DNA from: Pelagibius sp. CAU 1746
Lineage (GTDB): Bacteria; Pseudomonadota; Alphaproteobacteria; Kiloniellales; Kiloniellaceae
Direction of reading: 5' to 3'
Length of the DNA: 64,000 nt
Assembly: GCF_039839785.1 (NCBI RefSeq)
Contig: NZ_JBDOQT010000001.1
Span: forward strand, 1,488,001 to 1,552,000
Below are positions 1 to 64,000 of the stretch, one piece after another (within the stretch, counting starts at the first letter, position 1; the number at the start of each line of letters is the position of its first letter). A program made the position numbers and the translations under genes. Under the pieces are notes generated by a model. It had not been told where the DNA came from, ran no database searches, and saw nothing but the letters and a program-made list of their open reading frames with translations.

Positions 1-66
1 TCGCCGAAAGCTGCTGGCGGGCCTTGGGCGGCGGCCTTCGGACTGAACGAGGGGAGGGCTGAAGCC

Positions 67-975
67 ATGCGCGTCAAGCTCACGCGGCGCCGCGTCCTGC
101 TGCTGCTGACCCTGGCCACCCTGATCGCCGGGGCCGTGCAGCTCAATCGCACGCAGCTCTGGGAAGACAGCCAGGTCTATGCCGGCTGGCGCGTGCAGCA
201 TCACGTGATGCTCCCCACCTGCCGCCTGCTCGACGATGAGCAGCGGGTCCGCGAACACGGCCTGTTCAGCGCCTGCTTCGATGCGCTGCAGCGCTTCAAG
301 CGGACGGAACGACTCGCACCGCGCAGCCCGCACCTGGTGATCCTGCTGCACGGCATGGGGCGCTCGCCCGCCCTGTTCCGCGCCATGGAGCGCGACCTGC
401 GCGCCGCTGGCTTCGACGCGGTGGCGGTCAGCTACCCCAGCCTGACCAAGGACATCGCCGGCCATGCCGATCAGGTCGAACTCCTGCTTGCACGGGCGCG
501 GGGTGTCGAGAAGGTGTCCTTCGTCAGCCACAGCCTGGGCGGCTTGGTGGTGCGCGAAGTGCTGAGCCGCGAGGGGGACCCGATAACCGCAATCTGGCAC
601 AACAAGCTGAAGCTGGGCCGCGTGGTCATGATCGCGCCGCCGAACCAGGGTTCGGAGCTGGCCGAGTCCGTTGCCGGCCTGCCGCCCTATCACTGGATCG
701 GCGGCCCTGCGGCGCGCGAGATCGCCGCGGGCCCGCCCTTCGCGCCGGTGTCTCCGGAGATCGAAGTGGCGATCATCGCCGGCGGTACAGACGGCGGGAG
801 CGGCTTCAACCCGCTGCTGTCGGAGAACAACGACGGCGTCGTGACGGTGAGCGAAACCCGCCTGCCGGGCGCGCGCGACCACATCGTGGTGCCGGCGTTG
901 CATACGGTGATCGCCGGCGACCCGCAGACCATCGCCGCAACCCGTAATTTCCTGGAGACCGGGCGGCTGCGCTGA
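67..975 (+). CDS. alpha/beta hydrolase (PGAP1/triacylglycerol-lipase-like esterase)
   Basis: A 302-residue serine hydrolase of the alpha/beta fold. An uncleaved signal anchor is likely at residues 9-25 (LLLLTLATLIAGAV) after a basic start, so the enzyme probably faces the periplasm. An oxyanion-hole segment LLHGMG lies near residue 95. The nucleophile elbow SHSLGG places the catalytic serine at about 156, and a late histidine in ALHTVI (about 277) fits the catalytic His. Asp/Glu of the triad cannot be fixed by eye. A ribosome-binding site (gggagg) precedes the ATG. It lies 45 bases ahead of the acyltransferase fusion gene on the same strand, which suggests lipid or ester metabolism, but the substrate is unknown. 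Confidence 0.8.
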   Translation: MRVKLTRRRVLLLLTLATLIAGAVQLNRTQLWEDSQVYAGWRVQHHVMLPTCRLLDDEQRVREHGLFSACFDALQRFKRTERLAPRSPHLVILLHGMGRSPALFRAMERDLRAAGFDAVAVSYPSLTKDIAGHADQVELLLARARGVEKVSFVSHSLGGLVVREVLSREGDPITAIWHNKLKLGRVVMIAPPNQGSELAESVAGLPPYHWIGGPAAREIAAGPPFAPVSPEIEVAIIAGGTDGGSGFNPLLSENNDGVVTVSETRLPGARDHIVVPALHTVIAGDPQTIAATRNFLETGRLR

Positions 976-1020
976 AGCGCCGTTCGCCGAGAGAAACCGA
1001 ACACCAGAGGACCGCACCTT

Positions 1021-4000
1021 ATGTCCGACCGTACCCTCGATATCCTGAAGAGCCGGCGCTTCCTGCCGCTGTTCGCGACGCAGTTTCTCGGCGCCTTCAA
1101 CGACAACCTCTTCAAAAACTCCCTGGTGATGCTGATCCTCTTCCGTCTCGCTGCGCCGGGCGGCAGTGTCGGCGGGCTCAGCGGCGAGTTCCTGGTCACC
1201 CTGGCCGGCGGCGTCTTCATCCTGCCCTTCTTCCTCTTCTCCGCCACCGCCGGGCAGCTTGCCGACAAGTACGACAAGGCGAAGATGATCCGCGGCGTCA
1301 AGCTGGCCGAGGTGGCGATCATGGTGCTGGCCGCCCTGGGCTTCGCTTGGGCTCGGGCGGACTTTCTCATCGCCGTGCTGTTTCTCATGGGCACCCAGTC
1401 GGCCTTCTTCGGCCCCTTGAAGTACGGCATCCTGCCGCAGCATCTCGAAACCAGGGAACTGGTCGGCGGCAACGCTCTGATCGAGGCGGCGACTTTCCTC
1501 TCGATCCTGCTCGGCACCATCGCTGGCGGACTCCTGATCCTGACCGAGGGCGGTGTTGCCGTGATCTCCGGCGGGATCGTGGTGGTGGCGCTGCTCGGCT
1601 GGGGGGCCAGCCTGACGATCCCGGCGGCTCCGGCCCCCGCGCCGCAGTTGAAGGTCAATTGGAACTTCGCCTGGGAGACGGGGGAGATCCTGCGGCACGC
1701 CGCGGCGCGCCGCGACATCTTCCTGTCGATCCTCGGCATTTCCTGGTTCTGGCTGGTCGGCGCCACCTTCATCCTGCTCTTCCCGCCCTATGCCAAGGAC
1801 GTATTGGGCGGGGATCAGACTGTGGTGACGCTGTTTCTGACGGTCTTTTCGATCGGCATCGGCGTCGGCTCGCTCGGCTGCGACCGCCTGCTGAAGGGCG
1901 AGGTCTCGGCGCGCACCGTGCCTTTCGGCGCCCTGGGCATGGCGGTCTTCTCCATCGACCTCTACTTCGCCAGCCTCGCCGTGGCGCCGGCCGCGCCGGC
2001 CGAGACGCTGCTGGGCGTCGGCGCTTTCCTGGCCCAGGCGGCGCACTGGCGCATCCTCGCCGACCTGCTGCTGATCTCCATCTGCGGCGGCCTCTACATC
2101 GTGCCGCTCTATGCCATCGTGCAGGCGCGCGCCGAGGCCGGGCACCGCGCCCGCACCATCGCCGCCAACAACGTCATGAACGCGCTCTTCATGGTGATCG
2201 GCGCGGGTGCGGCGGCGGCCCTCTTCGCCCTGGGCATGACCGTCACCGGCGTTTTCCTGATTATCGCCGCGGCCAACGTGATTGCCGCCTGGTACGTCTG
2301 CAAGCTGCTGCCCCAGGAGCTGCTGAAGGGCATCTTCGCGGCGGTCTTCCGGCTGTTCTATCGGGTCGAACTGCACGGCCGCGAGAACATCAAGGCGGCC
2401 GGCGCCAAGGCGGTCATCGTGGTCAACCACGTCTCCTTCCTGGACGGCGCGCTGCTTGCCGCCTTCCTGCCGGGGCGGCCGATGTTCGCCATCGACTCCC
2501 ACATGGCGACACGCTGGTGGGTGAAGCCCTTCATGGCCCTGGTCGAGGGCTTTCCCATGGACCCGACCTCGCCCTTCGCGACCCGCGCGCTGATCCGCGA
2601 GGTGGAGAAGGGCAAGCACTGCGTCATTTTCCCCGAAGGCCGCATCACCGTCACCGGCGCCTTGATGAAGGTCTACGAAGGTCCGGGCATGATCGCCGAC
2701 AAGTCGGGCGCGCAGATCCTGCCGGTACGGATCGACGGTGCGCAGTTCAGTTATTTCTCGCGCCTGAAGGGCAAGTTCCGCCTGCGTCTCTTCCCCAAGA
2801 TCACCATCACCGTGCTGCCGCCGCGCCGCTTCGAGATTCCGGCGGAGGCGCGCGGGCGCAAGCGCCGCCAACTGGCCGGCGACGCGCTCTACGAGGTGAT
2901 GTCGGACATGATGTTCCGCATCCACCACCAGGAACCGCGTACCCTGTTCCAGGCTTTGCTGGAGGCGCGCTCCCTGCACGGCGGCGGCAAGGCGGCGGTG
3001 GAGGACATCGAGCGCAAGCCCTTGACCTACGGCCGCCTGGTGACCGGCGCGCTGGTGCTGGGCCGCCGCATGGCCAAGGCGACGCGCAGAGGCGAAGTCG
3101 TCGGCCTCATGCTGCCCTCGGCCGGCGGCGCCGCAGTTTCCTTCTTCGCGCTGCAGGCCTTCGGGCGGGTGCCGGCCATGCTGAACTTCACGGCGGGCAG
3201 CGCCAACCTGGTTTCCGCCTGCAAGACGGCGGAGATCGCGACCGTCTACACCTCCCGCCGCTTCGTCGAGCAGGCCAAGCTGGAAGAGGTCGCCGAAGTG
3301 CTCTCCAAAGAAGTGAAGCTCATCTATCTGGAGGACCTGCGCCGCAAGATCGGCGCTTTCTCGAAGCTTCTGGGGCTGGTCCTGCGGCCCTTCGCCGGCG
3401 CGCTCCACGCGCGGGCCTGCGGGGCGGCGGGCCTGGACCCGGCAGCGCCGGCCCTGGTGCTCTTCACCTCCGGTTCGGAAGGCGCGCCCAAGGGCGTGGT
3501 GCTGAGCCACGACAACCTGCTGGCCAATTGCCGCCAGCTCGCCGCGCGCATCGATTTCAATCCCACCGACAGCGTGTTCAACGCCTTGCCGGTGTTCCAT
3601 TCCTTCGGCCTGACCGGCGGCCTGCTGCTGCCGCTGTTCTCCGGCGTGAAGACATTCATGTATCCCTCGCCGCTGCATTACCGCATCGTGCCGGTGCTGG
3701 CCTACGACACCAACGCCACCATCATGTTCGGCACCGACACCTTCCTGGCCGGCTACGCCCGCATGGCGCACCCTTACGATTTCTATGCCATGCGTTACGT
3801 CTTCGCCGGCGCCGAGCGGGTGCGCGAGGAAACCCGCCGCCTGTGGATGGAAAAATTCGGCCTGCGCATTCTGGAGGGCTACGGCGCCACCGAGTGCGCG
3901 CCGGTCATCGCCGTGAACTCGCCCATGCACTTCAAGGCCGGCACCGTCGGCCGCCTGCTGCCCGGCATCCACCACCGCCTGGAGCCCGTGCCCGGCGTGG

Positions 4001-4491
4001 ACCATGGCGGGCGCCTGCAGGTCGCCGGGCCCAACGTTATGCTGGGTTACCTGAAGGCCGAGAACCCGGGCGACTTGGAGCGCCTCGATGACGGCTGGTA
4101 CGACACCGGCGACATCGTCGATGTAGATGCCGAAGGCTACGTCACCATCCTCGGCCGCGCCAAGCGCTTCGCCAAGGTCGCCGGCGAGATGATCTCCCTG
4201 GGCGCGGTGGAGAACCTGGTGAGTGCTCTCTGGCCCGACGAGATGCATGCCGTCGTCGCGCTGCCGGACGCGCGCAAGGGCGAGCAGTTGGTGCTGCTGA
4301 CCGAGCGGGAGGAGGCGAAGCGCGAGGACATCTCTGCCCACGCCCGCGCCGAAGGCGCCAGCGAGCTGATGGTGCCGAGGCAGATCTTCAGCCTCGACAA
4401 GCTGCCGCTGCTGGGCAGCGGCAAGGTCGACTACCCCGCGGCCAAGTCCCTGGCCGAACAGCTCGTGGGCGCCCCCGTCGGGGCCGCCTGA
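1021..4491 (+). CDS. MFS lysophospholipid transporter / PlsC acyltransferase / acyl-ACP ligase fusion (Aas-LplT type)
   Basis: A 1156-residue three-domain protein. Residues about 1-425 are an MFS-type transporter resembling LplT (start FLPLFATQFLGAFNDN, many hydrophobic helices). Residues about 440-640 are a PlsC-type 1-acylglycerophosphate acyltransferase domain with the catalytic NHVSFLD box near 469 and FPEGR near 540. Residues about 660-1150 are an AMP-forming acyl ligase with FTSGSEGAPKG near 814, GYGATE near 952, YDTGD and a C-terminal GSGKVD lysine. E. coli uses two proteins, LplT and Aas, to import lysophospholipid and re-acylate it at the inner membrane; here one chain holds all three activities. 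Ribosome-binding site agagga precedes the start. Function is inferred from these domain motifs. Confidence 0.88.
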   Translation: MSDRTLDILKSRRFLPLFATQFLGAFNDNLFKNSLVMLILFRLAAPGGSVGGLSGEFLVTLAGGVFILPFFLFSATAGQLADKYDKAKMIRGVKLAEVAIMVLAALGFAWARADFLIAVLFLMGTQSAFFGPLKYGILPQHLETRELVGGNALIEAATFLSILLGTIAGGLLILTEGGVAVISGGIVVVALLGWGASLTIPAAPAPAPQLKVNWNFAWETGEILRHAAARRDIFLSILGISWFWLVGATFILLFPPYAKDVLGGDQTVVTLFLTVFSIGIGVGSLGCDRLLKGEVSARTVPFGALGMAVFSIDLYFASLAVAPAAPAETLLGVGAFLAQAAHWRILADLLLISICGGLYIVPLYAIVQARAEAGHRARTIAANNVMNALFMVIGAGAAAALFALGMTVTGVFLIIAAANVIAAWYVCKLLPQELLKGIFAAVFRLFYRVELHGRENIKAAGAKAVIVVNHVSFLDGALLAAFLPGRPMFAIDSHMATRWWVKPFMALVEGFPMDPTSPFATRALIREVEKGKHCVIFPEGRITVTGALMKVYEGPGMIADKSGAQILPVRIDGAQFSYFSRLKGKFRLRLFPKITITVLPPRRFEIPAEARGRKRRQLAGDALYEVMSDMMFRIHHQEPRTLFQALLEARSLHGGGKAAVEDIERKPLTYGRLVTGALVLGRRMAKATRRGEVVGLMLPSAGGAAVSFFALQAFGRVPAMLNFTAGSANLVSACKTAEIATVYTSRRFVEQAKLEEVAEVLSKEVKLIYLEDLRRKIGAFSKLLGLVLRPFAGALHARACGAAGLDPAAPALVLFTSGSEGAPKGVVLSHDNLLANCRQLAARIDFNPTDSVFNALPVFHSFGLTGGLLLPLFSGVKTFMYPSPLHYRIVPVLAYDTNATIMFGTDTFLAGYARMAHPYDFYAMRYVFAGAERVREETRRLWMEKFGLRILEGYGATECAPVIAVNSPMHFKAGTVGRLLPGIHHRLEPVPGVDHGGRLQVAGPNVMLGYLKAENPGDLERLDDGWYDTGDIVDVDAEGYVTILGRAKRFAKVAGEMISLGAVENLVSALWPDEMHAVVALPDARKGEQLVLLTEREEAKREDISAHARAEGASELMVPRQIFSLDKLPLLGSGKVDYPAAKSLAEQLVGAPVGAA

Positions 4492-4518
4492 GCGGGCGTT
4501 ACGCGAAGGAGCGGGATC

Positions 4519-7326
4519 ATGGACGAAGTCTTCTGGGTTCTTCTGGGCGGATCGCTGGTGCTCTACCTGCTGATCGGCCCGGCACTCGGCATCGCCGCCT
4601 TCGCGCGGCGCGGCGCACCGGCGGTGGAACTGGCCGCTTTGCGCAAGCGCCTCAACGACCTGGGTGACGAAGTCGCGGCGCTGCGCCGGCGGCTCGACCG
4701 CGGCGCGGCGGCGCCGCCGCCGGAGGAGGCGCCGGCCCCCGAACCGGAGCCTGAACCCGAGCCCGAACCGGCCCCGGAAGCCGTTGCCGAACCCCCCGCT
4801 GAGCCTTCCGCCGCGCCGCGGCCGGCGGCCCCGGCCGCACCCCCGGCCGCCGCGGCGCCGGGCCTCGGCATCGAGCAGTGGCTGACCTCGCGCGGCCTCA
4901 TCTGGCTGGGCGGCATCACCCTGGCCCTGGCCGGCCTGTTCCTCGCCAAGTACACCTACGAGCGCGGCTGGCTGGCGCTCGGGCCGGCGGCGCGCTGCGG
5001 CGCCGGCTTCCTCTTCGGCCTCGCGCTGACCGCCGGCGGCGAATGGCTGCGCCGCCGCCCGCTGCAGCAGGCCATCGCCGCCATCGGTCCCAACTACCTG
5101 CCGCCGGCGCTGACCGCGGCCGGCCTGTCCTCGGCCTTCGCCAGCATCTATGCCGCGCACGCCCTCTACGGCCTGATGCCGCCGCTGATGACCTTCCTGC
5201 TGCTGGCGCTGGTCGCTTTCGCGGCCTTCGCGCTGGCCATCCTGCAGGGCCCGCTGATCGCCGTCCTGGCGCTGCTCGGCGGTTTCGCCACCCCCTTGCT
5301 GGTGACCACGCCCGAGCCTTCGGCCTGGGGCCTGTTCTCCTATCTCTTCGTGCTCACCGCGGCGGCCCTGGCGCTGACCCGCTACATGGCCTGCTGGTGG
5401 CTCGCCTGGGGCGCGCTGGCCGGCGCCGTGCTGTGGCCGCTGCTGTGGTTCGCCGCCCTCTGGTCGCCCTGGGACAGCCCGGCGCTGGCGTTTTACGTGG
5501 TGGCGCTGGCCGGGCTGTTCCTGGCCCTGCGCTACCGTGTCGAAGCGGCGGCGGACGGCGGCCCCTGGCCGAAGACCACGCCCGACCGCATCGCCTGGGC
5601 CGGTGCCCTGGCGGGCGCGGTCCTGGGCTTCATCCTGGTGCGCATGGACGGCTACGACCCGGTCTCCCTCATCGCCGTTTTCCTGCTGGCCGGGCTGTTC
5701 CTTGCCGCCGCCTGGCGCGAGCCGGCCTTCGAGGGGCTGACGGCCGCCGGCGCCCTGCTGGCCCTGGCGGTGGTCGCCTGCTGGCACCTGCCGGCCATCG
5801 CCGACTGGCCCGCCTTCACCCACGACTACCGCGGCGAAGGCTATGCCGGAGAGCTGGGGCCGGTGGTGCCGCCGCAGCTCTCGGCCTTCGTGCTGGTCGC
5901 TTTTCTGTTCGGCGCGCTCTTCGCCGCGGCCGGCTTCCTGGCGCTGCCCGCGGCCCGGCGCCCGGTGATCTGGGCCGGGGCCTCGGCCGGTCTGCCGGTG
6001 GCCCTGATGGCGGTCGCCTACTGGCGGGTCACCGGGCTGGGCATCGATCTCGCCTGGTCGGCGGCCGCCGCCGGGCTGGCGCTGCTTGGCCTGGCCGCGA
6101 CGGCGCAACTGCACCGCCGCCCGCCGCGCCCCGCCGCCGAGCGGCTGGCGGGGGACTTGGCCAATGACCTGCTGCTCGGCATCTATGCCCTCGGCAGCGT
6201 GGCCGCGCTGGGCTTGGCTTTCACCATGGCCCTGCAGCAGGCCTGGCTCACCGTCGCCCTGTCGCTGCAACTCGCCGCCGTGGCCTGGATCGCGGGCGCC
6301 CTGAAGCTGCGTGGCCTGCGTCCGGCCGCCTTTGCGCTTGCCGGCACCGTGCTGGTGCGCCTGGTGCTGAACTACAACGTCCTCGACTACCCGCTCGGCA
6401 GCCTGCCGGGAGTGAACTGGATCTCCTACGGCTACGGCCTGCCGGCCCTGGCCTTCTGGTGGGCGGCGCGGCGCTTCCGCAGCCTGGTTTCCGGCTGGCC
6501 CTCCGACAGGCCCGGGGAACTGCTGGTGCTGCTGCTGGAAGGCGGCGCCCTGGTGCTGGCCTGGTTGCTGGTGACCCTGGAGATCCGCAGCCTCATCGCC
6601 GGCGACCTCGCCAGCCGCAGCTACGACCTGGCCGAGCAGTCGCTGCAGACCGTGGCTTGGCTGGCCATGGCCTACGGCTGGCTGCGCGCCTATCGGGTCA
6701 CGGGCCGCAAGGTGCTGCTGTGGGGCTGGCGCCTGCTGGCCGGGCTCGCCGCCCTGCACTCGGCGCTCTTCCCTTTGCTGCTGGGCAATCCGCTGTGGAC
6801 CGCGGTAAACGTCGGCGACTGGCCGCTGCTGAACCTGCTGGCGCTGGCCTATCTGCTGCCCGGCGTCTTCGCGCTGCTCTTCGCCTGGGAGCTGCGCCGA
6901 GACGGCCAAACCAAGGCGGCTATGGCGGCGGCGGTCTACGCCCTGCTGCTGGTCTTCACCTGGCTGAGCCTGGAGGTGCGTCATGCCTTCCAAGGTCCCT
7001 GGCTGTACCGCCACGCCACCACCAATGGCGAACTGCTGGCCTATTCGCTGGTCTGGCTCGGCTACGCCTGGGTCCTCTTCGGCCTCGGCCTGAAGACGGG
7101 CTTCGCCAGCCTGCGTTACGCCTCCCTGGCGGTGCTGGCCGTCGCCACCGGCAAGGTGCTGCTGTTCGACTGGGGGGCGCTGGAGGGGCTGTACCGCTTC
7201 CTCTCCTTCGCCGCCCTGGGCTTCAGCCTCTTGGGCATCCCCTTCCTCTACCAGCGCTTCGTCTTTCCGCCGCAGCGGAAGCCGGCGGCCGGGGAGGCGC
7301 CATCCGCGCCCGCCGGGTCCGGCTAG
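4519..7326 (+). CDS. DUF2339 multi-pass membrane protein
   Basis: A 935-residue, very hydrophobic protein. A short N-terminal helix (about 5-25) is followed by a charged coiled segment (about 32-60) and a low-complexity Pro/Glu/Ala linker (about 65-115) made of EPEPEP-like repeats. The rest is a chain of more than 20 predicted transmembrane helices, starting at GIEQWLTSRGLIWLGGI. This architecture (coiled coil, Pro/Ala linker, WLTSRGLIWLGG-like entry, poly-helix body) is that of the DUF2339 family, whose biochemical role is unknown. It begins 27 bases after the acyltransferase fusion gene, behind a ggag ribosome-binding site, so the two are probably co-transcribed. Family call is by recognition of the pattern, not by a search. 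Confidence 0.8.
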   Translation: MDEVFWVLLGGSLVLYLLIGPALGIAAFARRGAPAVELAALRKRLNDLGDEVAALRRRLDRGAAAPPPEEAPAPEPEPEPEPEPAPEAVAEPPAEPSAAPRPAAPAAPPAAAAPGLGIEQWLTSRGLIWLGGITLALAGLFLAKYTYERGWLALGPAARCGAGFLFGLALTAGGEWLRRRPLQQAIAAIGPNYLPPALTAAGLSSAFASIYAAHALYGLMPPLMTFLLLALVAFAAFALAILQGPLIAVLALLGGFATPLLVTTPEPSAWGLFSYLFVLTAAALALTRYMACWWLAWGALAGAVLWPLLWFAALWSPWDSPALAFYVVALAGLFLALRYRVEAAADGGPWPKTTPDRIAWAGALAGAVLGFILVRMDGYDPVSLIAVFLLAGLFLAAAWREPAFEGLTAAGALLALAVVACWHLPAIADWPAFTHDYRGEGYAGELGPVVPPQLSAFVLVAFLFGALFAAAGFLALPAARRPVIWAGASAGLPVALMAVAYWRVTGLGIDLAWSAAAAGLALLGLAATAQLHRRPPRPAAERLAGDLANDLLLGIYALGSVAALGLAFTMALQQAWLTVALSLQLAAVAWIAGALKLRGLRPAAFALAGTVLVRLVLNYNVLDYPLGSLPGVNWISYGYGLPALAFWWAARRFRSLVSGWPSDRPGELLVLLLEGGALVLAWLLVTLEIRSLIAGDLASRSYDLAEQSLQTVAWLAMAYGWLRAYRVTGRKVLLWGWRLLAGLAALHSALFPLLLGNPLWTAVNVGDWPLLNLLALAYLLPGVFALLFAWELRRDGQTKAAMAAAVYALLLVFTWLSLEVRHAFQGPWLYRHATTNGELLAYSLVWLGYAWVLFGLGLKTGFASLRYASLAVLAVATGKVLLFDWGALEGLYRFLSFAALGFSLLGIPFLYQRFVFPPQRKPAAGEAPSAPAGSG

Positions 7327-7452
7327 GGCTCCCGCGGCTCAATCAGGCATCGCGCTCCTCCTTTGCCGTGCTATGCTGGCTGGAAGAAACCGCAGGCGGG
7401 ACCGGCGGCCAGGGCTTTCGGGGGCCCCGCGCATAAGCGGGAGGGGAGCAGG

Positions 7453-7830
7453 GTGTCACAGAGGGTTCTCGTCGTCGAAGACGAGCCGAATATCGTCGAA
7501 TCCCTTAGTTTTCTGATGAAGCAGGAGGGCTTCGACGTGAAGATCGCCCAGGACGGCACGACGGCGTTGCGCATGGTCGAGAGCGACGTGCCGGACTTGG
7601 TGCTGCTGGACGTCATGCTGCCGCGGCGCGACGGCTACGACGTCTGCAAGGCGATCCGGGCCAACCGCAAGCTGGACGCTGTGAGGATCATGATGCTGTC
7701 GGCCAAGGGCCGCGAGCTGGACCGGCGCAAGGGCCTGGAACTCGGCGCCGACGATTACGTCACCAAACCTTTCTCGACCCGCGATCTGGTCGACCGGGTC
7801 CGGGCGCTGCTCGGCCTGCCATCGGAGTAG
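7453..7830 (+). CDS. single-domain response regulator (CheY-like receiver)
   Basis: A 125-residue receiver domain with no output domain. The acidic pocket is VVEDE (residues 7-11), the phospho-acceptor is Asp53 in LLDVMLPRRDG, the switch Ser is in MLSAKG (about 83) and the conserved Lys is 105 in TKPFS. I chose the GTG start because gaggggagcag lies just upstream; an ATG 90 bases earlier would add a tail without family resemblance. It lies two genes upstream of a histidine kinase that itself lacks a receiver, so it is the likely phosphorylation partner. With no DNA-binding domain it must act by protein contact or as a phosphorelay intermediate. Confidence 0.9.
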   Translation: MSQRVLVVEDEPNIVESLSFLMKQEGFDVKIAQDGTTALRMVESDVPDLVLLDVMLPRRDGYDVCKAIRANRKLDAVRIMMLSAKGRELDRRKGLELGADDYVTKPFSTRDLVDRVRALLGLPSE

Positions 7831-7884
7831 CCCGATGGCGCCGGCGGCAACGGGCCCGCGGGACGCGCGCCCGGGAGGGACGGC

Positions 7885-8202
7885 ATGAACCGGCGCCGCA
7901 GCGGCGAGTGGTCGGTGGTGCTCTTCATCGTGGCGCTGCTGGCCTTCAATCCGCCTGTCCTCACGATCTTCTCCGTGCCGGAACTGATCTTCGGCGTTCC
8001 GGTGCTCTATCTCTATATCCTGCTGGCCTGGGGGGCGGCGATCGCTCTGCTGGCGCTCAATGTGCCGGGCCTGACGGAGCCGGAGGACGCGCAGCCGCTG
8101 CACATGCCCGGTCCTGTGCCGGCGCGGCCGCCGGAGGATCCCGACTCCCTCCCGGCCGGTGACGGCGCGGTCGCGTCGGACCCTCGCGAGGCGAAGGACT
8201 GA
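7885..8202 (+). CDS. small two-helix membrane protein next to symporter-type kinase
   Basis: A 105-residue protein with two predicted transmembrane helices (about 11-30 and 42-62), separated by a short loop, and a Pro/Asp-rich cytoplasmic tail. Ribosome-binding site gggaggg lies 6 bases before the ATG. It ends 2 bases before the symporter-type histidine kinase starts, so the two are translationally linked. Small membrane proteins of similar shape (DUF4212/DUF485-like) sit next to sodium:solute symporters as accessory subunits. By analogy this one may be a partner of the kinase's transporter module, but I cannot assign it to a family with confidence. Confidence 0.7.
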   Translation: MNRRRSGEWSVVLFIVALLAFNPPVLTIFSVPELIFGVPVLYLYILLAWGAAIALLALNVPGLTEPEDAQPLHMPGPVPARPPEDPDSLPAGDGAVASDPREAKD

Positions 8203-8204
8203 CG

Positions 8205-10955
8205 ATGCTGTCCGGTTGGGGCATCATTGCCGTGGCGCTCGGCTATCTCTGCCTGCTCTTCGCCATCGCCTACTATGCCGACAAGCGCGCCGACGCCGGG
8301 CGCAGCCTGATCCGCAGCCCCTGGATCTACACTCTGTCGATCGCCGTCTTCTGTACGTCCTGGACCTTCTACGGCTCGGTCGGGCGGGCCGCCTCTGGCG
8401 GTATCCATTTTCTGCCGATCTACCTGGGGCCGACTCTGGTCTTCCTGCTGTGGTGGTTCGTGATCCGCAAGATCATCCGCATCAGCAAGGCCCACCGCAT
8501 CACCTCCATCGCCGACTTCATCTCCTCGCGCTACGGCAAGTCGACCATTCTCGGCGCGCTGGTCACGGTGATCGCGGTGGTCGGCATCATCCCCTACATC
8601 TCGCTGCAGCTTAAGGCGGTCTCCACTTCCTTCAACGTGTTGCGCCAATATCCCATGGTGGCCATGCCGCTGCAGGAGAACGTCCCGCTGCTGGCCGACA
8701 CGGCGCTCTGGGTGGCGCTCATCATGGCGGCCTTCGCGATTCTCTTCGGCACCCGCCATATCGACGCCTCCGAGCATCACGAGGGCATGGTCGCCGCCAT
8801 CGCCTTCGAATCCCTGGTGAAGCTGGTCGCCTTCCTGGCGGTCGGCATCTTCGTCACCTTCGGCGTCAACGACGGTTTCGGCGACCTGTTCCGCCGGGCG
8901 GCGGCGGACGAATCGATCTCACGTCTGTTCCTCGCCGATTCCGGCGGCAGCTACCTGCAGTGGATCACCCTGACCCTGCTGTCCATGGCCGCCATCATCT
9001 GCCTGCCGCGCCAGTTCCAGGTGACGGTGGTGGAGAACGTGAACGAGCGCCACCTGGCCCGGGCCGTGTGGCTGTTTCCGCTCTACCTGCTGACCATCAA
9101 CATCTTCGTGCTGCCGATCGCCATGAGCGGACTGCTGCACTTTCCCGCGGGACTGGTCGATGCCGACACCTTCGTGCTGACCATTCCGATGAAGGAGCAG
9201 GCGGAGTTCCTGGCCCTTCTGGCCTTCATCGGCGGCCTTTCCGCGGCCACCGGCATGGTCATCGTCGCCGCCATCGCCTTGTCGACCATGATCTGCAACG
9301 ATCTCATCATGCCGGCGCTGCTGCGGATCGGCTGGCTCGCGCTGACCGAACGCGGCGATCTCTCCGTCCTGCTGCTGCGCATCCGCCGCTTCGCCATCGT
9401 GATGATCCTGCTGCTGTCTTTCGCCTACTTCCGCTTCATCGGACAGCCCGAAGCCCTGGTCACCATCGGCCTGGTGTCCTTCGCGGCGGCGGCGCAGTTC
9501 GCCCCCGCCATCATCGGCGGCATTTTCTGGAAGAGCGGGTCGCGGCTGGGGGCGCTCACCGGCCTGACGCTGGGTTTCGTCACCTGGGCCTATACCCTGC
9601 TGCTGCCTTCGTTCGCCCGGCCGGGCTGGCTGCCGACCTCCTTCATCGAGCAGGGGCCGCTGGGCCTCGCGCTGCTGAAACCCTATGCGCTGTTTGGCCT
9701 GCAGGGCCTCGACAGCCTGTCGCATGCCATGTTCTGGAGCATGCTCGCCAACATCGGCGGCTACGTGGTGGTCTCGCTGCTGGCCCGTCAGAGCGCCATC
9801 GAACGCATCCAGGCGGTGCTTTTCGTCGATGTATTCCGGCATTCCGGCGTGCAGAGCGGCTCGCACTTCTGGCGCGGCTCGGCCACGGTCCCCGACCTGA
9901 AAAACCTGGTGGCCCGTTTCATCGGCCCCCGGCGGGCCGAGCGCGCTTTCGAGGACTACGGGCGGACTCACGGCATCAACGTCACCAAGCTGCGCGAGGC
10001 CGATCCGGGCCTGGTCAGTTTCACCGAAAGGCTGCTGGCCGGCGCCATCGGCGCGGCCTCGGCGCGGGTCATGGTGGCCTCCGTCGCCAAGGGCGAGGTG
10101 TTGGGGATCGAGGAGGTGATGGAGATCCTGGAGGAAACGTCGCAGGTCATCGAATACAGTCACGGCCTGGAGCAGAAGTCGCGCGATCTGGAGGCGCTGA
10201 CGTCCGAGCTGCGGGGGGCCAACGAGCGCCTGCAGGAGCTCGACCATATGAAGGACGAGTTCCTTTCCACGGTCAGTCACGAGCTGCGTACGCCGCTGAC
10301 GTCGATCCGCTCCTTCAGCGAAATTCTCTTCGACAATCCGGATCTGGGGGTCGGCGACCGGCGCAAGTTTCTGACGGTCATCGTCAAGGAGAGCGAACGC
10401 CTGACACGCCTCATCAACCAGATCCTCGACCTTGCCAAGATGGAAGCCGGCAGCATCGATTGGGAGATGGAGACCCTCGATCCCCGTTCCGTGGTGGAGG
10501 AGGCCATAGCCGTCACCTCGGCCCTCTTCACGGAAAAGGCGGCCCGCCTGGAGGTGCAGATCGCCCGCGGCCTGCCCACGGTCCATGCCGACCGCGACCG
10601 CCTGATCCAGGTTCTCGTGAACCTGCTCTCCAATGCCGCCAAGTTCTGCGACGAGAAGGCCGGCTACGTTGTCGTCAGCGCCGCGAACCACCCCGAGGGG
10701 CTGCAGATCTCCGTCGCCGACAACGGGCGCGGGGTGCCGCCCGAGAACCGCCTGCTGATTTTCGAGAAGTTCCAGCAGGTCAGCGAGAACCTGACCGACA
10801 AGCCGCGCGGCACCGGCCTGGGGCTTACCATCTCGCGCCAGATCATCGAGCATTTCGGCGGGCGCATCTGGGTCGAGTCCTCGCCCGGCAACGGCGCGCG
10901 CTTCTGCATAGTGCTGCCCCGCCGCTCCCGCGAGGCGGCCCGCCGGGCGGTCTGA
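8205..10955 (+). CDS. sodium:solute symporter-type sensor histidine kinase (CbrA/CrbS-like)
   Basis: A 916-residue fusion. Residues 1 to about 550 form a polytopic domain of the sodium:solute symporter family (opening GIIAVALGYLCLLFAIAYYADKR, then AFCTSWTFYGSVG-type motifs). A soluble linker and a coiled helix (about 640-680) lead to a HisKA domain with phospho-acceptor His692 in SHELRTPL. The HATPase domain follows, with the N box NLLSNAAKF (about 805), DNGRG and GTGLGL. No C-terminal receiver is present, unlike many relatives; the separate receiver at 7453-7830 in the same operon may replace it. Relatives CbrA and CrbS govern carbon and acetate use, with the transporter part sensing or carrying the nutrient. 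The ligand here is unknown. Confidence 0.88.
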   Translation: MLSGWGIIAVALGYLCLLFAIAYYADKRADAGRSLIRSPWIYTLSIAVFCTSWTFYGSVGRAASGGIHFLPIYLGPTLVFLLWWFVIRKIIRISKAHRITSIADFISSRYGKSTILGALVTVIAVVGIIPYISLQLKAVSTSFNVLRQYPMVAMPLQENVPLLADTALWVALIMAAFAILFGTRHIDASEHHEGMVAAIAFESLVKLVAFLAVGIFVTFGVNDGFGDLFRRAAADESISRLFLADSGGSYLQWITLTLLSMAAIICLPRQFQVTVVENVNERHLARAVWLFPLYLLTINIFVLPIAMSGLLHFPAGLVDADTFVLTIPMKEQAEFLALLAFIGGLSAATGMVIVAAIALSTMICNDLIMPALLRIGWLALTERGDLSVLLLRIRRFAIVMILLLSFAYFRFIGQPEALVTIGLVSFAAAAQFAPAIIGGIFWKSGSRLGALTGLTLGFVTWAYTLLLPSFARPGWLPTSFIEQGPLGLALLKPYALFGLQGLDSLSHAMFWSMLANIGGYVVVSLLARQSAIERIQAVLFVDVFRHSGVQSGSHFWRGSATVPDLKNLVARFIGPRRAERAFEDYGRTHGINVTKLREADPGLVSFTERLLAGAIGAASARVMVASVAKGEVLGIEEVMEILEETSQVIEYSHGLEQKSRDLEALTSELRGANERLQELDHMKDEFLSTVSHELRTPLTSIRSFSEILFDNPDLGVGDRRKFLTVIVKESERLTRLINQILDLAKMEAGSIDWEMETLDPRSVVEEAIAVTSALFTEKAARLEVQIARGLPTVHADRDRLIQVLVNLLSNAAKFCDEKAGYVVVSAANHPEGLQISVADNGRGVPPENRLLIFEKFQQVSENLTDKPRGTGLGLTISRQIIEHFGGRIWVESSPGNGARFCIVLPRRSREAARRAV

Positions 10956-11092
10956 GCCCCGGTCCGGCCCGCGCGCGCAGGGCCCCGATTGCATAGGGTG
11001 GGGCGATGGGCTAAAAACCGCGCCCAGCAGTCCCTATCTATAGTCGCTGACGATCCAACCACAGCGTTAACTTTCTCAAGGCCGGAGACTTC

Positions 11093-12769
<1,677 letters not shown>

Positions 12770-12785
12770 CCGCGGCGCATACGAA

Positions 12786-12812
12786 AAAAGGGCCCCGGAA
12801 AGGGGCCCTTTT
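12786..12812. terminator. bidirectional intrinsic terminator between ettA and mlaC
   Basis: A perfect 11-base-pair stem (AAAAGGGCCCC with GGGGCCCTTTT) closed by a 5-base loop, ggaaa. The flanking A and T runs give a U-tract in both directions. It lies 16 bases after the ettA stop and 21 bases after the convergent mlaC stop, so it can end both transcripts. Confidence 0.92.
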
Positions 12813-12833
12813 GCTTCGCGCTGCGCGCTGCCG

Positions 12834-13475
12834 CTACTGCTTCGGGGTGAAGGCGCCGGCGGCGACCTTTTCGCGCAGGGCTTCGGTCAGCGGCGGCAGC
12901 TTGCCGCCGTTGTTCTTCAGCACCGTGCCGTATTCGGAACGCAAAGTGATGGCCATGCTGACGCCTTCGGCGACGATGTCGAGGATCTTGAAGTCGCCGT
13001 CGGTCTCGCGCACCCGCCAGCTCACTTTGTAAGGCTCGCCCTCGGGGCGGTCGATACGGGAGTCGATCAGAACCATGTTGTCGTTGCGCGCGTCCATGGT
13101 GACGTTGCCGATTTTGAAGCGCTCGCTGCTGTTCTCGGCCAGCAGCGGCAGGAAACGCTGCACCATCGCATCCTCGAAGACCGCCAGGAAGGCCTGCTGG
13201 TCATCCGGCGAGGCGGCGCGCCAATAGCGGCCGATGACGAAGCGGCCGATGGCCGGCACGTCGAAGTTCTCGTTGAAGAGCTTGCGGAAGTGCTCTTCCT
13301 TTTCCTGATCGCTGATCGAGGCGTCGCCCAGGCGCGAGGCCGCCTTTTCCTGCAACTCCTCCAGGAAGCTCGCGGCCTGCTTGGTGTCGAGGGCCTGGGC
13401 GGCGGCCGGCAGCACGAGCAGCGCGAGGGCCAGCAGGCTGAAGGCGAGGGACGGTCTCAGGTCGCGACGGCGCAT
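12834..13475 (-). CDS. mlaC: MlaC-type phospholipid-binding periplasmic protein
   Basis: A 213-residue secreted protein of the MlaC/Ttg2D family, which carries phospholipids between the outer-membrane MlaA complex and the inner-membrane MlaFEDB ABC transporter. The signal peptide is residues 1 to about 26 (SLLALALLVLPAAAQA). Family-like segments include DVPAIGRFVIGRYWR, FLAVFEDAMVQRFLPLL and YKVSWRVRETDGDFKILDI. The ATG is chosen because it gives a clean signal peptide; an open frame continues 46 codons upstream into mlaA. It starts 4 bases after the mlaA stop, so the two are coupled. The MlaFED genes are not in this window. Confidence 0.9.
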   Translation of the reverse strand: MRRRDLRPSLAFSLLALALLVLPAAAQALDTKQAASFLEELQEKAASRLGDASISDQEKEEHFRKLFNENFDVPAIGRFVIGRYWRAASPDDQQAFLAVFEDAMVQRFLPLLAENSSERFKIGNVTMDARNDNMVLIDSRIDRPEGEPYKVSWRVRETDGDFKILDIVAEGVSMAITLRSEYGTVLKNNGGKLPPLTEALREKVAAGAFTPKQ

Positions 13476-13479
13476 GGCT

Positions 13480-14409
13480 TTACTCCACGGAAGACGCGCT
13501 TTGCCCCGGAGCCGCCGGGAGTGCTTCCGAGAAGTCCGGCGTCTCGCCGGAAGATGCGCCGTTGTTGATCTCGTTCTCCCGGTTCTGACGATAGAGCGAG
13601 CGGATGCGGGCATAGAAATCCAGCGAGTCGGCTTCCAGCGAATCCAGTTCCTCGATGTTGCGCGAGCGGAAATCGATGCCGGTCGCCGCCGAGCGGCCCA
13701 GGTTGAACTCCTGGGGGGCGATATAGGTCAGCGGATCCAGGAAGATATCGACGATCCTGCCGGACCCGTCGCGCAGCGAGGAGGGGCCGAGGATGGGCAG
13801 CACCAGATAGAAACCCTCGCCCGCGCCGTAGGTGCCGAGCGTCTGCCCGAAGTCCTCGTCATGGTAGGGGTAGCCCGAGTCCGCGGCGATGTCGAAGAGG
13901 CCGAGCAGGCCGATCGTCGAATTGATGAAGAAGCGGGCGAAGGTGTTCTCCGCGCGCTCCAGGTCGCCCTGCAGAAGGTCGTTCGCCAGCACCACCGGGC
14001 TGCGCAGGTTGCGCAGGAAGTTGCGCACGGAATTGCGCACGCCGGTCGGCACGATGAAGCGGTAGGTCACCGCCACGGGCCGGATCACCGCGAAGTCCAA
14101 CGCCTCGTTGAAGGCGAAGATCATGCGGTTGGGGATCTCCAGCGGGTCGTTGTCGTCCGGCTCCGGGCCGAAATCGCCCGATTCGCTTTCCGACCAGGCG
14201 TCGCCGCCGTCGCTTTGGCCGCCATCGCTCTGGCCGCCATCGCTCTGGGCGATCTGTGTCGACTGCGGATCGGCAGCCAGCGCTTCGCTGCGCGGCGCCC
14301 CCGTCTCAGGCGTGCCGGCGCAGGCGCCCAGGACGACGGAAACGGCGACAACGGCAAAGATGGACCGCAGAGCCTGCGGAAATGAGGAACTCAAACTACC
14401 CCCGAACAA
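13480..14409 (-). CDS. mlaA: MlaA (VacJ) outer-membrane lipoprotein
   Basis: A 309-residue lipoprotein with lipobox VLGAC (Cys30), a Gln/Ser/Asp/Gly linker holding three exact QSDGG units (about 55-69), and the VacJ/MlaA core. The core includes NPLEIPNR-like DPLEIPNRMIFAFNEALDFA, VRNFLRNLRSPVVLANDLLQG and LGTYGAGEGFYLVLPILGPSSLRDG. MlaA sits in the outer membrane, removes mislocalised phospholipid from the outer leaflet and passes it to MlaC, encoded next. No ATG precedes the lipobox: the start is a TTG at 14409, or a second TTG at 14394 giving a signal peptide five residues shorter. I give the longer form but the choice is open. Confidence 0.88.
   Translation of the reverse strand: MFGGSLSSSFPQALRSIFAVVAVSVVLGACAGTPETGAPRSEALAADPQSTQIAQSDGGQSDGGQSDGGDAWSESESGDFGPEPDDNDPLEIPNRMIFAFNEALDFAVIRPVAVTYRFIVPTGVRNSVRNFLRNLRSPVVLANDLLQGDLERAENTFARFFINSTIGLLGLFDIAADSGYPYHDEDFGQTLGTYGAGEGFYLVLPILGPSSLRDGSGRIVDIFLDPLTYIAPQEFNLGRSAATGIDFRSRNIEELDSLEADSLDFYARIRSLYRQNRENEINNGASSGETPDFSEALPAAPGQSASSVE
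14203..14247 (-). repeat. 15-base tandem repeat in mlaA linker
   Basis: Three consecutive 15-base units, the last two identical and the first differing at two positions, each encoding QSDGG. The array lies in the flexible linker between the lipidated cysteine and the folded MlaA core, where copy-number change would be tolerated. Confidence 0.85.
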
Positions 14410-14746
14410 AACCTTACCCCCGAAAAAGGCAGAACCGAAATGCCGCAGGTGAAACGACGCCGACGCGCGCCCGGGGGCGGTCCCCGATACGCGGTCAAAC
14501 CGACCTGTGCAAAACCAGAAGATTCCCGGAACTCCACACCAATCAGAGCCTGAAAAACTGGCAAAATTCTCTTAAGGAACCCTTAGGCGCAAGCGACCGC
14601 GAACTGGCCGCTAACCATAGTTCCCCTATCACAGCGCGTTGTGCCTGACTAGTGATCTGGCTTCGCCGACTGTCGTCCCTTTGCATCACTGTTGCAAATT
14701 TGCATCAATTTGCGAGTCCGGTTGCCGCGGGGGCTGGCGGGGCTTC
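14410..14746. other. intergenic region upstream of mlaA
   Basis: A 337-base gap with no convincing gene. It must hold the mlaA promoter, which I cannot place with confidence, and the end of the minus-strand transporter transcript. Its base composition is more AT-rich than the neighbours. The one clear structure is the palindrome and repeats at 14680-14707, described separately. Confidence 0.6.
14680..14707. promoter_or_regulatory. palindrome TGCAAATTTGCA with two TTTGCATCA repeats
   Basis: A perfect 12-base palindrome (TGCAAATTTGCA, 14693-14704) overlaps the second of two direct TTTGCATCA repeats (14680-14688 and 14699-14707), 19 bases apart. The layout is operator-like. It lies 270 bases upstream of mlaA and just past the end of the BASS transporter gene, so its target is unclear. 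Confidence 0.35.
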
Positions 14747-15709
14747 TCAGCCGGCGGGCGCCGAGGGCCTCGGCGCTTCGATCTCGGGGCGCACCAGCCG
14801 CCGGTAGAAAGGCAGCAGCATGGCGGGCAGCATGTACATCGGCAACTGCGCCACCGCGAAGTAGAGCACCACGTCGAAATCTGTGCCGGGTGGAAAGGCG
14901 GCCAGCAGCAACCCCATATTGCAGTTGCCGGAGATCAGCCCCACGGTCAGCGCCCGGCGGCGGCCCAGCCAGGCAAAAGCGAGGGTGCCGGCGATCTGCA
15001 GGGCCGGATTGGCGACGAAGGCGACGGCGAGCCACAGCGCCACCGTCATCGGCCGCGTCATCAGCGTGGCCGTGACGCCGTCCATGATCGCCACCGCGAA
15101 GACCAGCATGACCGCCACCACCAGTCCATCCAGGTGCGTGGCGACCCGGGGCAGGCGGTCGCGGCCGATCAGGCGGCGGATCACCAGGGCGGCGGCGAAG
15201 GCGGCGGCGACCACCAGCGACAGACGGGTCATGAACTCGACGACTCCGATGTCGAGTTCCAGGCCCAACAGCGCCAACGCCAGGGGCGGCACCGTCAGCG
15301 GCGTCAGCAGCGTGGCGGCGAGCGCGGCCACCAGCGCCAGGGCGCCGTCCAGCCCCAGGATCATGGCGATGGGTGCGGCGCTGAGGATCGGCGGGGCAGC
15401 CGCCATCAGCACCAGGGCGGTCGACAGGGCCGCCGGCAGGGGCAGGAAGGCGAGGACAGCGGCCGTGAGCAGCGGCGCGCCGAGCAGCAGCCAGGCGGTG
15501 ATCACCACGGCCAGCCAGGGGCGGCGCAGATATCCCAGCATCACCTGCCAGTCGATGCGCACCAGGGTGGCGGTCAGCAGCACCGCCACCGCGGGCGCCA
15601 GGAGGGGACGCGCCAGCGCGGCCAGCGACGGCAGTGCGAGGCCGAGGAAAACCCCGATGAAAAGCACCCAGGTTGCGTGTCCGCCCAAGAAGGCGAGCAG
15701 TCGGCTCAT
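14747..15709 (-). CDS. BASS-family (bile acid:sodium symporter-like) transporter
   Basis: A 320-residue inner-membrane protein with nine or ten predicted helices from end to end. The pattern [27 protein letters not shown], a [16 protein letters not shown] segment and the C-terminal [17 protein letters not shown] resemble the BASS superfamily, which moves organic acids with sodium. The ATG was chosen because ggggaca lies just upstream; the frame is open for 39 more codons but those do not look like a membrane protein. It is divergently placed from the thioesterase gene, 158 bases away. The substrate cannot be read from sequence. Confidence 0.8.
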
Positions 15710-15867
15710 GCTGTCCCCGTTTCGTTTCCCGGCGGCGGACGGGCTTGGCGACCCGCCCTCGTGAAGTGGCGACGCTAGCGGCTTTGACCCTCCGGGCCAA
15801 TGCTCTATCGTGCTGCCCGCGGGCAATCCCGCTGCGAGACGAAAGCGGACGCGAGGGAGCCGTCACC

Positions 15868-16368
15868 ATGATCGAAGCGCCATTCGACCAGCACCGTGCC
15901 GTCGTGCTGCCGGAATGGATCGACTACAACGGCCATATGAACGTGGCCTACTATCTGCTGGCTTTCGACCATGCGACCGATGCCTTTCTGGATTTCCTCG
16001 GCCTGGATGGCGCGCACCGCGAGGCCACCGGCGGCACCACCTTCGCCGGCGACATCCACCTCACCTACCAGCGCGAGGTGAAAGAGGGCGATCCTCTGCG
16101 CATCACCACCCAGTTGCTGGGCTACGACGAAAAGCGCATCCGCTTCTTCTGCCGCATGTACCATGCCGAAGAAGGCTTCCTGGCCTCGACCATGGAGAGC
16201 CTGAGCCTCTACGTCGACCTGAACCGCCGCCGGGTCTCGGTCATGCCGGCGCCGGTCCAGCAACGCCTGGCCGAGGTTTTCGCCGCCCACGGGAAGCTGG
16301 CCCCGCCGCCCGAGGCGGGACGGGTGATCGCCAAACCGCCGCTGGCCGGCATGCCGAGGCCGGCTTGA
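15868..16368 (+). CDS. hotdog-fold acyl-CoA thioesterase (4HBT/YbgC-like)
   Basis: A 166-residue hotdog-fold protein. The motif EWIDYNGHMNVAYYL (about residues 16-30) has the Asp/Asn/His arrangement of 4-hydroxybenzoyl-CoA thioesterase-type enzymes. It is followed by GGTTFAGDIHLTYQREVKEGD, the usual second half of the fold, and a core strand LDYDEKR-like segment LGYDEKRIRFFCRMYH. Similar proteins act as betainyl-CoA thioesterase in carnitine breakdown, but no carnitine genes are nearby, so only general acyl-CoA hydrolysis is claimed. The ATG follows a gaggga ribosome-binding site. Confidence 0.82.
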   Translation: MIEAPFDQHRAVVLPEWIDYNGHMNVAYYLLAFDHATDAFLDFLGLDGAHREATGGTTFAGDIHLTYQREVKEGDPLRITTQLLGYDEKRIRFFCRMYHAEEGFLASTMESLSLYVDLNRRRVSVMPAPVQQRLAEVFAAHGKLAPPPEAGRVIAKPPLAGMPRPA

Positions 16369-16438
16369 GGCGGCCTCCATGCTTGCGGCCGGTCAGTTTT
16401 CCATTGCCCTCGCGGGCGCGATGGTGATCCTTAGAGCC

Positions 16439-16942
16439 ATGCTAGCTCAGCGTTTGTGGCTTCTTGCCTTGACCCTCCTGTTCCTGGCGCCGGCTTCCGA
16501 AGCTCTGGCCGACTGCACCGACCCGCCGTCGCCGGAGGTCAACTGGCGGCGCTGCGTCTTCGACAGACTGGAATTCCGCAAAGTCGACCTGACCGGCGCG
16601 GAGCTGCGCGACGCCAGCTTCTTTCGCGCCGACCTGAGTGAAAGCCGCTTCGACAACGTGAAGGCCTTCCGCGCCAAGTTCGTCAACGCGACGCTGGCCG
16701 GTGCCGGCTTTCCCGGAGCCGATCTGCGCGAAGCCGACTTGACCAAGGCCGACCTTTCCGGCGCGAACCTGGTGGCCACCGATCTGCGCCGGGCCCGCCT
16801 CTTCGAGGCCAACCTGCGCGGGGCCGATCTCACGGATGCCAAGCTGGGGGGCGCCGACCTGACCAACGCCGACCTGTCCGGCTCCACCTGGATCGATGGC
16901 GAGCGGACCTGCGGCGAGGGCTCCATCGGCCGCTGCAACTAG
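16439..16942 (+). CDS. secreted pentapeptide-repeat protein
   Basis: A 167-residue protein with a signal peptide (LLALTLLFLAPASEALA, cleavage before DC) and, from about residue 40 on, a run of A(D/N)Lxx pentapeptide repeats such as ADLRE ADLTK ADLSG ANLVA TDLRR. These fold as a right-handed quadrilateral beta helix. Two cysteines near the N terminus of the mature chain (DCTDPP, RRCVF) and two near the end (TCGEG, GRCN) may form disulfides that cap the helix. The start is uncertain: an ATG at 16421 is also in frame. The function of exported pentapeptide proteins is generally unknown. Confidence 0.78.
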   Translation: MLAQRLWLLALTLLFLAPASEALADCTDPPSPEVNWRRCVFDRLEFRKVDLTGAELRDASFFRADLSESRFDNVKAFRAKFVNATLAGAGFPGADLREADLTKADLSGANLVATDLRRARLFEANLRGADLTDAKLGGADLTNADLSGSTWIDGERTCGEGSIGRCN

Positions 16943-17073
16943 GCCGGCGCGGCATGCCGGGGCGAGGAGTTTTCCCACGCCATGCGGTCTATAGTGACTT
17001 CCCCGGACGTCAGCAGTGGTTTGTTGGTTCCCGATGTTCGCCGCCCGGACTTGAAACCAGGACTGAGGGTGTC

Positions 17074-17157
17074 ATGAGCGCCGCCGTTCCAACCGCTGGC
17101 CGCCGCTTCCGAGCAACCGCCGCGGCCCCAGCACGCGCCGGGGCCGGGAGGGCCTGA
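17074..17157 (+). CDS. possible 27-residue leader peptide upstream of ClC gene
   Basis: A short Ala/Arg-rich open frame (MSAAVPTAGRRFRATA...). It has a good ribosome-binding site (gagg, 5 bases before the ATG), and its TGA overlaps the ATG of the ClC gene (TGATG). That arrangement would allow translational coupling. The peptide has no recognisable domain and could be a chance frame. Confidence 0.3.
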   Translation: MSAAVPTAGRRFRATAAAPARAGAGRA

Positions 17158-18962
17158 TGCAGACGCGCAAGATCAAGCGCCGTGTCCGGGTTTCCCTGCT
17201 GCGTTTCGGACGCAACGATCAAGTCGTGCTGTCGATCCTGGCCGTGGTGATCGGCGCTGCGGCGGGCGGCGCCGCCATCGCGTTCCGCGACGCCATCTCC
17301 GGCATCCAATGGCTCGTCTACGGTTTCGGCGGAGAGAACGTCGCCTCCCTGGCGGCCGGGCTGCCGTGGTGGCAGTTGCTGCTGGCGCCGGCGGCAGGCG
17401 GTCTGGTGATCGGGCTGTTCATTCGCTACGGCCTGCCGGACGGGCGGCCGCAGGGCGTGGCCCAGGTCATCGAAGCCTCGGCGCTGAACGATGCGCGCAT
17501 GTCGCTCACCACGGGCATCCGCGCGGCGCTGGCCAGTGCAGCCTCCATCGGCGTCGGCGCCTCGGTCGGCCGCGAGGGCCCGGTGGTCCACCTCGGCGCC
17601 TCGCTCGGCTCCTGGGCGGCCAAGCGTCTGCATCTCGGCCGCGTGCTGGCGCGCACCCTGTTGGGCTGCGGCGTCGCCGCCGGTGTGGCGGCTTCCTTCA
17701 ACGCGCCCATTGCCGGCTCCTTCTTCGCGCTGGAGGTCGTGGTGGGGCACTATGCGCTCTCGGCCTTCGCGCCCATCGTCATCGCCTCGGTGACCGGCAC
17801 CTTGATCAGCCGCGCGCGCTACGGCGACTTCCCGGCCTTCATCCTGCCGGAGAACTGGACGATCGTTTCGTTTTGGGAGTTCCCGGCCTTCGCGATCCTG
17901 GGGCTGGTCTCGGCGCTGGCGGCGATCCTCTTCATGTGGTCGATCATGTTCACCGAGGACGCCGCCGCCAAGCTGCCGGTTCCTCCCTGGCTGCGCCCGG
18001 CGCTGGCCGGCCTGCTGGTGGGGGCGATTGCCCTGGTCTTCCCGCAGGTGTTGGGCGTCGGCTACGAGGCGACCGACGCCGCGCTGTCCGACAGCTACGA
18101 ACTGTGGCTGCTGCTGGCGCTGATCGTCGCCAAGACGGCGGCGACGGCGATCTGCCTGGGCAGCGGCTTCGCCGGCGGCGTGTTCTCGCCCTCGCTGTTC
18201 ATCGGCGCCATGGTGGGCGGCGCCTACGGCATCATCGCGACCCAGGCCTTCCCGGAGCTGTCCTCGGGCCACGGCGCCTACACCATCATCGGTATGGGCG
18301 CGGTGGCCGGCGCGGTGCTGGGGGCGCCGATCTCGACCATTCTGATGATCTTCGAGATGACCAACGACTACGAACTGACCATCGCCGTCATGCTGGCCAC
18401 GGTCATGGCCAGCGTGGTGACGCAGCAGGTCCACAAGCGCTCCTACTTCATCTGGCAGTTGGAGCGCCGCGGCGTGTCGATCCGCGGCGGTCATCAGACC
18501 GGGCTGATGCGCCGCGTAAAGGTTTCCTCGGTGATGGATCACCGCTACTCGGCCGTCGCGCCGGAAACTCCCATCGCGCAGGTTCGGCTCAAACTCCAGG
18601 CCGCGCCCTGGGGAGAGCTTTTCGTCGTCGACGAGGAAGGCGTGCTTTCCGGCGTCATCACCTATGCCGACCTCCACGAGGCCGCCTTCGACACCAGTCA
18701 CGATTCGGAATTGATCGCCAGCAACGTGGCCCGCAACGTGCCGGCCATGCTGCAGATCGGCGATCATCTCGAAAGCGCGGTCAAGGTGTTCAACGTGATC
18801 GGCGAGCCGCATATCCCGGTGGTCGGCGACAAGAAAACCATGGTGATGCGCGGACTGGTGCACGAGCACGAGGTCATGCTGGCCTATCAGCGCGCGTTGA
18901 ACCAGGCCCGCGCCGAAGAGCGGGGCGAGGCGTCCTCCCGGCAGCGGACGTACCGGCCCTAG
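17157..18962 (+). CDS. ClC-type chloride channel/antiporter with C-terminal CBS pair
   Basis: A 601-residue membrane protein of the ClC family. The motif GREGP (residues 138-142) supplies the gating glutamate Glu140, and GGVFSPSLFIGA (about 345) is the GxFxP motif. The usual GSGIP motif on helix D is absent: the place is taken by GRPQG (96-100), so the central chloride-coordinating Ser is missing. About 10-12 helices are followed by two CBS domains (about 460-580; VSSVMDHRYSAVAPETPI and NVARNVPAMLQIGDHLE), which usually bind adenine nucleotides. Glu140 suggests H+-coupled exchange rather than a passive channel, but the ion is not certain given the changed filter. Ribosome-binding site gggagg, start overlapping a short upstream frame. 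Confidence 0.85.
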   Translation: MQTRKIKRRVRVSLLRFGRNDQVVLSILAVVIGAAAGGAAIAFRDAISGIQWLVYGFGGENVASLAAGLPWWQLLLAPAAGGLVIGLFIRYGLPDGRPQGVAQVIEASALNDARMSLTTGIRAALASAASIGVGASVGREGPVVHLGASLGSWAAKRLHLGRVLARTLLGCGVAAGVAASFNAPIAGSFFALEVVVGHYALSAFAPIVIASVTGTLISRARYGDFPAFILPENWTIVSFWEFPAFAILGLVSALAAILFMWSIMFTEDAAAKLPVPPWLRPALAGLLVGAIALVFPQVLGVGYEATDAALSDSYELWLLLALIVAKTAATAICLGSGFAGGVFSPSLFIGAMVGGAYGIIATQAFPELSSGHGAYTIIGMGAVAGAVLGAPISTILMIFEMTNDYELTIAVMLATVMASVVTQQVHKRSYFIWQLERRGVSIRGGHQTGLMRRVKVSSVMDHRYSAVAPETPIAQVRLKLQAAPWGELFVVDEEGVLSGVITYADLHEAAFDTSHDSELIASNVARNVPAMLQIGDHLESAVKVFNVIGEPHIPVVGDKKTMVMRGLVHEHEVMLAYQRALNQARAEERGEASSRQRTYRP

Positions 18963-18969
18963 ATCGGAT

Positions 18970-19010
18970 CACGTTTAGACGGAACCACAATGTGGTCCCG
19001 TCTAAACGTG
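18970..19010. repeat. 41-base near-perfect palindrome
   Basis: Two 20-base arms with one mismatch around a single central base (CACGTTTAGACGG... and ...CCGTCTAAACGTG). It starts 8 bases after the ClC stop. There is no T-run, so it is not a standard terminator. Palindromes built on the CGTTTAGA core are familiar to me from alphaproteobacterial intergenic DNA, so this is probably one copy of a genome-wide repeat. Confidence 0.75.
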
Positions 19011-19040
19011 TGAATCCGGCCTATTTCAGAGCTATAGGGC

Positions 19041-19096
19041 AGATTCACAGGGCCGGCGGATCGCCTTCGGCGACTCCAGCCGACCCTGATCTGTCC
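19041..19096. repeat. dispersed palindromic repeat, copy 1
   Basis: A 56-base imperfect hairpin. Outer arms CAGAT/ATCTG, then CAGGG/CCCTG, then GGATCGCC/GGCGACTCC, close on a ttc loop. A diverged copy in the opposite orientation lies at 30263-30318. The two share the core TCACAGGGCCGG(C/T)GGATCGC and the distal CCCTGATC. It sits at the 3' ends of the convergent ClC and GNAT-like genes and may also act as a terminator. Confidence 0.7.
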
Positions 19097-19135
19097 TAGG
19101 GGCCGGGCCTGCCTGAGGAGAACGCTGCGGCCGGC

Positions 19136-19903
19136 TCAGGCGGCGGCCCGGACCCGGTTGGCGAAGCCGGCGCTGTCCTTGCTCTTGGCCTCCAACTGCT
19201 CGTAGAGCGCCAGCGGCGGGAAGCGCAGCAGGTGCTGAAGATCGCCGTGGCCCATCCACACCAACCATTCGTCATAGACTTCGTCGCTGTCCTTGCGGTG
19301 CCACAGGATGCCGCCCGGTTCCAGGTGCATGTAGCCTTCGCGCGCCGGCAGGCCCTTGCAGGCGGCCAGGGGATGCACCAAGCCGAACATGTAGTCCGGC
19401 GACCATGCCATGTGCGCCAGCGCCAGGGCCAGGCGCGGCAGCGCGGCGGTGAGGCCGTGCCCGCGATAGCCGCCGGGCCCGCCCTTCAGCCACAGTTCGC
19501 CGTGATAGCAGACCTTGCCGGTGATCCGGTGCGAGGCCGGCGTGGCGGCATAGTCGGTCCGCTCCAGATCGACCTCCACTCCCGGCGGGGCGTAGACGTG
19601 ACGGTGCTGGTAGAGGTGCTCGGCCAGGCAGAGGCCGCTCATGTCCTCCAGGCGCACGGCTTGCAGATGCACCAGTTCGCCGTCGCTGCTGGTGCCCTTG
19701 ATCCAGAAACCGTTGGCGCCGTTGAGCTCGGTTTCCTGGCAATCGAAGATCGGCGAAATCGGCAGCCGCTTCTGCTGCGCGCCGCGCAGTTGGCGGAAGG
19801 CCTCGAAGTCGGCACTGACTTCGATCTTCATGCCGTGCCGTCCGGCTATGTGGTCAATGTTGCTGATGTATTCGAATTGCTTGTAGAGATCACAAGGTGG
19901 CAT
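19136..19903 (-). CDS. unknown protein with GNAT-like acetyl-CoA motif
   Basis: A 255-residue soluble protein I do not recognise. The segment GGPGGYRGHGLTAALPRLALALAHM (about 160-184) looks like motif A of GNAT acyltransferases (R/Q-x-x-G-x-G/A followed by a helix), and the strand order around it would fit that fold. There is no signal peptide. I chose the ATG at 19903, behind aaagga, over a TTG 39 bases upstream. It lies 101 bases after an atypical LysR-type regulator on the same strand, so that regulator is a natural candidate controller. ATTGCA-N6-TGCAAT lies between the two. An acyltransferase role is inference from one motif. Confidence 0.6.
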   Translation of the reverse strand: MPPCDLYKQFEYISNIDHIAGRHGMKIEVSADFEAFRQLRGAQQKRLPISPIFDCQETELNGANGFWIKGTSSDGELVHLQAVRLEDMSGLCLAEHLYQHRHVYAPPGVEVDLERTDYAATPASHRITGKVCYHGELWLKGGPGGYRGHGLTAALPRLALALAHMAWSPDYMFGLVHPLAACKGLPAREGYMHLEPGGILWHRKDSDEVYDEWLVWMGHGDLQHLLRFPPLALYEQLEAKSKDSAGFANRVRAAA

Positions 19904-19957
19904 TGGAAGATAATCCTTTGCTGGGGTGAGGTTCGCCAGCAAAGGTTAGCCAGAAAT

Positions 19958-19975
19958 ATTGCACAAGAATGCAAT
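19958..19975. promoter_or_regulatory. inverted repeat ATTGCA-N6-TGCAAT
   Basis: Perfect 6-base arms with a 6-base spacer, 55 bases upstream of the GNAT-like gene's ATG in an AT-rich stretch. Size and symmetry fit a LysR-type operator. Confidence 0.4.
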
Positions 19976-20004
19976 CTTAGTTTGGAAGCACTAAAAATTT
20001 ACAC

Positions 20005-20883
20005 CTAAATGTCGTCTTCCATCAGCAATTCCGCCGGCATTTCAGGTATCTCGTCCGGTGCGCGCCCGGAAATTTCCACCCGGTTCGTGCGGGCGACGAA
20101 GAGCGCCAAGGCGGGCTCCCCATCGGGAAAGACGCAGCCGAGGAGCAGGCGCTGGAAGCGTGCCGGGATGGCCTCGGCATTGCGGGCGCGCGGGATCAGG
20201 CCGGCGATATGGTCCAGGCGCGCACCGCCGGCGACGAAGACGCCGTGATAGGCCTGGGACATGAAGTTGTCGAAATCGGTGCCGACGGGATCGTCCTGCG
20301 AAAAGCGGCCGACGGCGCTCTTGGCCCATTCCCAGCCCAGCCAGGTGGCATAGGACGAGGATTCGCCGACCTCGACGCAGAGCCAGCTGTCCTGCAGGCG
20401 GCGGTAGACCAGGCGGTAGGCCTTGATGCTGGACATGGCCGGATGCTCGAGCTGCAGTTCGGCCTGCGACCAGGCTTCGAAGGCGCGGCGGAGCAGCGGC
20501 GGCGCGTCGACCCAGAGACGCCCGAGGTGGTGCTGCTGGGCATGGAAGCTGTAGCCCTTCTCGTCCTTGTAGGAGACCCGCTCCAGGGCGTCGCGGCTGC
20601 GCGCCCGCACCGACCTGTTGCGCAGCCAATCCTCGGTCTGGTCGAGGATCGCTTGCGCCTCCAGGCGGCATTGCACGCCCGCGTCGGTGAGGGAGTAGCT
20701 GCGGTTGCGCAACTCGAACAGCTTGGCGCCCTTCAACTCTTCCAGCGTGTTGATGTGACGGCGCACCGTCTGGCGCGTCACGCCCAGGCGCTGCACGGTT
20801 TCACTCAGATTGAGCGTGCTGGCCAGGGTCGTGAAGGACCTCAGGATCTCGAAGAGGGTTGAGGGTGTCGTTTCTTGCGGCAC
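20005..20883 (-). CDS. atypical LysR-type transcriptional regulator
   Basis: A 292-residue protein. Residues about 8-68 form a LysR-type winged helix-turn-helix (TLNLSETVQRLGVTRQTVRRHINTLEELKGAKLFE, then LTDAG). The usual linker helix follows. The rest does not resemble the periplasmic-binding-type effector domain: segments such as YRLVYRRLQDSWLCVEVGESSSYATWLGWEWAKSAVGR and DFDNFMSQAYHGVFVAGG look more like a PAS-type sensing fold with many aromatics. The start is GTG with no strong ribosome-binding site. It is divergent from a small XRE-type gene across a 250-base region with two inverted repeats. Effector and targets are unknown; the neighbouring GNAT-like gene is the first candidate target. 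Confidence 0.72.
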   Translation of the reverse strand: MPQETTPSTLFEILRSFTTLASTLNLSETVQRLGVTRQTVRRHINTLEELKGAKLFELRNRSYSLTDAGVQCRLEAQAILDQTEDWLRNRSVRARSRDALERVSYKDEKGYSFHAQQHHLGRLWVDAPPLLRRAFEAWSQAELQLEHPAMSSIKAYRLVYRRLQDSWLCVEVGESSSYATWLGWEWAKSAVGRFSQDDPVGTDFDNFMSQAYHGVFVAGGARLDHIAGLIPRARNAEAIPARFQRLLLGCVFPDGEPALALFVARTNRVEISGRAPDEIPEMPAELLMEDDI

Positions 20884-20969
20884 GGGGTTGGGGCGCTTTT
20901 CTCGCTGTTTGGCTCTGGCCGGCGGGTTTCCGCGTTGGGGTCAGTCTAGCAGGAACTTATCCTCAATTA

Positions 20970-20985
20970 GGAACAATTTTGTTCC
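20970..20985. promoter_or_regulatory. palindrome GGAACAA-TT-TTGTTCC
   Basis: A 16-base palindrome with perfect 7-base arms, 85 bases upstream of the LysR-type gene and 148 bases upstream of the XRE-type gene. A GGAACTTAT half-site lies 18 bases away. This is a candidate operator for one of the divergent regulators. Confidence 0.45.
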
Positions 20986-21033
20986 GGTACTGCAAATTCG
21001 CCTTCACGGCCGGCAGAGAGAATCCTTTTTGCC

Positions 21034-21082
21034 GGCCAATCAATTTACCTCCTACGGTGAGGATTTGGTGAATTGATTCGCC
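21034..21082. promoter_or_regulatory. long inverted repeat before the XRE-type gene
   Basis: Two 16-base arms (21034-21049 and 21067-21082; core AATCAATT...AATTGATT) with two mismatches, separated by 17 bases. It ends 51 bases before the XRE-type start. It could be a double operator or a leader hairpin. Confidence 0.45.
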
Positions 21083-21133
21083 CCAAAGTTTCATGGGATC
21101 AGTGTCTATGAATTCAGCGCTTCGGCAAGCGAG

Positions 21134-21382
21134 GTGGACGGCTTGGACCCCAGTGGCGAGATCATCGGAAAACAAATCGCCTTTGCAAGGGCTGAACGGA
21201 ATCTCACCAGGCAGGATCTAGGCGTCATCCTCGGGATCAAGTCGGAGCAGCTCGAAAAGTACGAGTCCGGCAAGGAAGCCATGCCGGCGGGGTTGCTGTG
21301 CCGCCTGTCGGATGCCTTCGACCTGCCGGTCACCGCGTTTTTCCGGCCCGCGGCGGAGAGCGGCTCCGCCGGACGAGGGTAA
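21134..21382 (+). CDS. small XRE-family helix-turn-helix protein
   Basis: An 82-residue protein. Residues about 10-62 match the XRE/Cro fold: IGKQIAFARAERNLTRQDLGVILGIKSEQLEKYESGKEAMPAGLLCRLSDAFDLP. The recognition helix would be IKSEQLEKYE. There is nothing beyond a short Gly/Ser/Ala tail, so it has no sensing domain. The start is a GTG without a clear ribosome-binding site; no in-frame ATG lies upstream. It is divergent from the LysR-type gene, with palindromes in between, so autoregulation or cross-regulation is plausible. Confidence 0.72.
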   Translation: MDGLDPSGEIIGKQIAFARAERNLTRQDLGVILGIKSEQLEKYESGKEAMPAGLLCRLSDAFDLPVTAFFRPAAESGSAGRG

Positions 21383-21471
21383 GGGTCATAGTTTCGGGGA
21401 GGGCAGCCACTTTCCCCCGGCCGGCGTAGCCCCCAAGCTGCTGAGGCCAAGAGAAGGTGGCGGTCGTCAAG

Positions 21472-21512
21472 GTGCCGGTCGGATGCTGTCACATCCGGCC
21501 GGCACTTTTTTT
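21472..21512 (+). terminator. intrinsic terminator after XRE-type gene
   Basis: A 14-base stem (GTGCCGGTCGGATG with CATCCGGCCGGCAC, one G-T wobble) and a 6-base loop, followed by seven T residues. It lies 90 bases past the XRE-type stop and 26 bases before the convergent gene's stop. Confidence 0.9.
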
Positions 21513-21537
21513 GGTCCGTCCCCCTTCCGGGGGCGGC

Positions 21538-22551
21538 CTAATAGCTCGGATCGAGCTTCAGATAGTCGTAGCGGTCGCCGGAGGTGACGGTCACCCGCTG
21601 CGTGCCGAGGCGGCTGTCCAGCAGCGTCAGCGGCACTTCGACGCCGGCCTCTCCCAGCGCCCAGACGGCACGGTAGAATTCGGACAGGCTGGAGACGGCG
21701 TGCCCGTTTACCTCGGTGATGATGGCGTTGGCGGCGACGCCGGCGCGCGCGGCGGGTCCATCCGGCGCGACCCGGTTGATCAGCACGTGGCCGCGCAGTT
21801 CCTGGGCGTAGAGCCCCAGCCAGGGCCGCGCCGGCTTGGCCGAGCGGCCCTCGCGCAGCAGGTCTTCCATGATCGGCGGCAGGGCCGAGATGGGCACGAA
21901 CATGTTGCCCGGGAAGGTCTCGCCCGGCCGGGCCGCGTCGGCCACGATCAGCGAGCCGATGCCCAGCAGCCGCCCGTCGGCGCCGATCAGCGCCGCGCCG
22001 CCGAAGCTGCGGTAGGGCGGGGCGGTGAAGATGGCGTCGGGCAGCAGGTACTCCCAATAGCCGGCGAACTCGCGGCGCGAGACCACCAGGGCCGCGCTGG
22101 GCCCGTCGGGACCGGCGACCAGAACCTGGGTCTCCTCGGGCAGCCGGGTGGAATCGCCCAGTTCGATGGGCGTGGCGTTCAGCTTGGCCAGCGGGCGCAG
22201 CAGGCCGAAGCCGGTGTCGTAGTCGTAGGCGACGACGTCGGCCGGCACCACCGAGCCGTCCTGCTCGACGATCTCCGTCTGCACCGCTTCCATGATCAGG
22301 TAGCCGATGGTGAGGACCAGGCCGTCTTCGCCGATGACCACGCCGCCGCCTTGGCGCTCGGCGCCCAGGGTCTCGGCGGTGCGCGCCGAGGGCGGCACCT
22401 TTGCGCGCACGCCGACGACCGCATTCAGCGGATTGCCGCGCGGCGCACCCTCGGCCGCCCCCAGGGGCGTCAGCGCGGCAAGGCCGAGGACGCCCAGAAT
22501 CAGGAAACTCAACGTCTTGCCCATATTCCGGGCGGTCAACCTGGCAGGCAT
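21538..22551 (-). CDS. HtrA/DegP-like protein with degenerate active site and PDZ domain
   Basis: A 337-residue exported protein of the S1C (HtrA) type: a signal peptide (about 10-33), a trypsin-like domain (about 60-230) and a PDZ domain (about 245-325; LGLYAQE... GPAARAGVAANAIITEVNGH). The catalytic residues look lost. Where HtrA has a conserved Asn-His there is LTIGYLIMEA (80-89) with no histidine. The Asp region AYDYDTGFGLL (about 112) is kept. The serine motif GNSGGPL is replaced by RSFGGAAL (181-188), with Phe directly before GG. A structural or binding role is more likely than proteolysis. The ATG follows gaggaga. The gene stands alone between a terminator and the AstE-like gene. Confidence 0.78.
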   Translation of the reverse strand: MPARLTARNMGKTLSFLILGVLGLAALTPLGAAEGAPRGNPLNAVVGVRAKVPPSARTAETLGAERQGGGVVIGEDGLVLTIGYLIMEAVQTEIVEQDGSVVPADVVAYDYDTGFGLLRPLAKLNATPIELGDSTRLPEETQVLVAGPDGPSAALVVSRREFAGYWEYLLPDAIFTAPPYRSFGGAALIGADGRLLGIGSLIVADAARPGETFPGNMFVPISALPPIMEDLLREGRSAKPARPWLGLYAQELRGHVLINRVAPDGPAARAGVAANAIITEVNGHAVSSLSEFYRAVWALGEAGVEVPLTLLDSRLGTQRVTVTSGDRYDYLKLDPSY

Positions 22552-22661
22552 GCCGCTCTCCTCGTCGTGGCGGCATTCTCCCGGATTATTCAGACGATGC
22601 CGCTGACTCGGACATAGCGCGTCCTCGGAGCTTGTCCAGTGCGCGCCTCCCGGCGGGCTGC

Positions 22662-23801
22662 TCAGTCCTCCAGCAGGTAGGCGCCCTGGCGGTGGACCAG
22701 CGGCTCCTTGCCGACCACCTTGGCGATCGCCAGGCCCGGGCGCACGTAGCGGTGGCTGCGCCGCGACAGCACCAGGCCGCTGGCCTGGGTGGTGACGGCG
22801 GTGCGGGCGGCGCCGGGCGCGGCCGAGGGGTCGACGATCCAGGCGATGACGTCGCCGGCTTTCACCTCCTGGCCCAGTGTCACATTGTAGGCGATGACCC
22901 CGGCGGCCGGGCTGCGCACCGAGTCCGTGGCCTCCAGCGCCGTCGCCTCGCAGAGCGCGGCCGGCGGGGCCGGCGGCTGCCCGGCCACGGCGCCGAAACG
23001 CTGCAGGCTGTGGTAGAGCGCCTGGGCGTCGGCGCGGGCCGTGGCGTCGTCGACGTCGGCGCGCCCGCGCAGCTCCACCGTGCCGGAAAAACAGGCCGGC
23101 GGGATGGGCACGTCGGGAAAGCGCTCGGCCAGGCGGGTCCAGGGCGTCGAAAAGGTCTCGTCGAAGGAATTACCGCCGGAGTCCTCGGCCAGCAGTACCG
23201 CGCGGCATCCCAGGTCGGCGGCGAAGTCCGCCCCCTGCGGCCACAGCGCCGGGGTGAGGAAGAGGTGCATCAGCGCTTCGTCGTCGCAGTGCAGGTCCAG
23301 CACCACGTCGGCGTCGGCGGCCAGCCGCGCCAGGTGCAGGCGCAGCGACTGCAACTCGCTGCCGGCTTGCTGGGTGGCCAGTTGTTCGATCATGGCGTGG
23401 CGGATCACCGCCACGTTGCCGGCCTCGTCCTCGCTCAGCCTGTCCTTCACCGCCTCGACGATGGGCTCGTAGAGGTCGGGCCAGTTGCGGTTGAAGTTGC
23501 CGCCGCCGCCCTGCTCGTAGCGCCCCAGGTTCTCGCCGTTGGTGAACTGCGCCAGGCCGATGGGGTTGGCATAGGGCACCATGACGATCTCGCCCTGGAT
23601 CTCGCCGCGCCGCTCGGCCTCCTCCAGCAGGCCGTAGAGATGGTGCTGGACCAGCAGGCCCGGGGTTTCGTCGGCGTGCAGCGCGGCCTGCAGATAGACC
23701 TTGGGCCGGGCGCCGGGGTTGCCGAAGCGGTGGACGTTGAGGTGCCGGGCGCTGCCGGGGCTGGCGGTCAGGAGAGGCAGGCATTCGCTGCGGACGGGCA
23801 T
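22662..23801 (-). CDS. succinylglutamate desuccinylase/aspartoacylase-family hydrolase
   Basis: A 379-residue zinc hydrolase of the AstE/ASPA (M14-like) family. Zinc ligands are His42 and Glu45 in QAALHADE and a later His in VVLDLHCDD (about 174). The family's NRNWPD-like segment NFNRNWPDLYE is present. The C-terminal third contains a beta-barrel-type domain (SPAAGVIAYNVTLGQEVKAGDVIAWIVDP). Members remove acyl groups from N-acyl amino acids or act on ectoine derivatives. No arginine-succinyltransferase or ectoine genes lie beside it, so the substrate is open. A cagga ribosome-binding site precedes the ATG. Confidence 0.85.
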   Translation of the reverse strand: MPVRSECLPLLTASPGSARHLNVHRFGNPGARPKVYLQAALHADETPGLLVQHHLYGLLEEAERRGEIQGEIVMVPYANPIGLAQFTNGENLGRYEQGGGGNFNRNWPDLYEPIVEAVKDRLSEDEAGNVAVIRHAMIEQLATQQAGSELQSLRLHLARLAADADVVLDLHCDDEALMHLFLTPALWPQGADFAADLGCRAVLLAEDSGGNSFDETFSTPWTRLAERFPDVPIPPACFSGTVELRGRADVDDATARADAQALYHSLQRFGAVAGQPPAPPAALCEATALEATDSVRSPAAGVIAYNVTLGQEVKAGDVIAWIVDPSAAPGAARTAVTTQASGLVLSRRSHRYVRPGLAIAKVVGKEPLVHRQGAYLLED

Positions 23802-23949
23802 GGGAAGATCCTGGGAGATGAGGGCGATGGGAAAGTGAGCAGCCGCATCAAAGGCCCGTGGCAGGATCGGGTCAAGAGGCCTATGCGGCGGGTGAAAAAA
23901 GTGCGCCTTACCGCGTGAGCCCGCCGCCCGGCTGCGCTATATAGGGGGC

Positions 23950-26256
23950 ATGTCCGATCTTTTCGCGGCCCCCCCGGCGTCTTCGCAGGGCGTGGGGCCT
24001 TATCCCTATCTGGAGGCTCTCAATGAGGGCCAGCGCGCCGCCGTCGAGGCTCTCGACGGCCCGGTGCTGGTGCTGGCCGGCGCGGGCACCGGCAAGACCC
24101 GGGCCCTGACCACCCGCCTGGCCCACCTGCTGATCACCGGCAAGGCGCGCTCGCCGGGCGAGATCCTGGCCGTCACCTTCACCAACAAGGCGGCGCGGGA
24201 GATGAAGGACCGGGTGGCGGCCCTGCTGAACCGCGAGTCGGTGGAGGGCTGGTGGCTCGGCACCTTCCACGCCATCGCCGCGCGCATCCTGCGCCGCAAC
24301 CCGGAGGCGGTGGGCCTGAAGAGCAACTTCACCATCCTCGACACCGACGACCAGATCCGCCTGATGAAGCAGATCCTGCAGGCCGAGAACGTCGACGAGA
24401 AGAAGTGGCCGGCGCGCGCCCTGCTGGCCATCATCGGGCGCTGGAAGGACCGCGGCCTGTCACCCGAGAAGGTATCGGCGGGCGAGGCCGGCGACTTCGC
24501 GCGCGGCCGCGCGGTGGAACTCTACAAAGCCTACCAGGAGCGCCTGCGCACTTTGAACGCCTGCGACTTCGGCGACCTGCTGCTGCACAACCTGACGCTC
24601 TTCCAGAACGAGCCGGAGGTGCTTGCCGACTACCACCGCCGCTTCCGCTACGTGCTGGTCGACGAGTACCAGGACACCAACGTCTCGCAGTATCTCTGGC
24701 TGCGCCTCCTGGCCCAGGGCCACAAGAACATCTGCTGCGTGGGCGACGACGACCAGTCGATCTACGGCTGGCGCGGCGCCGAGGTCGGCAACATCCTGCG
24801 CTTCGAGGAAGACTTCCCCGGCGCCAAGGTGGTGCGCCTGGAGCGCAACTACCGCTCCACCGGGCGCATCCTGGCCGCGGCCTCGGGCCTCATCGCCCAC
24901 AACGAGGGGCGCCTGGGCAAGACGCTGTGGACCGAGGACGACGAGGGAGAGAAGCTCCGCCTGCGCGGCCTCTGGGACGGTGAGGCCGAGGCGCGCTTCG
25001 TCGGCGAGGAGATCGAGGCCCTTATCGCCCGCGACAAGACGCACCCGCTGAACCAGATCGCCATCCTGGTGCGCACCGGCGCCATGACCCGCGAGTTCGA
25101 AGAGCGCTTCATCACTCTGGGCCTGCCCTACCGGGTCGTCGGCGGCCCGCGCTTCTACGAGCGCCAGGAGATCCGCGACGCGCTGGCCTACCTGCGCGCG
25201 CTGCATCAGCCCGCCGACGACCTGGCCTTCGAGCGCATCATGAACAAGCCCAAGCGCGGCCTGGGCGACGCCACCCTGCAGACGCTTTACCAGGCCGCGC
25301 GCGCCGGCGGCGTGCCTCTGGCCCTGGCCGCGCGCCGCCTCGCCGACACCGACGAGCTGCGCCCGGCCGCGCGCCGCAGCCTGACCAAGCTGCTGGACGA
25401 CTTCGACCGCTGGCGCGGGCTGATGGAGACCACGCCGCATCCGGAGCTGGCGGAGATCGTGCTGGAGGAGTCCGGCTACGTCGAGATGTGGCAGAACGAC
25501 AAGTCGCTGGAGGCGCCGGGGCGGCTGGAGAACCTGAAGGAATTCGTCAACGCCCTGGGCGAGTTCGAGAACCTCGCCGGCTTCCTGGAGCACGTCTCCC
25601 TGGTCATGGAGGCGATCACCCAGGAAGGCCAGGACATGGTCACCATCATGACCCTGCACGCCGCCAAGGGCCTGGAGTTCGACACCGTCTTCCTGCCGGG
25701 CTGGGAGGAGGGGCTGTTCCCCAACCAGCGCGCCCTCGACGAGACCGGGCGAAGCGGCCTGGAGGAGGAACGCCGCCTTGCCTACGTCGGCCTGACCCGC
25801 GCGCGCAAGCGGGTCATCATCTCCTTCGCCGCCAACCGGCGCATGCACGGCTCCTGGGCCGCGGCCATTCCCTCGCGCTTCGTCGACGAGCTGCCCAAGG
25901 AGCAGGTCGAGGTGGAGAGCGACCAGGGCGTCTACGGCGCCGCGGCGTCGGCTTTTGGCGGCATGGGGGACGGTTGGGGCGGTGCCGAGTGGCGCGAGGC
26001 GCGGGTCAGTCCCGGTCTGCATCGCGCGCGCCAGCGCCGGGACAAGGGCTCCTCGCCCTTCATCGACGTGGTGCCGACCCGGGTCGAGACCATCGGCAGC
26101 GGCGCCTTCCAGCGCGGCGACCGGGTGTTCCATCAGAAATTCGGCTACGGCAGCATCAAATCCGTCGAGGGCGAGCGCCTCAACATCAGCTTCGACAAGG
26201 CCGGCGAGAAGAAAGTCATCGCCAGCTTCGTGGTGCCCGCCGACCAGGCCGGCTGA
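23950..26256 (+). CDS. UvrD/PcrA/Rep-family superfamily 1 DNA helicase
   Basis: A 768-residue 3'-5' DNA helicase. It has a Q-motif region LNEGQRAAVEALDGPVLVLAGAGTGKT with Walker A at about 36-43, motif Ia VTFTNKAAREMKDR, motif II VDEYQDTN, motif III GDDDQSIYGWRGA, motif IV ERNYRSTGRIL, motif V TLHAAKGLEFDTVFLPGWEEGLFP and motif VI EERRLAYVGLTRA. A C-terminal Tudor-like segment (FQRGDRVFHQKFGYGSI) is typical of UvrD/PcrA, where it contacts RNA polymerase. It serves in nucleotide excision repair, mismatch repair or replication restart. Whether it is the uvrD or rep equivalent cannot be settled by eye. Confidence 0.93.
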   Translation: MSDLFAAPPASSQGVGPYPYLEALNEGQRAAVEALDGPVLVLAGAGTGKTRALTTRLAHLLITGKARSPGEILAVTFTNKAAREMKDRVAALLNRESVEGWWLGTFHAIAARILRRNPEAVGLKSNFTILDTDDQIRLMKQILQAENVDEKKWPARALLAIIGRWKDRGLSPEKVSAGEAGDFARGRAVELYKAYQERLRTLNACDFGDLLLHNLTLFQNEPEVLADYHRRFRYVLVDEYQDTNVSQYLWLRLLAQGHKNICCVGDDDQSIYGWRGAEVGNILRFEEDFPGAKVVRLERNYRSTGRILAAASGLIAHNEGRLGKTLWTEDDEGEKLRLRGLWDGEAEARFVGEEIEALIARDKTHPLNQIAILVRTGAMTREFEERFITLGLPYRVVGGPRFYERQEIRDALAYLRALHQPADDLAFERIMNKPKRGLGDATLQTLYQAARAGGVPLALAARRLADTDELRPAARRSLTKLLDDFDRWRGLMETTPHPELAEIVLEESGYVEMWQNDKSLEAPGRLENLKEFVNALGEFENLAGFLEHVSLVMEAITQEGQDMVTIMTLHAAKGLEFDTVFLPGWEEGLFPNQRALDETGRSGLEEERRLAYVGLTRARKRVIISFAANRRMHGSWAAAIPSRFVDELPKEQVEVESDQGVYGAAASAFGGMGDGWGGAEWREARVSPGLHRARQRRDKGSSPFIDVVPTRVETIGSGAFQRGDRVFHQKFGYGSIKSVEGERLNISFDKAGEKKVIASFVVPADQAG

Positions 26257-26288
26257 GTTCCCTTTCCACCTGACAGAGACAGCTTCCC

Positions 26289-27179
26289 GTGAGTGCGACC
26301 TACTGTTTGTCCCTGAGCGTCCCTGCACAGACGTTGGACACCTTCGAGGCGATCTTCGAACCCCTGGACGGCGCCATCGTCACCGGCGCGCGCGACAGCG
26401 TCGGCATCGTGCCCTGGCAGCTCTACCTGGCCGAACGGCCGGAGGACGCCGAGGTCGAACGCCTGATCGCCATCGCCTGCGAAGTTGCGGATCTTGCGGA
26501 AACGCCCGCCTACAGCCTGGAGGCGTTGCCCGATATCGACTGGGTGGCGGAGAGCCAGAAGGCGCTGCCGCCGATCGCCGCCGGGCGCTTTCGCGTCCGC
26601 GGCTCCCACGTCACCGAGCCGGCGCCGCCGGGCGCCATCGACCTGTTGATCGACGCCAACGCCGCCTTCGGCACCGGACGCCACGAAACCACGCGCGGCT
26701 GCCTCCTGGCCCTGCAGGACATCGCCAAGAAGCGGCCGGTCGGCCGGCCGATCACCCGCATCCTCGACATGGGCTGCGGCTCCGGCGTGCTGGCCATGGC
26801 GGCGGCCAAGCTGTGGCCCTGCCGGGTGCTGGGCGTCGACAACGACGCGCCCTCCATCAGGGTCGCCCAGGAGAATCTCGAGGCCAATGGCGTCGCCGAC
26901 ACGGTGCATTTGTTGCTGGGCGACGGTTTCAAGGACGCGCGGGTGCGCCGCGAGGGACCCTACGAGCTGATCCTCGCCAACATCCTGGCCGAGCCGCTCT
27001 GCGCCATGGCCCGGGAGGTGACGCGCCACCTCGCCCCCGGCGGCACGGTGATCCTCTCCGGCCTCTTGATCTCCCAGGAGCGCCAGGTCACCGCCCGCTA
27101 CCGCGCCGCCGGCTTGGCGCTGGTGAAGCGCTATCGCCTGGGCGAGTGGTCGACGCTGGTGCTGGGCGGCGGCGTGTGA
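26289..27179 (+). CDS. prmA: ribosomal protein L11 methyltransferase PrmA
   Basis: A 296-residue SAM-dependent methyltransferase that trimethylates ribosomal protein L11. The N-terminal substrate-binding domain (about 1-110) is followed by the Rossmann domain with FGTGRHETTRGCL, LDMGCGSGVLAMAAAKL (about 158) and LILANILAEPL (about 232), all close to PrmA. The start is a GTG 33 bases after the helicase stop, so the two probably share a transcript. A GC-rich hairpin directly follows the stop codon. Confidence 0.9.
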   Translation: MSATYCLSLSVPAQTLDTFEAIFEPLDGAIVTGARDSVGIVPWQLYLAERPEDAEVERLIAIACEVADLAETPAYSLEALPDIDWVAESQKALPPIAAGRFRVRGSHVTEPAPPGAIDLLIDANAAFGTGRHETTRGCLLALQDIAKKRPVGRPITRILDMGCGSGVLAMAAAKLWPCRVLGVDNDAPSIRVAQENLEANGVADTVHLLLGDGFKDARVRREGPYELILANILAEPLCAMAREVTRHLAPGGTVILSGLLISQERQVTARYRAAGLALVKRYRLGEWSTLVLGGGV

Positions 27180-27186
27180 AATGACA

Positions 27187-27219
27187 CCGGCGGCGCTTCC
27201 GTCATGGAGGCGCCGCCGG
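27187..27219. repeat. GC-rich hairpin, copy 1
   Basis: A 14-base stem (CCGGCGGCGCTTCC with GGAGGCGCCGCCGG, one mismatch) and loop gtcat, starting 8 bases after the prmA stop. No T-run follows. It is either a U-poor terminator or an REP-like element. Confidence 0.6.
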
Positions 27220-27398
27220 CCGCCGCCTCTCGGCAGCTACGTCCTTCCGGTTTGGATTAAGCGGGGAGGACGATCTCGGGGCAGGAAGCTCTGCCGCTGT
27301 TGATTTGGGATGTTCCGCGGGGTTTTCCAGTCGCCTTTTGGCTGTTCCGGCGGAAGAAATTCTCAACTTTTCGTGTTGTGGCCGGAGCTGAGAAGCGA

Positions 27399-27429
27399 CG
27401 GCGGCGCCTCCTTCTTGGAAGCGCCGCCG
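27399..27429. repeat. GC-rich hairpin, copy 2 (inverted relative to copy 1)
   Basis: A 13-base stem (CGGCGGCGCCTCC with GGAAGCGCCGCCG, one mismatch) and loop ttctt. Its reverse complement matches copy 1 almost base for base outside the loop. It lies 117 bases past the stop of the minus-strand DUF1127 gene. Confidence 0.6.
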
Positions 27430-27546
27430 GGTGCCGCCGTCCTGGCGGCGGGAGCGGGATGGTCCTTGCGGGACCGCGCTCCGGTTCTCGTCCCGTGGCT
27501 AACCGTGTTCAGACGAGCTTTTCTTGCGGCTTCCCGGATGCCGGCC

Positions 27547-28194
27547 TCAGGCGGCCGGACGGTCGAGGTTCTGATTGGCCGCCTGCTGCAGGCTGCGGCG
27601 TACTTCCACCAGGGCCAACAACTGGGCCGGAACGGGTTCTGCCGCCGGGATGCCGGCGATGCCGGCCGTCGCGCCGGTGGTATCCGGGGTCCGGCCGGAC
27701 GAGAGCGCGTCGACGATGTCGGGAATCTCCGCGCGGGAGATGCCGATGTCGGCGAGCATTTCGTCGGACAGGGCCGAGAGCTCACGCAGGGTGCGGCGGC
27801 GGTTCACTTCGCGCGCGGCCCAGGCGGCCAGCCCGTGCCAGGCGGAATTGCCGCCGCTCGGGGCCGCATCGCCGGAGGCGTCGCAGCTCAGCGCCGCGGT
27901 CGCGGCGATCTCCGCGCGGTCCACGCCGATGTCGTTCAGCATACGATCGTCGAGCGCGGTCAGGGCCTTCAGGGTGCGGCGGCACTGCCGGCGGCGGCGC
28001 CAGGCGGCGAAGAAGGCGGAGAGGCCGCTCCGGAGGGCGATGGCTCGGGCAGCGCTGCGCAGGTGATCGGCGATGTACTCGGCCCGCAGGGTCCGGGCCG
28101 TGTTGATGACAGTATCGACGTCAAGGGATCGCTGATCCCACCGCACTGCCTCGCTGCCGACAGGGCGACCGGGGAAATCAGATAGGCGGGTCAT
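27547..28194 (-). CDS. protein with two DUF1127 domains
   Basis: A 215-residue protein carrying two DUF1127 motifs: residues about 60-98 (FFAAWRRRRQCRRTLKALTALDDRMLNDIGVDRAEI) and about 121-163 (LAAWAAREVNRRRTLRELSALSDEMLADIGISRAEI). Most alphaproteobacterial DUF1127 proteins are 45-100 residues with one motif; some bind RNA or affect phosphate and C1 metabolism. The N-terminal 50 residues and the Pro/Ala-rich tail have no recognisable domain. The ATG was chosen for its ggag ribosome-binding site 8 bases upstream; the frame continues open on the opposite strand of the neighbouring gene and that part is not coding. The gene is divergent from the aminopeptidase gene. Confidence 0.82.
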   Translation of the reverse strand: MTRLSDFPGRPVGSEAVRWDQRSLDVDTVINTARTLRAEYIADHLRSAARAIALRSGLSAFFAAWRRRRQCRRTLKALTALDDRMLNDIGVDRAEIAATAALSCDASGDAAPSGGNSAWHGLAAWAAREVNRRRTLRELSALSDEMLADIGISRAEIPDIVDALSSGRTPDTTGATAGIAGIPAAEPVPAQLLALVEVRRSLQQAANQNLDRPAA

Positions 28195-28404
28195 GACAAA
28201 GGACTCCAAAAAACGCGGCTTTATGGTTTTCGAAAAGGGTTCGGGAATTGCGGCTGCCGAAGGGGCTTGCCAAGTCGGGCGCGAGCCCTGACCTTCAAAG
28301 AAGAGATGAGGGGAGCGGCAAAGGCTTGAAAGCGAGTTTTTCGCACTGCAGCATTGCAGCTCCTGCATGAGTGCCGATGGATGATCGAGGAAAGACCTGA
28401 TTCT

Positions 28405-30252
28405 ATGGCGAAAACCGAGGCTCTTGACGTTACCGCCGAGACTGCCGCCGGCCGCTTGGCCGCTCTGCGCGCGGAACTGGCCCAGTGCGGCGTGGACGGT
28501 TTCCTGGTCCCGCGCGGCGACGAGCATCAGGGAGAATATGTGCCCCCTTCGGCCGAACGCCTGGCCTGGCTGACCGGCTTCAAGGGCTCGGCCGGCATGG
28601 CCTGCGTGCTGAGCGGGGCGGCGGCGATCTTCGTCGACGGGCGCTACACCCTGCAGGTCCGCCAGGAGGTCGAGGAGAGGCTCTTCACGCCGCGCCACGT
28701 CACCGAGGAGCCGCTGTCGGAGTGGCTGAAGGAGAACCTGCGCCCCGGCCAGCGCCTGGCCTACGATCCCTGGCTCCACACCGAGGACCAGGTGCGCCGC
28801 CTGGAGAAGACGCTGGACGGCCTCGGCGCCAGTCTGGTGGCCCTGGAAGAGAACCCCCTGGACGCCGTCTGGCGCGACCGCCCGGCGCCGCCCAAGGCCG
28901 AGATCCAGCTGCACGACCTGGCGCTGGCCGGGCGCAGCAGCGCCGACAAGCGTGAGGAATTGGGCGGCGAGCTGGACAAGGCCGGTGTCGCCGCGGCGGT
29001 GCTGACCCTGCCGGACTCCATCGCCTGGCTGCTGAACGTGCGCGGCGGCGACGTCACCCACTCGCCGCTGCCGCTGTCCTTCGCCCTGCTGTACGCCGAC
29101 GGCGGCGTGGAATGGTTCGTCGATCCCGACAAGCTGACCCCGCAGGTGGTCCAGCAGCTCGGCAACGCCGTTTCCATCGAGGCGCCGGAGCGCCTGGGCG
29201 ACAGCCTCAGCCGCCTCGGCAAGGCCGGGCACAAGGTGCTGGCCGACCCCGCCACCGCGGCGCGCTGGATCTTCGAGCGCCTGCGCGCGGCCGGGGCCGA
29301 GGTGCTGCCGGGCGCCGATCCCTGCCTGCTGCCCAAGGCCTGCAAGAACGCGGCGGAGCTGGAGGGCATGCGGCGCGCCCACCGGCGCGACGGCGCCGCG
29401 GTCAGCCGCTTCCTGCATTGGCTGAGCGTGGAGGCGGAGGCGCGCGCCGCGGGCGACAGCGATGGGGGGCCGGTCAGCGAGATGGAGGCGGCGAAGAGGC
29501 TGGAGGCGTTCCGCGCCGAGACCGGGGAACTGCGCGACCTTTCCTTCGACACCATCGCCGGCTCGGGCCCGAACGGCGCCATCGTCCACTACCGGGTCAG
29601 CGAGGAGAGCGACCGGGCGTTGGGGCAAGGGGAGCTGTTCCTCTGCGATTCCGGCGGCCAGTATCCCGACGGCACCACCGACATCACCCGCACGCTGGCC
29701 ATCGGCGCGCCCAGCGAGGAAATGCGCCGGCGCTTCACGCTGGTGCTCAAGGGCCACATCGCGCTCGCGCGGGCGCGTTTTCCCAAGGGCACCTCGGGCA
29801 GCCAGCTCGACAGCCTGGCCCGCTATGCCCTGTGGCAGGAAGGCCTCGACTACGACCACGGCACCGGCCACGGCGTGGGCAGCTACCTGAACGTCCACGA
29901 GGGGCCGCAGCGCATCTCCAAGCTGCCCAACAGCGTCGCCCTGAAGCCGGGCATGATCGTCTCCAACGAGCCGGGCTACTACAAGACCGGCGCCTACGGC
30001 ATCCGCATCGAGAACCTGGTGGCGGTGACCGAGAGCCCGCGCGGCGAGGGGGAGGAGCGCGAGATGCTGGCCTTCGAGACCCTGACGCTGGCGCCCATCG
30101 ACCGGCGGCTGGTGCTACGCGATCTGCTCAGCGCGGAGGAAGCGGCTTGGCTGGACAGCTACCACGCAAGGGTGCGCGCGGAGATCGCTCCCCAGTTGGA
30201 GGGAGCGGCAAGGTCCTGGCTGGAAGCGGCGACGGCGCCGCTGGCGGAATAG
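28405..30252 (+). CDS. M24B Xaa-Pro aminopeptidase (two creatinase-N domains)
   Basis: A 615-residue aminopeptidase P of the long type, with two creatinase-like N-terminal domains (about 15-300) and a C-terminal pita-bread domain. Metal ligands appear in order: Asp in FLCDSGGQY, Asp in TTDITRTLAIG, His in GTGHGVGSYLNVHEGP, Glu in SNEPGYY and Glu in GIRIENL. It removes an N-terminal residue before proline, probably in the cytoplasm since there is no signal peptide. I chose the ATG behind gaggaaag; two upstream ATGs lack a ribosome-binding site. A dispersed palindromic repeat follows the stop codon. Confidence 0.92.
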   Translation: MAKTEALDVTAETAAGRLAALRAELAQCGVDGFLVPRGDEHQGEYVPPSAERLAWLTGFKGSAGMACVLSGAAAIFVDGRYTLQVRQEVEERLFTPRHVTEEPLSEWLKENLRPGQRLAYDPWLHTEDQVRRLEKTLDGLGASLVALEENPLDAVWRDRPAPPKAEIQLHDLALAGRSSADKREELGGELDKAGVAAAVLTLPDSIAWLLNVRGGDVTHSPLPLSFALLYADGGVEWFVDPDKLTPQVVQQLGNAVSIEAPERLGDSLSRLGKAGHKVLADPATAARWIFERLRAAGAEVLPGADPCLLPKACKNAAELEGMRRAHRRDGAAVSRFLHWLSVEAEARAAGDSDGGPVSEMEAAKRLEAFRAETGELRDLSFDTIAGSGPNGAIVHYRVSEESDRALGQGELFLCDSGGQYPDGTTDITRTLAIGAPSEEMRRRFTLVLKGHIALARARFPKGTSGSQLDSLARYALWQEGLDYDHGTGHGVGSYLNVHEGPQRISKLPNSVALKPGMIVSNEPGYYKTGAYGIRIENLVAVTESPRGEGEEREMLAFETLTLAPIDRRLVLRDLLSAEEAAWLDSYHARVRAEIAPQLEGAARSWLEAATAPLAE

Positions 30253-30262
30253 CGGCGGCCAA

Positions 30263-30318
30263 GAGCGGATCAGGGGCAGCCGGAATCGCCAACTGCGATC
30301 CACCGGCCCTGTGAGTCC
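30263..30318. repeat. dispersed palindromic repeat, copy 2
   Basis: The reverse-complement counterpart of the repeat at 19041-19096. It shares the CACAGGGCCGG core, GGATCGC, TTGGCGA and CCCCTGATC, and has the same hairpin layout. It lies between the convergent ends of the aminopeptidase gene and the small gene at 30322. Confidence 0.7.
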
Positions 30319-30321
30319 GGT

Positions 30322-30591
30322 CTAGCCGGCCTTCTCGGCGCCGGTTTCGAACAGGGCCTTCATGTAGGCGTGCTGGATGTCCTGGATGTGGCGGGCGATA
30401 TCGGCCAGGTCCTGGCCGATGCGCTCGGCCATCTGCAGGTCTTCGCTGATATAGAGGTCGGTCGGCTCGGCCCAGCGCTGCGTCATGTGAATGAGCGCCC
30501 GGTAGGCTGCCTTCTCATGGGACTTGTCCCCACGGCCCAGTTCCTGGACCTGGTCGAGAATGAATTCGAGGCTATCGTCGGCCGTCAGCAT
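30322..30591 (-). CDS. small conserved-type protein of unknown function
   Basis: An 89-residue acidic, mostly helical soluble protein (LTADDSLEFILDQVQELGRGDKSHEKAAYRALIHMTQRWAEP...), with no signal peptide or membrane segment. Codon use is like the neighbours, and the frame is clean from the ATG to the TAG, so it looks genuine. I do not recognise the family. It is convergent with the aminopeptidase gene. Confidence 0.65.
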   Translation of the reverse strand: MLTADDSLEFILDQVQELGRGDKSHEKAAYRALIHMTQRWAEPTDLYISEDLQMAERIGQDLADIARHIQDIQHAYMKALFETGAEKAG

Positions 30592-30893
30592 GGTCCTGCC
30601 CAGTGTAGCTGTTGCCCGGCGAAACTACGCGGAAGCTGGTAAAAAGACTGTTTAGCTCACTGAAAGAACGGCTCGAATCCGACGATTTTTGCCGCACCCG
30701 CGTGTGTCCTGCGTGCGTGGTTCGCCCGGAGGATGAAGGATTTGATCTTCGGGCCTGACGACGGGATCGATCCAGTTGAGTGAACTAAACCATAAGGATT
30801 AGCGCACGTTAGGATTCCTCAACGATCACGCTGGCCGGCAAGCGGCCCCTTTCCGGCGGCGGCGCTGGACGATGACGAGATTGGCCCGCTCAG
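30592..30893. other. intergenic region with a spaced inverted repeat
   Basis: A 302-base gap between two minus-strand genes with no convincing coding frame. It must carry the promoter of the 89-residue gene. The only structure I see is the inverted repeat GTTTAGCTCACT (30650-30661) and AGTGAACTAAAC (30779-30790), 11 of 12 bases complementary, enclosing 117 bases. Confidence 0.5.
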
Positions 30894-31730
30894 CTAGTGT
30901 GCCACAGGCTGCCAGTGGGGCGCCGGCTCGCCTCTGCGAATGCCGTCGTTCAGCCAATGGTCCCATTCCGCGTCGATGTTTGCATAGGTGCCATCGCGGC
31001 GGATTTCTCTCAGCCCCTGATCGAGCAGTTCGGCAAGTTCCGTCGAGCGGCCGCCGAGGCGCTTGGAAAAAGATATAAAAAGGTCCACTTCCGCGAGGCG
31101 GAGTATCGGTACCGGGGCGGGATCTATGCGCCGGGCATTCCTGCTGATGTGATACTTGGCGACTTTTTCGTAAACCAGGGCAAAGTCCGCCCGTTTGCGA
31201 GCGACCAGTGCGAGTGTCTGGAGATCCGACTCGACGTTGATCTTGTTGATCGATGTGTTTGCATCCAATTCATCGGTATAGGTGTAGCCGCGCACGATGG
31301 CGACGGTTCCCTTGGCGATGTCGTCGACCTTGAAGTCGCTGCCACGCTCGGGATGGGCGTAGACGAGAAGGCGGCTCTGGAACAGCGGCTCTTGGTGAAA
31401 AATGAAAAGCTTGAGATTCTCCGGCGAGTTGCTCGTGTTGAAACAGCCGACCTGCCGTCCGGCCTCGACCTCCCTGCGGCAGCGCGCATAGGGTGAAATC
31501 AAAAACCTCACCTTGCAGCCGACTGCATGATAGGCAGCTGAGATGATATCGAGAGAGATTCCGCGAAGCTCTCCCTCGTAGAGTCCCGAATATGGGAACC
31601 AGGCATCTTCCGCTGCGATTTCAGGGGCTTCGAATACCGGACAAGCGTCATCCGCGTTTGCCGGGTTTGCCCAAGCCGGCAAAATCACAATAAGGCCGAG
31701 CCTCAGGAATTTGCGCATCGCTAGCCGCAT
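30894..31730 (-). CDS. orphan periplasmic solute-binding protein (family 3, PBP2 fold)
   Basis: A 278-residue exported protein with a signal peptide (about 1-27, ending in ANA). Its body follows the family 3 amino-acid/opine-binding layout: opening YSGLYEGELRGISLDIISAAYHAVG, DIAKGTVAIVRGYTYTDELD, ALVARKRADFALVYEKVAKYHI and the closing LDQGLREIRRDGTYANIDAEW. Four cysteines could form disulfides. No permease or ATPase gene is nearby. Instead it is divergent from an orphan histidine kinase across 226 bases, which suggests a sensory rather than a transport role, though that is inference. The ligand is unknown. Confidence 0.8.
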   Translation of the reverse strand: MRLAMRKFLRLGLIVILPAWANPANADDACPVFEAPEIAAEDAWFPYSGLYEGELRGISLDIISAAYHAVGCKVRFLISPYARCRREVEAGRQVGCFNTSNSPENLKLFIFHQEPLFQSRLLVYAHPERGSDFKVDDIAKGTVAIVRGYTYTDELDANTSINKINVESDLQTLALVARKRADFALVYEKVAKYHISRNARRIDPAPVPILRLAEVDLFISFSKRLGGRSTELAELLDQGLREIRRDGTYANIDAEWDHWLNDGIRRGEPAPHWQPVAH

Positions 31731-31956
31731 TGCCGGATCTAGTCATTATGATGTAGCTCAATCTACTAAAATTTGTTGTCATCTGGGTAGGGTGTCATGG
31801 CCTTCGCTTCGAGGTTGAATGAAGAGGTCATTTGCCTTCTATGCGGCATCATTTCGTGAGATAGCAGCGCCTCATTCAGGCGGGCGCAACAAGCGGCGCT
31901 GATGCCATGACTAGCAGATGAAATCGCGGATTTGCAGCGACCAGCAAGAAGCAATC

Positions 31957-33378
31957 ATGTCGAAAAGCAGCGTTCCGTTCTTTCGGCGGCTCTCTGTGAA
32001 ACAGGCCCAAGTTGCAGTCGCACTGGCCTTGGTGATCGGTCTTGTCTTCGCAACTACTCAGATCCTCCTTGATGCCAGTGAAGAACAGGAGCGGCTTCGT
32101 CGGGATGCGGAAGCGATTCTGGACTATTCGGAGCGGACGGCTGCTAGGGCTGCCTACCGGCTCGACACCTTGGCCGCGCAGGAGCTCGCCGAGAGCCTGC
32201 TGAGCGATCCGGCCATCGTGCTGGTTCAATTGACGGACGACTTCGGGGACCAGTTGGCGCGAGTGCAGCGAGCGGTCGACCCGGATCAGTCGGCCATTGC
32301 GGGCTTCCTGCTCGGGTCCGACACGGTTTCCTTTTCCCGCGTCCTCAGGGTCCGAGAGCCGGAGGCCAACGTCGGCGATCTGCTGATCAAGCTCGACCCT
32401 GTCGCCGCTGCGCCCGGATTTGAAAAGAGGACCATCAACGCGATGATCTCCGGCGTCGCGAAGAGCATGCTGCTCTCCGTGATTCTGCTGATCGTCTATC
32501 AAGCTATGGTGACCCAGCGAATTACCAGGCTGGCTGAGTCGGTCCGTGTTGCGAAGCAGCCATCGGATTTGCCGGCGAAGGGCGACGAACTGGACCACTT
32601 GAGCCAGCAGATGAAGCAGTGGTCGGACGAACTCAGGGCAGCGGCCGGGCGGGCGGAGATCGCAAACAATGCCAAGTCGATCTTTCTGGCCTCAATGAGC
32701 CACGAGATGCGGACGCCTCTCAACGCCATCATCGGCTTTGCCGAGGCGTTGGAGCTGGGGATCGGCGCCGATAGTGAGGTGTGCCGCCGCGCCTATCTGG
32801 AAAACATCATTAAGGGCGGCCGCCTGCTCAGTACTTTACTCGGGGATATCCTCGATTTTGCACGGGTCGAAGCCGGTTCGATCGATCTTGATCTTGTTCT
32901 TTTGTGTCCCGCGGAGGAAATCGAGAGCAGTCTGTGGCTGATCCGTGAACTTGTCGAACAGGAAGGGCTTACCCTGTTTACGAGCGTGCAGACGGACCAG
33001 AGGATCATGGCGGATCGCGCGCGCCTGCGGCAGATTGTTCTCAACTTCGTATCCAATGCGGTGAAGTACAACAAGGCTGGAGGGCATGTCGAGGTTGGTT
33101 GCGAAGCCATGCCCAACGGTGTGCTCCGCTGTTTTGTCCGGGACAGCGGCATCGGCGTTCCGCGAGAGAAGATGAGCGGGATTTTCGACGAGTTCGATCG
33201 CGGGGAGAATCAGTGCAGAGATATACCCGGCGCCGGCCTGGGATTGTCGATTTCCAAGGTTCTGACCGAAGTCATGGGCGGCAAGGTCGGCTGCGAGAGC
33301 AAGCCCGGTGAAGGATCGGTTTTCTGGGCGGAGTTTCCCATCGTGTATGCCGAAGAGGAATCGGCCGTGGCTGAATAG
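31957..33378 (+). CDS. orphan membrane sensor histidine kinase
   Basis: A 473-residue kinase. It has transmembrane helix 1 (about 17-37), a periplasmic sensor region of about 125 residues (rich in Asp/Glu, no family recognised), helix 2 (about 165-184), a short HAMP-like stretch, and HisKA with His249 in SMSHEMRTPLNAIIGFAEAL. The HATPase domain has IVLNFVSNAVKYN, RDSGIGVP, FDEFDR and GAGLGLSISKVL. There is no receiver domain and no response regulator within the neighbouring genes. The start behind gaag is the best of two in-frame ATGs. The divergent solute-binding protein gene is the natural candidate for its ligand-binding partner. Confidence 0.86.
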   Translation: MSKSSVPFFRRLSVKQAQVAVALALVIGLVFATTQILLDASEEQERLRRDAEAILDYSERTAARAAYRLDTLAAQELAESLLSDPAIVLVQLTDDFGDQLARVQRAVDPDQSAIAGFLLGSDTVSFSRVLRVREPEANVGDLLIKLDPVAAAPGFEKRTINAMISGVAKSMLLSVILLIVYQAMVTQRITRLAESVRVAKQPSDLPAKGDELDHLSQQMKQWSDELRAAAGRAEIANNAKSIFLASMSHEMRTPLNAIIGFAEALELGIGADSEVCRRAYLENIIKGGRLLSTLLGDILDFARVEAGSIDLDLVLLCPAEEIESSLWLIRELVEQEGLTLFTSVQTDQRIMADRARLRQIVLNFVSNAVKYNKAGGHVEVGCEAMPNGVLRCFVRDSGIGVPREKMSGIFDEFDRGENQCRDIPGAGLGLSISKVLTEVMGGKVGCESKPGEGSVFWAEFPIVYAEEESAVAE

Positions 33379-34040
33379 GAGCCGGTTCGCGCGACGCGGC
33401 TTCCAGTCGGGGTTGTGCAGTTGGCGCAGATGGGCGTCGCGATACAGTGAATGGCGGAGATCCATCCGTGCTTGGCTTCACGGTATCGGTTCTGCTCTAC
33501 GGAGTGCGCCCGGCTGAGGGAGGGCGTGACGATTCCCACAGCAAGGCATGCGAGATGGCGCTAGTTATGAGGTGAGCATTCTTTTCGGCAGTTTTTTGGT
33601 ACCCGCTTTCCGACGGCTTTCCTGCAATTCCAGGAGGCATTGATGAATAAGATTGAACCCGGGCACCCGAGAGTCGAAGTCGATAGTTCGCGCTACGAAT
33701 TCTCGCCACTCGTGAGTCTCGTGCTGGAAACGGCGACATGGATCCATCAACGCCATGCGAAGCGAGGTAGGTCCCAGGTCTCTCCAAGCGACCGTTTCGG
33801 CGCGCCGCCGTCGCTATTGCGGGTCGTCGGCCGTGAGCCGTCCTCGCCCTTCGGAACCCGGACAAGCAAGACTTGGCGGCGGCACTCTTGACCGCCTGAA
33901 CCTCTCGCGAGGTTCGTGTGATCTTGCATCATCCAGAAAGTTGGCCTGAGTCGCCTTCAGGTCGGGAGTAACCCCGGAGATAAAACCGCCAGGCGGCCGG
34001 GTCTGGGTTGGCAAGCGGACTTTGCGAGTTACCGTCTGGC
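33379..34040. other. gene-poor stretch between kinase and ligA
   Basis: A 662-base region with no recognisable gene family on either strand. Frames here are short and show no coherent protein, apart from a possible small gene at 33643-33891. It may be the remains of decayed genes at the edge of the accessory kinase locus. Confidence 0.55.
33643..33891 (+). CDS. possible small protein with ideal ribosome-binding site
   Basis: An 82-codon frame preceded by a perfect AGGAGG 5 bases before its ATG. The first 40 residues (MNKIEPGHPRVEVDSSRYEF, then SPLVSLVLETATWIHQRHAKR) look protein-like, with one amphipathic helix. The second half is Arg/Ser/Pro-rich and could be out-of-frame readthrough of a decayed gene. 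I do not recognise a family. Confidence 0.35.
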   Translation: MNKIEPGHPRVEVDSSRYEFSPLVSLVLETATWIHQRHAKRGRSQVSPSDRFGAPPSLLRVVGREPSSPFGTRTSKTWRRHS

Positions 34041-36236
<2,196 letters not shown>

Positions 36237-37895
36237 TCATGTGGCGCCGATCAAGCGCTCGGCGGCGGCGCGGGCTTCTTCGGTGATCTCGGCGCCGGAA
36301 AGCATGCGCGCGATTTCCTCGCGGCGGTCGCCGGCGCTCAACTGGTCGACCTGGGTCGCGACCTGCTTGCCGGTCATGCGTTTGACCACCTGCCAGTGCT
36401 GGGTGCCGCGGGCGGCGACCTGGGGGCTGTGGGTGATGACCAGTACCTGACGGTCGCGCGCCAGGCGTTCCAGGCGCTCGCCCACCGCGTGGGCGGTGGC
36501 GCCGCCGACGCCGCTGTCGACTTCGTCGAAGACCAGGCTGCGCTCCGGGTTGAGGCTGGCCAGGACAACCTTGATGGCCAGCAGGAAGCGCGCCAACTCG
36601 CCGCCCGAGGCGATGCGCCCCAGGGGACCCGGCGCGCTGCCCGGGTTGGTCGCCACCTCGAAGGCGATGCGGTCCAGGCCCTGCGCGGTCCAATCATCCT
36701 CTTCCAGGCGTTCCAGCCTGGTGCGGAAGACCGCGCGCTCCAGCTTCAGCGGCGGCAGCTCGGCCATCACCGCCTTGTCCAGGGCGGCGGCGGCCTTGGC
36801 GCGCTGCTTCGACAGTGCCTCGGCGTTCTCGACATACTTGCGGCGCGCTTCGGCGGTTTCCTTGGCCAGCCGGGTCAGCTCCGCCTCGCCGCCGTCGATG
36901 GAGGCGAGGCGTGCGGCCAGTTCGTCGCGCAGGGCCGGCAAGCTGTCGACTTCGGTGTGATGCTTGCGGGCCATGTCCTGCAGCGCGAAGTAGCGTTCCT
37001 CCACGGCCTCCAGGTCGTCGGCCTCCAGCTCCATGTCGCTGGCGAAGGAGTTCAACTGGGCCAGCGCTTCCTCGCTTTCCGCGGCGGCGCGCTGCAGCGC
37101 GTCCAGGGCCGGGGTCAGGGCCTCGCCGGCGGTGGGGGCGATGCGCTCCAGGGCGCGCAGGGCGCGGCCCAGGGCCGGCTCGGCGCCGGTTTCGATCTCG
37201 CCCGCCGCCGCGTTCAGGCCCTCGACCAGCTTTTCGCGGTGCATCAGGCGGTTGCGCTTCTCGCCCAGCTCCGTCTCCTCGCCAGGGCGCGGGTCGAGGC
37301 TGTCCAACTCCTCCACCGCGTGGCGCAGGAAGGCCTCGTCGCGTTGGGCCTCGGTCAGACGCCGCGCCGCTGCCTCGCGGGCCGCCAGGGCGTCCTGCCA
37401 GGCGCGCCAGGCCTCACGCAGGGCGCGCGCGGGGGCCTGCAGGCGGCCGTAGGCGTCCAGCAGGTCGCGGTGGGTCGCCGGGTCCATCAGGCCGCGCTGG
37501 TCGAACTGGCCCTGAATCTCCATGAGGCAGTCGGCGAGCTGGCGCAGCAGGCCGGCGGAAGCCGCCTGGTCGTTGACGAAGGCGCGGCTGCGGCCGTCCT
37601 TGGTCAGCACCCGGCGCAGCACCAGCAGGTCCTCCGCCTCGATGTCCTGTTCGGCCAGGACCGCGCGTGCGGGGTGGTCATCGGAGATTTCAAAGGCCGC
37701 GGTGACGCTGGCCTGGTCGGCGCCGGGGCGCAGCAGGCGCGCATCGGCGCGGTTCCCCAGGGCGAAGCCCAGGGAGTCGAGCAGAATGGACTTGCCCGCC
37801 CCCGTCTCCCCGGTCAGGACGCCGAGGCCGTGATCGAAGGCCAAGTCAAGCTTCTCGATGATGACGACATTGCGGATCGACAGGCTGACCAGCAT
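36237..37895 (-). CDS. recN: DNA repair protein RecN
   Basis: A 552-residue SMC-like ATPase used in recombinational repair of double-strand breaks. Walker A is GETGAGKSILLDSL (about 29-42). A long Ala/Glu/Arg-rich coiled coil fills about 150-390, and the C-terminal head has the signature RIASGGELARFLLAIK, Walker B SLVFDEVDSGVGG and VITHSPQVAARG. The start ATG follows ggatgggtga. It lies 31 bases after bamD and 33 before ligA on the same strand, a neighbourhood shared by many alphaproteobacteria. Confidence 0.95.
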   Translation of the reverse strand: MLVSLSIRNVVIIEKLDLAFDHGLGVLTGETGAGKSILLDSLGFALGNRADARLLRPGADQASVTAAFEISDDHPARAVLAEQDIEAEDLLVLRRVLTKDGRSRAFVNDQAASAGLLRQLADCLMEIQGQFDQRGLMDPATHRDLLDAYGRLQAPARALREAWRAWQDALAAREAAARRLTEAQRDEAFLRHAVEELDSLDPRPGEETELGEKRNRLMHREKLVEGLNAAAGEIETGAEPALGRALRALERIAPTAGEALTPALDALQRAAAESEEALAQLNSFASDMELEADDLEAVEERYFALQDMARKHHTEVDSLPALRDELAARLASIDGGEAELTRLAKETAEARRKYVENAEALSKQRAKAAAALDKAVMAELPPLKLERAVFRTRLERLEEDDWTAQGLDRIAFEVATNPGSAPGPLGRIASGGELARFLLAIKVVLASLNPERSLVFDEVDSGVGGATAHAVGERLERLARDRQVLVITHSPQVAARGTQHWQVVKRMTGKQVATQVDQLSAGDRREEIARMLSGAEITEEARAAAERLIGAT

Positions 37896-37926
37896 TCACC
37901 CATCCTGGACCGAGACAAGAGCGCCT

Positions 37927-38781
37927 TTAGAAAATGCCGGAAATCCAGGAACCTTCGCTGTCTTCCGGACGCAGATTCTCGCCGGTCAGCAGGGCGTAGC
38001 TATCGATGTACCACTCGCTGCCCGGAAAGTTGTGGCCCAGCACCGCCGCCGTCGCCTTGGCCTCGTCGACGATGCCCATGGCCAGGTAGCACTCGACCAG
38101 GCGGTGCAGGGCCTCGGGCACGTGGGTCGTCGTCTGGTAGCGCTCGATCACCGTACGGAAGCGGTTGATGGCGGCCAGGAACTCGCTGCGGCCCTGATAG
38201 AAGCGCCCGATGGCCATGTGCTTGCCGGCCAGGTGGTCGAGCGCCAGGTCGATCTTCAGCTCGGCGTCGCGGGCATATTTGCTGTTCGGGAAACGGCGGA
38301 CCAGCTCTTCCAGTGAGGTGAGCGCCTCGGCGGTCATCTTCTGATCGCGCCGCACGTCGGAGATCTGCTCATAGTAGCTGATCGCCTTCAGGTAATAGGC
38401 ATAGGCGACGTCGGGGCTGCCGGGGTGCAGCTCGATGAAACGGTCCAGCGCGTTGATCGCCTCGTCGTAGGAATTTTCCTGGTAGAAGGCATAGGCGGCC
38501 ATGAGCTGGGCCTTGGAGGCCCACTCGGAGTAGGGGTGCTGGCGTTCGACCTCGTCGAAGAGGCGTGCGGCCTCCTCGTAGTCACCGGCCTGCATGGCGT
38601 TCATGGCGCCGTTGTAGAGCTCCTCGACCGGTTTTTCGACGTAGACCGGGCGCTCGTCGGAACTGCAGGCGGCCAGGGCCAAGCCCAGCAGCGCCGCGGT
38701 GGCCAGGCGGCTCAGCCGATGCGGCAAGCTTCGGCGGCGCGGCCGTGCGGCGCCGAAGAGGTTGATTGTGCGGTCGCTCAT
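37927..38781 (-). CDS. bamD: outer-membrane assembly lipoprotein BamD
   Basis: A 284-residue lipoprotein of the BAM complex, which inserts beta-barrel proteins in the outer membrane. Basic N region, then lipobox ALAACS with Cys39. Tetratricopeptide-like repeats follow: ELYNGAMNAMQAGDYEEAARLFDEVERQHPYSEWASKAQLM, then INALDRFIELHPGSPDVAYAYYLKAISYYEQISDVRRDQ, a BamD hallmark. The N region before the hydrophobic core is longer than usual (about 25 residues). It lies between lpxC and recN. Confidence 0.95.
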   Translation of the reverse strand: MSDRTINLFGAARPRRRSLPHRLSRLATAALLGLALAACSSDERPVYVEKPVEELYNGAMNAMQAGDYEEAARLFDEVERQHPYSEWASKAQLMAAYAFYQENSYDEAINALDRFIELHPGSPDVAYAYYLKAISYYEQISDVRRDQKMTAEALTSLEELVRRFPNSKYARDAELKIDLALDHLAGKHMAIGRFYQGRSEFLAAINRFRTVIERYQTTTHVPEALHRLVECYLAMGIVDEAKATAAVLGHNFPGSEWYIDSYALLTGENLRPEDSEGSWISGIF

Positions 38782-38997
38782 GATTTCCCGTACCCCGGGG
38801 TGCCAGGCGCCTGTGCGGCGCGCCCCCGAACGAATCCCTGCCTTGGTAGGTGTCAGTCCAGGCGACTATAGGTCCAAGCGGCGGACGCCTCAAGCGGGCT
38901 CATGGCGCCCGAAAGGAGTGAAAAGCGCTCTGTTTTCGTGGCTTGGCGGGGCCGCCGGCGCCGCGGGCCCTGGCGCGGGAAATCCGTAAAGAAACGA

Positions 38998-39029
38998 AAA
39001 CGCCGCCGGCCGGGAGGCAGGCGGCGTTT
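38998..39029 (-). terminator. intrinsic terminator after lpxC
   Basis: A 10-base stem (AAACGCCGCC with GGCGGCGTTT) and a 12-base loop. On the minus strand the 3' arm runs into TTTTCGTTTCTTT. It lies 24 bases past the lpxC stop, separating lpxC from bamD. Confidence 0.85.
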
Positions 39030-39053
39030 CAGCCCCGAGACCGGCGGCAGCCG

Positions 39054-40004
39054 TCAGGCGCGGGCCGCGACCGCCCGGTCGGGCTGGGTCTGGGCCCCGG
39101 CGGCGCCGTGGCTGGTGGTGAGCTCGGTCCACTCCCAGGCGCCTTCCTCGGCGAAGAGGGTCTGCAGCAGGCGCAGGGTCAGGGCGTGGCCCGCCCGGTC
39201 GCCTTGGAAATGTCCGATGATCGGGGTGCCGGCCAGGTAGAGATCTCCGATCGAATCCAGCACCTTGTGGCGCACGAACTCGTTGGGGAAACGCAGCCCC
39301 TCCTCGTTCACGATCTCATGGCCGTTGACCACGATGGCGTTCTCCAGGGAGCCGCCGCGGGCCAGGCCCATGGCGCGCATCTTCTCGATGTCCTGGGCCA
39401 GGCCGAAGGTCCGCGCCCGGGCCACATCGCGCTTGAAGGAACTTTCGTCCACCTCGGTGAACCATTCCTGGCGGCCGATCAGGGTTTCGGAAAACTCGAT
39501 CTCGAAGCCGACGGTAAAGCTGCTGCCCGGCGCCAGCGAGGCGGCGCGGTGCGGCTCGGCGACCGAAACTTCTTCAAGAATGCGCAGCGCCCGGCGCGGG
39601 CTGTTCTGGACCGTGATCCCGGCGCATTCAATGAGAAACACGAAGGGCGCGGCGCTGCCGTCCATGATCGGCACTTCCGGGCCGTTCAGCTCGATGACGG
39701 CGTTGTCGATGCCGCAGCCGCTGAGCGCCGACATCAGGTGCTCGATGGTGGCGATCTGGTTGCCCTTGGGGTCCACCAGGGTCGTGCAGAGCGGCGTCTC
39801 GATGGCGTTGCGCCAGCTCGCGAGAACCTCGCTGCCGCCGGCCGCGTCGGTGCGCCGGAACACGATGCCGGTGTCCGCCTCAGCCGGATGCAGCATCATG
39901 CTCACCTTGGCGCCGCTGTGAAGCGCGACTCCGGAGCAGTTGATGGAGTTTTTCAGCGTCCGCTGGCGAACGACATGTCCTGTCGAAGCGCTGTCTGCTG
40001 CCAT
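39054..40004 (-). CDS. lpxC: UDP-3-O-acyl-N-acetylglucosamine deacetylase LpxC
   Basis: A 316-residue zinc deacetylase for the committed step of lipid A synthesis, in the cytoplasm. Zinc-binding and catalytic motifs: His89 in TIEHLMSAL, His and Asp in VRHKVLDSIGDLYLAG (about 247-251) and the catalytic His in IGHFQGDRAGHAL. The N-terminal QRTLKNSINCSGVALHSG is typical. It follows ftsZ in transcription order, as in E. coli, with 300 bases between that probably hold its promoter. Confidence 0.96.
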   Translation of the reverse strand: MAADSASTGHVVRQRTLKNSINCSGVALHSGAKVSMMLHPAEADTGIVFRRTDAAGGSEVLASWRNAIETPLCTTLVDPKGNQIATIEHLMSALSGCGIDNAVIELNGPEVPIMDGSAAPFVFLIECAGITVQNSPRRALRILEEVSVAEPHRAASLAPGSSFTVGFEIEFSETLIGRQEWFTEVDESSFKRDVARARTFGLAQDIEKMRAMGLARGGSLENAIVVNGHEIVNEEGLRFPNEFVRHKVLDSIGDLYLAGTPIIGHFQGDRAGHALTLRLLQTLFAEEGAWEWTELTTSHGAAGAQTQPDRAVAARA

Positions 40005-40305
40005 GGTATCCGTCTCAATCCTGAGGTTGACCGACCAAACTAAGCCACGAAACTACGTCACGAATATCGGCAAGCCGTCGCATCTGTTTCACCTGGGATC
40101 CGCGGAAATCCGCGGCTTTCGGCGCCGGCGACGATCTTGCTGGGAACCCCCAATCAAAAACCCACTAACAAGTAGGGGGACTATAGAAAGCCCCCCTCAA
40201 GTACTCAAATCACTCTTTGTTACAATATGTTACCGCGATGCAAAGAACGCGGAACGCTAGTACGCCGCAAGGAAAGGTTTTATCCCTTCCTTGCGGCGCC
40301 GAGCG
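40005..40305. other. ftsZ-lpxC intergenic region
   Basis: A 301-base gap with no coding frame that convinces. It holds the hairpin that follows ftsZ, an AT-rich stretch (40140-40260) and the presumed lpxC promoter, which I cannot place exactly. Confidence 0.6.
40263..40298 (-). terminator. strong hairpin after ftsZ
   Basis: A 15-base stem (CGCCGCAAGGAA... with ...TTCCTTGCGGCG, one mismatch) and a 6-base loop, starting 7 bases past the ftsZ stop. No T-run follows on the minus strand, so it may pause, stabilise the mRNA end or terminate weakly. Confidence 0.6.
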
Positions 40306-42264
40306 TCAGTTCGCCTGCCGGCGCAGGAAGGCCGGGATGTCCAGCAGATCTTCTTCCGCTTGGCTGTGGCCGATCCGTTCGGCCGGGTCCAAGCCGGCCA
40401 AGCGCGGCTGTGCCGTGGCCGCCGGCTGGGCGGGCTGAGCGGCGGCGGGCCGGCCGGTATCCGCCCGGCCGGGTGCCGCCGAGGGCCGCTCCGGCTGGGC
40501 CGGGGAAGCGCCGCGCGCCGCCATCGGCCGCGGCGCGTCGGCCTGCGGGGCGCGGGCGGCGGTCTCGCTGCCTTGGGCGGCGGTCAGGGCGCGGGCGGCC
40601 CCGGTCACCTTGGCGAAGAGGCTCTGGCGCGGAGCCGGGGGCGCGGCCCGCGGCGCCTCGCGGCTTTCCGCACGCGGTTCCGGGCGCGTTTCCGGGCGGG
40701 CCTCGGCGGCCGGCTCGCGGCGCGCGAGCTGCGGGTTCGCTTCGCTCCGGGCCGCCGGGTGCTCGGGGCGGGCCGCATTGGCCAGCGCCGCCTCGGCGAA
40801 GGGATCCGGCTCGGCGTGCAGGAACCCGGCCGTGCCGTCTTCGTCCTGCTCCGGCTCGGCCGGCGCCGGGGCGATGAAGCTATCCTCCTCGGCCTTGGCC
40901 TGCGGGGGCAGGTTCGCTTCCGGCTGCGGCATGGCCACGGCCGGACCGGCCGCCGCGGCGTAGAGTTCGGCATTCATGGCCGCGTTGCCCGCCAGCGGAT
41001 ACTTGGTGTGCGGAAAGCCGGCACCGGCGTGGCCGCCCGAGGGCTGGCCCGACATCGGCTGGCCCGACATCGGCTGGCCCGACATCGGCTGACTGGACAC
41101 CGCTTGACCGGCGGAGGGCTGGCTGGCCGAGGGCTGGCCGAAGAGACCGCCTTCGGCGGCCACCGACGCGCCCGCCGCCGCGACGGAAGCCGTCGCCGCG
41201 CCGGCGCCGCTGCCGGCGCTGGGAGCATTGTCCACATGGCGGGCCTTCTGGCCGCCGACGACGCTGAGGGTGATCGGCTTCGGCCGGGTCTCGGCGTCGA
41301 CGTCGATGCCGGTGGCGACCACGGAGACCCGCATGTTGCCTTCCATCGATTGGTCGAAGGTGGAGCCGAAGATGATGTTGGCTTCCGGGTCGACCTCGTC
41401 GCGGATGCGGTTGGCGGCCTCGTCGACCTCGAAGAGGGTGAGGTCCATGCCGCCGGTGATGTTGATGAGCACGCCGCGGGCGCCCTTCATCGAAACGTCG
41501 TCGAGCAGCGGGTTGGAGATCGCGGCCTCGGCGGCGGCGATGGCGCGGCCTTCGCCCTCGGCTTCGCCGGTGCCCATCATGGCCTTGCCCATCTCGGACA
41601 TCACCGCGCGGATGTCGGCGAAGTCCAGGTTGATCATGCCCGGGTTCACCATCAGGTCGGTGACCCCGCGCACGCCGGAGTTCAGAACGTCGTCGGCCAT
41701 CTTGAAGGCGTCGGCGAAGGTCGTCTTCTCGTTGGCGACGCGGAACAGGTTCTGGTTCGGGATGATGATCAGCGTGTCGACGTACTGGGTCAGCTCGTTG
41801 ATGCCCGATTCCGCCAGGCGCATCCGGTGCACGCCCTCGAAGTGGAAGGGCTTGGTCACCACGCCGACGGTCAGGATACCCGCCTCGCGCGCCGCCCGGG
41901 CGATGACCGGCGCCGCCCCGGTGCCGGTGCCGCCGCCCATGCCGGCGGTGATGAAGACCATGTGCTGGCCCTCGATATCGGTGAGGATCTCGTCCAGCGC
42001 CTCTTCAGCCGCCGCGCGCCCGATGTCGGGGCGCGAACCGGCGCCCAGGCCCTGGGTGATGTTGCGGCCCAGCTGGATCCGCCGTTCGCAGAGCGACTGG
42101 GTCAGCGCCTGCGCATCGGTGTTGGTGATCAGGAATTCGACACCATCCAGGTTGCTCTGGATCATGTTGTTGACGGCGTTGCCGCCGGCTCCGCCTACGC
42201 CGATCACCGTGATCCGCGGAGACAGGTCCGGGGCGGTTGTGGGTACGTTCAAATTGAGAGTCAT
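40306..42264 (-). CDS. ftsZ: cell division tubulin homologue FtsZ
   Basis: A 652-residue FtsZ, the GTPase that forms the division ring. The GTP-binding tubulin signature GGGTGTG is at 110-116, and the core ends near residue 325. A disordered linker of about 300 residues, rich in Pro, Ala, Gln and Glu, leads to the conserved C-terminal peptide [10 protein letters not shown] that binds FtsA and other partners. E. coli FtsZ has 383 residues; long linkers are common in alphaproteobacteria. The linker includes three perfect SGQPM repeats. The ATG follows ggaggcag. It lies 93 bases after ftsA. Confidence 0.97.
41046..41090 (-). repeat. 15-base tandem repeat in ftsZ linker
   Basis: Three perfect copies of a 15-base unit, each encoding SGQPM, in the disordered FtsZ linker. 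Flanking degenerate units ([10 protein letters not shown]) suggest growth by slippage. Confidence 0.9.
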
Positions 42265-42357
42265 GTCTGCCTCCAGTTGCCTTAGACCCTAACGTCACTT
42301 CCGGCTGGGCCGGTGTTCCTTTGTTCCGATCCGGCCGGAACGTCCGTTATCTGCCTT

Positions 42358-43623
42358 CTAAAAGTGCTCACGGAGCCAATGTCCCAGGCGGCCCATCAGG
42401 CCGCTCAGCTCCCTGGGTTCCGGCGACGCCTCGCCGGGCATCGCCACGTCCGCCGTGGCGGCATAGTTCAACAGGCCCGCGCAGGTCGCGTAGGCCGGTC
42501 CTGCCGTGGCTTCGGCCAGACCGCCGACGTGCGTCGGGCGGCCGATGCGCACCTGCTTGTCCAGCACGGTCGAAGCCAGCTCGCGCGTTCCCGGCAGCTG
42601 GCAGGCGCCGCCCGTCAGCACCACCCGGCGCCCGGCGATCTTGTCGAAGCCGCTGAGCTCGAGGCGCGAGCGCACCAGCTCCAGCGTTTCCTCCACCCGC
42701 GGCTGGATGATGCCGACCAGAAGGGAGCGCGGGATCTGCTGCGATCCGGAATTCTCGTCTTCGCCCACCTGGGGCACGTCGATCAGCTCGCGCTCGTCGG
42801 TCGGGGCGGCGATGACGTGACCGTAAAGGGTCTTCATGCGCTCCGAGTGGACCAGGGGCGTCGACAGGCCGCGGGCGATGTCGCTGGTGACGTGATTGCC
42901 GCCGACCGGGATCACGTCGGTGAAGATGACGTTGTTCTCGTAGAACACCGCGATGGTGGTGGTGCCGCCGCCCATGTCGATGACGGTGACGCCGAGTTCC
43001 GTTTCGTCCTCGACCAGGCAGGCCAGGCCCGAGGCGTAGGGCGAGACCACGAAGGCCGCCGGTTCCAGGTGGCAACGCTGGATGCAGGTGCTGACGTTGC
43101 GCACCGCGCCCGCCGAGGCGGTGATGATGTGCATGTGCACGCCCAGCTGCTCGCCGAACATGCCGCGCGGGTCGCGGATGCCGCGGTTGCCGTCGATGGA
43201 ATATCCGGTCGGGATCGAATGGATCATCTGCCGGCTCTGGTCCTCGTGCTGGCGCTGCAGCTGCGTCTGGTGGCCGTAGGCCACGGCGCGCCGCAGGTCC
43301 GCCTCGCCGACCTCGTGGCCGTTCAGCGATACCTCGACCCCGACGGTGGAGGAGGCCGGGTAGCCGCCGGAGAGGTTCACCACCACGCGGTCGATGGTGG
43401 TGCCGGCCATCTGCTCGGCCGCGTGCACGGCGTTGAGGACCGAGGTCTCGGCCAGGTCCATGTCGACGATGGCGCCGCTCTTGATGCCGCGGCTGGCTTG
43501 CTGGCCGATGCCGATGACCTGCGGCCGCCCGTCGTCGTCCACGCGCGCGATGAAGCAGCAGACCTTGCTGCTGCCGACGTCGAGTGCCGCGGCGATGCCG
43601 CCTCTGACCAAACCCTTCCTCAT
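42358..43623 (-). CDS. ftsA: cell division protein FtsA
   Basis: A 421-residue actin-like protein that tethers FtsZ filaments to the membrane. Actin-fold motifs: ALDVGSSKVCCFIA near the start, VIDMGGGTTTIAVF (about 215) and VVLTGGACQLPGTRELA. The C-terminal amphipathic membrane-binding helix is GLMGRLGHWLREHF. The ATG follows gggag. It starts 46 bases after ftsQ. Confidence 0.96.
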   Translation of the reverse strand: MRKGLVRGGIAAALDVGSSKVCCFIARVDDDGRPQVIGIGQQASRGIKSGAIVDMDLAETSVLNAVHAAEQMAGTTIDRVVVNLSGGYPASSTVGVEVSLNGHEVGEADLRRAVAYGHQTQLQRQHEDQSRQMIHSIPTGYSIDGNRGIRDPRGMFGEQLGVHMHIITASAGAVRNVSTCIQRCHLEPAAFVVSPYASGLACLVEDETELGVTVIDMGGGTTTIAVFYENNVIFTDVIPVGGNHVTSDIARGLSTPLVHSERMKTLYGHVIAAPTDERELIDVPQVGEDENSGSQQIPRSLLVGIIQPRVEETLELVRSRLELSGFDKIAGRRVVLTGGACQLPGTRELASTVLDKQVRIGRPTHVGGLAEATAGPAYATCAGLLNYAATADVAMPGEASPEPRELSGLMGRLGHWLREHF

Positions 43624-43669
43624 GCGGCGCTCCCGGTTCCTCCTTGGATGCTCAGCGCGCGTTCGCGGC

Positions 43670-44593
43670 TCATGTGCTTTCCCCTTTGACTTCCTCGTGG
43701 CCCAGCGGGCCCTTTTCCGGGTCGGTGCGCACCACCAGCCGGTCCGGCAGCCGCAGGTCGATGACGATGACGTCGCGCTTCAGAACGCCTTGCTGGCGTT
43801 CGATGCGGGCGAGCTGGGCCCAGGCGGCGGCCGCGTCGGCCTCGGGCAGGCGCACGTCGATGCGGCCCTCGATCTGGACGTTCCAGCGGCGCCCGCCGAC
43901 ACGCACGGCGGCGGTGACGCGCTGGCGCAGGTCGGGTTCGCTGTTCATCAGGGCGACCAGCTTGGCGGCGTGCGGCGGGGCGTCGGGTCCGACGACCAGC
44001 GGCAGGTGGGCGAAGCGCCGCGGTTCCACCCCGGGGATGATCTCGCCGTTGCGGTCGAGCACGCGGATCACGCCGTTTTCCTGCCAGAGAGCCAGGGGCT
44101 CGCGCTCGCTGAGGCGGATGTAGATGGTGCCGGGCAGTTGGCGTTCGACGCTGGCGCTGCGCACCCAGGGCAGGGCCTCCAGCTCGGCGCGCGCCGCCTC
44201 GGGGTCGATGTCCAGGATCGGCCGGCCCAGCGCCAGGTCCAGGCGCGACAGGATCAGCGCGCCTTCGGTGCGCTGGCGGCCTTCGACCAGCACTTCCTCG
44301 ACCTTCAGGCCCATGCCGGCGGAACCCTGCAGGGCGGCGAGACGCAGGGCTTCGGCCTGGCGGCCGAACCAGCCGTCCTGCCACAGCCAGGCCAGCCCGC
44401 CGAGCGCGCCCAAGGCGAGGCAGACCGGCGCCGCGCGCAGCGCCAACCGCCAGCTCAAACCGGACCGGTTCCGGCGCCGGGTGGTCTTCTTGACCTTGCG
44501 CTTACTGCCGCCGCGCGCGGAAGTCTTGGCCGGTCGGCGCTTGTTCGCCGCGCCCTTGTCGGTCGACCGGTTGAAGGGGTTCAGGAATCGCAT
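43670..44593 (-). CDS. ftsQ: cell division protein FtsQ
   Basis: A 307-residue bitopic membrane protein of the divisome. A long basic cytoplasmic segment (residues 1 to about 47, many Lys/Arg) is followed by one helix (about 50-69). A POTRA domain starts at LKVEEVLVEGRQRTEGALILSRLDLALGRPILDIDPEAARAELEALPWVRSASVERQLPGTIYIRLSEREPLALWQ, and the FtsQ/DivIB beta domain ends in RLPDRLVVR. The ATG lies inside the 3' end of ddl (13-base overlap), implying coupled translation. Confidence 0.92.
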   Translation of the reverse strand: MRFLNPFNRSTDKGAANKRRPAKTSARGGSKRKVKKTTRRRNRSGLSWRLALRAAPVCLALGALGGLAWLWQDGWFGRQAEALRLAALQGSAGMGLKVEEVLVEGRQRTEGALILSRLDLALGRPILDIDPEAARAELEALPWVRSASVERQLPGTIYIRLSEREPLALWQENGVIRVLDRNGEIIPGVEPRRFAHLPLVVGPDAPPHAAKLVALMNSEPDLRQRVTAAVRVGGRRWNVQIEGRIDVRLPEADAAAAWAQLARIERQQGVLKRDVIVIDLRLPDRLVVRTDPEKGPLGHEEVKGEST

Positions 44594-45525
44594 GCGGCGT
44601 TCTCCACCATCCAGGCACAGAGATCGGGAAAGGACATGCCCAGATAACGGGCCTGTTCGGGTACCAGGCTCGTCGAGGTCATGCCTGGCTGGGTATTGGT
44701 CTCGAGGTAATAGAGACGCCCCGGCGCGGCGCCGGTGTCGTCGTAGCGGAAGTCGGAGCGGCTGACGCCGCGGCAGCCCAGCGCCTTGTGGGCGGCCAGG
44801 GAGGCCGCCATGGCGCCGTCGTAGATTTCGGAGGGCACCTCGGCGGGCAAGACATGCACCGCGGCGACCTGAGCATCCTCTGAATACTTGGCGTCGTAGT
44901 CGTAGAAGCCCGCGCCCAGGGGACGGATCTCGGTAACGGCCAGCGCCCTGTCTCCCATGACGCTGACGGTCAGCTCGCGCCCGGCGATGAAGGGTTCGAC
45001 CAGCAGTTCGGTCTCCGGCTCCCAACCGTGGACGGAAATCGGCGGCTGGTTGTCGCCCTCGCGCACGATGCGCACGCCGACGCTGGAGCCCTCGCGCACC
45101 GGCTTGACCACGTAGGGACGCGGCAGGGGATCGTCGTCGCCCAACTCCTGGGCTTTGATGACGATACCTTCCGGGCTGGTGACGCCGGCGGTGGCGACCA
45201 CGGTCTTGGCCATCTGCTTGTCCATGGCCAGCGCCGAGGCCAGCACGCCGGAATGGGTGTAGGGAATGTGCAGCAGTTCCAGCAGGCCCTGGATGCAACC
45301 GTCTTCGCCCCAGCGGCCGTGCAGCGCGTTGAACACCACGTCCGGCTTCGGGGTCAGGGCCTTCACCAGGGCGGCCATGTCGCGGCTGACGTCGATCTCG
45401 CTGACGTCGTAGCCTTTGTCGCGCAGGGCGGCGGCGCAGGCCTTGCCGGAGTTCAGCGAGACCTCGCGCTCGGCGGACATGCCGCCCTTCAGTACGGCGA
45501 TGCGCCCAGGGGAAGCTTTTGTCAT
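44581..45525 (-). CDS. ddl: D-alanine--D-alanine ligase
   Basis: A 314-residue ATP-grasp ligase making the D-Ala-D-Ala end of the wall precursor. Motifs: VLKGGMSAEREVSLNSG at the start, FNALHGRWGEDGCIQGLLE, YVVKPVREGSSVGVRIV, RDFRYDDT-like SDFRYDDTG, and LETNTQPGMTSTSLVPEQA. The ATG overlaps the murB stop (ATGA) and follows gggaggg. An in-frame ATG 48 bases upstream lacks family resemblance. The paralogue (DdlA or DdlB type) is not distinguished here; the dcw location matches ddlB. Confidence 0.95.
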   Translation of the reverse strand: MTKASPGRIAVLKGGMSAEREVSLNSGKACAAALRDKGYDVSEIDVSRDMAALVKALTPKPDVVFNALHGRWGEDGCIQGLLELLHIPYTHSGVLASALAMDKQMAKTVVATAGVTSPEGIVIKAQELGDDDPLPRPYVVKPVREGSSVGVRIVREGDNQPPISVHGWEPETELLVEPFIAGRELTVSVMGDRALAVTEIRPLGAGFYDYDAKYSEDAQVAAVHVLPAEVPSEIYDGAMAASLAAHKALGCRGVSRSDFRYDDTGAAPGRLYYLETNTQPGMTSTSLVPEQARYLGMSFPDLCAWMVENAACDS

Positions 45526-46463
45526 GCCGTCCCTCCCTTGGCCGCGGGCACGCCCAGGCGCTTGATCTCCCACTCCAGGTCGACGCCGGAGGTTTCCTTC
45601 ACCCGGCGGCGCACCTCCTCGCCCAGGTTCTCCAGGTCGGCCGCCGTCGCCTCGCCGGTGTTGATCAGGAAGTTGCAGTGTTTTTCCGAAACCTGGGCGC
45701 CGCCCACCTTCAGGCCGCGGCAGCCGGCCGCGTCGATGAGCTGCCAGGCCTTGTGCCCCGGCGGGTTCTTGAAGGTGCTGCCGCCGGTCCGGCTGCGGAT
45801 CGGCTGGCTGCCGGCGCGCTGGCCCTGGATCTCCTTCATGCGCGCCTCGATCTCGGCCGGCGCGCCGGCTTCGCCGGCCAGGCGCGCGCCCAGGCAGATC
45901 CAGTCGGCGGGCAGGGCCGAGCGGCGGTATTCGAACTTCAGCTCGGCATTGGTCAGCCGGTGGACCTGGCCGCGGGCGTCGGTGGCCTCGGCCCAGACCA
46001 GCACGTCCTTGATCTCCTTGCCGTAGGCGCCGGCATTCATGCGCACGGCGCCGCCGATGGTGCCCGGCACGCCGGAGAGGAACTCCAGCCCGGCGATGCC
46101 GGCCAGCTTGGCGCCCGTCGCCACGTTGAGGTCCAGCGCCGCGGCGCCGCAGAGGATGTCGCTGCCTTCCGCCGCGATGTCGGCGAAGCCGCGGCCCAGG
46201 CGGAGTACCACGCCCGGCAGGCCGCCGTCGCGGATCAGCACGTTGGAGGCGACGCCCAGCACCGTCACCGGCACGTCGGCGGGCTTGGCCGCCAGGAAAG
46301 CCAGCAGGTCGTCGCGGTCGGCCGGGCGGAACATGACCTCGGCCGGGCCGCCGACGCGGAACCAGGTGACGCCGTTCAGCGGCGCCTCGGCGGTCAGCCG
46401 TCCGCGCACAGCGGGCAGGCGCTCGATCAGGGGGGTATGACGTTCAGCCGCCATGGCGTTCAT
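45522..46463 (-). CDS. murB: UDP-N-acetylenolpyruvoylglucosamine reductase MurB
   Basis: A 313-residue FAD enzyme that reduces the enolpyruvyl group to make UDP-MurNAc. It has a VAO-type FAD domain ([68 protein letters not shown]) and a C-terminal substrate domain ([46 protein letters not shown]). It is of the shorter type I-like length variant seen outside enterics. The first ATG overlaps the murC stop (ATGA); a second ATG lies 9 bases on. Confidence 0.95.
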
Positions 46464-47884
46464 CGCTCCCCTCCGGCGGCCTGCAGCTTGTCCAGCTCTG
46501 CGGGCAGGGCGTTGGCCCAGGCGGTGATGTTGCCGGCGCCCAGGCAGACCACCAGGTCGCCGGCGGCCGCCAGCTCGTGGATCACGCCGGGCAGTTCCTC
46601 GGCGGAGGGCAGGGGCAGGGCCTGGCGGTGGCCGCGGGCGCGCAGGCCCTCGACCAGGTGATCGCGGTCGGCGCCCTCGATGGGCTGTTCGCCGGCGGCG
46701 TAGACCTCGGCCACCACCACGGCGTCGGCGTCGTTGAAGCAGGTGCAGAACTGCTCGAAGAGGTCGTGCAGGCGGCTGTAACGGTGCGGCTGCACCACGG
46801 CGATGACCTTGCCCTTGGCGGCCTGGCGCGCGGCGGCCAGCACGGCGGCGATCTCTACCGGGTGGTGACCGTAGTCGTCGATCACCGTGACGCCGCCGGC
46901 CTCGCCGGTGCGCGTGAAACGCCGCTTCACGCCGCCGAAGCCGGCCAACGCCTTGCGGATTTTGTCTTCCTCCAGACCCATTTCGCGCGCCACGGTGACC
47001 GCCGCCAGGGCGTTCATGGCGTTGTGGTGGCCCAGCATGGGCAGGCGCAGGTCCTGGACGTGGGTCGCGACCTTGCCGCTGCGGTCGGTGACCTCGACGT
47101 CGAAGGTCAGGCCGCCGTCGGCGACGCGGATGTTCTCGGCGCGATAGTCGGCTTGCGGACTGACGCCGTAGGTGATGACGCGGCGATCCTCGATCCGGCC
47201 GATCAGGTTCTGCACCGCGGGATGGTCGATGCAGAGCACCGCGAAGCCGTAGAAGGGGATGTTCTCGACGAAGGTTTCGAAGGCGCGGTGCAGCGCTTCC
47301 TCGGTGCCGTAGAACTCCATGTGCTCCGGATCGATGTTGGTAACCACGGCGATGGTGGCGGGCAGCTTCAGGAAGCTGCCGTCGCTCTCGTCGGCCTCCA
47401 CGACCATCCAGTCGCCCTCGCCCAGGCGCGCGTTGGTGCCGTAGGCGTTGATGATGCCGCCGTTGATCACCGTCGGGTCCAGCCCGGCGCCGTCCAGCAG
47501 GGTGGCGACCATGGAGGTCGTGGTGGTCTTGCCGTGGGTGCCGCCGACGGCGATGGACCATTTGAGGCGCATCAGCTCACCCAGCATCTCGGCGCGGCGC
47601 ACGATGGGAATGAAACGCTGGCGCGCGGCGTCGACTTCCGGGTTTCCCGCCTTGATCGCGGAGGACACGACGACGACCTTGGCCTCGCCCAGGTTCTCGG
47701 CCTTGTGGCCGATGGCGACCTGGATGCCCATGCCGCGCAGGCGCTGCACATTGGCATTGTCGGACATGTCGCTGCCCTGGACCTGGTAGCCCAGGTTGGC
47801 CAGAACCTCGGCGATGCCGCTCATGCCGATGCCGCCGATGCCGACGAAGTGAATGGTGCCGAGATCGAGAGGCAGACCCCTCAT
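46460..47884 (-). CDS. murC: UDP-N-acetylmuramate--L-alanine ligase MurC
   Basis: A 474-residue Mur ligase adding L-Ala to UDP-MurNAc. It has the N-terminal UDP-binding domain ([29 protein letters not shown]), the ATP site [14 protein letters not shown] (about 113-126), [14 protein letters not shown] and [16 protein letters not shown], with the C-terminal [10 protein letters not shown]. Both ends overlap neighbours by 4 bases: murG upstream and murB downstream. Confidence 0.96.
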
Positions 47885-49047
47885 GCCGCCGCCTCCTTGC
47901 CGCTGTTCTTGTTCTTGTCCTGCAGGGCCTCGCCGTTGCCGTTGGAGGCGCCGCAGACCAGGTCGGCCAGGTCGCGGGCCGCGTTGAGATGTGCCACGGC
48001 ATGGGCGCAGCCGGCGGCGCGCGCCAGCAGCGCCGGGCTGCTCAGCAGGGAGCGCAGGCGTTCGGCCAGGCTGTCGGCGTCCAGCCCCGACTGCGGCATC
48101 AGCCAGCCGCCGCCGGCCTCGACCAGGGCCTGGGCGTTGCTGGTCTGATGGTCGTCGGTGGCCGAGGGGAAGGGCACCATGACGGCGGGCCGCCCGGCGG
48201 CGGCCAGCTCGGCAACCGTGGAGGCGCCGGCGCGGCTGATCACCAGGTGGGCGCCGGCCAGGCGTTCGGGCACGTCGTCGAAGAAGGCGGCCAGTTCGTG
48301 CCGCACGCCGCAGCCGTCGTAGACACGCGCCACGGCGTCGATGGCCTGGCCCGGCACCTGCTGGTGCACCGTGAGGCGCCGGCGCAGATCGTCGGGCAGC
48401 AAAGCTACCGCGGCGGGCACGACTTCGTTGAACGCCACGGCGCCCTGGCTGCCGCCGACCACCAGCAGGCGCAGCGGGTCGTTGTCGCCGGGCACGGCGT
48501 AGGGGCGCGCGCCGACCGCGGCGATGGCCTCGCGCACCGGATTTCCGGTGACCCGAAGCTTGCCGCGGTCGGTGTCGGTCACGCCGTCGACCTTATCGAA
48601 GCAGGTTGCGATGATCTCGGCGCGTGGAGCCAGCAGCCGGTTGGCGCGCCCCAGGACCGAGTTCTGTTCGTGCAGCACCACGCGCAGGCCGCGGTGGGCC
48701 GCCGCCAGGACCGTGGGCACCGAGGGGTAGCCGCCGAAGCCGACCGCAACCTCGGCGCCGCAGCGCTTCAGGTGGCCGCGCGCCTGCAGGTAGCCGAGGC
48801 CGAGCTGCGCCATGGAGCGCAGCTTCTTCATGAGGCCGGCGCCGGCCATGGCGCCGGCGGGAATGCGGTAGGTCTCGACCTGCGGCAGGTCGGGGCCGAA
48901 ACCGCCGCCGCGCGCGTCGGTGATCAGCACCACCCCGATGCCACGCGACAGCAGCTCGCGCGCCAGGGCCTGGGCCGGGAACATGTGGCCGCCGGTGCCG
49001 CCGGCGGCGAGCACGACCTTGCCGGGTTTCTTCACGGCGGAGACCAT
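47881..49047 (-). CDS. murG: MurG glycosyltransferase (lipid II synthase)
   Basis: A 388-residue GT-B enzyme that adds GlcNAc to lipid I to make lipid II at the inner membrane. Motifs: [23 protein letters not shown] at the start, [50 protein letters not shown] and [26 protein letters not shown]. The ATG is chosen over the adjacent GTG at 49050 because its distance to ggggagg is better; both fit a coupled junction with the ftsW stop. Confidence 0.95.
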
Positions 49048-50168
49048 CACAGCGCCTCCCCGCCGACGCGCCGCCGCGTCAGCGCCAGCAGCATGCCCAT
49101 GCCCAGGGCCAGCGCCATCAGCGAGGAGCCGCCGTAGCTTAGGAAGGGCAGGGTCATGCCCTTGGTCGGCATGAGGTGCAGGGTGGAGGCCATGTTGATG
49201 AAGGCCTGCAGGCCGAACTGCACCAGCAGGCCGCTGGCCGCCAGCAGCACGAAGAAGGAGTTCTCGCCCATCAGCCGCGCGAAGCCGCGCAGCACCACGA
49301 AGGCGAAGAGCCCGAGGATGATGAGGCAGGCGATGAGGCCCATTTCCTCGCCGGCCACGGCGAAGATGAAATCGGAGTGGGCGTCGGGCAGCTGCGCCTT
49401 GACCGTGCCCTCACCGGGGCCGCGCCCCAGCAGGCCGCCGTTCACGAAGGCCTCCAGCGAGCGGTTGATCTGGTAGCGGTCGCCGGCGGCGGGATCGAGG
49501 AAGGAGTTGATGCGCTCGGTCACGTGCGGCAGAGCGAAGTAGGCGGCGACGATGCCGCCGGCACCGAACACCGCCAGGCCGGCGATCCAGGCCAGCGGCA
49601 GGCCGGCCAGGAAAAGCTGGGCGCCCCAGATGGCGCTCAGCAGCACCGCCTGGCCCAGGTCCGGCTGCAGCAGCAGCAGGGAGACCATCGTCAGCCACAG
49701 GCCGATGGCGATCTTGACACCGGGCACGCCGCTTTCCTCGCGCTCCAGCGAGAACAGCCAGGCGGACACCACGGCGAAGCAGGGCTTGGCGAACTCCGAA
49801 GGCTGCAGTGAGAAGCCGCCGAGGCTGATCCAGCGGGTGGCGCCCTTGATCTCCGCGCCGGCCACCAGGGTCAGGCCCAGTAGTGCGATGGAGCCCAGCA
49901 AGCCGAGGCAGGCGATGCGCCGCACCCAGCGCGGGGTGGCCAGCGACATGGCGATCAGCAGCGCCGCGGCGAGCGGCAGCAGCACGATCTGACGGCTGGC
50001 GAGCTGGAAGGACTGCAGGCCGATGCGCTCGGCCGCGGCCGGGGAGGCGGCCAGCATCAGCACGGCGCCGAAGCCCATGAGGGCGATAAGCGACAGCAGA
50101 GTCCAGCGGTCGACGGTCCACCACCAGCGCCCCAGCAGGGAGGTATCCGTGCGCGCGAAGCTGCTCAT
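49047..50168 (-). CDS. ftsW: peptidoglycan polymerase FtsW (SEDS)
   Basis: A 373-residue SEDS-family protein with about ten helices that polymerises glycan strands at the septum together with FtsI. Family motifs: GATRWISLGGFSLQPSEFAK (the usual KGARRW-like stretch), LLLQPDLGQAVLLSAIW with the functional Asp, YQINRSLEAFVNGGLLGRGPGEG, LPDAHSDFIFAVAGEEMGLI and the final LPTKGMTLPFLSYGGSS-like segment. The start ATG overlaps the murD stop (ATGA). FtsW rather than RodA is supported by the dcw location. Confidence 0.95.
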   Translation of the reverse strand: MSSFARTDTSLLGRWWWTVDRWTLLSLIALMGFGAVLMLAASPAAAERIGLQSFQLASRQIVLLPLAAALLIAMSLATPRWVRRIACLGLLGSIALLGLTLVAGAEIKGATRWISLGGFSLQPSEFAKPCFAVVSAWLFSLEREESGVPGVKIAIGLWLTMVSLLLLQPDLGQAVLLSAIWGAQLFLAGLPLAWIAGLAVFGAGGIVAAYFALPHVTERINSFLDPAAGDRYQINRSLEAFVNGGLLGRGPGEGTVKAQLPDAHSDFIFAVAGEEMGLIACLIILGLFAFVVLRGFARLMGENSFFVLLAASGLLVQFGLQAFINMASTLHLMPTKGMTLPFLSYGGSSLMALALGMGMLLALTRRRVGGEAL

Positions 50169-51607
50169 GCCGCACCTTCCGGGCTCTGGGCGGGTGACGG
50201 GGTGGGCTTCAGGGCGGGCACGGCGATCTCGCCGCGCTCGCCGGGCAGGGCCTCGACGGCGGCGGTGAAGGCGTCGCCGCGCAGCTCGAAGTTGGCGAAC
50301 TGATCGAAAGAAGCGCAGGCCGGCGACAGCAGCACGACGCTGCCCGGGAGGCGGGAGGCGGCGTCGGCGGCCTCTGTCACGGCCTGCGCAATGGTGCCGG
50401 ACAGGGAAACCGGCACGGTTCCTTCGAGTACCTTGGCGAAATCCTCGGCGGCCTCGCCGATCAGGAAGGCCCGGGCGATGCGCGGGAAGAAGGGTTCCAG
50501 GCCCTCGAGACCGGTCTCCTTGGCGCGCCCGCCGGCGATCCACAGAATCTTGTCGTAGCAGGCCAGCGCCTTGGCGGCGGCGTCGGCGTTGGTCGCCTTG
50601 GAATCGTTGACGTAGGGCACGCCGTCGATCACCGCGACGATCTGCTGTCGGTGCTTCAGGCCCGGGAAGCTGCGCAGGCAGGCGGCGATGACCGGCGTCT
50701 CGACGCCGATCGCCTTGCAGGCGGCATAGGCCGCCGCGGCGTTCTGGCCGTTGTGGCTGCCGGGCAGGCTGGGGATATCGGTCAGATCCATGACCGGCGT
50801 GCGCGCACCCTCGGTATCGTCGATCAGTACGCCGTTCTGGGTGTAGACGCCGCCGGGCACCAGGCGTTCGCCGGAGATGCCGATCACGTTCTGCTCGCCT
50901 GCGGCTTTCAGTTCGCTGTAGATCTTCGAGCAGGTCTCGTCATCGACGCCGACGATGGCGCTGCGCGGCCTGGTCTGGCGGTGGAATATCTGGCGCTTGG
51001 CCTTGACGTAGCCCTCGAAGCCGCCGTGACGGTCCAGATGGTCGGGCGTGATGTTCAGCAGTACCGCCACGTCGAAGGTGATGGAGAGCGTCAGCTCCAG
51101 CTGATAGGAGGACATCTCCAGCACGTAGATGCCGTCGTTGTAGAGCGCTTCCAGGGTCAGCGCCGGGGTGCCCAGGTTGCCGCCCACGGCGGTCTGGCGC
51201 CCGGCGAGCTCCAGGATATGGCCGATCAGCGCCGTGGTGGTCGACTTGCCGTTGGTGCCGGTGATGCCGATGTAGCGGGCATCGCGCTGGGCGCGGGCCA
51301 GCAGCTCGATGTCGCCGATGATTTCCACGTTGTGTTTCTTAGCTTCCGCGACGATGGCGTGCGGCTGCGGGAAGCTGTGCGGGATACCCGGCGAGAGGAT
51401 CAGGCTGGTCGGCTCTTGCCAGTTCACCTGGTTCAGGTCGACCAGCGGCACCCCGGCCTCGCGCGCCTTGGCGCGGGCGTCCTCGTTGTCGTCCCAGGCC
51501 CAGACCTCCGCCCCGGCGGCCTGCAGCGCCCGCGCCGCGGCCAGCCCGGACTTGCCGAGGCCGAGAACGGCCACGGGCAAACCGGCGAAGAAGCTGAGGT
51601 CGATCAC
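50165..51607 (-). CDS. murD: UDP-N-acetylmuramoylalanine--D-glutamate ligase MurD
   Basis: A 480-residue Mur ligase adding D-Glu. It has an N-terminal Rossmann domain (VAVLGLGKSGLAAARALQAAGAEVWAWDDNE), the ATP site GITGTNGKSTTTALIGH, LEMSSYQLE, NITPDHLDRHG and NDSKATNADAAAKAL. I favour the GTG at 51607 because AGGAGG (51618-51623) lies 10 bases upstream; an ATG at 51643 would add 12 residues and has no ribosome-binding site. The AGGAGG and the alternative start sit inside a large inverted repeat, so translation of murD may depend on RNA folding. Confidence 0.92.
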   Translation of the reverse strand: MIDLSFFAGLPVAVLGLGKSGLAAARALQAAGAEVWAWDDNEDARAKAREAGVPLVDLNQVNWQEPTSLILSPGIPHSFPQPHAIVAEAKKHNVEIIGDIELLARAQRDARYIGITGTNGKSTTTALIGHILELAGRQTAVGGNLGTPALTLEALYNDGIYVLEMSSYQLELTLSITFDVAVLLNITPDHLDRHGGFEGYVKAKRQIFHRQTRPRSAIVGVDDETCSKIYSELKAAGEQNVIGISGERLVPGGVYTQNGVLIDDTEGARTPVMDLTDIPSLPGSHNGQNAAAAYAACKAIGVETPVIAACLRSFPGLKHRQQIVAVIDGVPYVNDSKATNADAAAKALACYDKILWIAGGRAKETGLEGLEPFFPRIARAFLIGEAAEDFAKVLEGTVPVSLSGTIAQAVTEAADAASRLPGSVVLLSPACASFDQFANFELRGDAFTAAVEALPGERGEIAVPALKPTPSPAQSPEGAA

Positions 51608-51613
51608 GGGACT

Positions 51614-51879
51614 AGTGCCTCCTATCAGGGTTAGGAGCGTCATGAGACGGCCGGGGCCGTCCCGTGGTTAGGAGCGCTGGCGCAGGCGATGTGGTGCATC
51701 GGCGAGCCGGCGCGACGACATCCACGGGCCGGTCCCGGCCGCCCGCAGGGTCGATTTTCGATCCGCACCCGGGGCGTCCCCGCGTTTGCCCGATGCACCA
51801 CATCGCGCTGCACGCGGCTCCTGCCGGGTGCGATCGAAAAGTCGATCTCATGATGTTCCTAACCCTGATAGGGGGCACT
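51614..51879. repeat. 266-base inverted duplication filling the mraY-murD gap
   Basis: Outer arms 51614-51647 and 51846-51879 are complementary at 31 of 34 bases, all three differences being transitions. Inner arms 51686-51702 and 51790-51806 (GCGATGTGGTGCATCGG) match perfectly over 17 bases. The spacers between outer and inner arms are 38 and 39 bases, so the element is symmetric about position 51746. It ends 6 bases before the murD GTG and starts 8 bases after the mraY stop on the transcribed strand. The AGGAGG of murD lies in the outer stem. A further TCGAT/ATCGA-rich repeat lies in the interior. Confidence 0.9.
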
Positions 51880-51887
51880 TGCGTTCC

Positions 51888-52976
51888 TTATCTGAGTTTG
51901 AGCGTTGCAAGGCCGGCGAGGGCCAGGATGGAGGCGATGATCCAGAAGCGAATCACGATGGTCGGCTCGGCCCAGCCCTTCTTCTCGAAGTGGTGGTGCA
52001 GCGGCGCCATGCGGAAGACGCGCTTGCCGGTCATCTTGAAGGAGGCGACCTGGACGATGACGGAGACCGTCTCCAGGACGAAAAGACCGCCGATGATGGC
52101 CAGCACCAGCTCGTGCTTGGTGACCACGGCGATGGAGCCCAGTGCGCCGCCGCAGGACAGCGAGCCGGTATCGCCCATGAAGACCATGGCCGGCGGCGCG
52201 TTGAACCACAGGAAGCCGAGACTGGCGCCCACCAGGGCGCCGCAGAAGACCGCCAGCTCGCCGGTGCCGGGCACGTAGTGCACCTGCAGGTACTCGGCGA
52301 AGAAGGAGTTGCCGACCAGGTAGGAGATCAGCGCGAAGCAGCTGGCCGCGATCATCACCGGCACGATGGCCAGGCCGTCCAGGCCGTCGGTCAGGTTGAC
52401 CGCGTTGGAGGCGCCGACCATGACGAAGACCGCGAAGGGCACGAACATGATGCCCAGGTTGACCAGCAGGCTCTTGAAGAAGGGCACGGCCAGGTGCGTG
52501 TCCATCTCCGGCGGCGCGATGTTGGAGATCCACAGGGCGACCAGGGTGGAGATGATCACCTGGATCAGCAGTTTCAGGCGGCCGGGCAGGCCGTCGCTGG
52601 AGCGCTTGGTGAGCTTCAGGTAGTCGTCGACGAAGCCGACCGCGCCGAAGCCGGTGGTCACGAAGAGCACGCACCAGACGTAGCGGTTGGTCAGGTCCGC
52701 CCACAGCAGGGTGGAGATGGTCAGCGCGATGAGAATGAGGAAGCCGCCCATGGTCGGCGTCCCCTTCTTGGTCAGCAGGTGGCCTTCCGGTCCGTCCTCG
52801 CGGATCGGCTGGCCTTCGCCCTGCTTGAAGCGCAGCCAGGCGATGACGCGCGGCCCCAGCAGGAAGCAGATGGCCAGCGCCGTGATCACCGCGCCGCCGC
52901 TGCGGAAGGTCAGGTAGCGGAAGAGATTGAAGATCTGGACGTCTTCGGAAAGGGGGACGAGCAGGTTATAGAGCAT
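51888..52976 (-). CDS. mraY: phospho-MurNAc-pentapeptide transferase MraY
   Basis: A 362-residue, ten-helix enzyme that moves phospho-MurNAc-pentapeptide to undecaprenyl phosphate, making lipid I. Motifs: [30 protein letters not shown] with the catalytic Asp pair, [30 protein letters not shown] and [25 protein letters not shown]. The ATG lies 13 bases after the murF stop. The following intergenic stretch is the inverted duplication. Confidence 0.97.
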
Positions 52977-52989
52977 AGGTTGTCGTGTC

Positions 52990-54468
52990 CTACCGTCCGT
53001 TTGCTTTTTTGGAGCCGTTCGCGGCCTGCGGGGAGTCGCCGCCCAGCGCGATCAGCGCCTCGACGATCACGGCCATGCGGCTGCCGAGCGAACCCTTCAC
53101 CAGCAGGGAGTCGCCGGGCCGCACCGTCTCTACGACGGACCCGGCCAGTTCCTTGGAGGTTTCGGCGTGGGCGCCGCGCAGCCTCTCCGGCAGCGCCTCG
53201 TGCAGCGCGGCCATGGCGCCGCCGCAGGTGAAGACCAGGTCGATGCCGGCGGCCTCCAGCGGGCCGGACAGGCCGGCGTGCATCTCCGCCGAACGCTCGC
53301 CGAGTTCCAGCATGTCGCCCAAGACGGCGATGCGCCGGCCGCCGTCGTTCAGGCTGGCGCGGCCCAGCACCTCGAAGGCCGCGCGCATGGAGGTCGGGTT
53401 GGCGTTGTAGCTGTCGTCGATCAGCGTGAAGCTGCCGGACGCCGTCTCGATGCTGTGGCGCTCGCCGCGGCCTTTCAAAGGCTTCAGATTGGCCAGTTCG
53501 GCGGCGGCCTTGACCACGTCGGCGCCGGCGGCGCTGACCGCGGCCAGCACGGCCAGGGAGTTCATCACCCAGTGCGAGCCCGGCATGGCCAGGCAGTAGT
53601 CGATCTCCTGTCCGCGGATGCTGGCGGTGACGGCGCTGCTGGTGGCGTGCAGCGAGCAGTCGAGCAAGCGCGCGTCGGCCTCCTTATGGCGGCCGAAGGA
53701 GACGATGCGCGTGACCCCGGCGTCCTCCGCCTTGGTGCAGAGGTGGTGGAACAGGGCGCTGTCGCGGTTCAACACGGCGGTGCCGTTGGCATCCATGCCC
53801 TCGAAGATTTCCGCCTTGGCGTCGGCGATCTCGGTGATCGAGGTGAAGTTGCCGATGTGCGCCGGTTCGATGTTGGTGATGATGGAGACCTGCGGACGCA
53901 CCAGGGCGGTCAGTTCGCGGATCTCGCCGGGATGGTTCATGCCCAGCTCGAAGACGCCGTAAACCGCGTCGCGCTGCATGCGCATGAGGCTCAAGGGCAC
54001 GCCCCAATGATTGTTGAAGCTGCCGGCGCTGGCCGCGGTCACGCCCTGGGGCGTGAGGCAGAGGCGCAGAGCCTCCTTGGTGCCCGTCTTGCCGACTGAG
54101 CCGGTGACGGCGATCAGCCGGGCCGTGCTGCGCTCGCGCGCCGCGGTGCCCAGCCGCCACAGCGCCGCGAAGGTGTCGTCGACGATCAGCAACGGCAGGG
54201 ATTCGTCCACGCCGCCGGCGCGGCGGTGTACCATGGAGGCGGCGGCGCCGGCCTCGATCGCCTTGCCGGCGTAGTCGTGGCCGTCGAAGGTCGGCCCTTT
54301 CAGCGCGATGAAGAGATCGCCCGGCTCCAACGTGCGCGAGTCGATGGAGACTCCGGTCGCCCGCCAGTCCATGGTGTTGCGCCCGCCGGTCGCCTGGGCG
54401 GCTTCCTCGGCGGTCCACAGAACCTCTTTGGCTGCGGCGGGTTGCTGGGGGGTCGCGGCGGCCATCAT
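52990..54468 (-). CDS. murF: UDP-MurNAc-tripeptide--D-Ala-D-Ala ligase MurF
   Basis: A 492-residue Mur ligase that adds the D-Ala-D-Ala dipeptide made by Ddl. It has the N-terminal domain ([28 protein letters not shown]), the ATP site [47 protein letters not shown] and the C-terminal [25 protein letters not shown]. The first ATG overlaps the murE stop (ATGA). Confidence 0.95.
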
Positions 54469-55964
54469 GCGCCTCCCGCCAGCTTGGAAATTGCGGTCCG
54501 GGCGATTTCCCGGTCGTCGAACGGCAAGACTTGTCCCCCAACAATCTGGCCTGTCTCATGGCCCTTGCCGGCAATGACCAGTACGTCGCCCGGACCCAAA
54601 GCGGCCACCGCGGTGGCGATGGCCGCCCCCCGATCGCCGATCTCCTGCGCACCGGGGGCCGCGTCCATCATCTGCTGACGGATCGAAGCCGGGTCCTCGC
54701 TGCGCGGGTTGTCGTCGGTGATGATGGCGCGGTCGGCGAAGGTCACGGCGATACGGCCCATCATGGGGCGCTTGCCGGGGTCGCGGTCGCCGCCGCAGCC
54801 GACGATGACGAAGAGTCGATTTTCCGTGTGCGGGCGCAGAGCCTTCAACACCGTCTCCAGCGCATCGGGCGTGTGCGCGAAGTCGACATAGACGTGGCCG
54901 CCGGCCGGCGTGGCGCCGACCAGCTCGACCCGGCCCGGCACGCCGGAGACCTGCTCCAGCGCCGTGACGGCTTTATCCGTCTCGGCGGAGTCTTCTCCCT
55001 TGGTGGCCAGCACCAGGCCGAGGGCGGCCAGGGCATTGTCCGCCTGAAAGGCGCCGGCGACCGGCAAGCTCACATCGTAGCGCTTGCCGAAGACCTCGAT
55101 GGCGAGCTTCTGGCCCGTGGCCGTCGGCTCCTGGCCCAAGAGGCGCAGGTCGGATTCGGCTTTGCCGTAAGTGATCAGCCTTACCCCCCGCGCGCGGCAG
55201 GCGGCGACCACGTCGGCGCCGGCCGGATCGTCGATGTTGACCACCGCGGCGCCGCCGTCCTGCAGCAGCCCGGTAAAGAGGCGCAGCTTGGCGGCCAGAT
55301 AGGCCTCCATCGTGCCGTGGTAGTCCAGATGATCGCGCGTCAGGTTGGTGAAGGCTGCGGCACTGACCCGGACCCCATCAAGCCGAGACTGGTCTAGGCC
55401 GTGGCTCGAGGCTTCCAGCACAACGTGATCGATGTGATCGCGGGCCAGCGTCGCAAGGCAGCGGTGCAGTTCCACCGAATCCGGCGTGGTGAGAGAGGCC
55501 GGAGCGTCGGCGCGCGGCGGCTGCAGGCCGAGCGTGCCGAGGCTGGCGGCGTCATGTCCCAGCGCTTGCCAGATTTGCCGGGTGAAACTTGCGACCGAGG
55601 TTTTGCCGTTCGTGCCGGTGACGGCGGCGACCGTCTCCGGCTGGCATCCGTAAAAGCGGGCGGCGAGCAGGGCAAGCCGGCGCCGCGGATTGGCATCGGT
55701 GATGAGGGCGACCGGCCTGGCCTCGTCTCGGGCGGTCTCGGGCAGCCGGGTTCCCTCGGGCGCCAATACGGCGGCGGCGCCCCGTTTCAGAGCTTGGGGG
55801 ATGAAGTCGCGGCCGTCGGCGCGGCTGCCGGGCAGGGCGGCAAAGAGGTAGCCCGCGCCCACCTGCCGGCTGTCCGCCGTCAGGCCGCTGATCTCCACCT
55901 CTGCCTGTGCCGTTGCCGGCTGCATAACCACTTCCTCGCCCTGCAGAAGGTCAGTTAGACGCAA
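54465..55964 (-). CDS. murE: UDP-MurNAc-tripeptide synthetase MurE (meso-DAP type)
   Basis: A 499-residue Mur ligase. Motifs: LTADSRQVGAGYLFAALPGSRADG, AVTGTNGKTSVASF, the VLEASSHGLDQ region, TNLTRDHLDYHGTMEAY, VDFAHTPDALETVL, and DNPRSEDP, the motif that selects meso-diaminopimelate over lysine. The start is probably TTG: ggaagg lies 8 bases upstream, and the resulting MRLTDLL opening is family-like. It overlaps the end of ftsI by 14 bases. The alternative ATG at 55925 would lose 13 residues. Confidence 0.93.
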   Translation of the reverse strand: MRLTDLLQGEEVVMQPATAQAEVEISGLTADSRQVGAGYLFAALPGSRADGRDFIPQALKRGAAAVLAPEGTRLPETARDEARPVALITDANPRRRLALLAARFYGCQPETVAAVTGTNGKTSVASFTRQIWQALGHDAASLGTLGLQPPRADAPASLTTPDSVELHRCLATLARDHIDHVVLEASSHGLDQSRLDGVRVSAAAFTNLTRDHLDYHGTMEAYLAAKLRLFTGLLQDGGAAVVNIDDPAGADVVAACRARGVRLITYGKAESDLRLLGQEPTATGQKLAIEVFGKRYDVSLPVAGAFQADNALAALGLVLATKGEDSAETDKAVTALEQVSGVPGRVELVGATPAGGHVYVDFAHTPDALETVLKALRPHTENRLFVIVGCGGDRDPGKRPMMGRIAVTFADRAIITDDNPRSEDPASIRQQMMDAAPGAQEIGDRGAAIATAVAALGPGDVLVIAGKGHETGQIVGGQVLPFDDREIARTAISKLAGGA

Positions 55965-57750
55965 GTTGGCGACCTTCCGCGTTGCTCTCGATGTCGACGA
56001 GCATCTGCTCGATCAATTCGTTGTCGTCACCGCGCGGCGCCACGCCGAGCAGCGGGCCGATGCGCTCGATCAGGCGCCCGGCGACCGGGGCCGCGACCCA
56101 GCCGCCGGTGGCATAGCCGAAGGTCTCCTTGGTCGGCTTGGGCTCGTCGACCATGGCGAAGACCACGTAGCGCGGGTCGTCCATGGGAAAGGCGCCGACG
56201 AAGGAGGCGATGCGCGAGTTGCGCGCGTAGCCGCCGCCGGAGGGCTTGTCCGCCGTGCCGGTCTTGCCGCCCACGGCGTAGCCGGCGGTGTCGGCCTTGC
56301 GGCCGGTGCCCTTGACCACGACCAGGCGCATGAGACGGCGCATCTTTTCCGAGGTGGCGGCGGCGATGACCCGCCGCCCCTTGTCGGCGCGCGCGGGATC
56401 CTGCTTCAGCAGCGTGGCGCGCGCTTCGGTGCCGCCGTTGATCATGGCGGCCACGGCGCTGGTCAACTGCAGCGGCGAAACCGCGAGGCCGTGACCGTAG
56501 GAGATCGTCATGGTATTGATCTCGCGCCAGGGCGAGGGCACCAGCGGCTGGCCGATCTCGCTCAACTCGACGCCGGCCGGCTGCAGCAGGCCGAGGCGGC
56601 CGAGGAAATCCCTCTGGCGCGGCGTGCCGGCGTCCATGGCCATGTGGACGGTGCCGATGTTGCTGGAGTACATCAGGATTTCCGGGATCGAAAGCCACCG
56701 GTTCTTGGGGTGGTAGTCGCGGATCGTGAAGCGCGCCACGCGGATCGGCTGGCGCACGTCGTAGCCGTCGTTCAGGTCGACGATGCCTTCGTCCAGCGCC
56801 ATGGCCGTGGTGAAGAGCTTGAAGACGGAGCCCATCTCGTAGATGCCCAGGCTGGCGCGGTTGAAGCGCGCGTCGGCGGGCGCGGCGGCCGGTTTTTCGG
56901 GATCGTAGGTGGGCAGCGACACCATGGCCACGACTTCGCCCGTAAGGGCGTCCATGACCACGCCGGCGGCGCCGATGGCGCGGAACTCGGCCATGGCGCC
57001 GGACAGTTCCTGGGCCAGAACGTGCTGCACGCGCAGGTCGATGCTGAGCTGCAGCGGCTGGGCCGAGGAGCGCAGCACGTCGTCGAAGGATTGCTCGATG
57101 CCGGCCAGCCCCTGGTTGTCGACGTCGGTGAAGCCGACCACGTGGGGCAGCAGCGGGCCGTGCGGGTAGAAGCGGCGCTGCTCGCGCTGGAAGTAGAGGC
57201 CGGGAATGCCCAGGCGGTTGACCTGGTACTGCTGGCGCGGCGTCAGGTTGCGCTGCAGCCACACGAAGCTGCGCCCGCTGGCCAGCTTGGCGCGCAGGTG
57301 GGCGGGGCTGAGGTCGGGCAGCACCTCGGCCAGGCGCTCGGCGGCGCCTTCCGGGTTGCGAATGTGCTGCGGATTGGCGTAGAGCGAGGCCGTCGGCATG
57401 GTCGTCGCCAGCACGATGCCGTTGCGGTCGACGATGTCGGCGCGGCCGGTCTCCAGCGCGTCGGAGGAGAGGCTGCGCGCCAGGGAGGGCTCGTGCTGCT
57501 CGGCCATGAGGCCCAGGTCGATCAGCCGCCCGCCGATCAGCGCGAACGCGAGGGTGAAGCTCATGGCCGCGACCAGCAGGCGGGTGCGGCCGGTCTCCAG
57601 CGCCTGCTTGGTGGCCCCGTCGAGCCGCACGACGGCCGGACGGCCGCCACTGAGGTCGGCCTTCGGCAGGGCGCGGAGGTAGGGGTCGTTCTCCGGCCTG
57701 GCGGGCGGCAGCGGCTGGCGCAGTTGCCGGGCGATGAAACGGCGGATCAT
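55951..57750 (-). CDS. ftsI: septal peptidoglycan transpeptidase FtsI (PBP3)
   Basis: A 599-residue class B penicillin-binding protein that cross-links septal wall made by FtsW. A cytoplasmic N-terminal tail of about 60 residues precedes one transmembrane helix (about 62-82). The pedestal domain (DIVDRNGIVLATTMPTASLYANPQ) follows, then the transpeptidase domain with the catalytic Ser308 in GSVFK, SSNIGT and KTGTAD. Ribosome-binding signals are weak, but the ATG overlaps the ftsL stop (ATGA). Confidence 0.96.
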   Translation of the reverse strand: MIRRFIARQLRQPLPPARPENDPYLRALPKADLSGGRPAVVRLDGATKQALETGRTRLLVAAMSFTLAFALIGGRLIDLGLMAEQHEPSLARSLSSDALETGRADIVDRNGIVLATTMPTASLYANPQHIRNPEGAAERLAEVLPDLSPAHLRAKLASGRSFVWLQRNLTPRQQYQVNRLGIPGLYFQREQRRFYPHGPLLPHVVGFTDVDNQGLAGIEQSFDDVLRSSAQPLQLSIDLRVQHVLAQELSGAMAEFRAIGAAGVVMDALTGEVVAMVSLPTYDPEKPAAAPADARFNRASLGIYEMGSVFKLFTTAMALDEGIVDLNDGYDVRQPIRVARFTIRDYHPKNRWLSIPEILMYSSNIGTVHMAMDAGTPRQRDFLGRLGLLQPAGVELSEIGQPLVPSPWREINTMTISYGHGLAVSPLQLTSAVAAMINGGTEARATLLKQDPARADKGRRVIAAATSEKMRRLMRLVVVKGTGRKADTAGYAVGGKTGTADKPSGGGYARNSRIASFVGAFPMDDPRYVVFAMVDEPKPTKETFGYATGGWVAAPVAGRLIERIGPLLGVAPRGDDNELIEQMLVDIESNAEGRQLASN

Positions 57751-58154
57751 TGGCGCAAGGCTCCCGTCGGGCCCAGGGGCGTCTCGGTCCCGGCTTTCAC
57801 GCCAGCTTTTACGAGGGTCGCCGTGGAGGGCCGTTGCGGGTCGCCGTCCTCCGGCGCAGTACCGTCTTCTCCCGGCGCGCTTGGCAGCGGCAGGTCGTTG
57901 AAGGCGATGATGCGTTCGGCCGGGATCGGCGCCATGCCCAGGTGACGCTCGGCCAGCGCCGCGATCCGCGAGGGGCTGTTGAGATAGCTCCACTCCGCTT
58001 CCAGCACATGCACGGCTTCCTGGTCGCTGACGACCTGGCGCTGGGTCTGGGCGATTTCCTGCTCCAGGCTGCGCACTTCCTGCTTGATCTGAAACAGGAT
58101 GAGGGCGGTGACCGAGCCGGCGACGAGCCAGCAGAAGATGACGAGGCGCTTCAT
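57747..58154 (-). CDS. ftsL: cell division protein FtsL
   Basis: A 135-residue bitopic protein. One helix at the start ([22 protein letters not shown]) is followed by a periplasmic coiled coil ([49 protein letters not shown]), the classical FtsL shape. It bridges FtsQ and FtsB to the FtsWI synthase. A Pro/Thr/Ala-rich tail has no known role. The start ATG overlaps the rsmH stop (ATGA) and sits between rsmH and ftsI as expected. Confidence 0.92.
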
Positions 58155-59176
58155 GCGACGCGGGCCTCCCCATAGGCGCGGGGCCAGGCCGGGGCGGCGG
58201 TGCGCTCGGCGGCGCGCAACTGGGCGGAGCGGGCGCGCGGGTTCTCGCGGCACTCTTCCTCGCCGGCGCGGCGCGTGCCGCGGAACAGCGGGGTAAAGGT
58301 CGGGGCCTTGGCGTCCTCCGCCGGGCTGGGCGGGGCGTGGCGCGAGCCGCCGGCCTGCCGGCCGCTGCGTTCGCGCAGGAACTGCTTCACGATGCGGTCT
58401 TCCAGGGAGTGGAAGGAGACCACGGCCAGGCGCCCGCCGGGGCCGAGCAGCGCCTCGGCGGCCTCCAGGCCGCGGTGCAGCTCGCCCAGTTCGTCGTTCA
58501 CATAGATGCGCAGCGCCTGAAAGGTGCGGGTCGCCGGGTCGATGGCTTTCGCGCCCTTGGCTCCCTTGGGGGCTTTCACCACGCCGCGCACCAGCTCGGC
58601 CAGCTCCGCGGTGCGGGTCAGCGGCTTCTCGGCGCGGGCGGCGGCGATGGCGCGGGCGACCTGACGGGCGCGGCGCTCCTCGCCATAGGTATAGATAATG
58701 TCGGCCAGCTCGGCCTCGGGCAGCGAATTCACGGCATCGGCGGCGGTCGGCCGCTCGCCGGCGCCTTCCATGCGCATGTCCAGCGGCCCGTCTGCGCGGA
58801 AGGAAAAGCCGCGTTCGGGCTGGTCGAGCTGCATGGAGGAGACGCCGAGATCCAGGGCGACGCCGTCCAGGGATTGGCTCACCTTGTCGGCCAGCAGTTC
58901 GGCCATGTCGCCGAAGCGGCCCTCGACGATCTGCAGGCGCCCGGCGTAGCCGGCGGCCAGTTCGCGGCCGCGGGCGACGGCGTTCTGATCGCGGTCGATG
59001 CCCCAGACGGTGCAGTCGGCGGCGTCCAGGAGGGCGCGGCTGTAGCCGCCGGCGCCGAAGGTGCCGTCAACGTAAATGGCGCCGTCGCGCGGCGCCAGGG
59101 CTTCCAACACTTCCTTCAAGAGAACCGGGCGGTGCCCGCCGGCGGTGGGGCCGGTGGAAGGGGGTTTGAAGCTCAT
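58151..59176 (-). CDS. rsmH: 16S rRNA m4C1402 methyltransferase RsmH
   Basis: A 341-residue SAM-dependent methyltransferase of the MraW type. Motifs: [36 protein letters not shown], a helical insertion, [52 protein letters not shown] and [16 protein letters not shown]. It methylates C1402 of 16S rRNA at the decoding site. It overlaps mraZ and ftsL by 4 bases each. Confidence 0.97.
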
Positions 59177-59649
59177 CGGCCGCCTCCGCCGCCCGATCCG
59201 CCTTGCGGGGCGGGAATGGTCAGGCGCTGCTCGCGGGCGCGCTCGCGCGCCGCCGCCTTGTGAGCCTCCAGCTTGCCGGGCTCCCAGATCTGGAACAGTT
59301 GGCCCATGCCGACGAAGGCCGCCTTGCCGGCAATGCCCGCGTGCTGGCGGAAGTTCTCCGGCAGCTGGATGCGGCCGGTGCTGTCGAAGGGCAGCTGCTG
59401 GGAGTCCGAGAAGATAGTGGTCGCCAGGTCGTCGGAATTGGCGGAGAAGAGATCCAGCTCGCCGACGCGGGCGATCATCTGCTCCATGAAGTCCATGCCG
59501 CAGCCTTCGACCGCATCGGCGCGATGCGAACGGAAAGCGGCGATGCCCTGGAAGGGCAGGCCGGCGAGTGCCTGGCGGAACGGCGCGGGCACGGAGACCC
59601 GGCCCTTGGCGTCCACCTTGTTCTCGAAGGTGCCAATAAAGATCGCCAC
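59173..59649 (-). CDS. mraZ: transcriptional regulator MraZ
   Basis: A 158-residue protein with two AbrB-like MraZ repeats. The first is [25 protein letters not shown]. The second is [21 protein letters not shown], and each carries the DxxGR-type turn. MraZ forms rings, binds TGGGN-type direct repeats ahead of its own gene and represses the dcw operon. The GTG start follows ggggaag; upstream codons in this frame are Arg-rich and not family-like. Four matching boxes lie 107-141 bases upstream. Confidence 0.94.
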
Positions 59650-59755
59650 CTGCTTCCCCCGCGGCTCCTTCCCCGCTCGTCTGTCCCGGTCACCCCGGCG
59701 CCCGCTGCGCCCCCAAGAGGGATCTGGCAAAAATCGCCGTAGCTTACCCCTAAAA

Positions 59756-59790
59756 TGGGATTATTTGGGATATCATGGGATTTCATGGGT
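59756..59790. promoter_or_regulatory. four phased MraZ boxes
   Basis: Four TGGG(A/A/A/T) repeats start at 59756, 59766, 59776 and 59786, exactly 10 bases apart (5-base spacers). This is the published MraZ operator pattern of TGGGN direct repeats with 5-base spacing. They lie on the plus strand and overlap the presumed dcw promoter. Confidence 0.88.
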
Positions 59791-59795
59791 GTCAA
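59767..59795 (-). promoter_or_regulatory. mraZ (dcw) promoter
   Basis: On the minus strand a perfect TTGACA -35 (59795-59790) and TATCCC -10 (59772-59767) are 17 bases apart. The MraZ boxes fall between and across them, so bound MraZ would block RNA polymerase. The -10 is a weak match. Confidence 0.6.
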
Positions 59796-60054
59796 TGCCG
59801 CTACAAGTAATTATTGCGGGTTAACAAGAGCTTAAAGTGTTCTTTTCGAGGCCTTGCCATGTAGTTGTGGCACCCCTTGTGGATCTTCCGAGAAAAACCA
59901 CAATCAAGCCGCAATCGAATCCGGTGCCAAGAATTGTTCTTTCTTTGTTCCGATCGAAGCAAAAGAATGGCCGAATTCGGCGCCCGGCGGGTGCGCTGGA
60001 CGGCGCGGCGCCGCGCCGCTGCGGCACCGGGCAGGAGATGTAACGGGGAAATAA

Positions 60055-60461
<407 letters not shown>

Positions 60462-60466
60462 TCTTC

Positions 60467-60495
60467 TATGTAGGAAATGGGTGGATTTCAGTCAA
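60467..60495 (-). promoter_or_regulatory. rnpB promoter
   Basis: TTGACT (60495-60490) and TACATA (60472-60467) on the minus strand, 17 bases apart, with transcription expected to start around 60461. The -35 runs into the stop codon of the upstream amidase gene. Confidence 0.75.
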
Positions 60496-61177
60496 TCACG
60501 GCGAGCAGGGCGGCCATGCGGCGCCGGGTCTCGGCGTCGGCGGCGCCGGTGATGCCGCTCTGGCGGTAGTGGCGCTGAAAGGCGCGGATCACGGCGGGCA
60601 GATCCTCGTCGGTGTAGCCGTAGCCGATGCGCTTCAGCGCCTGTCCGACGGCGCTTTCCAGCACCGCGGCCGAGCTTTCCTCCGGCCAGATCCCGATGCC
60701 GCTGCCCGCCAGGCCGCGCCAGTCGAAGAGCTCGCCCGGGTCCTCCTTGCGCAGCGGCGCGACGTCGGCGTGGCCCAGCACCCGCGCCGGCGGGATGGGG
60801 TGGCGCGCCAGGATATCGATGGCCAGGGCCTTCAGGGCCGCCATCTGCGCCGCCGGAAAGAGGCGGTAGCCGAACTCGTGGCCCGGGTTGACCAGCTCGA
60901 TGCCGATGGAACGGGCGTTGATGTCGCTCGCGCCCTGCCAGCAGGCGGCGCCGGCGTGCCAGGCGCGGCGGTCCTCGCCGACCAGGGCGAAGACGCGCCC
61001 GTCCTCCTCGATGCAGTAGTGGGCGCTGACCTTGGCGTCCGGGTCGCACATCCGCTCCAGCGCCGCCTCGCCGCTCCTCATGCCGGTGTAGTGCAGGATC
61101 AGGGTGTCGACATCCTGGCCGTCGGGACGGGCGTCGTGGTTGGGGGAAGGGCTATCGATGATTTCCGAATCCGTCAT
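60488..61177 (-). CDS. N-acetylmuramoyl-L-alanine amidase (AmpD/amidase_2 type)
   Basis: A 229-residue zinc amidase. SPNHDARP and His29 in LILHYTGM open the amidase_2 domain. GHADVAPLRKEDPG supplies the second His and the Asp zinc ligands. A C-terminal helical peptidoglycan-binding domain (about 155-225, IGYGYTDEDLPAVIRAFQRHYRQSGITGAADAETRRRMAALL) follows. No signal peptide is visible, so a cytoplasmic AmpD-like role in recycling anhydro-muropeptides is likely. The start is uncertain: an ATG 27 bases upstream is equally open. Confidence 0.88.
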   Translation of the reverse strand: MTDSEIIDSPSPNHDARPDGQDVDTLILHYTGMRSGEAALERMCDPDAKVSAHYCIEEDGRVFALVGEDRRAWHAGAACWQGASDINARSIGIELVNPGHEFGYRLFPAAQMAALKALAIDILARHPIPPARVLGHADVAPLRKEDPGELFDWRGLAGSGIGIWPEESSAAVLESAVGQALKRIGYGYTDEDLPAVIRAFQRHYRQSGITGAADAETRRRMAALLAVID

Positions 61178-61236
61178 GCCGACACTATACCCGAGATGCG
61201 CCATAGCTGAGAGGTGCCGCGTTTATGCCGCCGGGC

Positions 61237-62156
61237 TCAGAGCCGCTCGGCTTCGGGGGCCGTGGTCCTGGGGCGCCGCAGGATGATGATCCCGACCCCG
61301 GCGATGGTCATGACGCCGCCGGAGATCAGGTTCACGGTCAGATCCTCGCCCAGGAAGACGACGCCGGACAGCACGCCGAACAGCGGCACCAGCAGGGTCG
61401 CCGACATGACCTGGTTCATCTGATAGCGCCGCAGCAGCCAGTACCAGCAGCCGTAGCCGATCACCACCACCGCCAGGGCCTGATAGACCACGGCGAAGTA
61501 GGCCCAGAAATCGGCCTGGCGCACGGCCTCGATCTGGCCGTCCTCCAAGACCGCCGAGGCAGCGAAGAGCAGCGGCGTGGCGAAGGCCGCCAGCCAGGCG
61601 TTGAGGGTGATGCCGTCGATGTCCTTCAGCCGCTTGATCATCACGTTGGCGACGGACCAGATGAAGCAGGCGATGAGCACGAAGCTGAGCGCCAGGTACT
61701 GGCCGTCCAGGCGCGGCTCTCCGGCGATCACGGCAACGCCGAGGAAGGCGATGGCCATGCCCAGCGCGCGGCGCCAGCCCAGCTTGTCCTTGAAGAAGAC
61801 CGCCGCCAGCAAGGAGGCGAAGGGGACCTGAAGCTGAATGGTGATGGCCGCGGTGGCGGCGTCGACCGTCTTCAGCCCGTTGAACATGAAAGAAAAGTGC
61901 AGCAGCCCCAGGACTACGGCGATGGCGAAGATGGCGCCCCACTGACCATGAGGGCGTTTGGCGAAGGGCAGCAGCAGGATGGCGACCAGCACGAAGCGGC
62001 AGGCCACAAGGAAGATCGGCGGAACCTGCTGCAGGCCGATCTTGGCGACGGCGAAGTTGAGGCCCCACAGCACCATGATGCCGAGGAGCAGCAGCAGGTG
62101 CAGCGGGGTGAGCGGAGATTCGGCCGCCGGCGTCGCGTGAGAGGGCCCCGCGTCGC

Positions 62157-62160
<4 letters not shown>
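61237..62160 (-). CDS. EamA/DMT-family transporter
   Basis: A 307-residue inner-membrane protein with ten predicted helices in two EamA repeats (first: LLLLLGIMVLWGLNFAVAKIGLQQVPPIFLVACRFVLVAILLLPF; second: YLALSFVLIACFIWSVANVMIKRL). Members export amino acids or other metabolites; the substrate is not evident. No ATG opens the frame near the first helix, so the start is taken as the TTG that overlaps the stop of the ABC-F gene (TTGA), with aggggaa upstream. Confidence 0.85.

Positions 62161-64000
<1,840 letters not shown>

Follow-up and report, generated by a model that had tools for sequence, protein, structure and literature searches.

RUP of Streptococcus pneumoniae is an IS630-linked MITE that is short, carries no transposase, and has terminal inverted repeats and a TA insertion site (PMC2229807). 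Elements of the IS630 family duplicate TA (PMC2170065). NEMIS/Correia (PMC2229807) and Bru-RS (PMC2267715) are palindromic intergenic repeats, and the CIR repeats of Caulobacter and Brucella are alphaproteobacterial, intergenic and drawn with two arms (PMC2229807). The 235-bp Chunjie MITE of Geobacter uraniireducens lies in an operon whose structure is undisturbed (PMC10969869). We describe here a repeat between mraY and murD of Pelagibius sp. CAU 1746 that is probably a non-autonomous, MITE-like element, recently inserted, with one end co-opted as the ribosome-binding site of murD.

Gene calls were made by codon-position GC and checked against Pfam and NCBIfam. In the window (the whole 64-kb stretch of DNA analysed), the outer arms at 51614-51647 and 51846-51879 are identical at 31/34 positions and form the top inverted repeat of their kind, and five locally shuffled windows reached a maximum of 23-26 of 34 arm matches. 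The inverted repeat that an earlier, sequence-only reading placed between these genes is real, and further copies of it exist in the genome. Its 266-base extent was correctly positioned, but the repeat proper measures 264 bp and is flanked by TA and TT (Table 1). The coordinates also bear out the inner match of 17 nt and the 38/39 spacing given in the same reading. With its flanks, the copy reads CTA[GTGCC...GGCAC]TT, in which one TA duplication is intact and the other has apparently decayed. The mraY stop codon lies 9 nt upstream of the element. No long ORF confined to the 264-bp copy appears in the open reading frame list, and the copy appears to have no transposase of its own, as is typical of a MITE.

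Table 1. Features of the mraY-murD gap and the adjoining genes (positions in the window)
Feature	Position	Strand	Basis or remark
MITE-like element, 264 bp	51615..51878	- (mraY-murD transcript strand)	Terminal repeats that pair, and the boundaries of further copies
Target-duplication TA, murD side, C-TA-G context	51613..51614	.	Sequence and end scan
TT (+ strand), mraY side, read as decayed second TA	51879..51880	.	Decay inferred
Terminal stem, 5' half, mraY side	51846..51878	-	Columns 1-33 of alignment A1
Arm A, apical motif GCAGCGCGATG...CATCGGGCAA	51751..51845	-	A1 columns 34-128; motif also in other elements
Inter-arm mini-hairpin, 3 bp	51742..51750	-	A1 columns 129-137
Arm B, apical motif inversely oriented	51648..51741	-	A1 columns 138-231
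Terminal stem, 3' half, murD side	51615..51647	-	A1 columns 232-264
AGGAGG, proposed murD Shine-Dalgarno, within terminal repeat	51618..51623	-	10 nt upstream of GTG
GTG, likely murD start	51605..51607	-	Same as GTG of relatives G007 and G004
Alternative in-frame ATG within element, +12 residues	51641..51643	-	ORF 50165-51643
murD	50165..51607	-	TIGR01087, E 4.1e-110
mraY	51888..52976	-	TIGR00445, E 8.1e-126

That the repeat is an assembly artefact or a chance palindrome is extremely improbable. Several contigs in other genomes do stop inside such elements, but the murD copy lies well within a 3.56-Mb contig, its boundaries match among copies in several genomes, and no shuffle exceeded 26/34; for the family as a whole, artefact and chance are refuted by the matching copies. 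Elsewhere in the window, the runner-up distinct inverted repeat (27187-27430; 29/34, DNA fold z -5.6) lies directly 3' of a methyltransferase-like ORF (26289-27179) and was found in 2/8 genus genomes (G007 at 76%). It was considered as a relative of the murD element and is unrelated to it.

A genome-wide search, which the earlier reading had proposed, returned four full copies: the window copy at mraY-murD, one immediately upstream of a response-regulator gene, one at the secD-secF junction, and one, termed locus X, which has an OmpA-family gene on one side and on the other a gene matching nothing in Pfam or NCBIfam. About ten copies occur in G026, and the element is thus multi-copy, as expected of a MITE. 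An end scan with GTACCCACTATCAGGATTAGG found the paired element at 21/28 loci. Paired copies in the genus measure 264 bp in 9/10 cases and 300 bp in the other, and the eleven outside the genus measure 263-300 bp, apart from one of 370 bp with nested inserts. In this 370-bp element, L100 (G037:C612), two extra hairpins are nested in arm B. TA is present on both sides in 15/21 paired copies. In 12 of these 15 a G follows the TA on the right, and the TA on the left is preceded by C (8 copies), T (6) or G (1). Terminal inverted repeats are accordingly accompanied by a target duplication, as in a MITE (the murD copy retaining one intact TA), and TA is duplicated at CTAG-like targets, as in an IS630-mobilised MITE. 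A preference for TA in CTAG is reportedly the subject of a 1991 title by Tenzen and Ohtsubo.

Allowing up to three mismatches, the terminal end was found in 6/8 genus genomes and in 10/61 genomes of the order, and reversed control patterns of it gave zero matches in the same search. An exact end scan of named genomes matched seven stretches, five of them in Pelagibius sp., Kiloniellaceae and Rhodospirillales MAGs (three MAGs); two single-end exact matches in unrelated phyla were taken as chance. At L035 1501-1521 (G007:C3:425019-425039), a solitary 15-base family end is followed by TAG without a partner end and is possibly a remnant. Copy L095 (G026:C11) ends after about 160 bp, where it is directly joined to the following permease gene, and was probably shortened by deletion. 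The element had no match in Rfam. A plasmid search gave no match with the GTAC element and, with the CCAA element, a single 29-nt match that was taken as chance.

We propose mobilisation by an IS630-type transposase. No DDE_3 transposase was found in this genome or in G004, G005 and G007, and none of five DDE_3 and 14 DUF4096 loci held an IS with GTACCCACT ends. No autonomous IS630 element was thus found to share its ends with the murD element, and for this reason membership in IS630 is put forward as a proposal only. The five DDE_3 loci likewise included no IS630-type locus with GTAC ends. At two of them, in related genomes, CTAG-GAGC ends lie about 1.1 kb apart (L104 938-2040, L106 1397-2465), a pattern seen solely in a search for 7-nt words and missed by the stricter end search. 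GAGC-type elements and these two IS630-type loci have their first four bases and target in common, and it is possible that L104 and L106 are the movers of GAGC-type elements.

The GTAC subfamily sits at codirectional gene junctions, namely mraY/murD, secD/secF, MlaE and an ABC gene, a cheZ-like and a MotB-plug gene (weak), phosphatidylserine decarboxylase and CDP-alcohol transferase, methylmalonyl-CoA mutase and MeaB, and several permease pairs. Both neighbours belong to a family at 15/16 independent codirectional GTAC loci; at X, one neighbour does not. According to the sequence-only reading, repeat-free relatives together with copies at random sites would indicate a passive mobile repeat. 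The relatives indeed lack the repeat at this junction and copies do lie elsewhere in the genome, but the other sites are mostly gene junctions and not random. Within the GTAC subfamily, the stop of the preceding gene and the start of the following one often adjoin the element. The target CTAG is the upstream gene's TAG stop at L095 (G026) 1-120, L024 1505-1515 and L003 1760-1770, and a CTAG target within a stop codon may partly account for the operon-junction sites.

Arm A comes first on the transcript at 15/16 codirectional GTAC loci, the exception being L081 (14/15, p 0.001, before L232 of G061 was added). Locus X was counted once for its five species here, and loci with convergent or divergent neighbours (L133, L134, L139, L144, L210) as well as contig-end copies with one neighbour (L136, L141, L142, L143) were left out. 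When loci were instead counted by the next gene downstream, adding L133 and the four copies at contig ends and omitting the G061 locus, the result was 17/20 (p 0.0026). In the second group, orientation was read from that group's own arm A, whose homology was judged via arm similarity, and pooling of both groups therefore presupposes that homology. No orientation bias was found in CCAA types (8/17, with L182 retained despite mis-set ends). GAGC types have the same orientation in 7/8 cases, of which two are probably one locus and the gene identities are unchecked, and among other-ended elements L160 and L204 have the opposite orientation and L202 the same.

The RNA of the murD strand is predicted to fold at -171.6 kcal/mol (z -9.8), with 0/200 dinucleotide shuffles as good, and the proposed folding check thus yielded a very stable structure. 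A single nested stem had been envisaged; the predicted order is instead terminal stem, arm A, mini-hairpin and arm B, so that the terminal stem surrounds two independent arms, and the former "inner arms" are really the apical motif, one per arm. In alignment A1 of nine genus copies, which has 105 pairs, 96.4% of cells are paired and 18 pairs changed on both sides. Two-sided cells number 35 versus 11.9 +/- 2.8 in shuffled alignments (0/500 reaching the real value), and slid controls gave at most 5. The number of further pair types was not unusual, being reached by 51/500 shuffles.

Pair losses were compared between strands for pairs predicted on both. In the genus set the departures comprised 9 G-U, 9 A-C and 22 of other kinds; the second set had 8, 16 and 10, respectively. 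As these losses have no transcript-strand bias, nothing indicates selection on the transcript strand, and the negative G-U versus A-C test tells against RNA-strand selection on the element. The three differences between the outer arms had been thought to keep the stem through G-U pairs in at least one strand. This holds on the opposite strand only, and all three are A-C on the murD transcript.

The repeat lengthens a gap that is short elsewhere. MurD searches gave a match in 41/41 genomes, the weak ones in G006 and G008 being of the strength that paralogues would give. Thirty mraY-murD loci were returned, with the mraY end readable in 28. From mraY stop to murD start, there are 280 nt here versus 7-36 nt, measured to the aligned MurD start, at the 27 other junctions, where the element was found in 0/27. 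Element-free sites in relatives are thus available for mraY-murD (27/27 other readable junctions) and for locus X (G002, G004 and G006), and the comparison of relatives that had been called for turned out in favour of insertion: a MITE-like element captured in the operon, one of several possibilities raised at the outset, agrees with the four copies, the TA flanks and the element-free junctions.

In the closest relative compared, G007 (93% MurD identity), the junction reads gagataa-GGAGTCCGTCGTCCC-GTG, and the corresponding stretch in this genome is GGAGGCACTAGTCCC-GTG. GGAG lies 15 nt upstream of GTG in both, and here it is element-derived. The family consensus at the position of AGGAGG is GTGGGT. 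In the murD copy, columns 258 and 262 changed along with their pairing partners, and column 259 went from G to A with its partner unchanged, which completed AGGAGG and left this position unpaired on the transcript. Predicted pairing with the anti-Shine-Dalgarno sequence is -12.3 kcal/mol for the murD copy, -9.2 for G007 and -6.8 for the end of the family consensus. The old Shine-Dalgarno remnant near mraY, predicted to pair at -6.5, is now separated from the murD start by about 275 nt. The longest branch (0.10) in the tree of copies is that of the murD copy. The sequence-only reading rightly put both AGGAGG and the in-frame ATG in the stem and saw that the repeat encloses the murD ribosome-binding site; it is the element itself that supplies this site. 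Judging from the sequence comparison, the mutated terminal repeat most likely became the murD ribosome-binding site. AGGAGG is presumably used in the cell, and the changes forming it, found in one lineage, may well have been selected.

A cis-acting RNA could alternatively couple murD to mraY, in that ribosomes finishing mraY would open the terminal stem and free the Shine-Dalgarno. AGGAGG lies within that stem, and stops and starts of the GTAC subfamily often abut the element, as such coupling would have it. AGGAGG is predicted to be mostly paired (mean openness 0.17), however, and with the initial 3-20 nt of the 5' terminal repeat forced open its openness ranges from 0.09 to 0.35 without a steady rise, which lends no support to the translational switch suggested earlier. 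Moreover, 9 nt separate the mraY stop from the element, G-U is not preferred on the transcript, and 27 other junctions do without the element. We consider coupling unlikely.

Locus X allows the fate of a fixed copy to be followed. It is occupied in 5/8 genus genomes; G002, G004 and G006 lack the element. All X copies fall in a single clade (100/99, midpoint root), which together with these absences makes one insertion with losses likeliest and repeated insertion a less likely alternative. Among 20 variable pairs, two have a Watson-Crick double change (13/2000 controls with random partners reach two) and 16 have lost their pairing in one or more of four species. These losses tell against compensatory upkeep at the fixed locus, and the family-wide covariation seems to originate in the mobile lineage. 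For five of the six pairings among four genomes, the element at X has diverged at 0.13-0.43 times the rate seen at 4-fold sites in the genes beside it, and the ratios of the closest pairs are 0.16 (CI 0.05-0.32) and 0.43 (CI 0.24-0.68). G003_X was included in the tree and left out of the variable-pair and divergence analyses. In this copy (L146 1502-2068), the element is split by 303 bp of inserted DNA that has inverted ends of its own, CTGTCCGGTTTAG.... We read the structure as kept in the mobile lineage and decaying after insertion, with perhaps some host constraint on sequence at X.

The variable pairs at X also bear on another reading, in which the repeat would serve RNase III processing or the stability of the long dcw mRNA. 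The long, very stable stems and the one-sided orientation at codirectional GTAC loci would suit such a role, and NEMIS repeats, by analogy, have been proposed as RNase III targets (PMC2229807). Pair losses without transcript-strand bias and the breakage of most variable pairs at locus X in some species argue against it, and we regard it as quite improbable. Both the switch and the RNase III readings are possible but unsupported.

DNA matches to the arms occur in 17/41 genomes and led to elements with different ends. By a search that favoured TA-flanked ends, 60 loci were fetched by arm match; the ends are alike at >=18/20 in 46, and 38 of these 46 have TA on both sides. The 38 TA-flanked elements have 14 different 8-nt starts, mostly of CCAA and GAGC types, and 34 measure 256-268 bp. 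In part, the arm motif that they have in common (approximately AGG..GCAGCGCGATG-loop-CATCGGGCAAGC..CRACG) follows from the way the set was built; the differing ends and constant length do not. CCAA-type ends read ATACC...GGTAT, which leaves the target duplication of these types undefined. The abstract fold [[][][]] was predicted for 31/57 complete elements (20 GTAC, 37 other) and 1/285 mononucleotide shuffles. Class-wide, 22/289 sampled genomes, including this one, match at E<=1e-3, and full-length matches are limited to this genome and G061 (another order; 81-83%). No description of these elements was found in the literature searched, most subscription papers being outside it. It is conceivable, though doubtful, that they make up an undescribed alphaproteobacterial superfamily in which the folded apical motif of the arms is conserved and the stems and terminal repeats are swapped. 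The arms, and not the ends, would in that case be what a transposase or host factor recognises, and the elements would be taken up repeatedly at operon junctions, in one orientation, as translation-initiation or expression-setting cassettes.

For the murD copy, we favour insertion followed by co-option, an explanation that draws on the observed copies, TA flanks, element-free sites, sequence changes and covariation. A 264-bp element would have entered the short mraY-murD spacer at a CTAG/TTAG-type target with duplication of TA, after the split from the closest relative compared, displacing the old Shine-Dalgarno remnant to its present distance. The murD-side terminal repeat would then have mutated from the weak GTGGGT to AGGAGG at the former spacing, so that the site from which murD is translated probably lies within the element. 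The palindrome would have been well paired during the mobile phase of the lineage and have begun to decay once inserted. Against this explanation stand the slow divergence at X, which a purely passive repeat leaves unexplained, the predicted pairing of most of AGGAGG, the second TA of the murD copy, which is not intact, and the failure to find a DDE_3 transposase in this genome, G004, G005 or G007 or an IS with GTACCCACT ends at the DDE_3 and DUF4096 loci.

The locus is a clear natural example: the ribosome-binding site of a gene for cell-wall synthesis appears to have been replaced by a mobile element with the spacing unchanged, and the element-free version of the site is known in close relatives. 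The wider group, with near-constant length and arm motif and unrelated ends, raises the questions of what holds the core together and whether a protein reads the folded arms.

Compared by description only, NEMIS/Correia and Bru-RS are about 100-155 bp versus 264 bp for the murD element. CIR resembles it, by description, as a two-armed alphaproteobacterial intergenic repeat; CIR, however, is about 110 bp, its ends form no stem and GANTC stands at the terminal loop, whereas the murD copy has 264 bp, a 33-column terminal stem and no GANTC. Chunjie is likewise, by description, a MITE inside an operon, and no statement that it supplies a ribosome-binding site was found in the passage on it in PMC10969869. 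RUP shares with the murD element its shortness, the lack of a transposase, the terminal inverted repeats and the TA site, but is 107 bp long, whereas the murD element has 264 bp, two internal arms and a partner IS that was not found. Among the known systems, the murD element is best filed as a variant of the IS630-type MITEs with a co-opted end.
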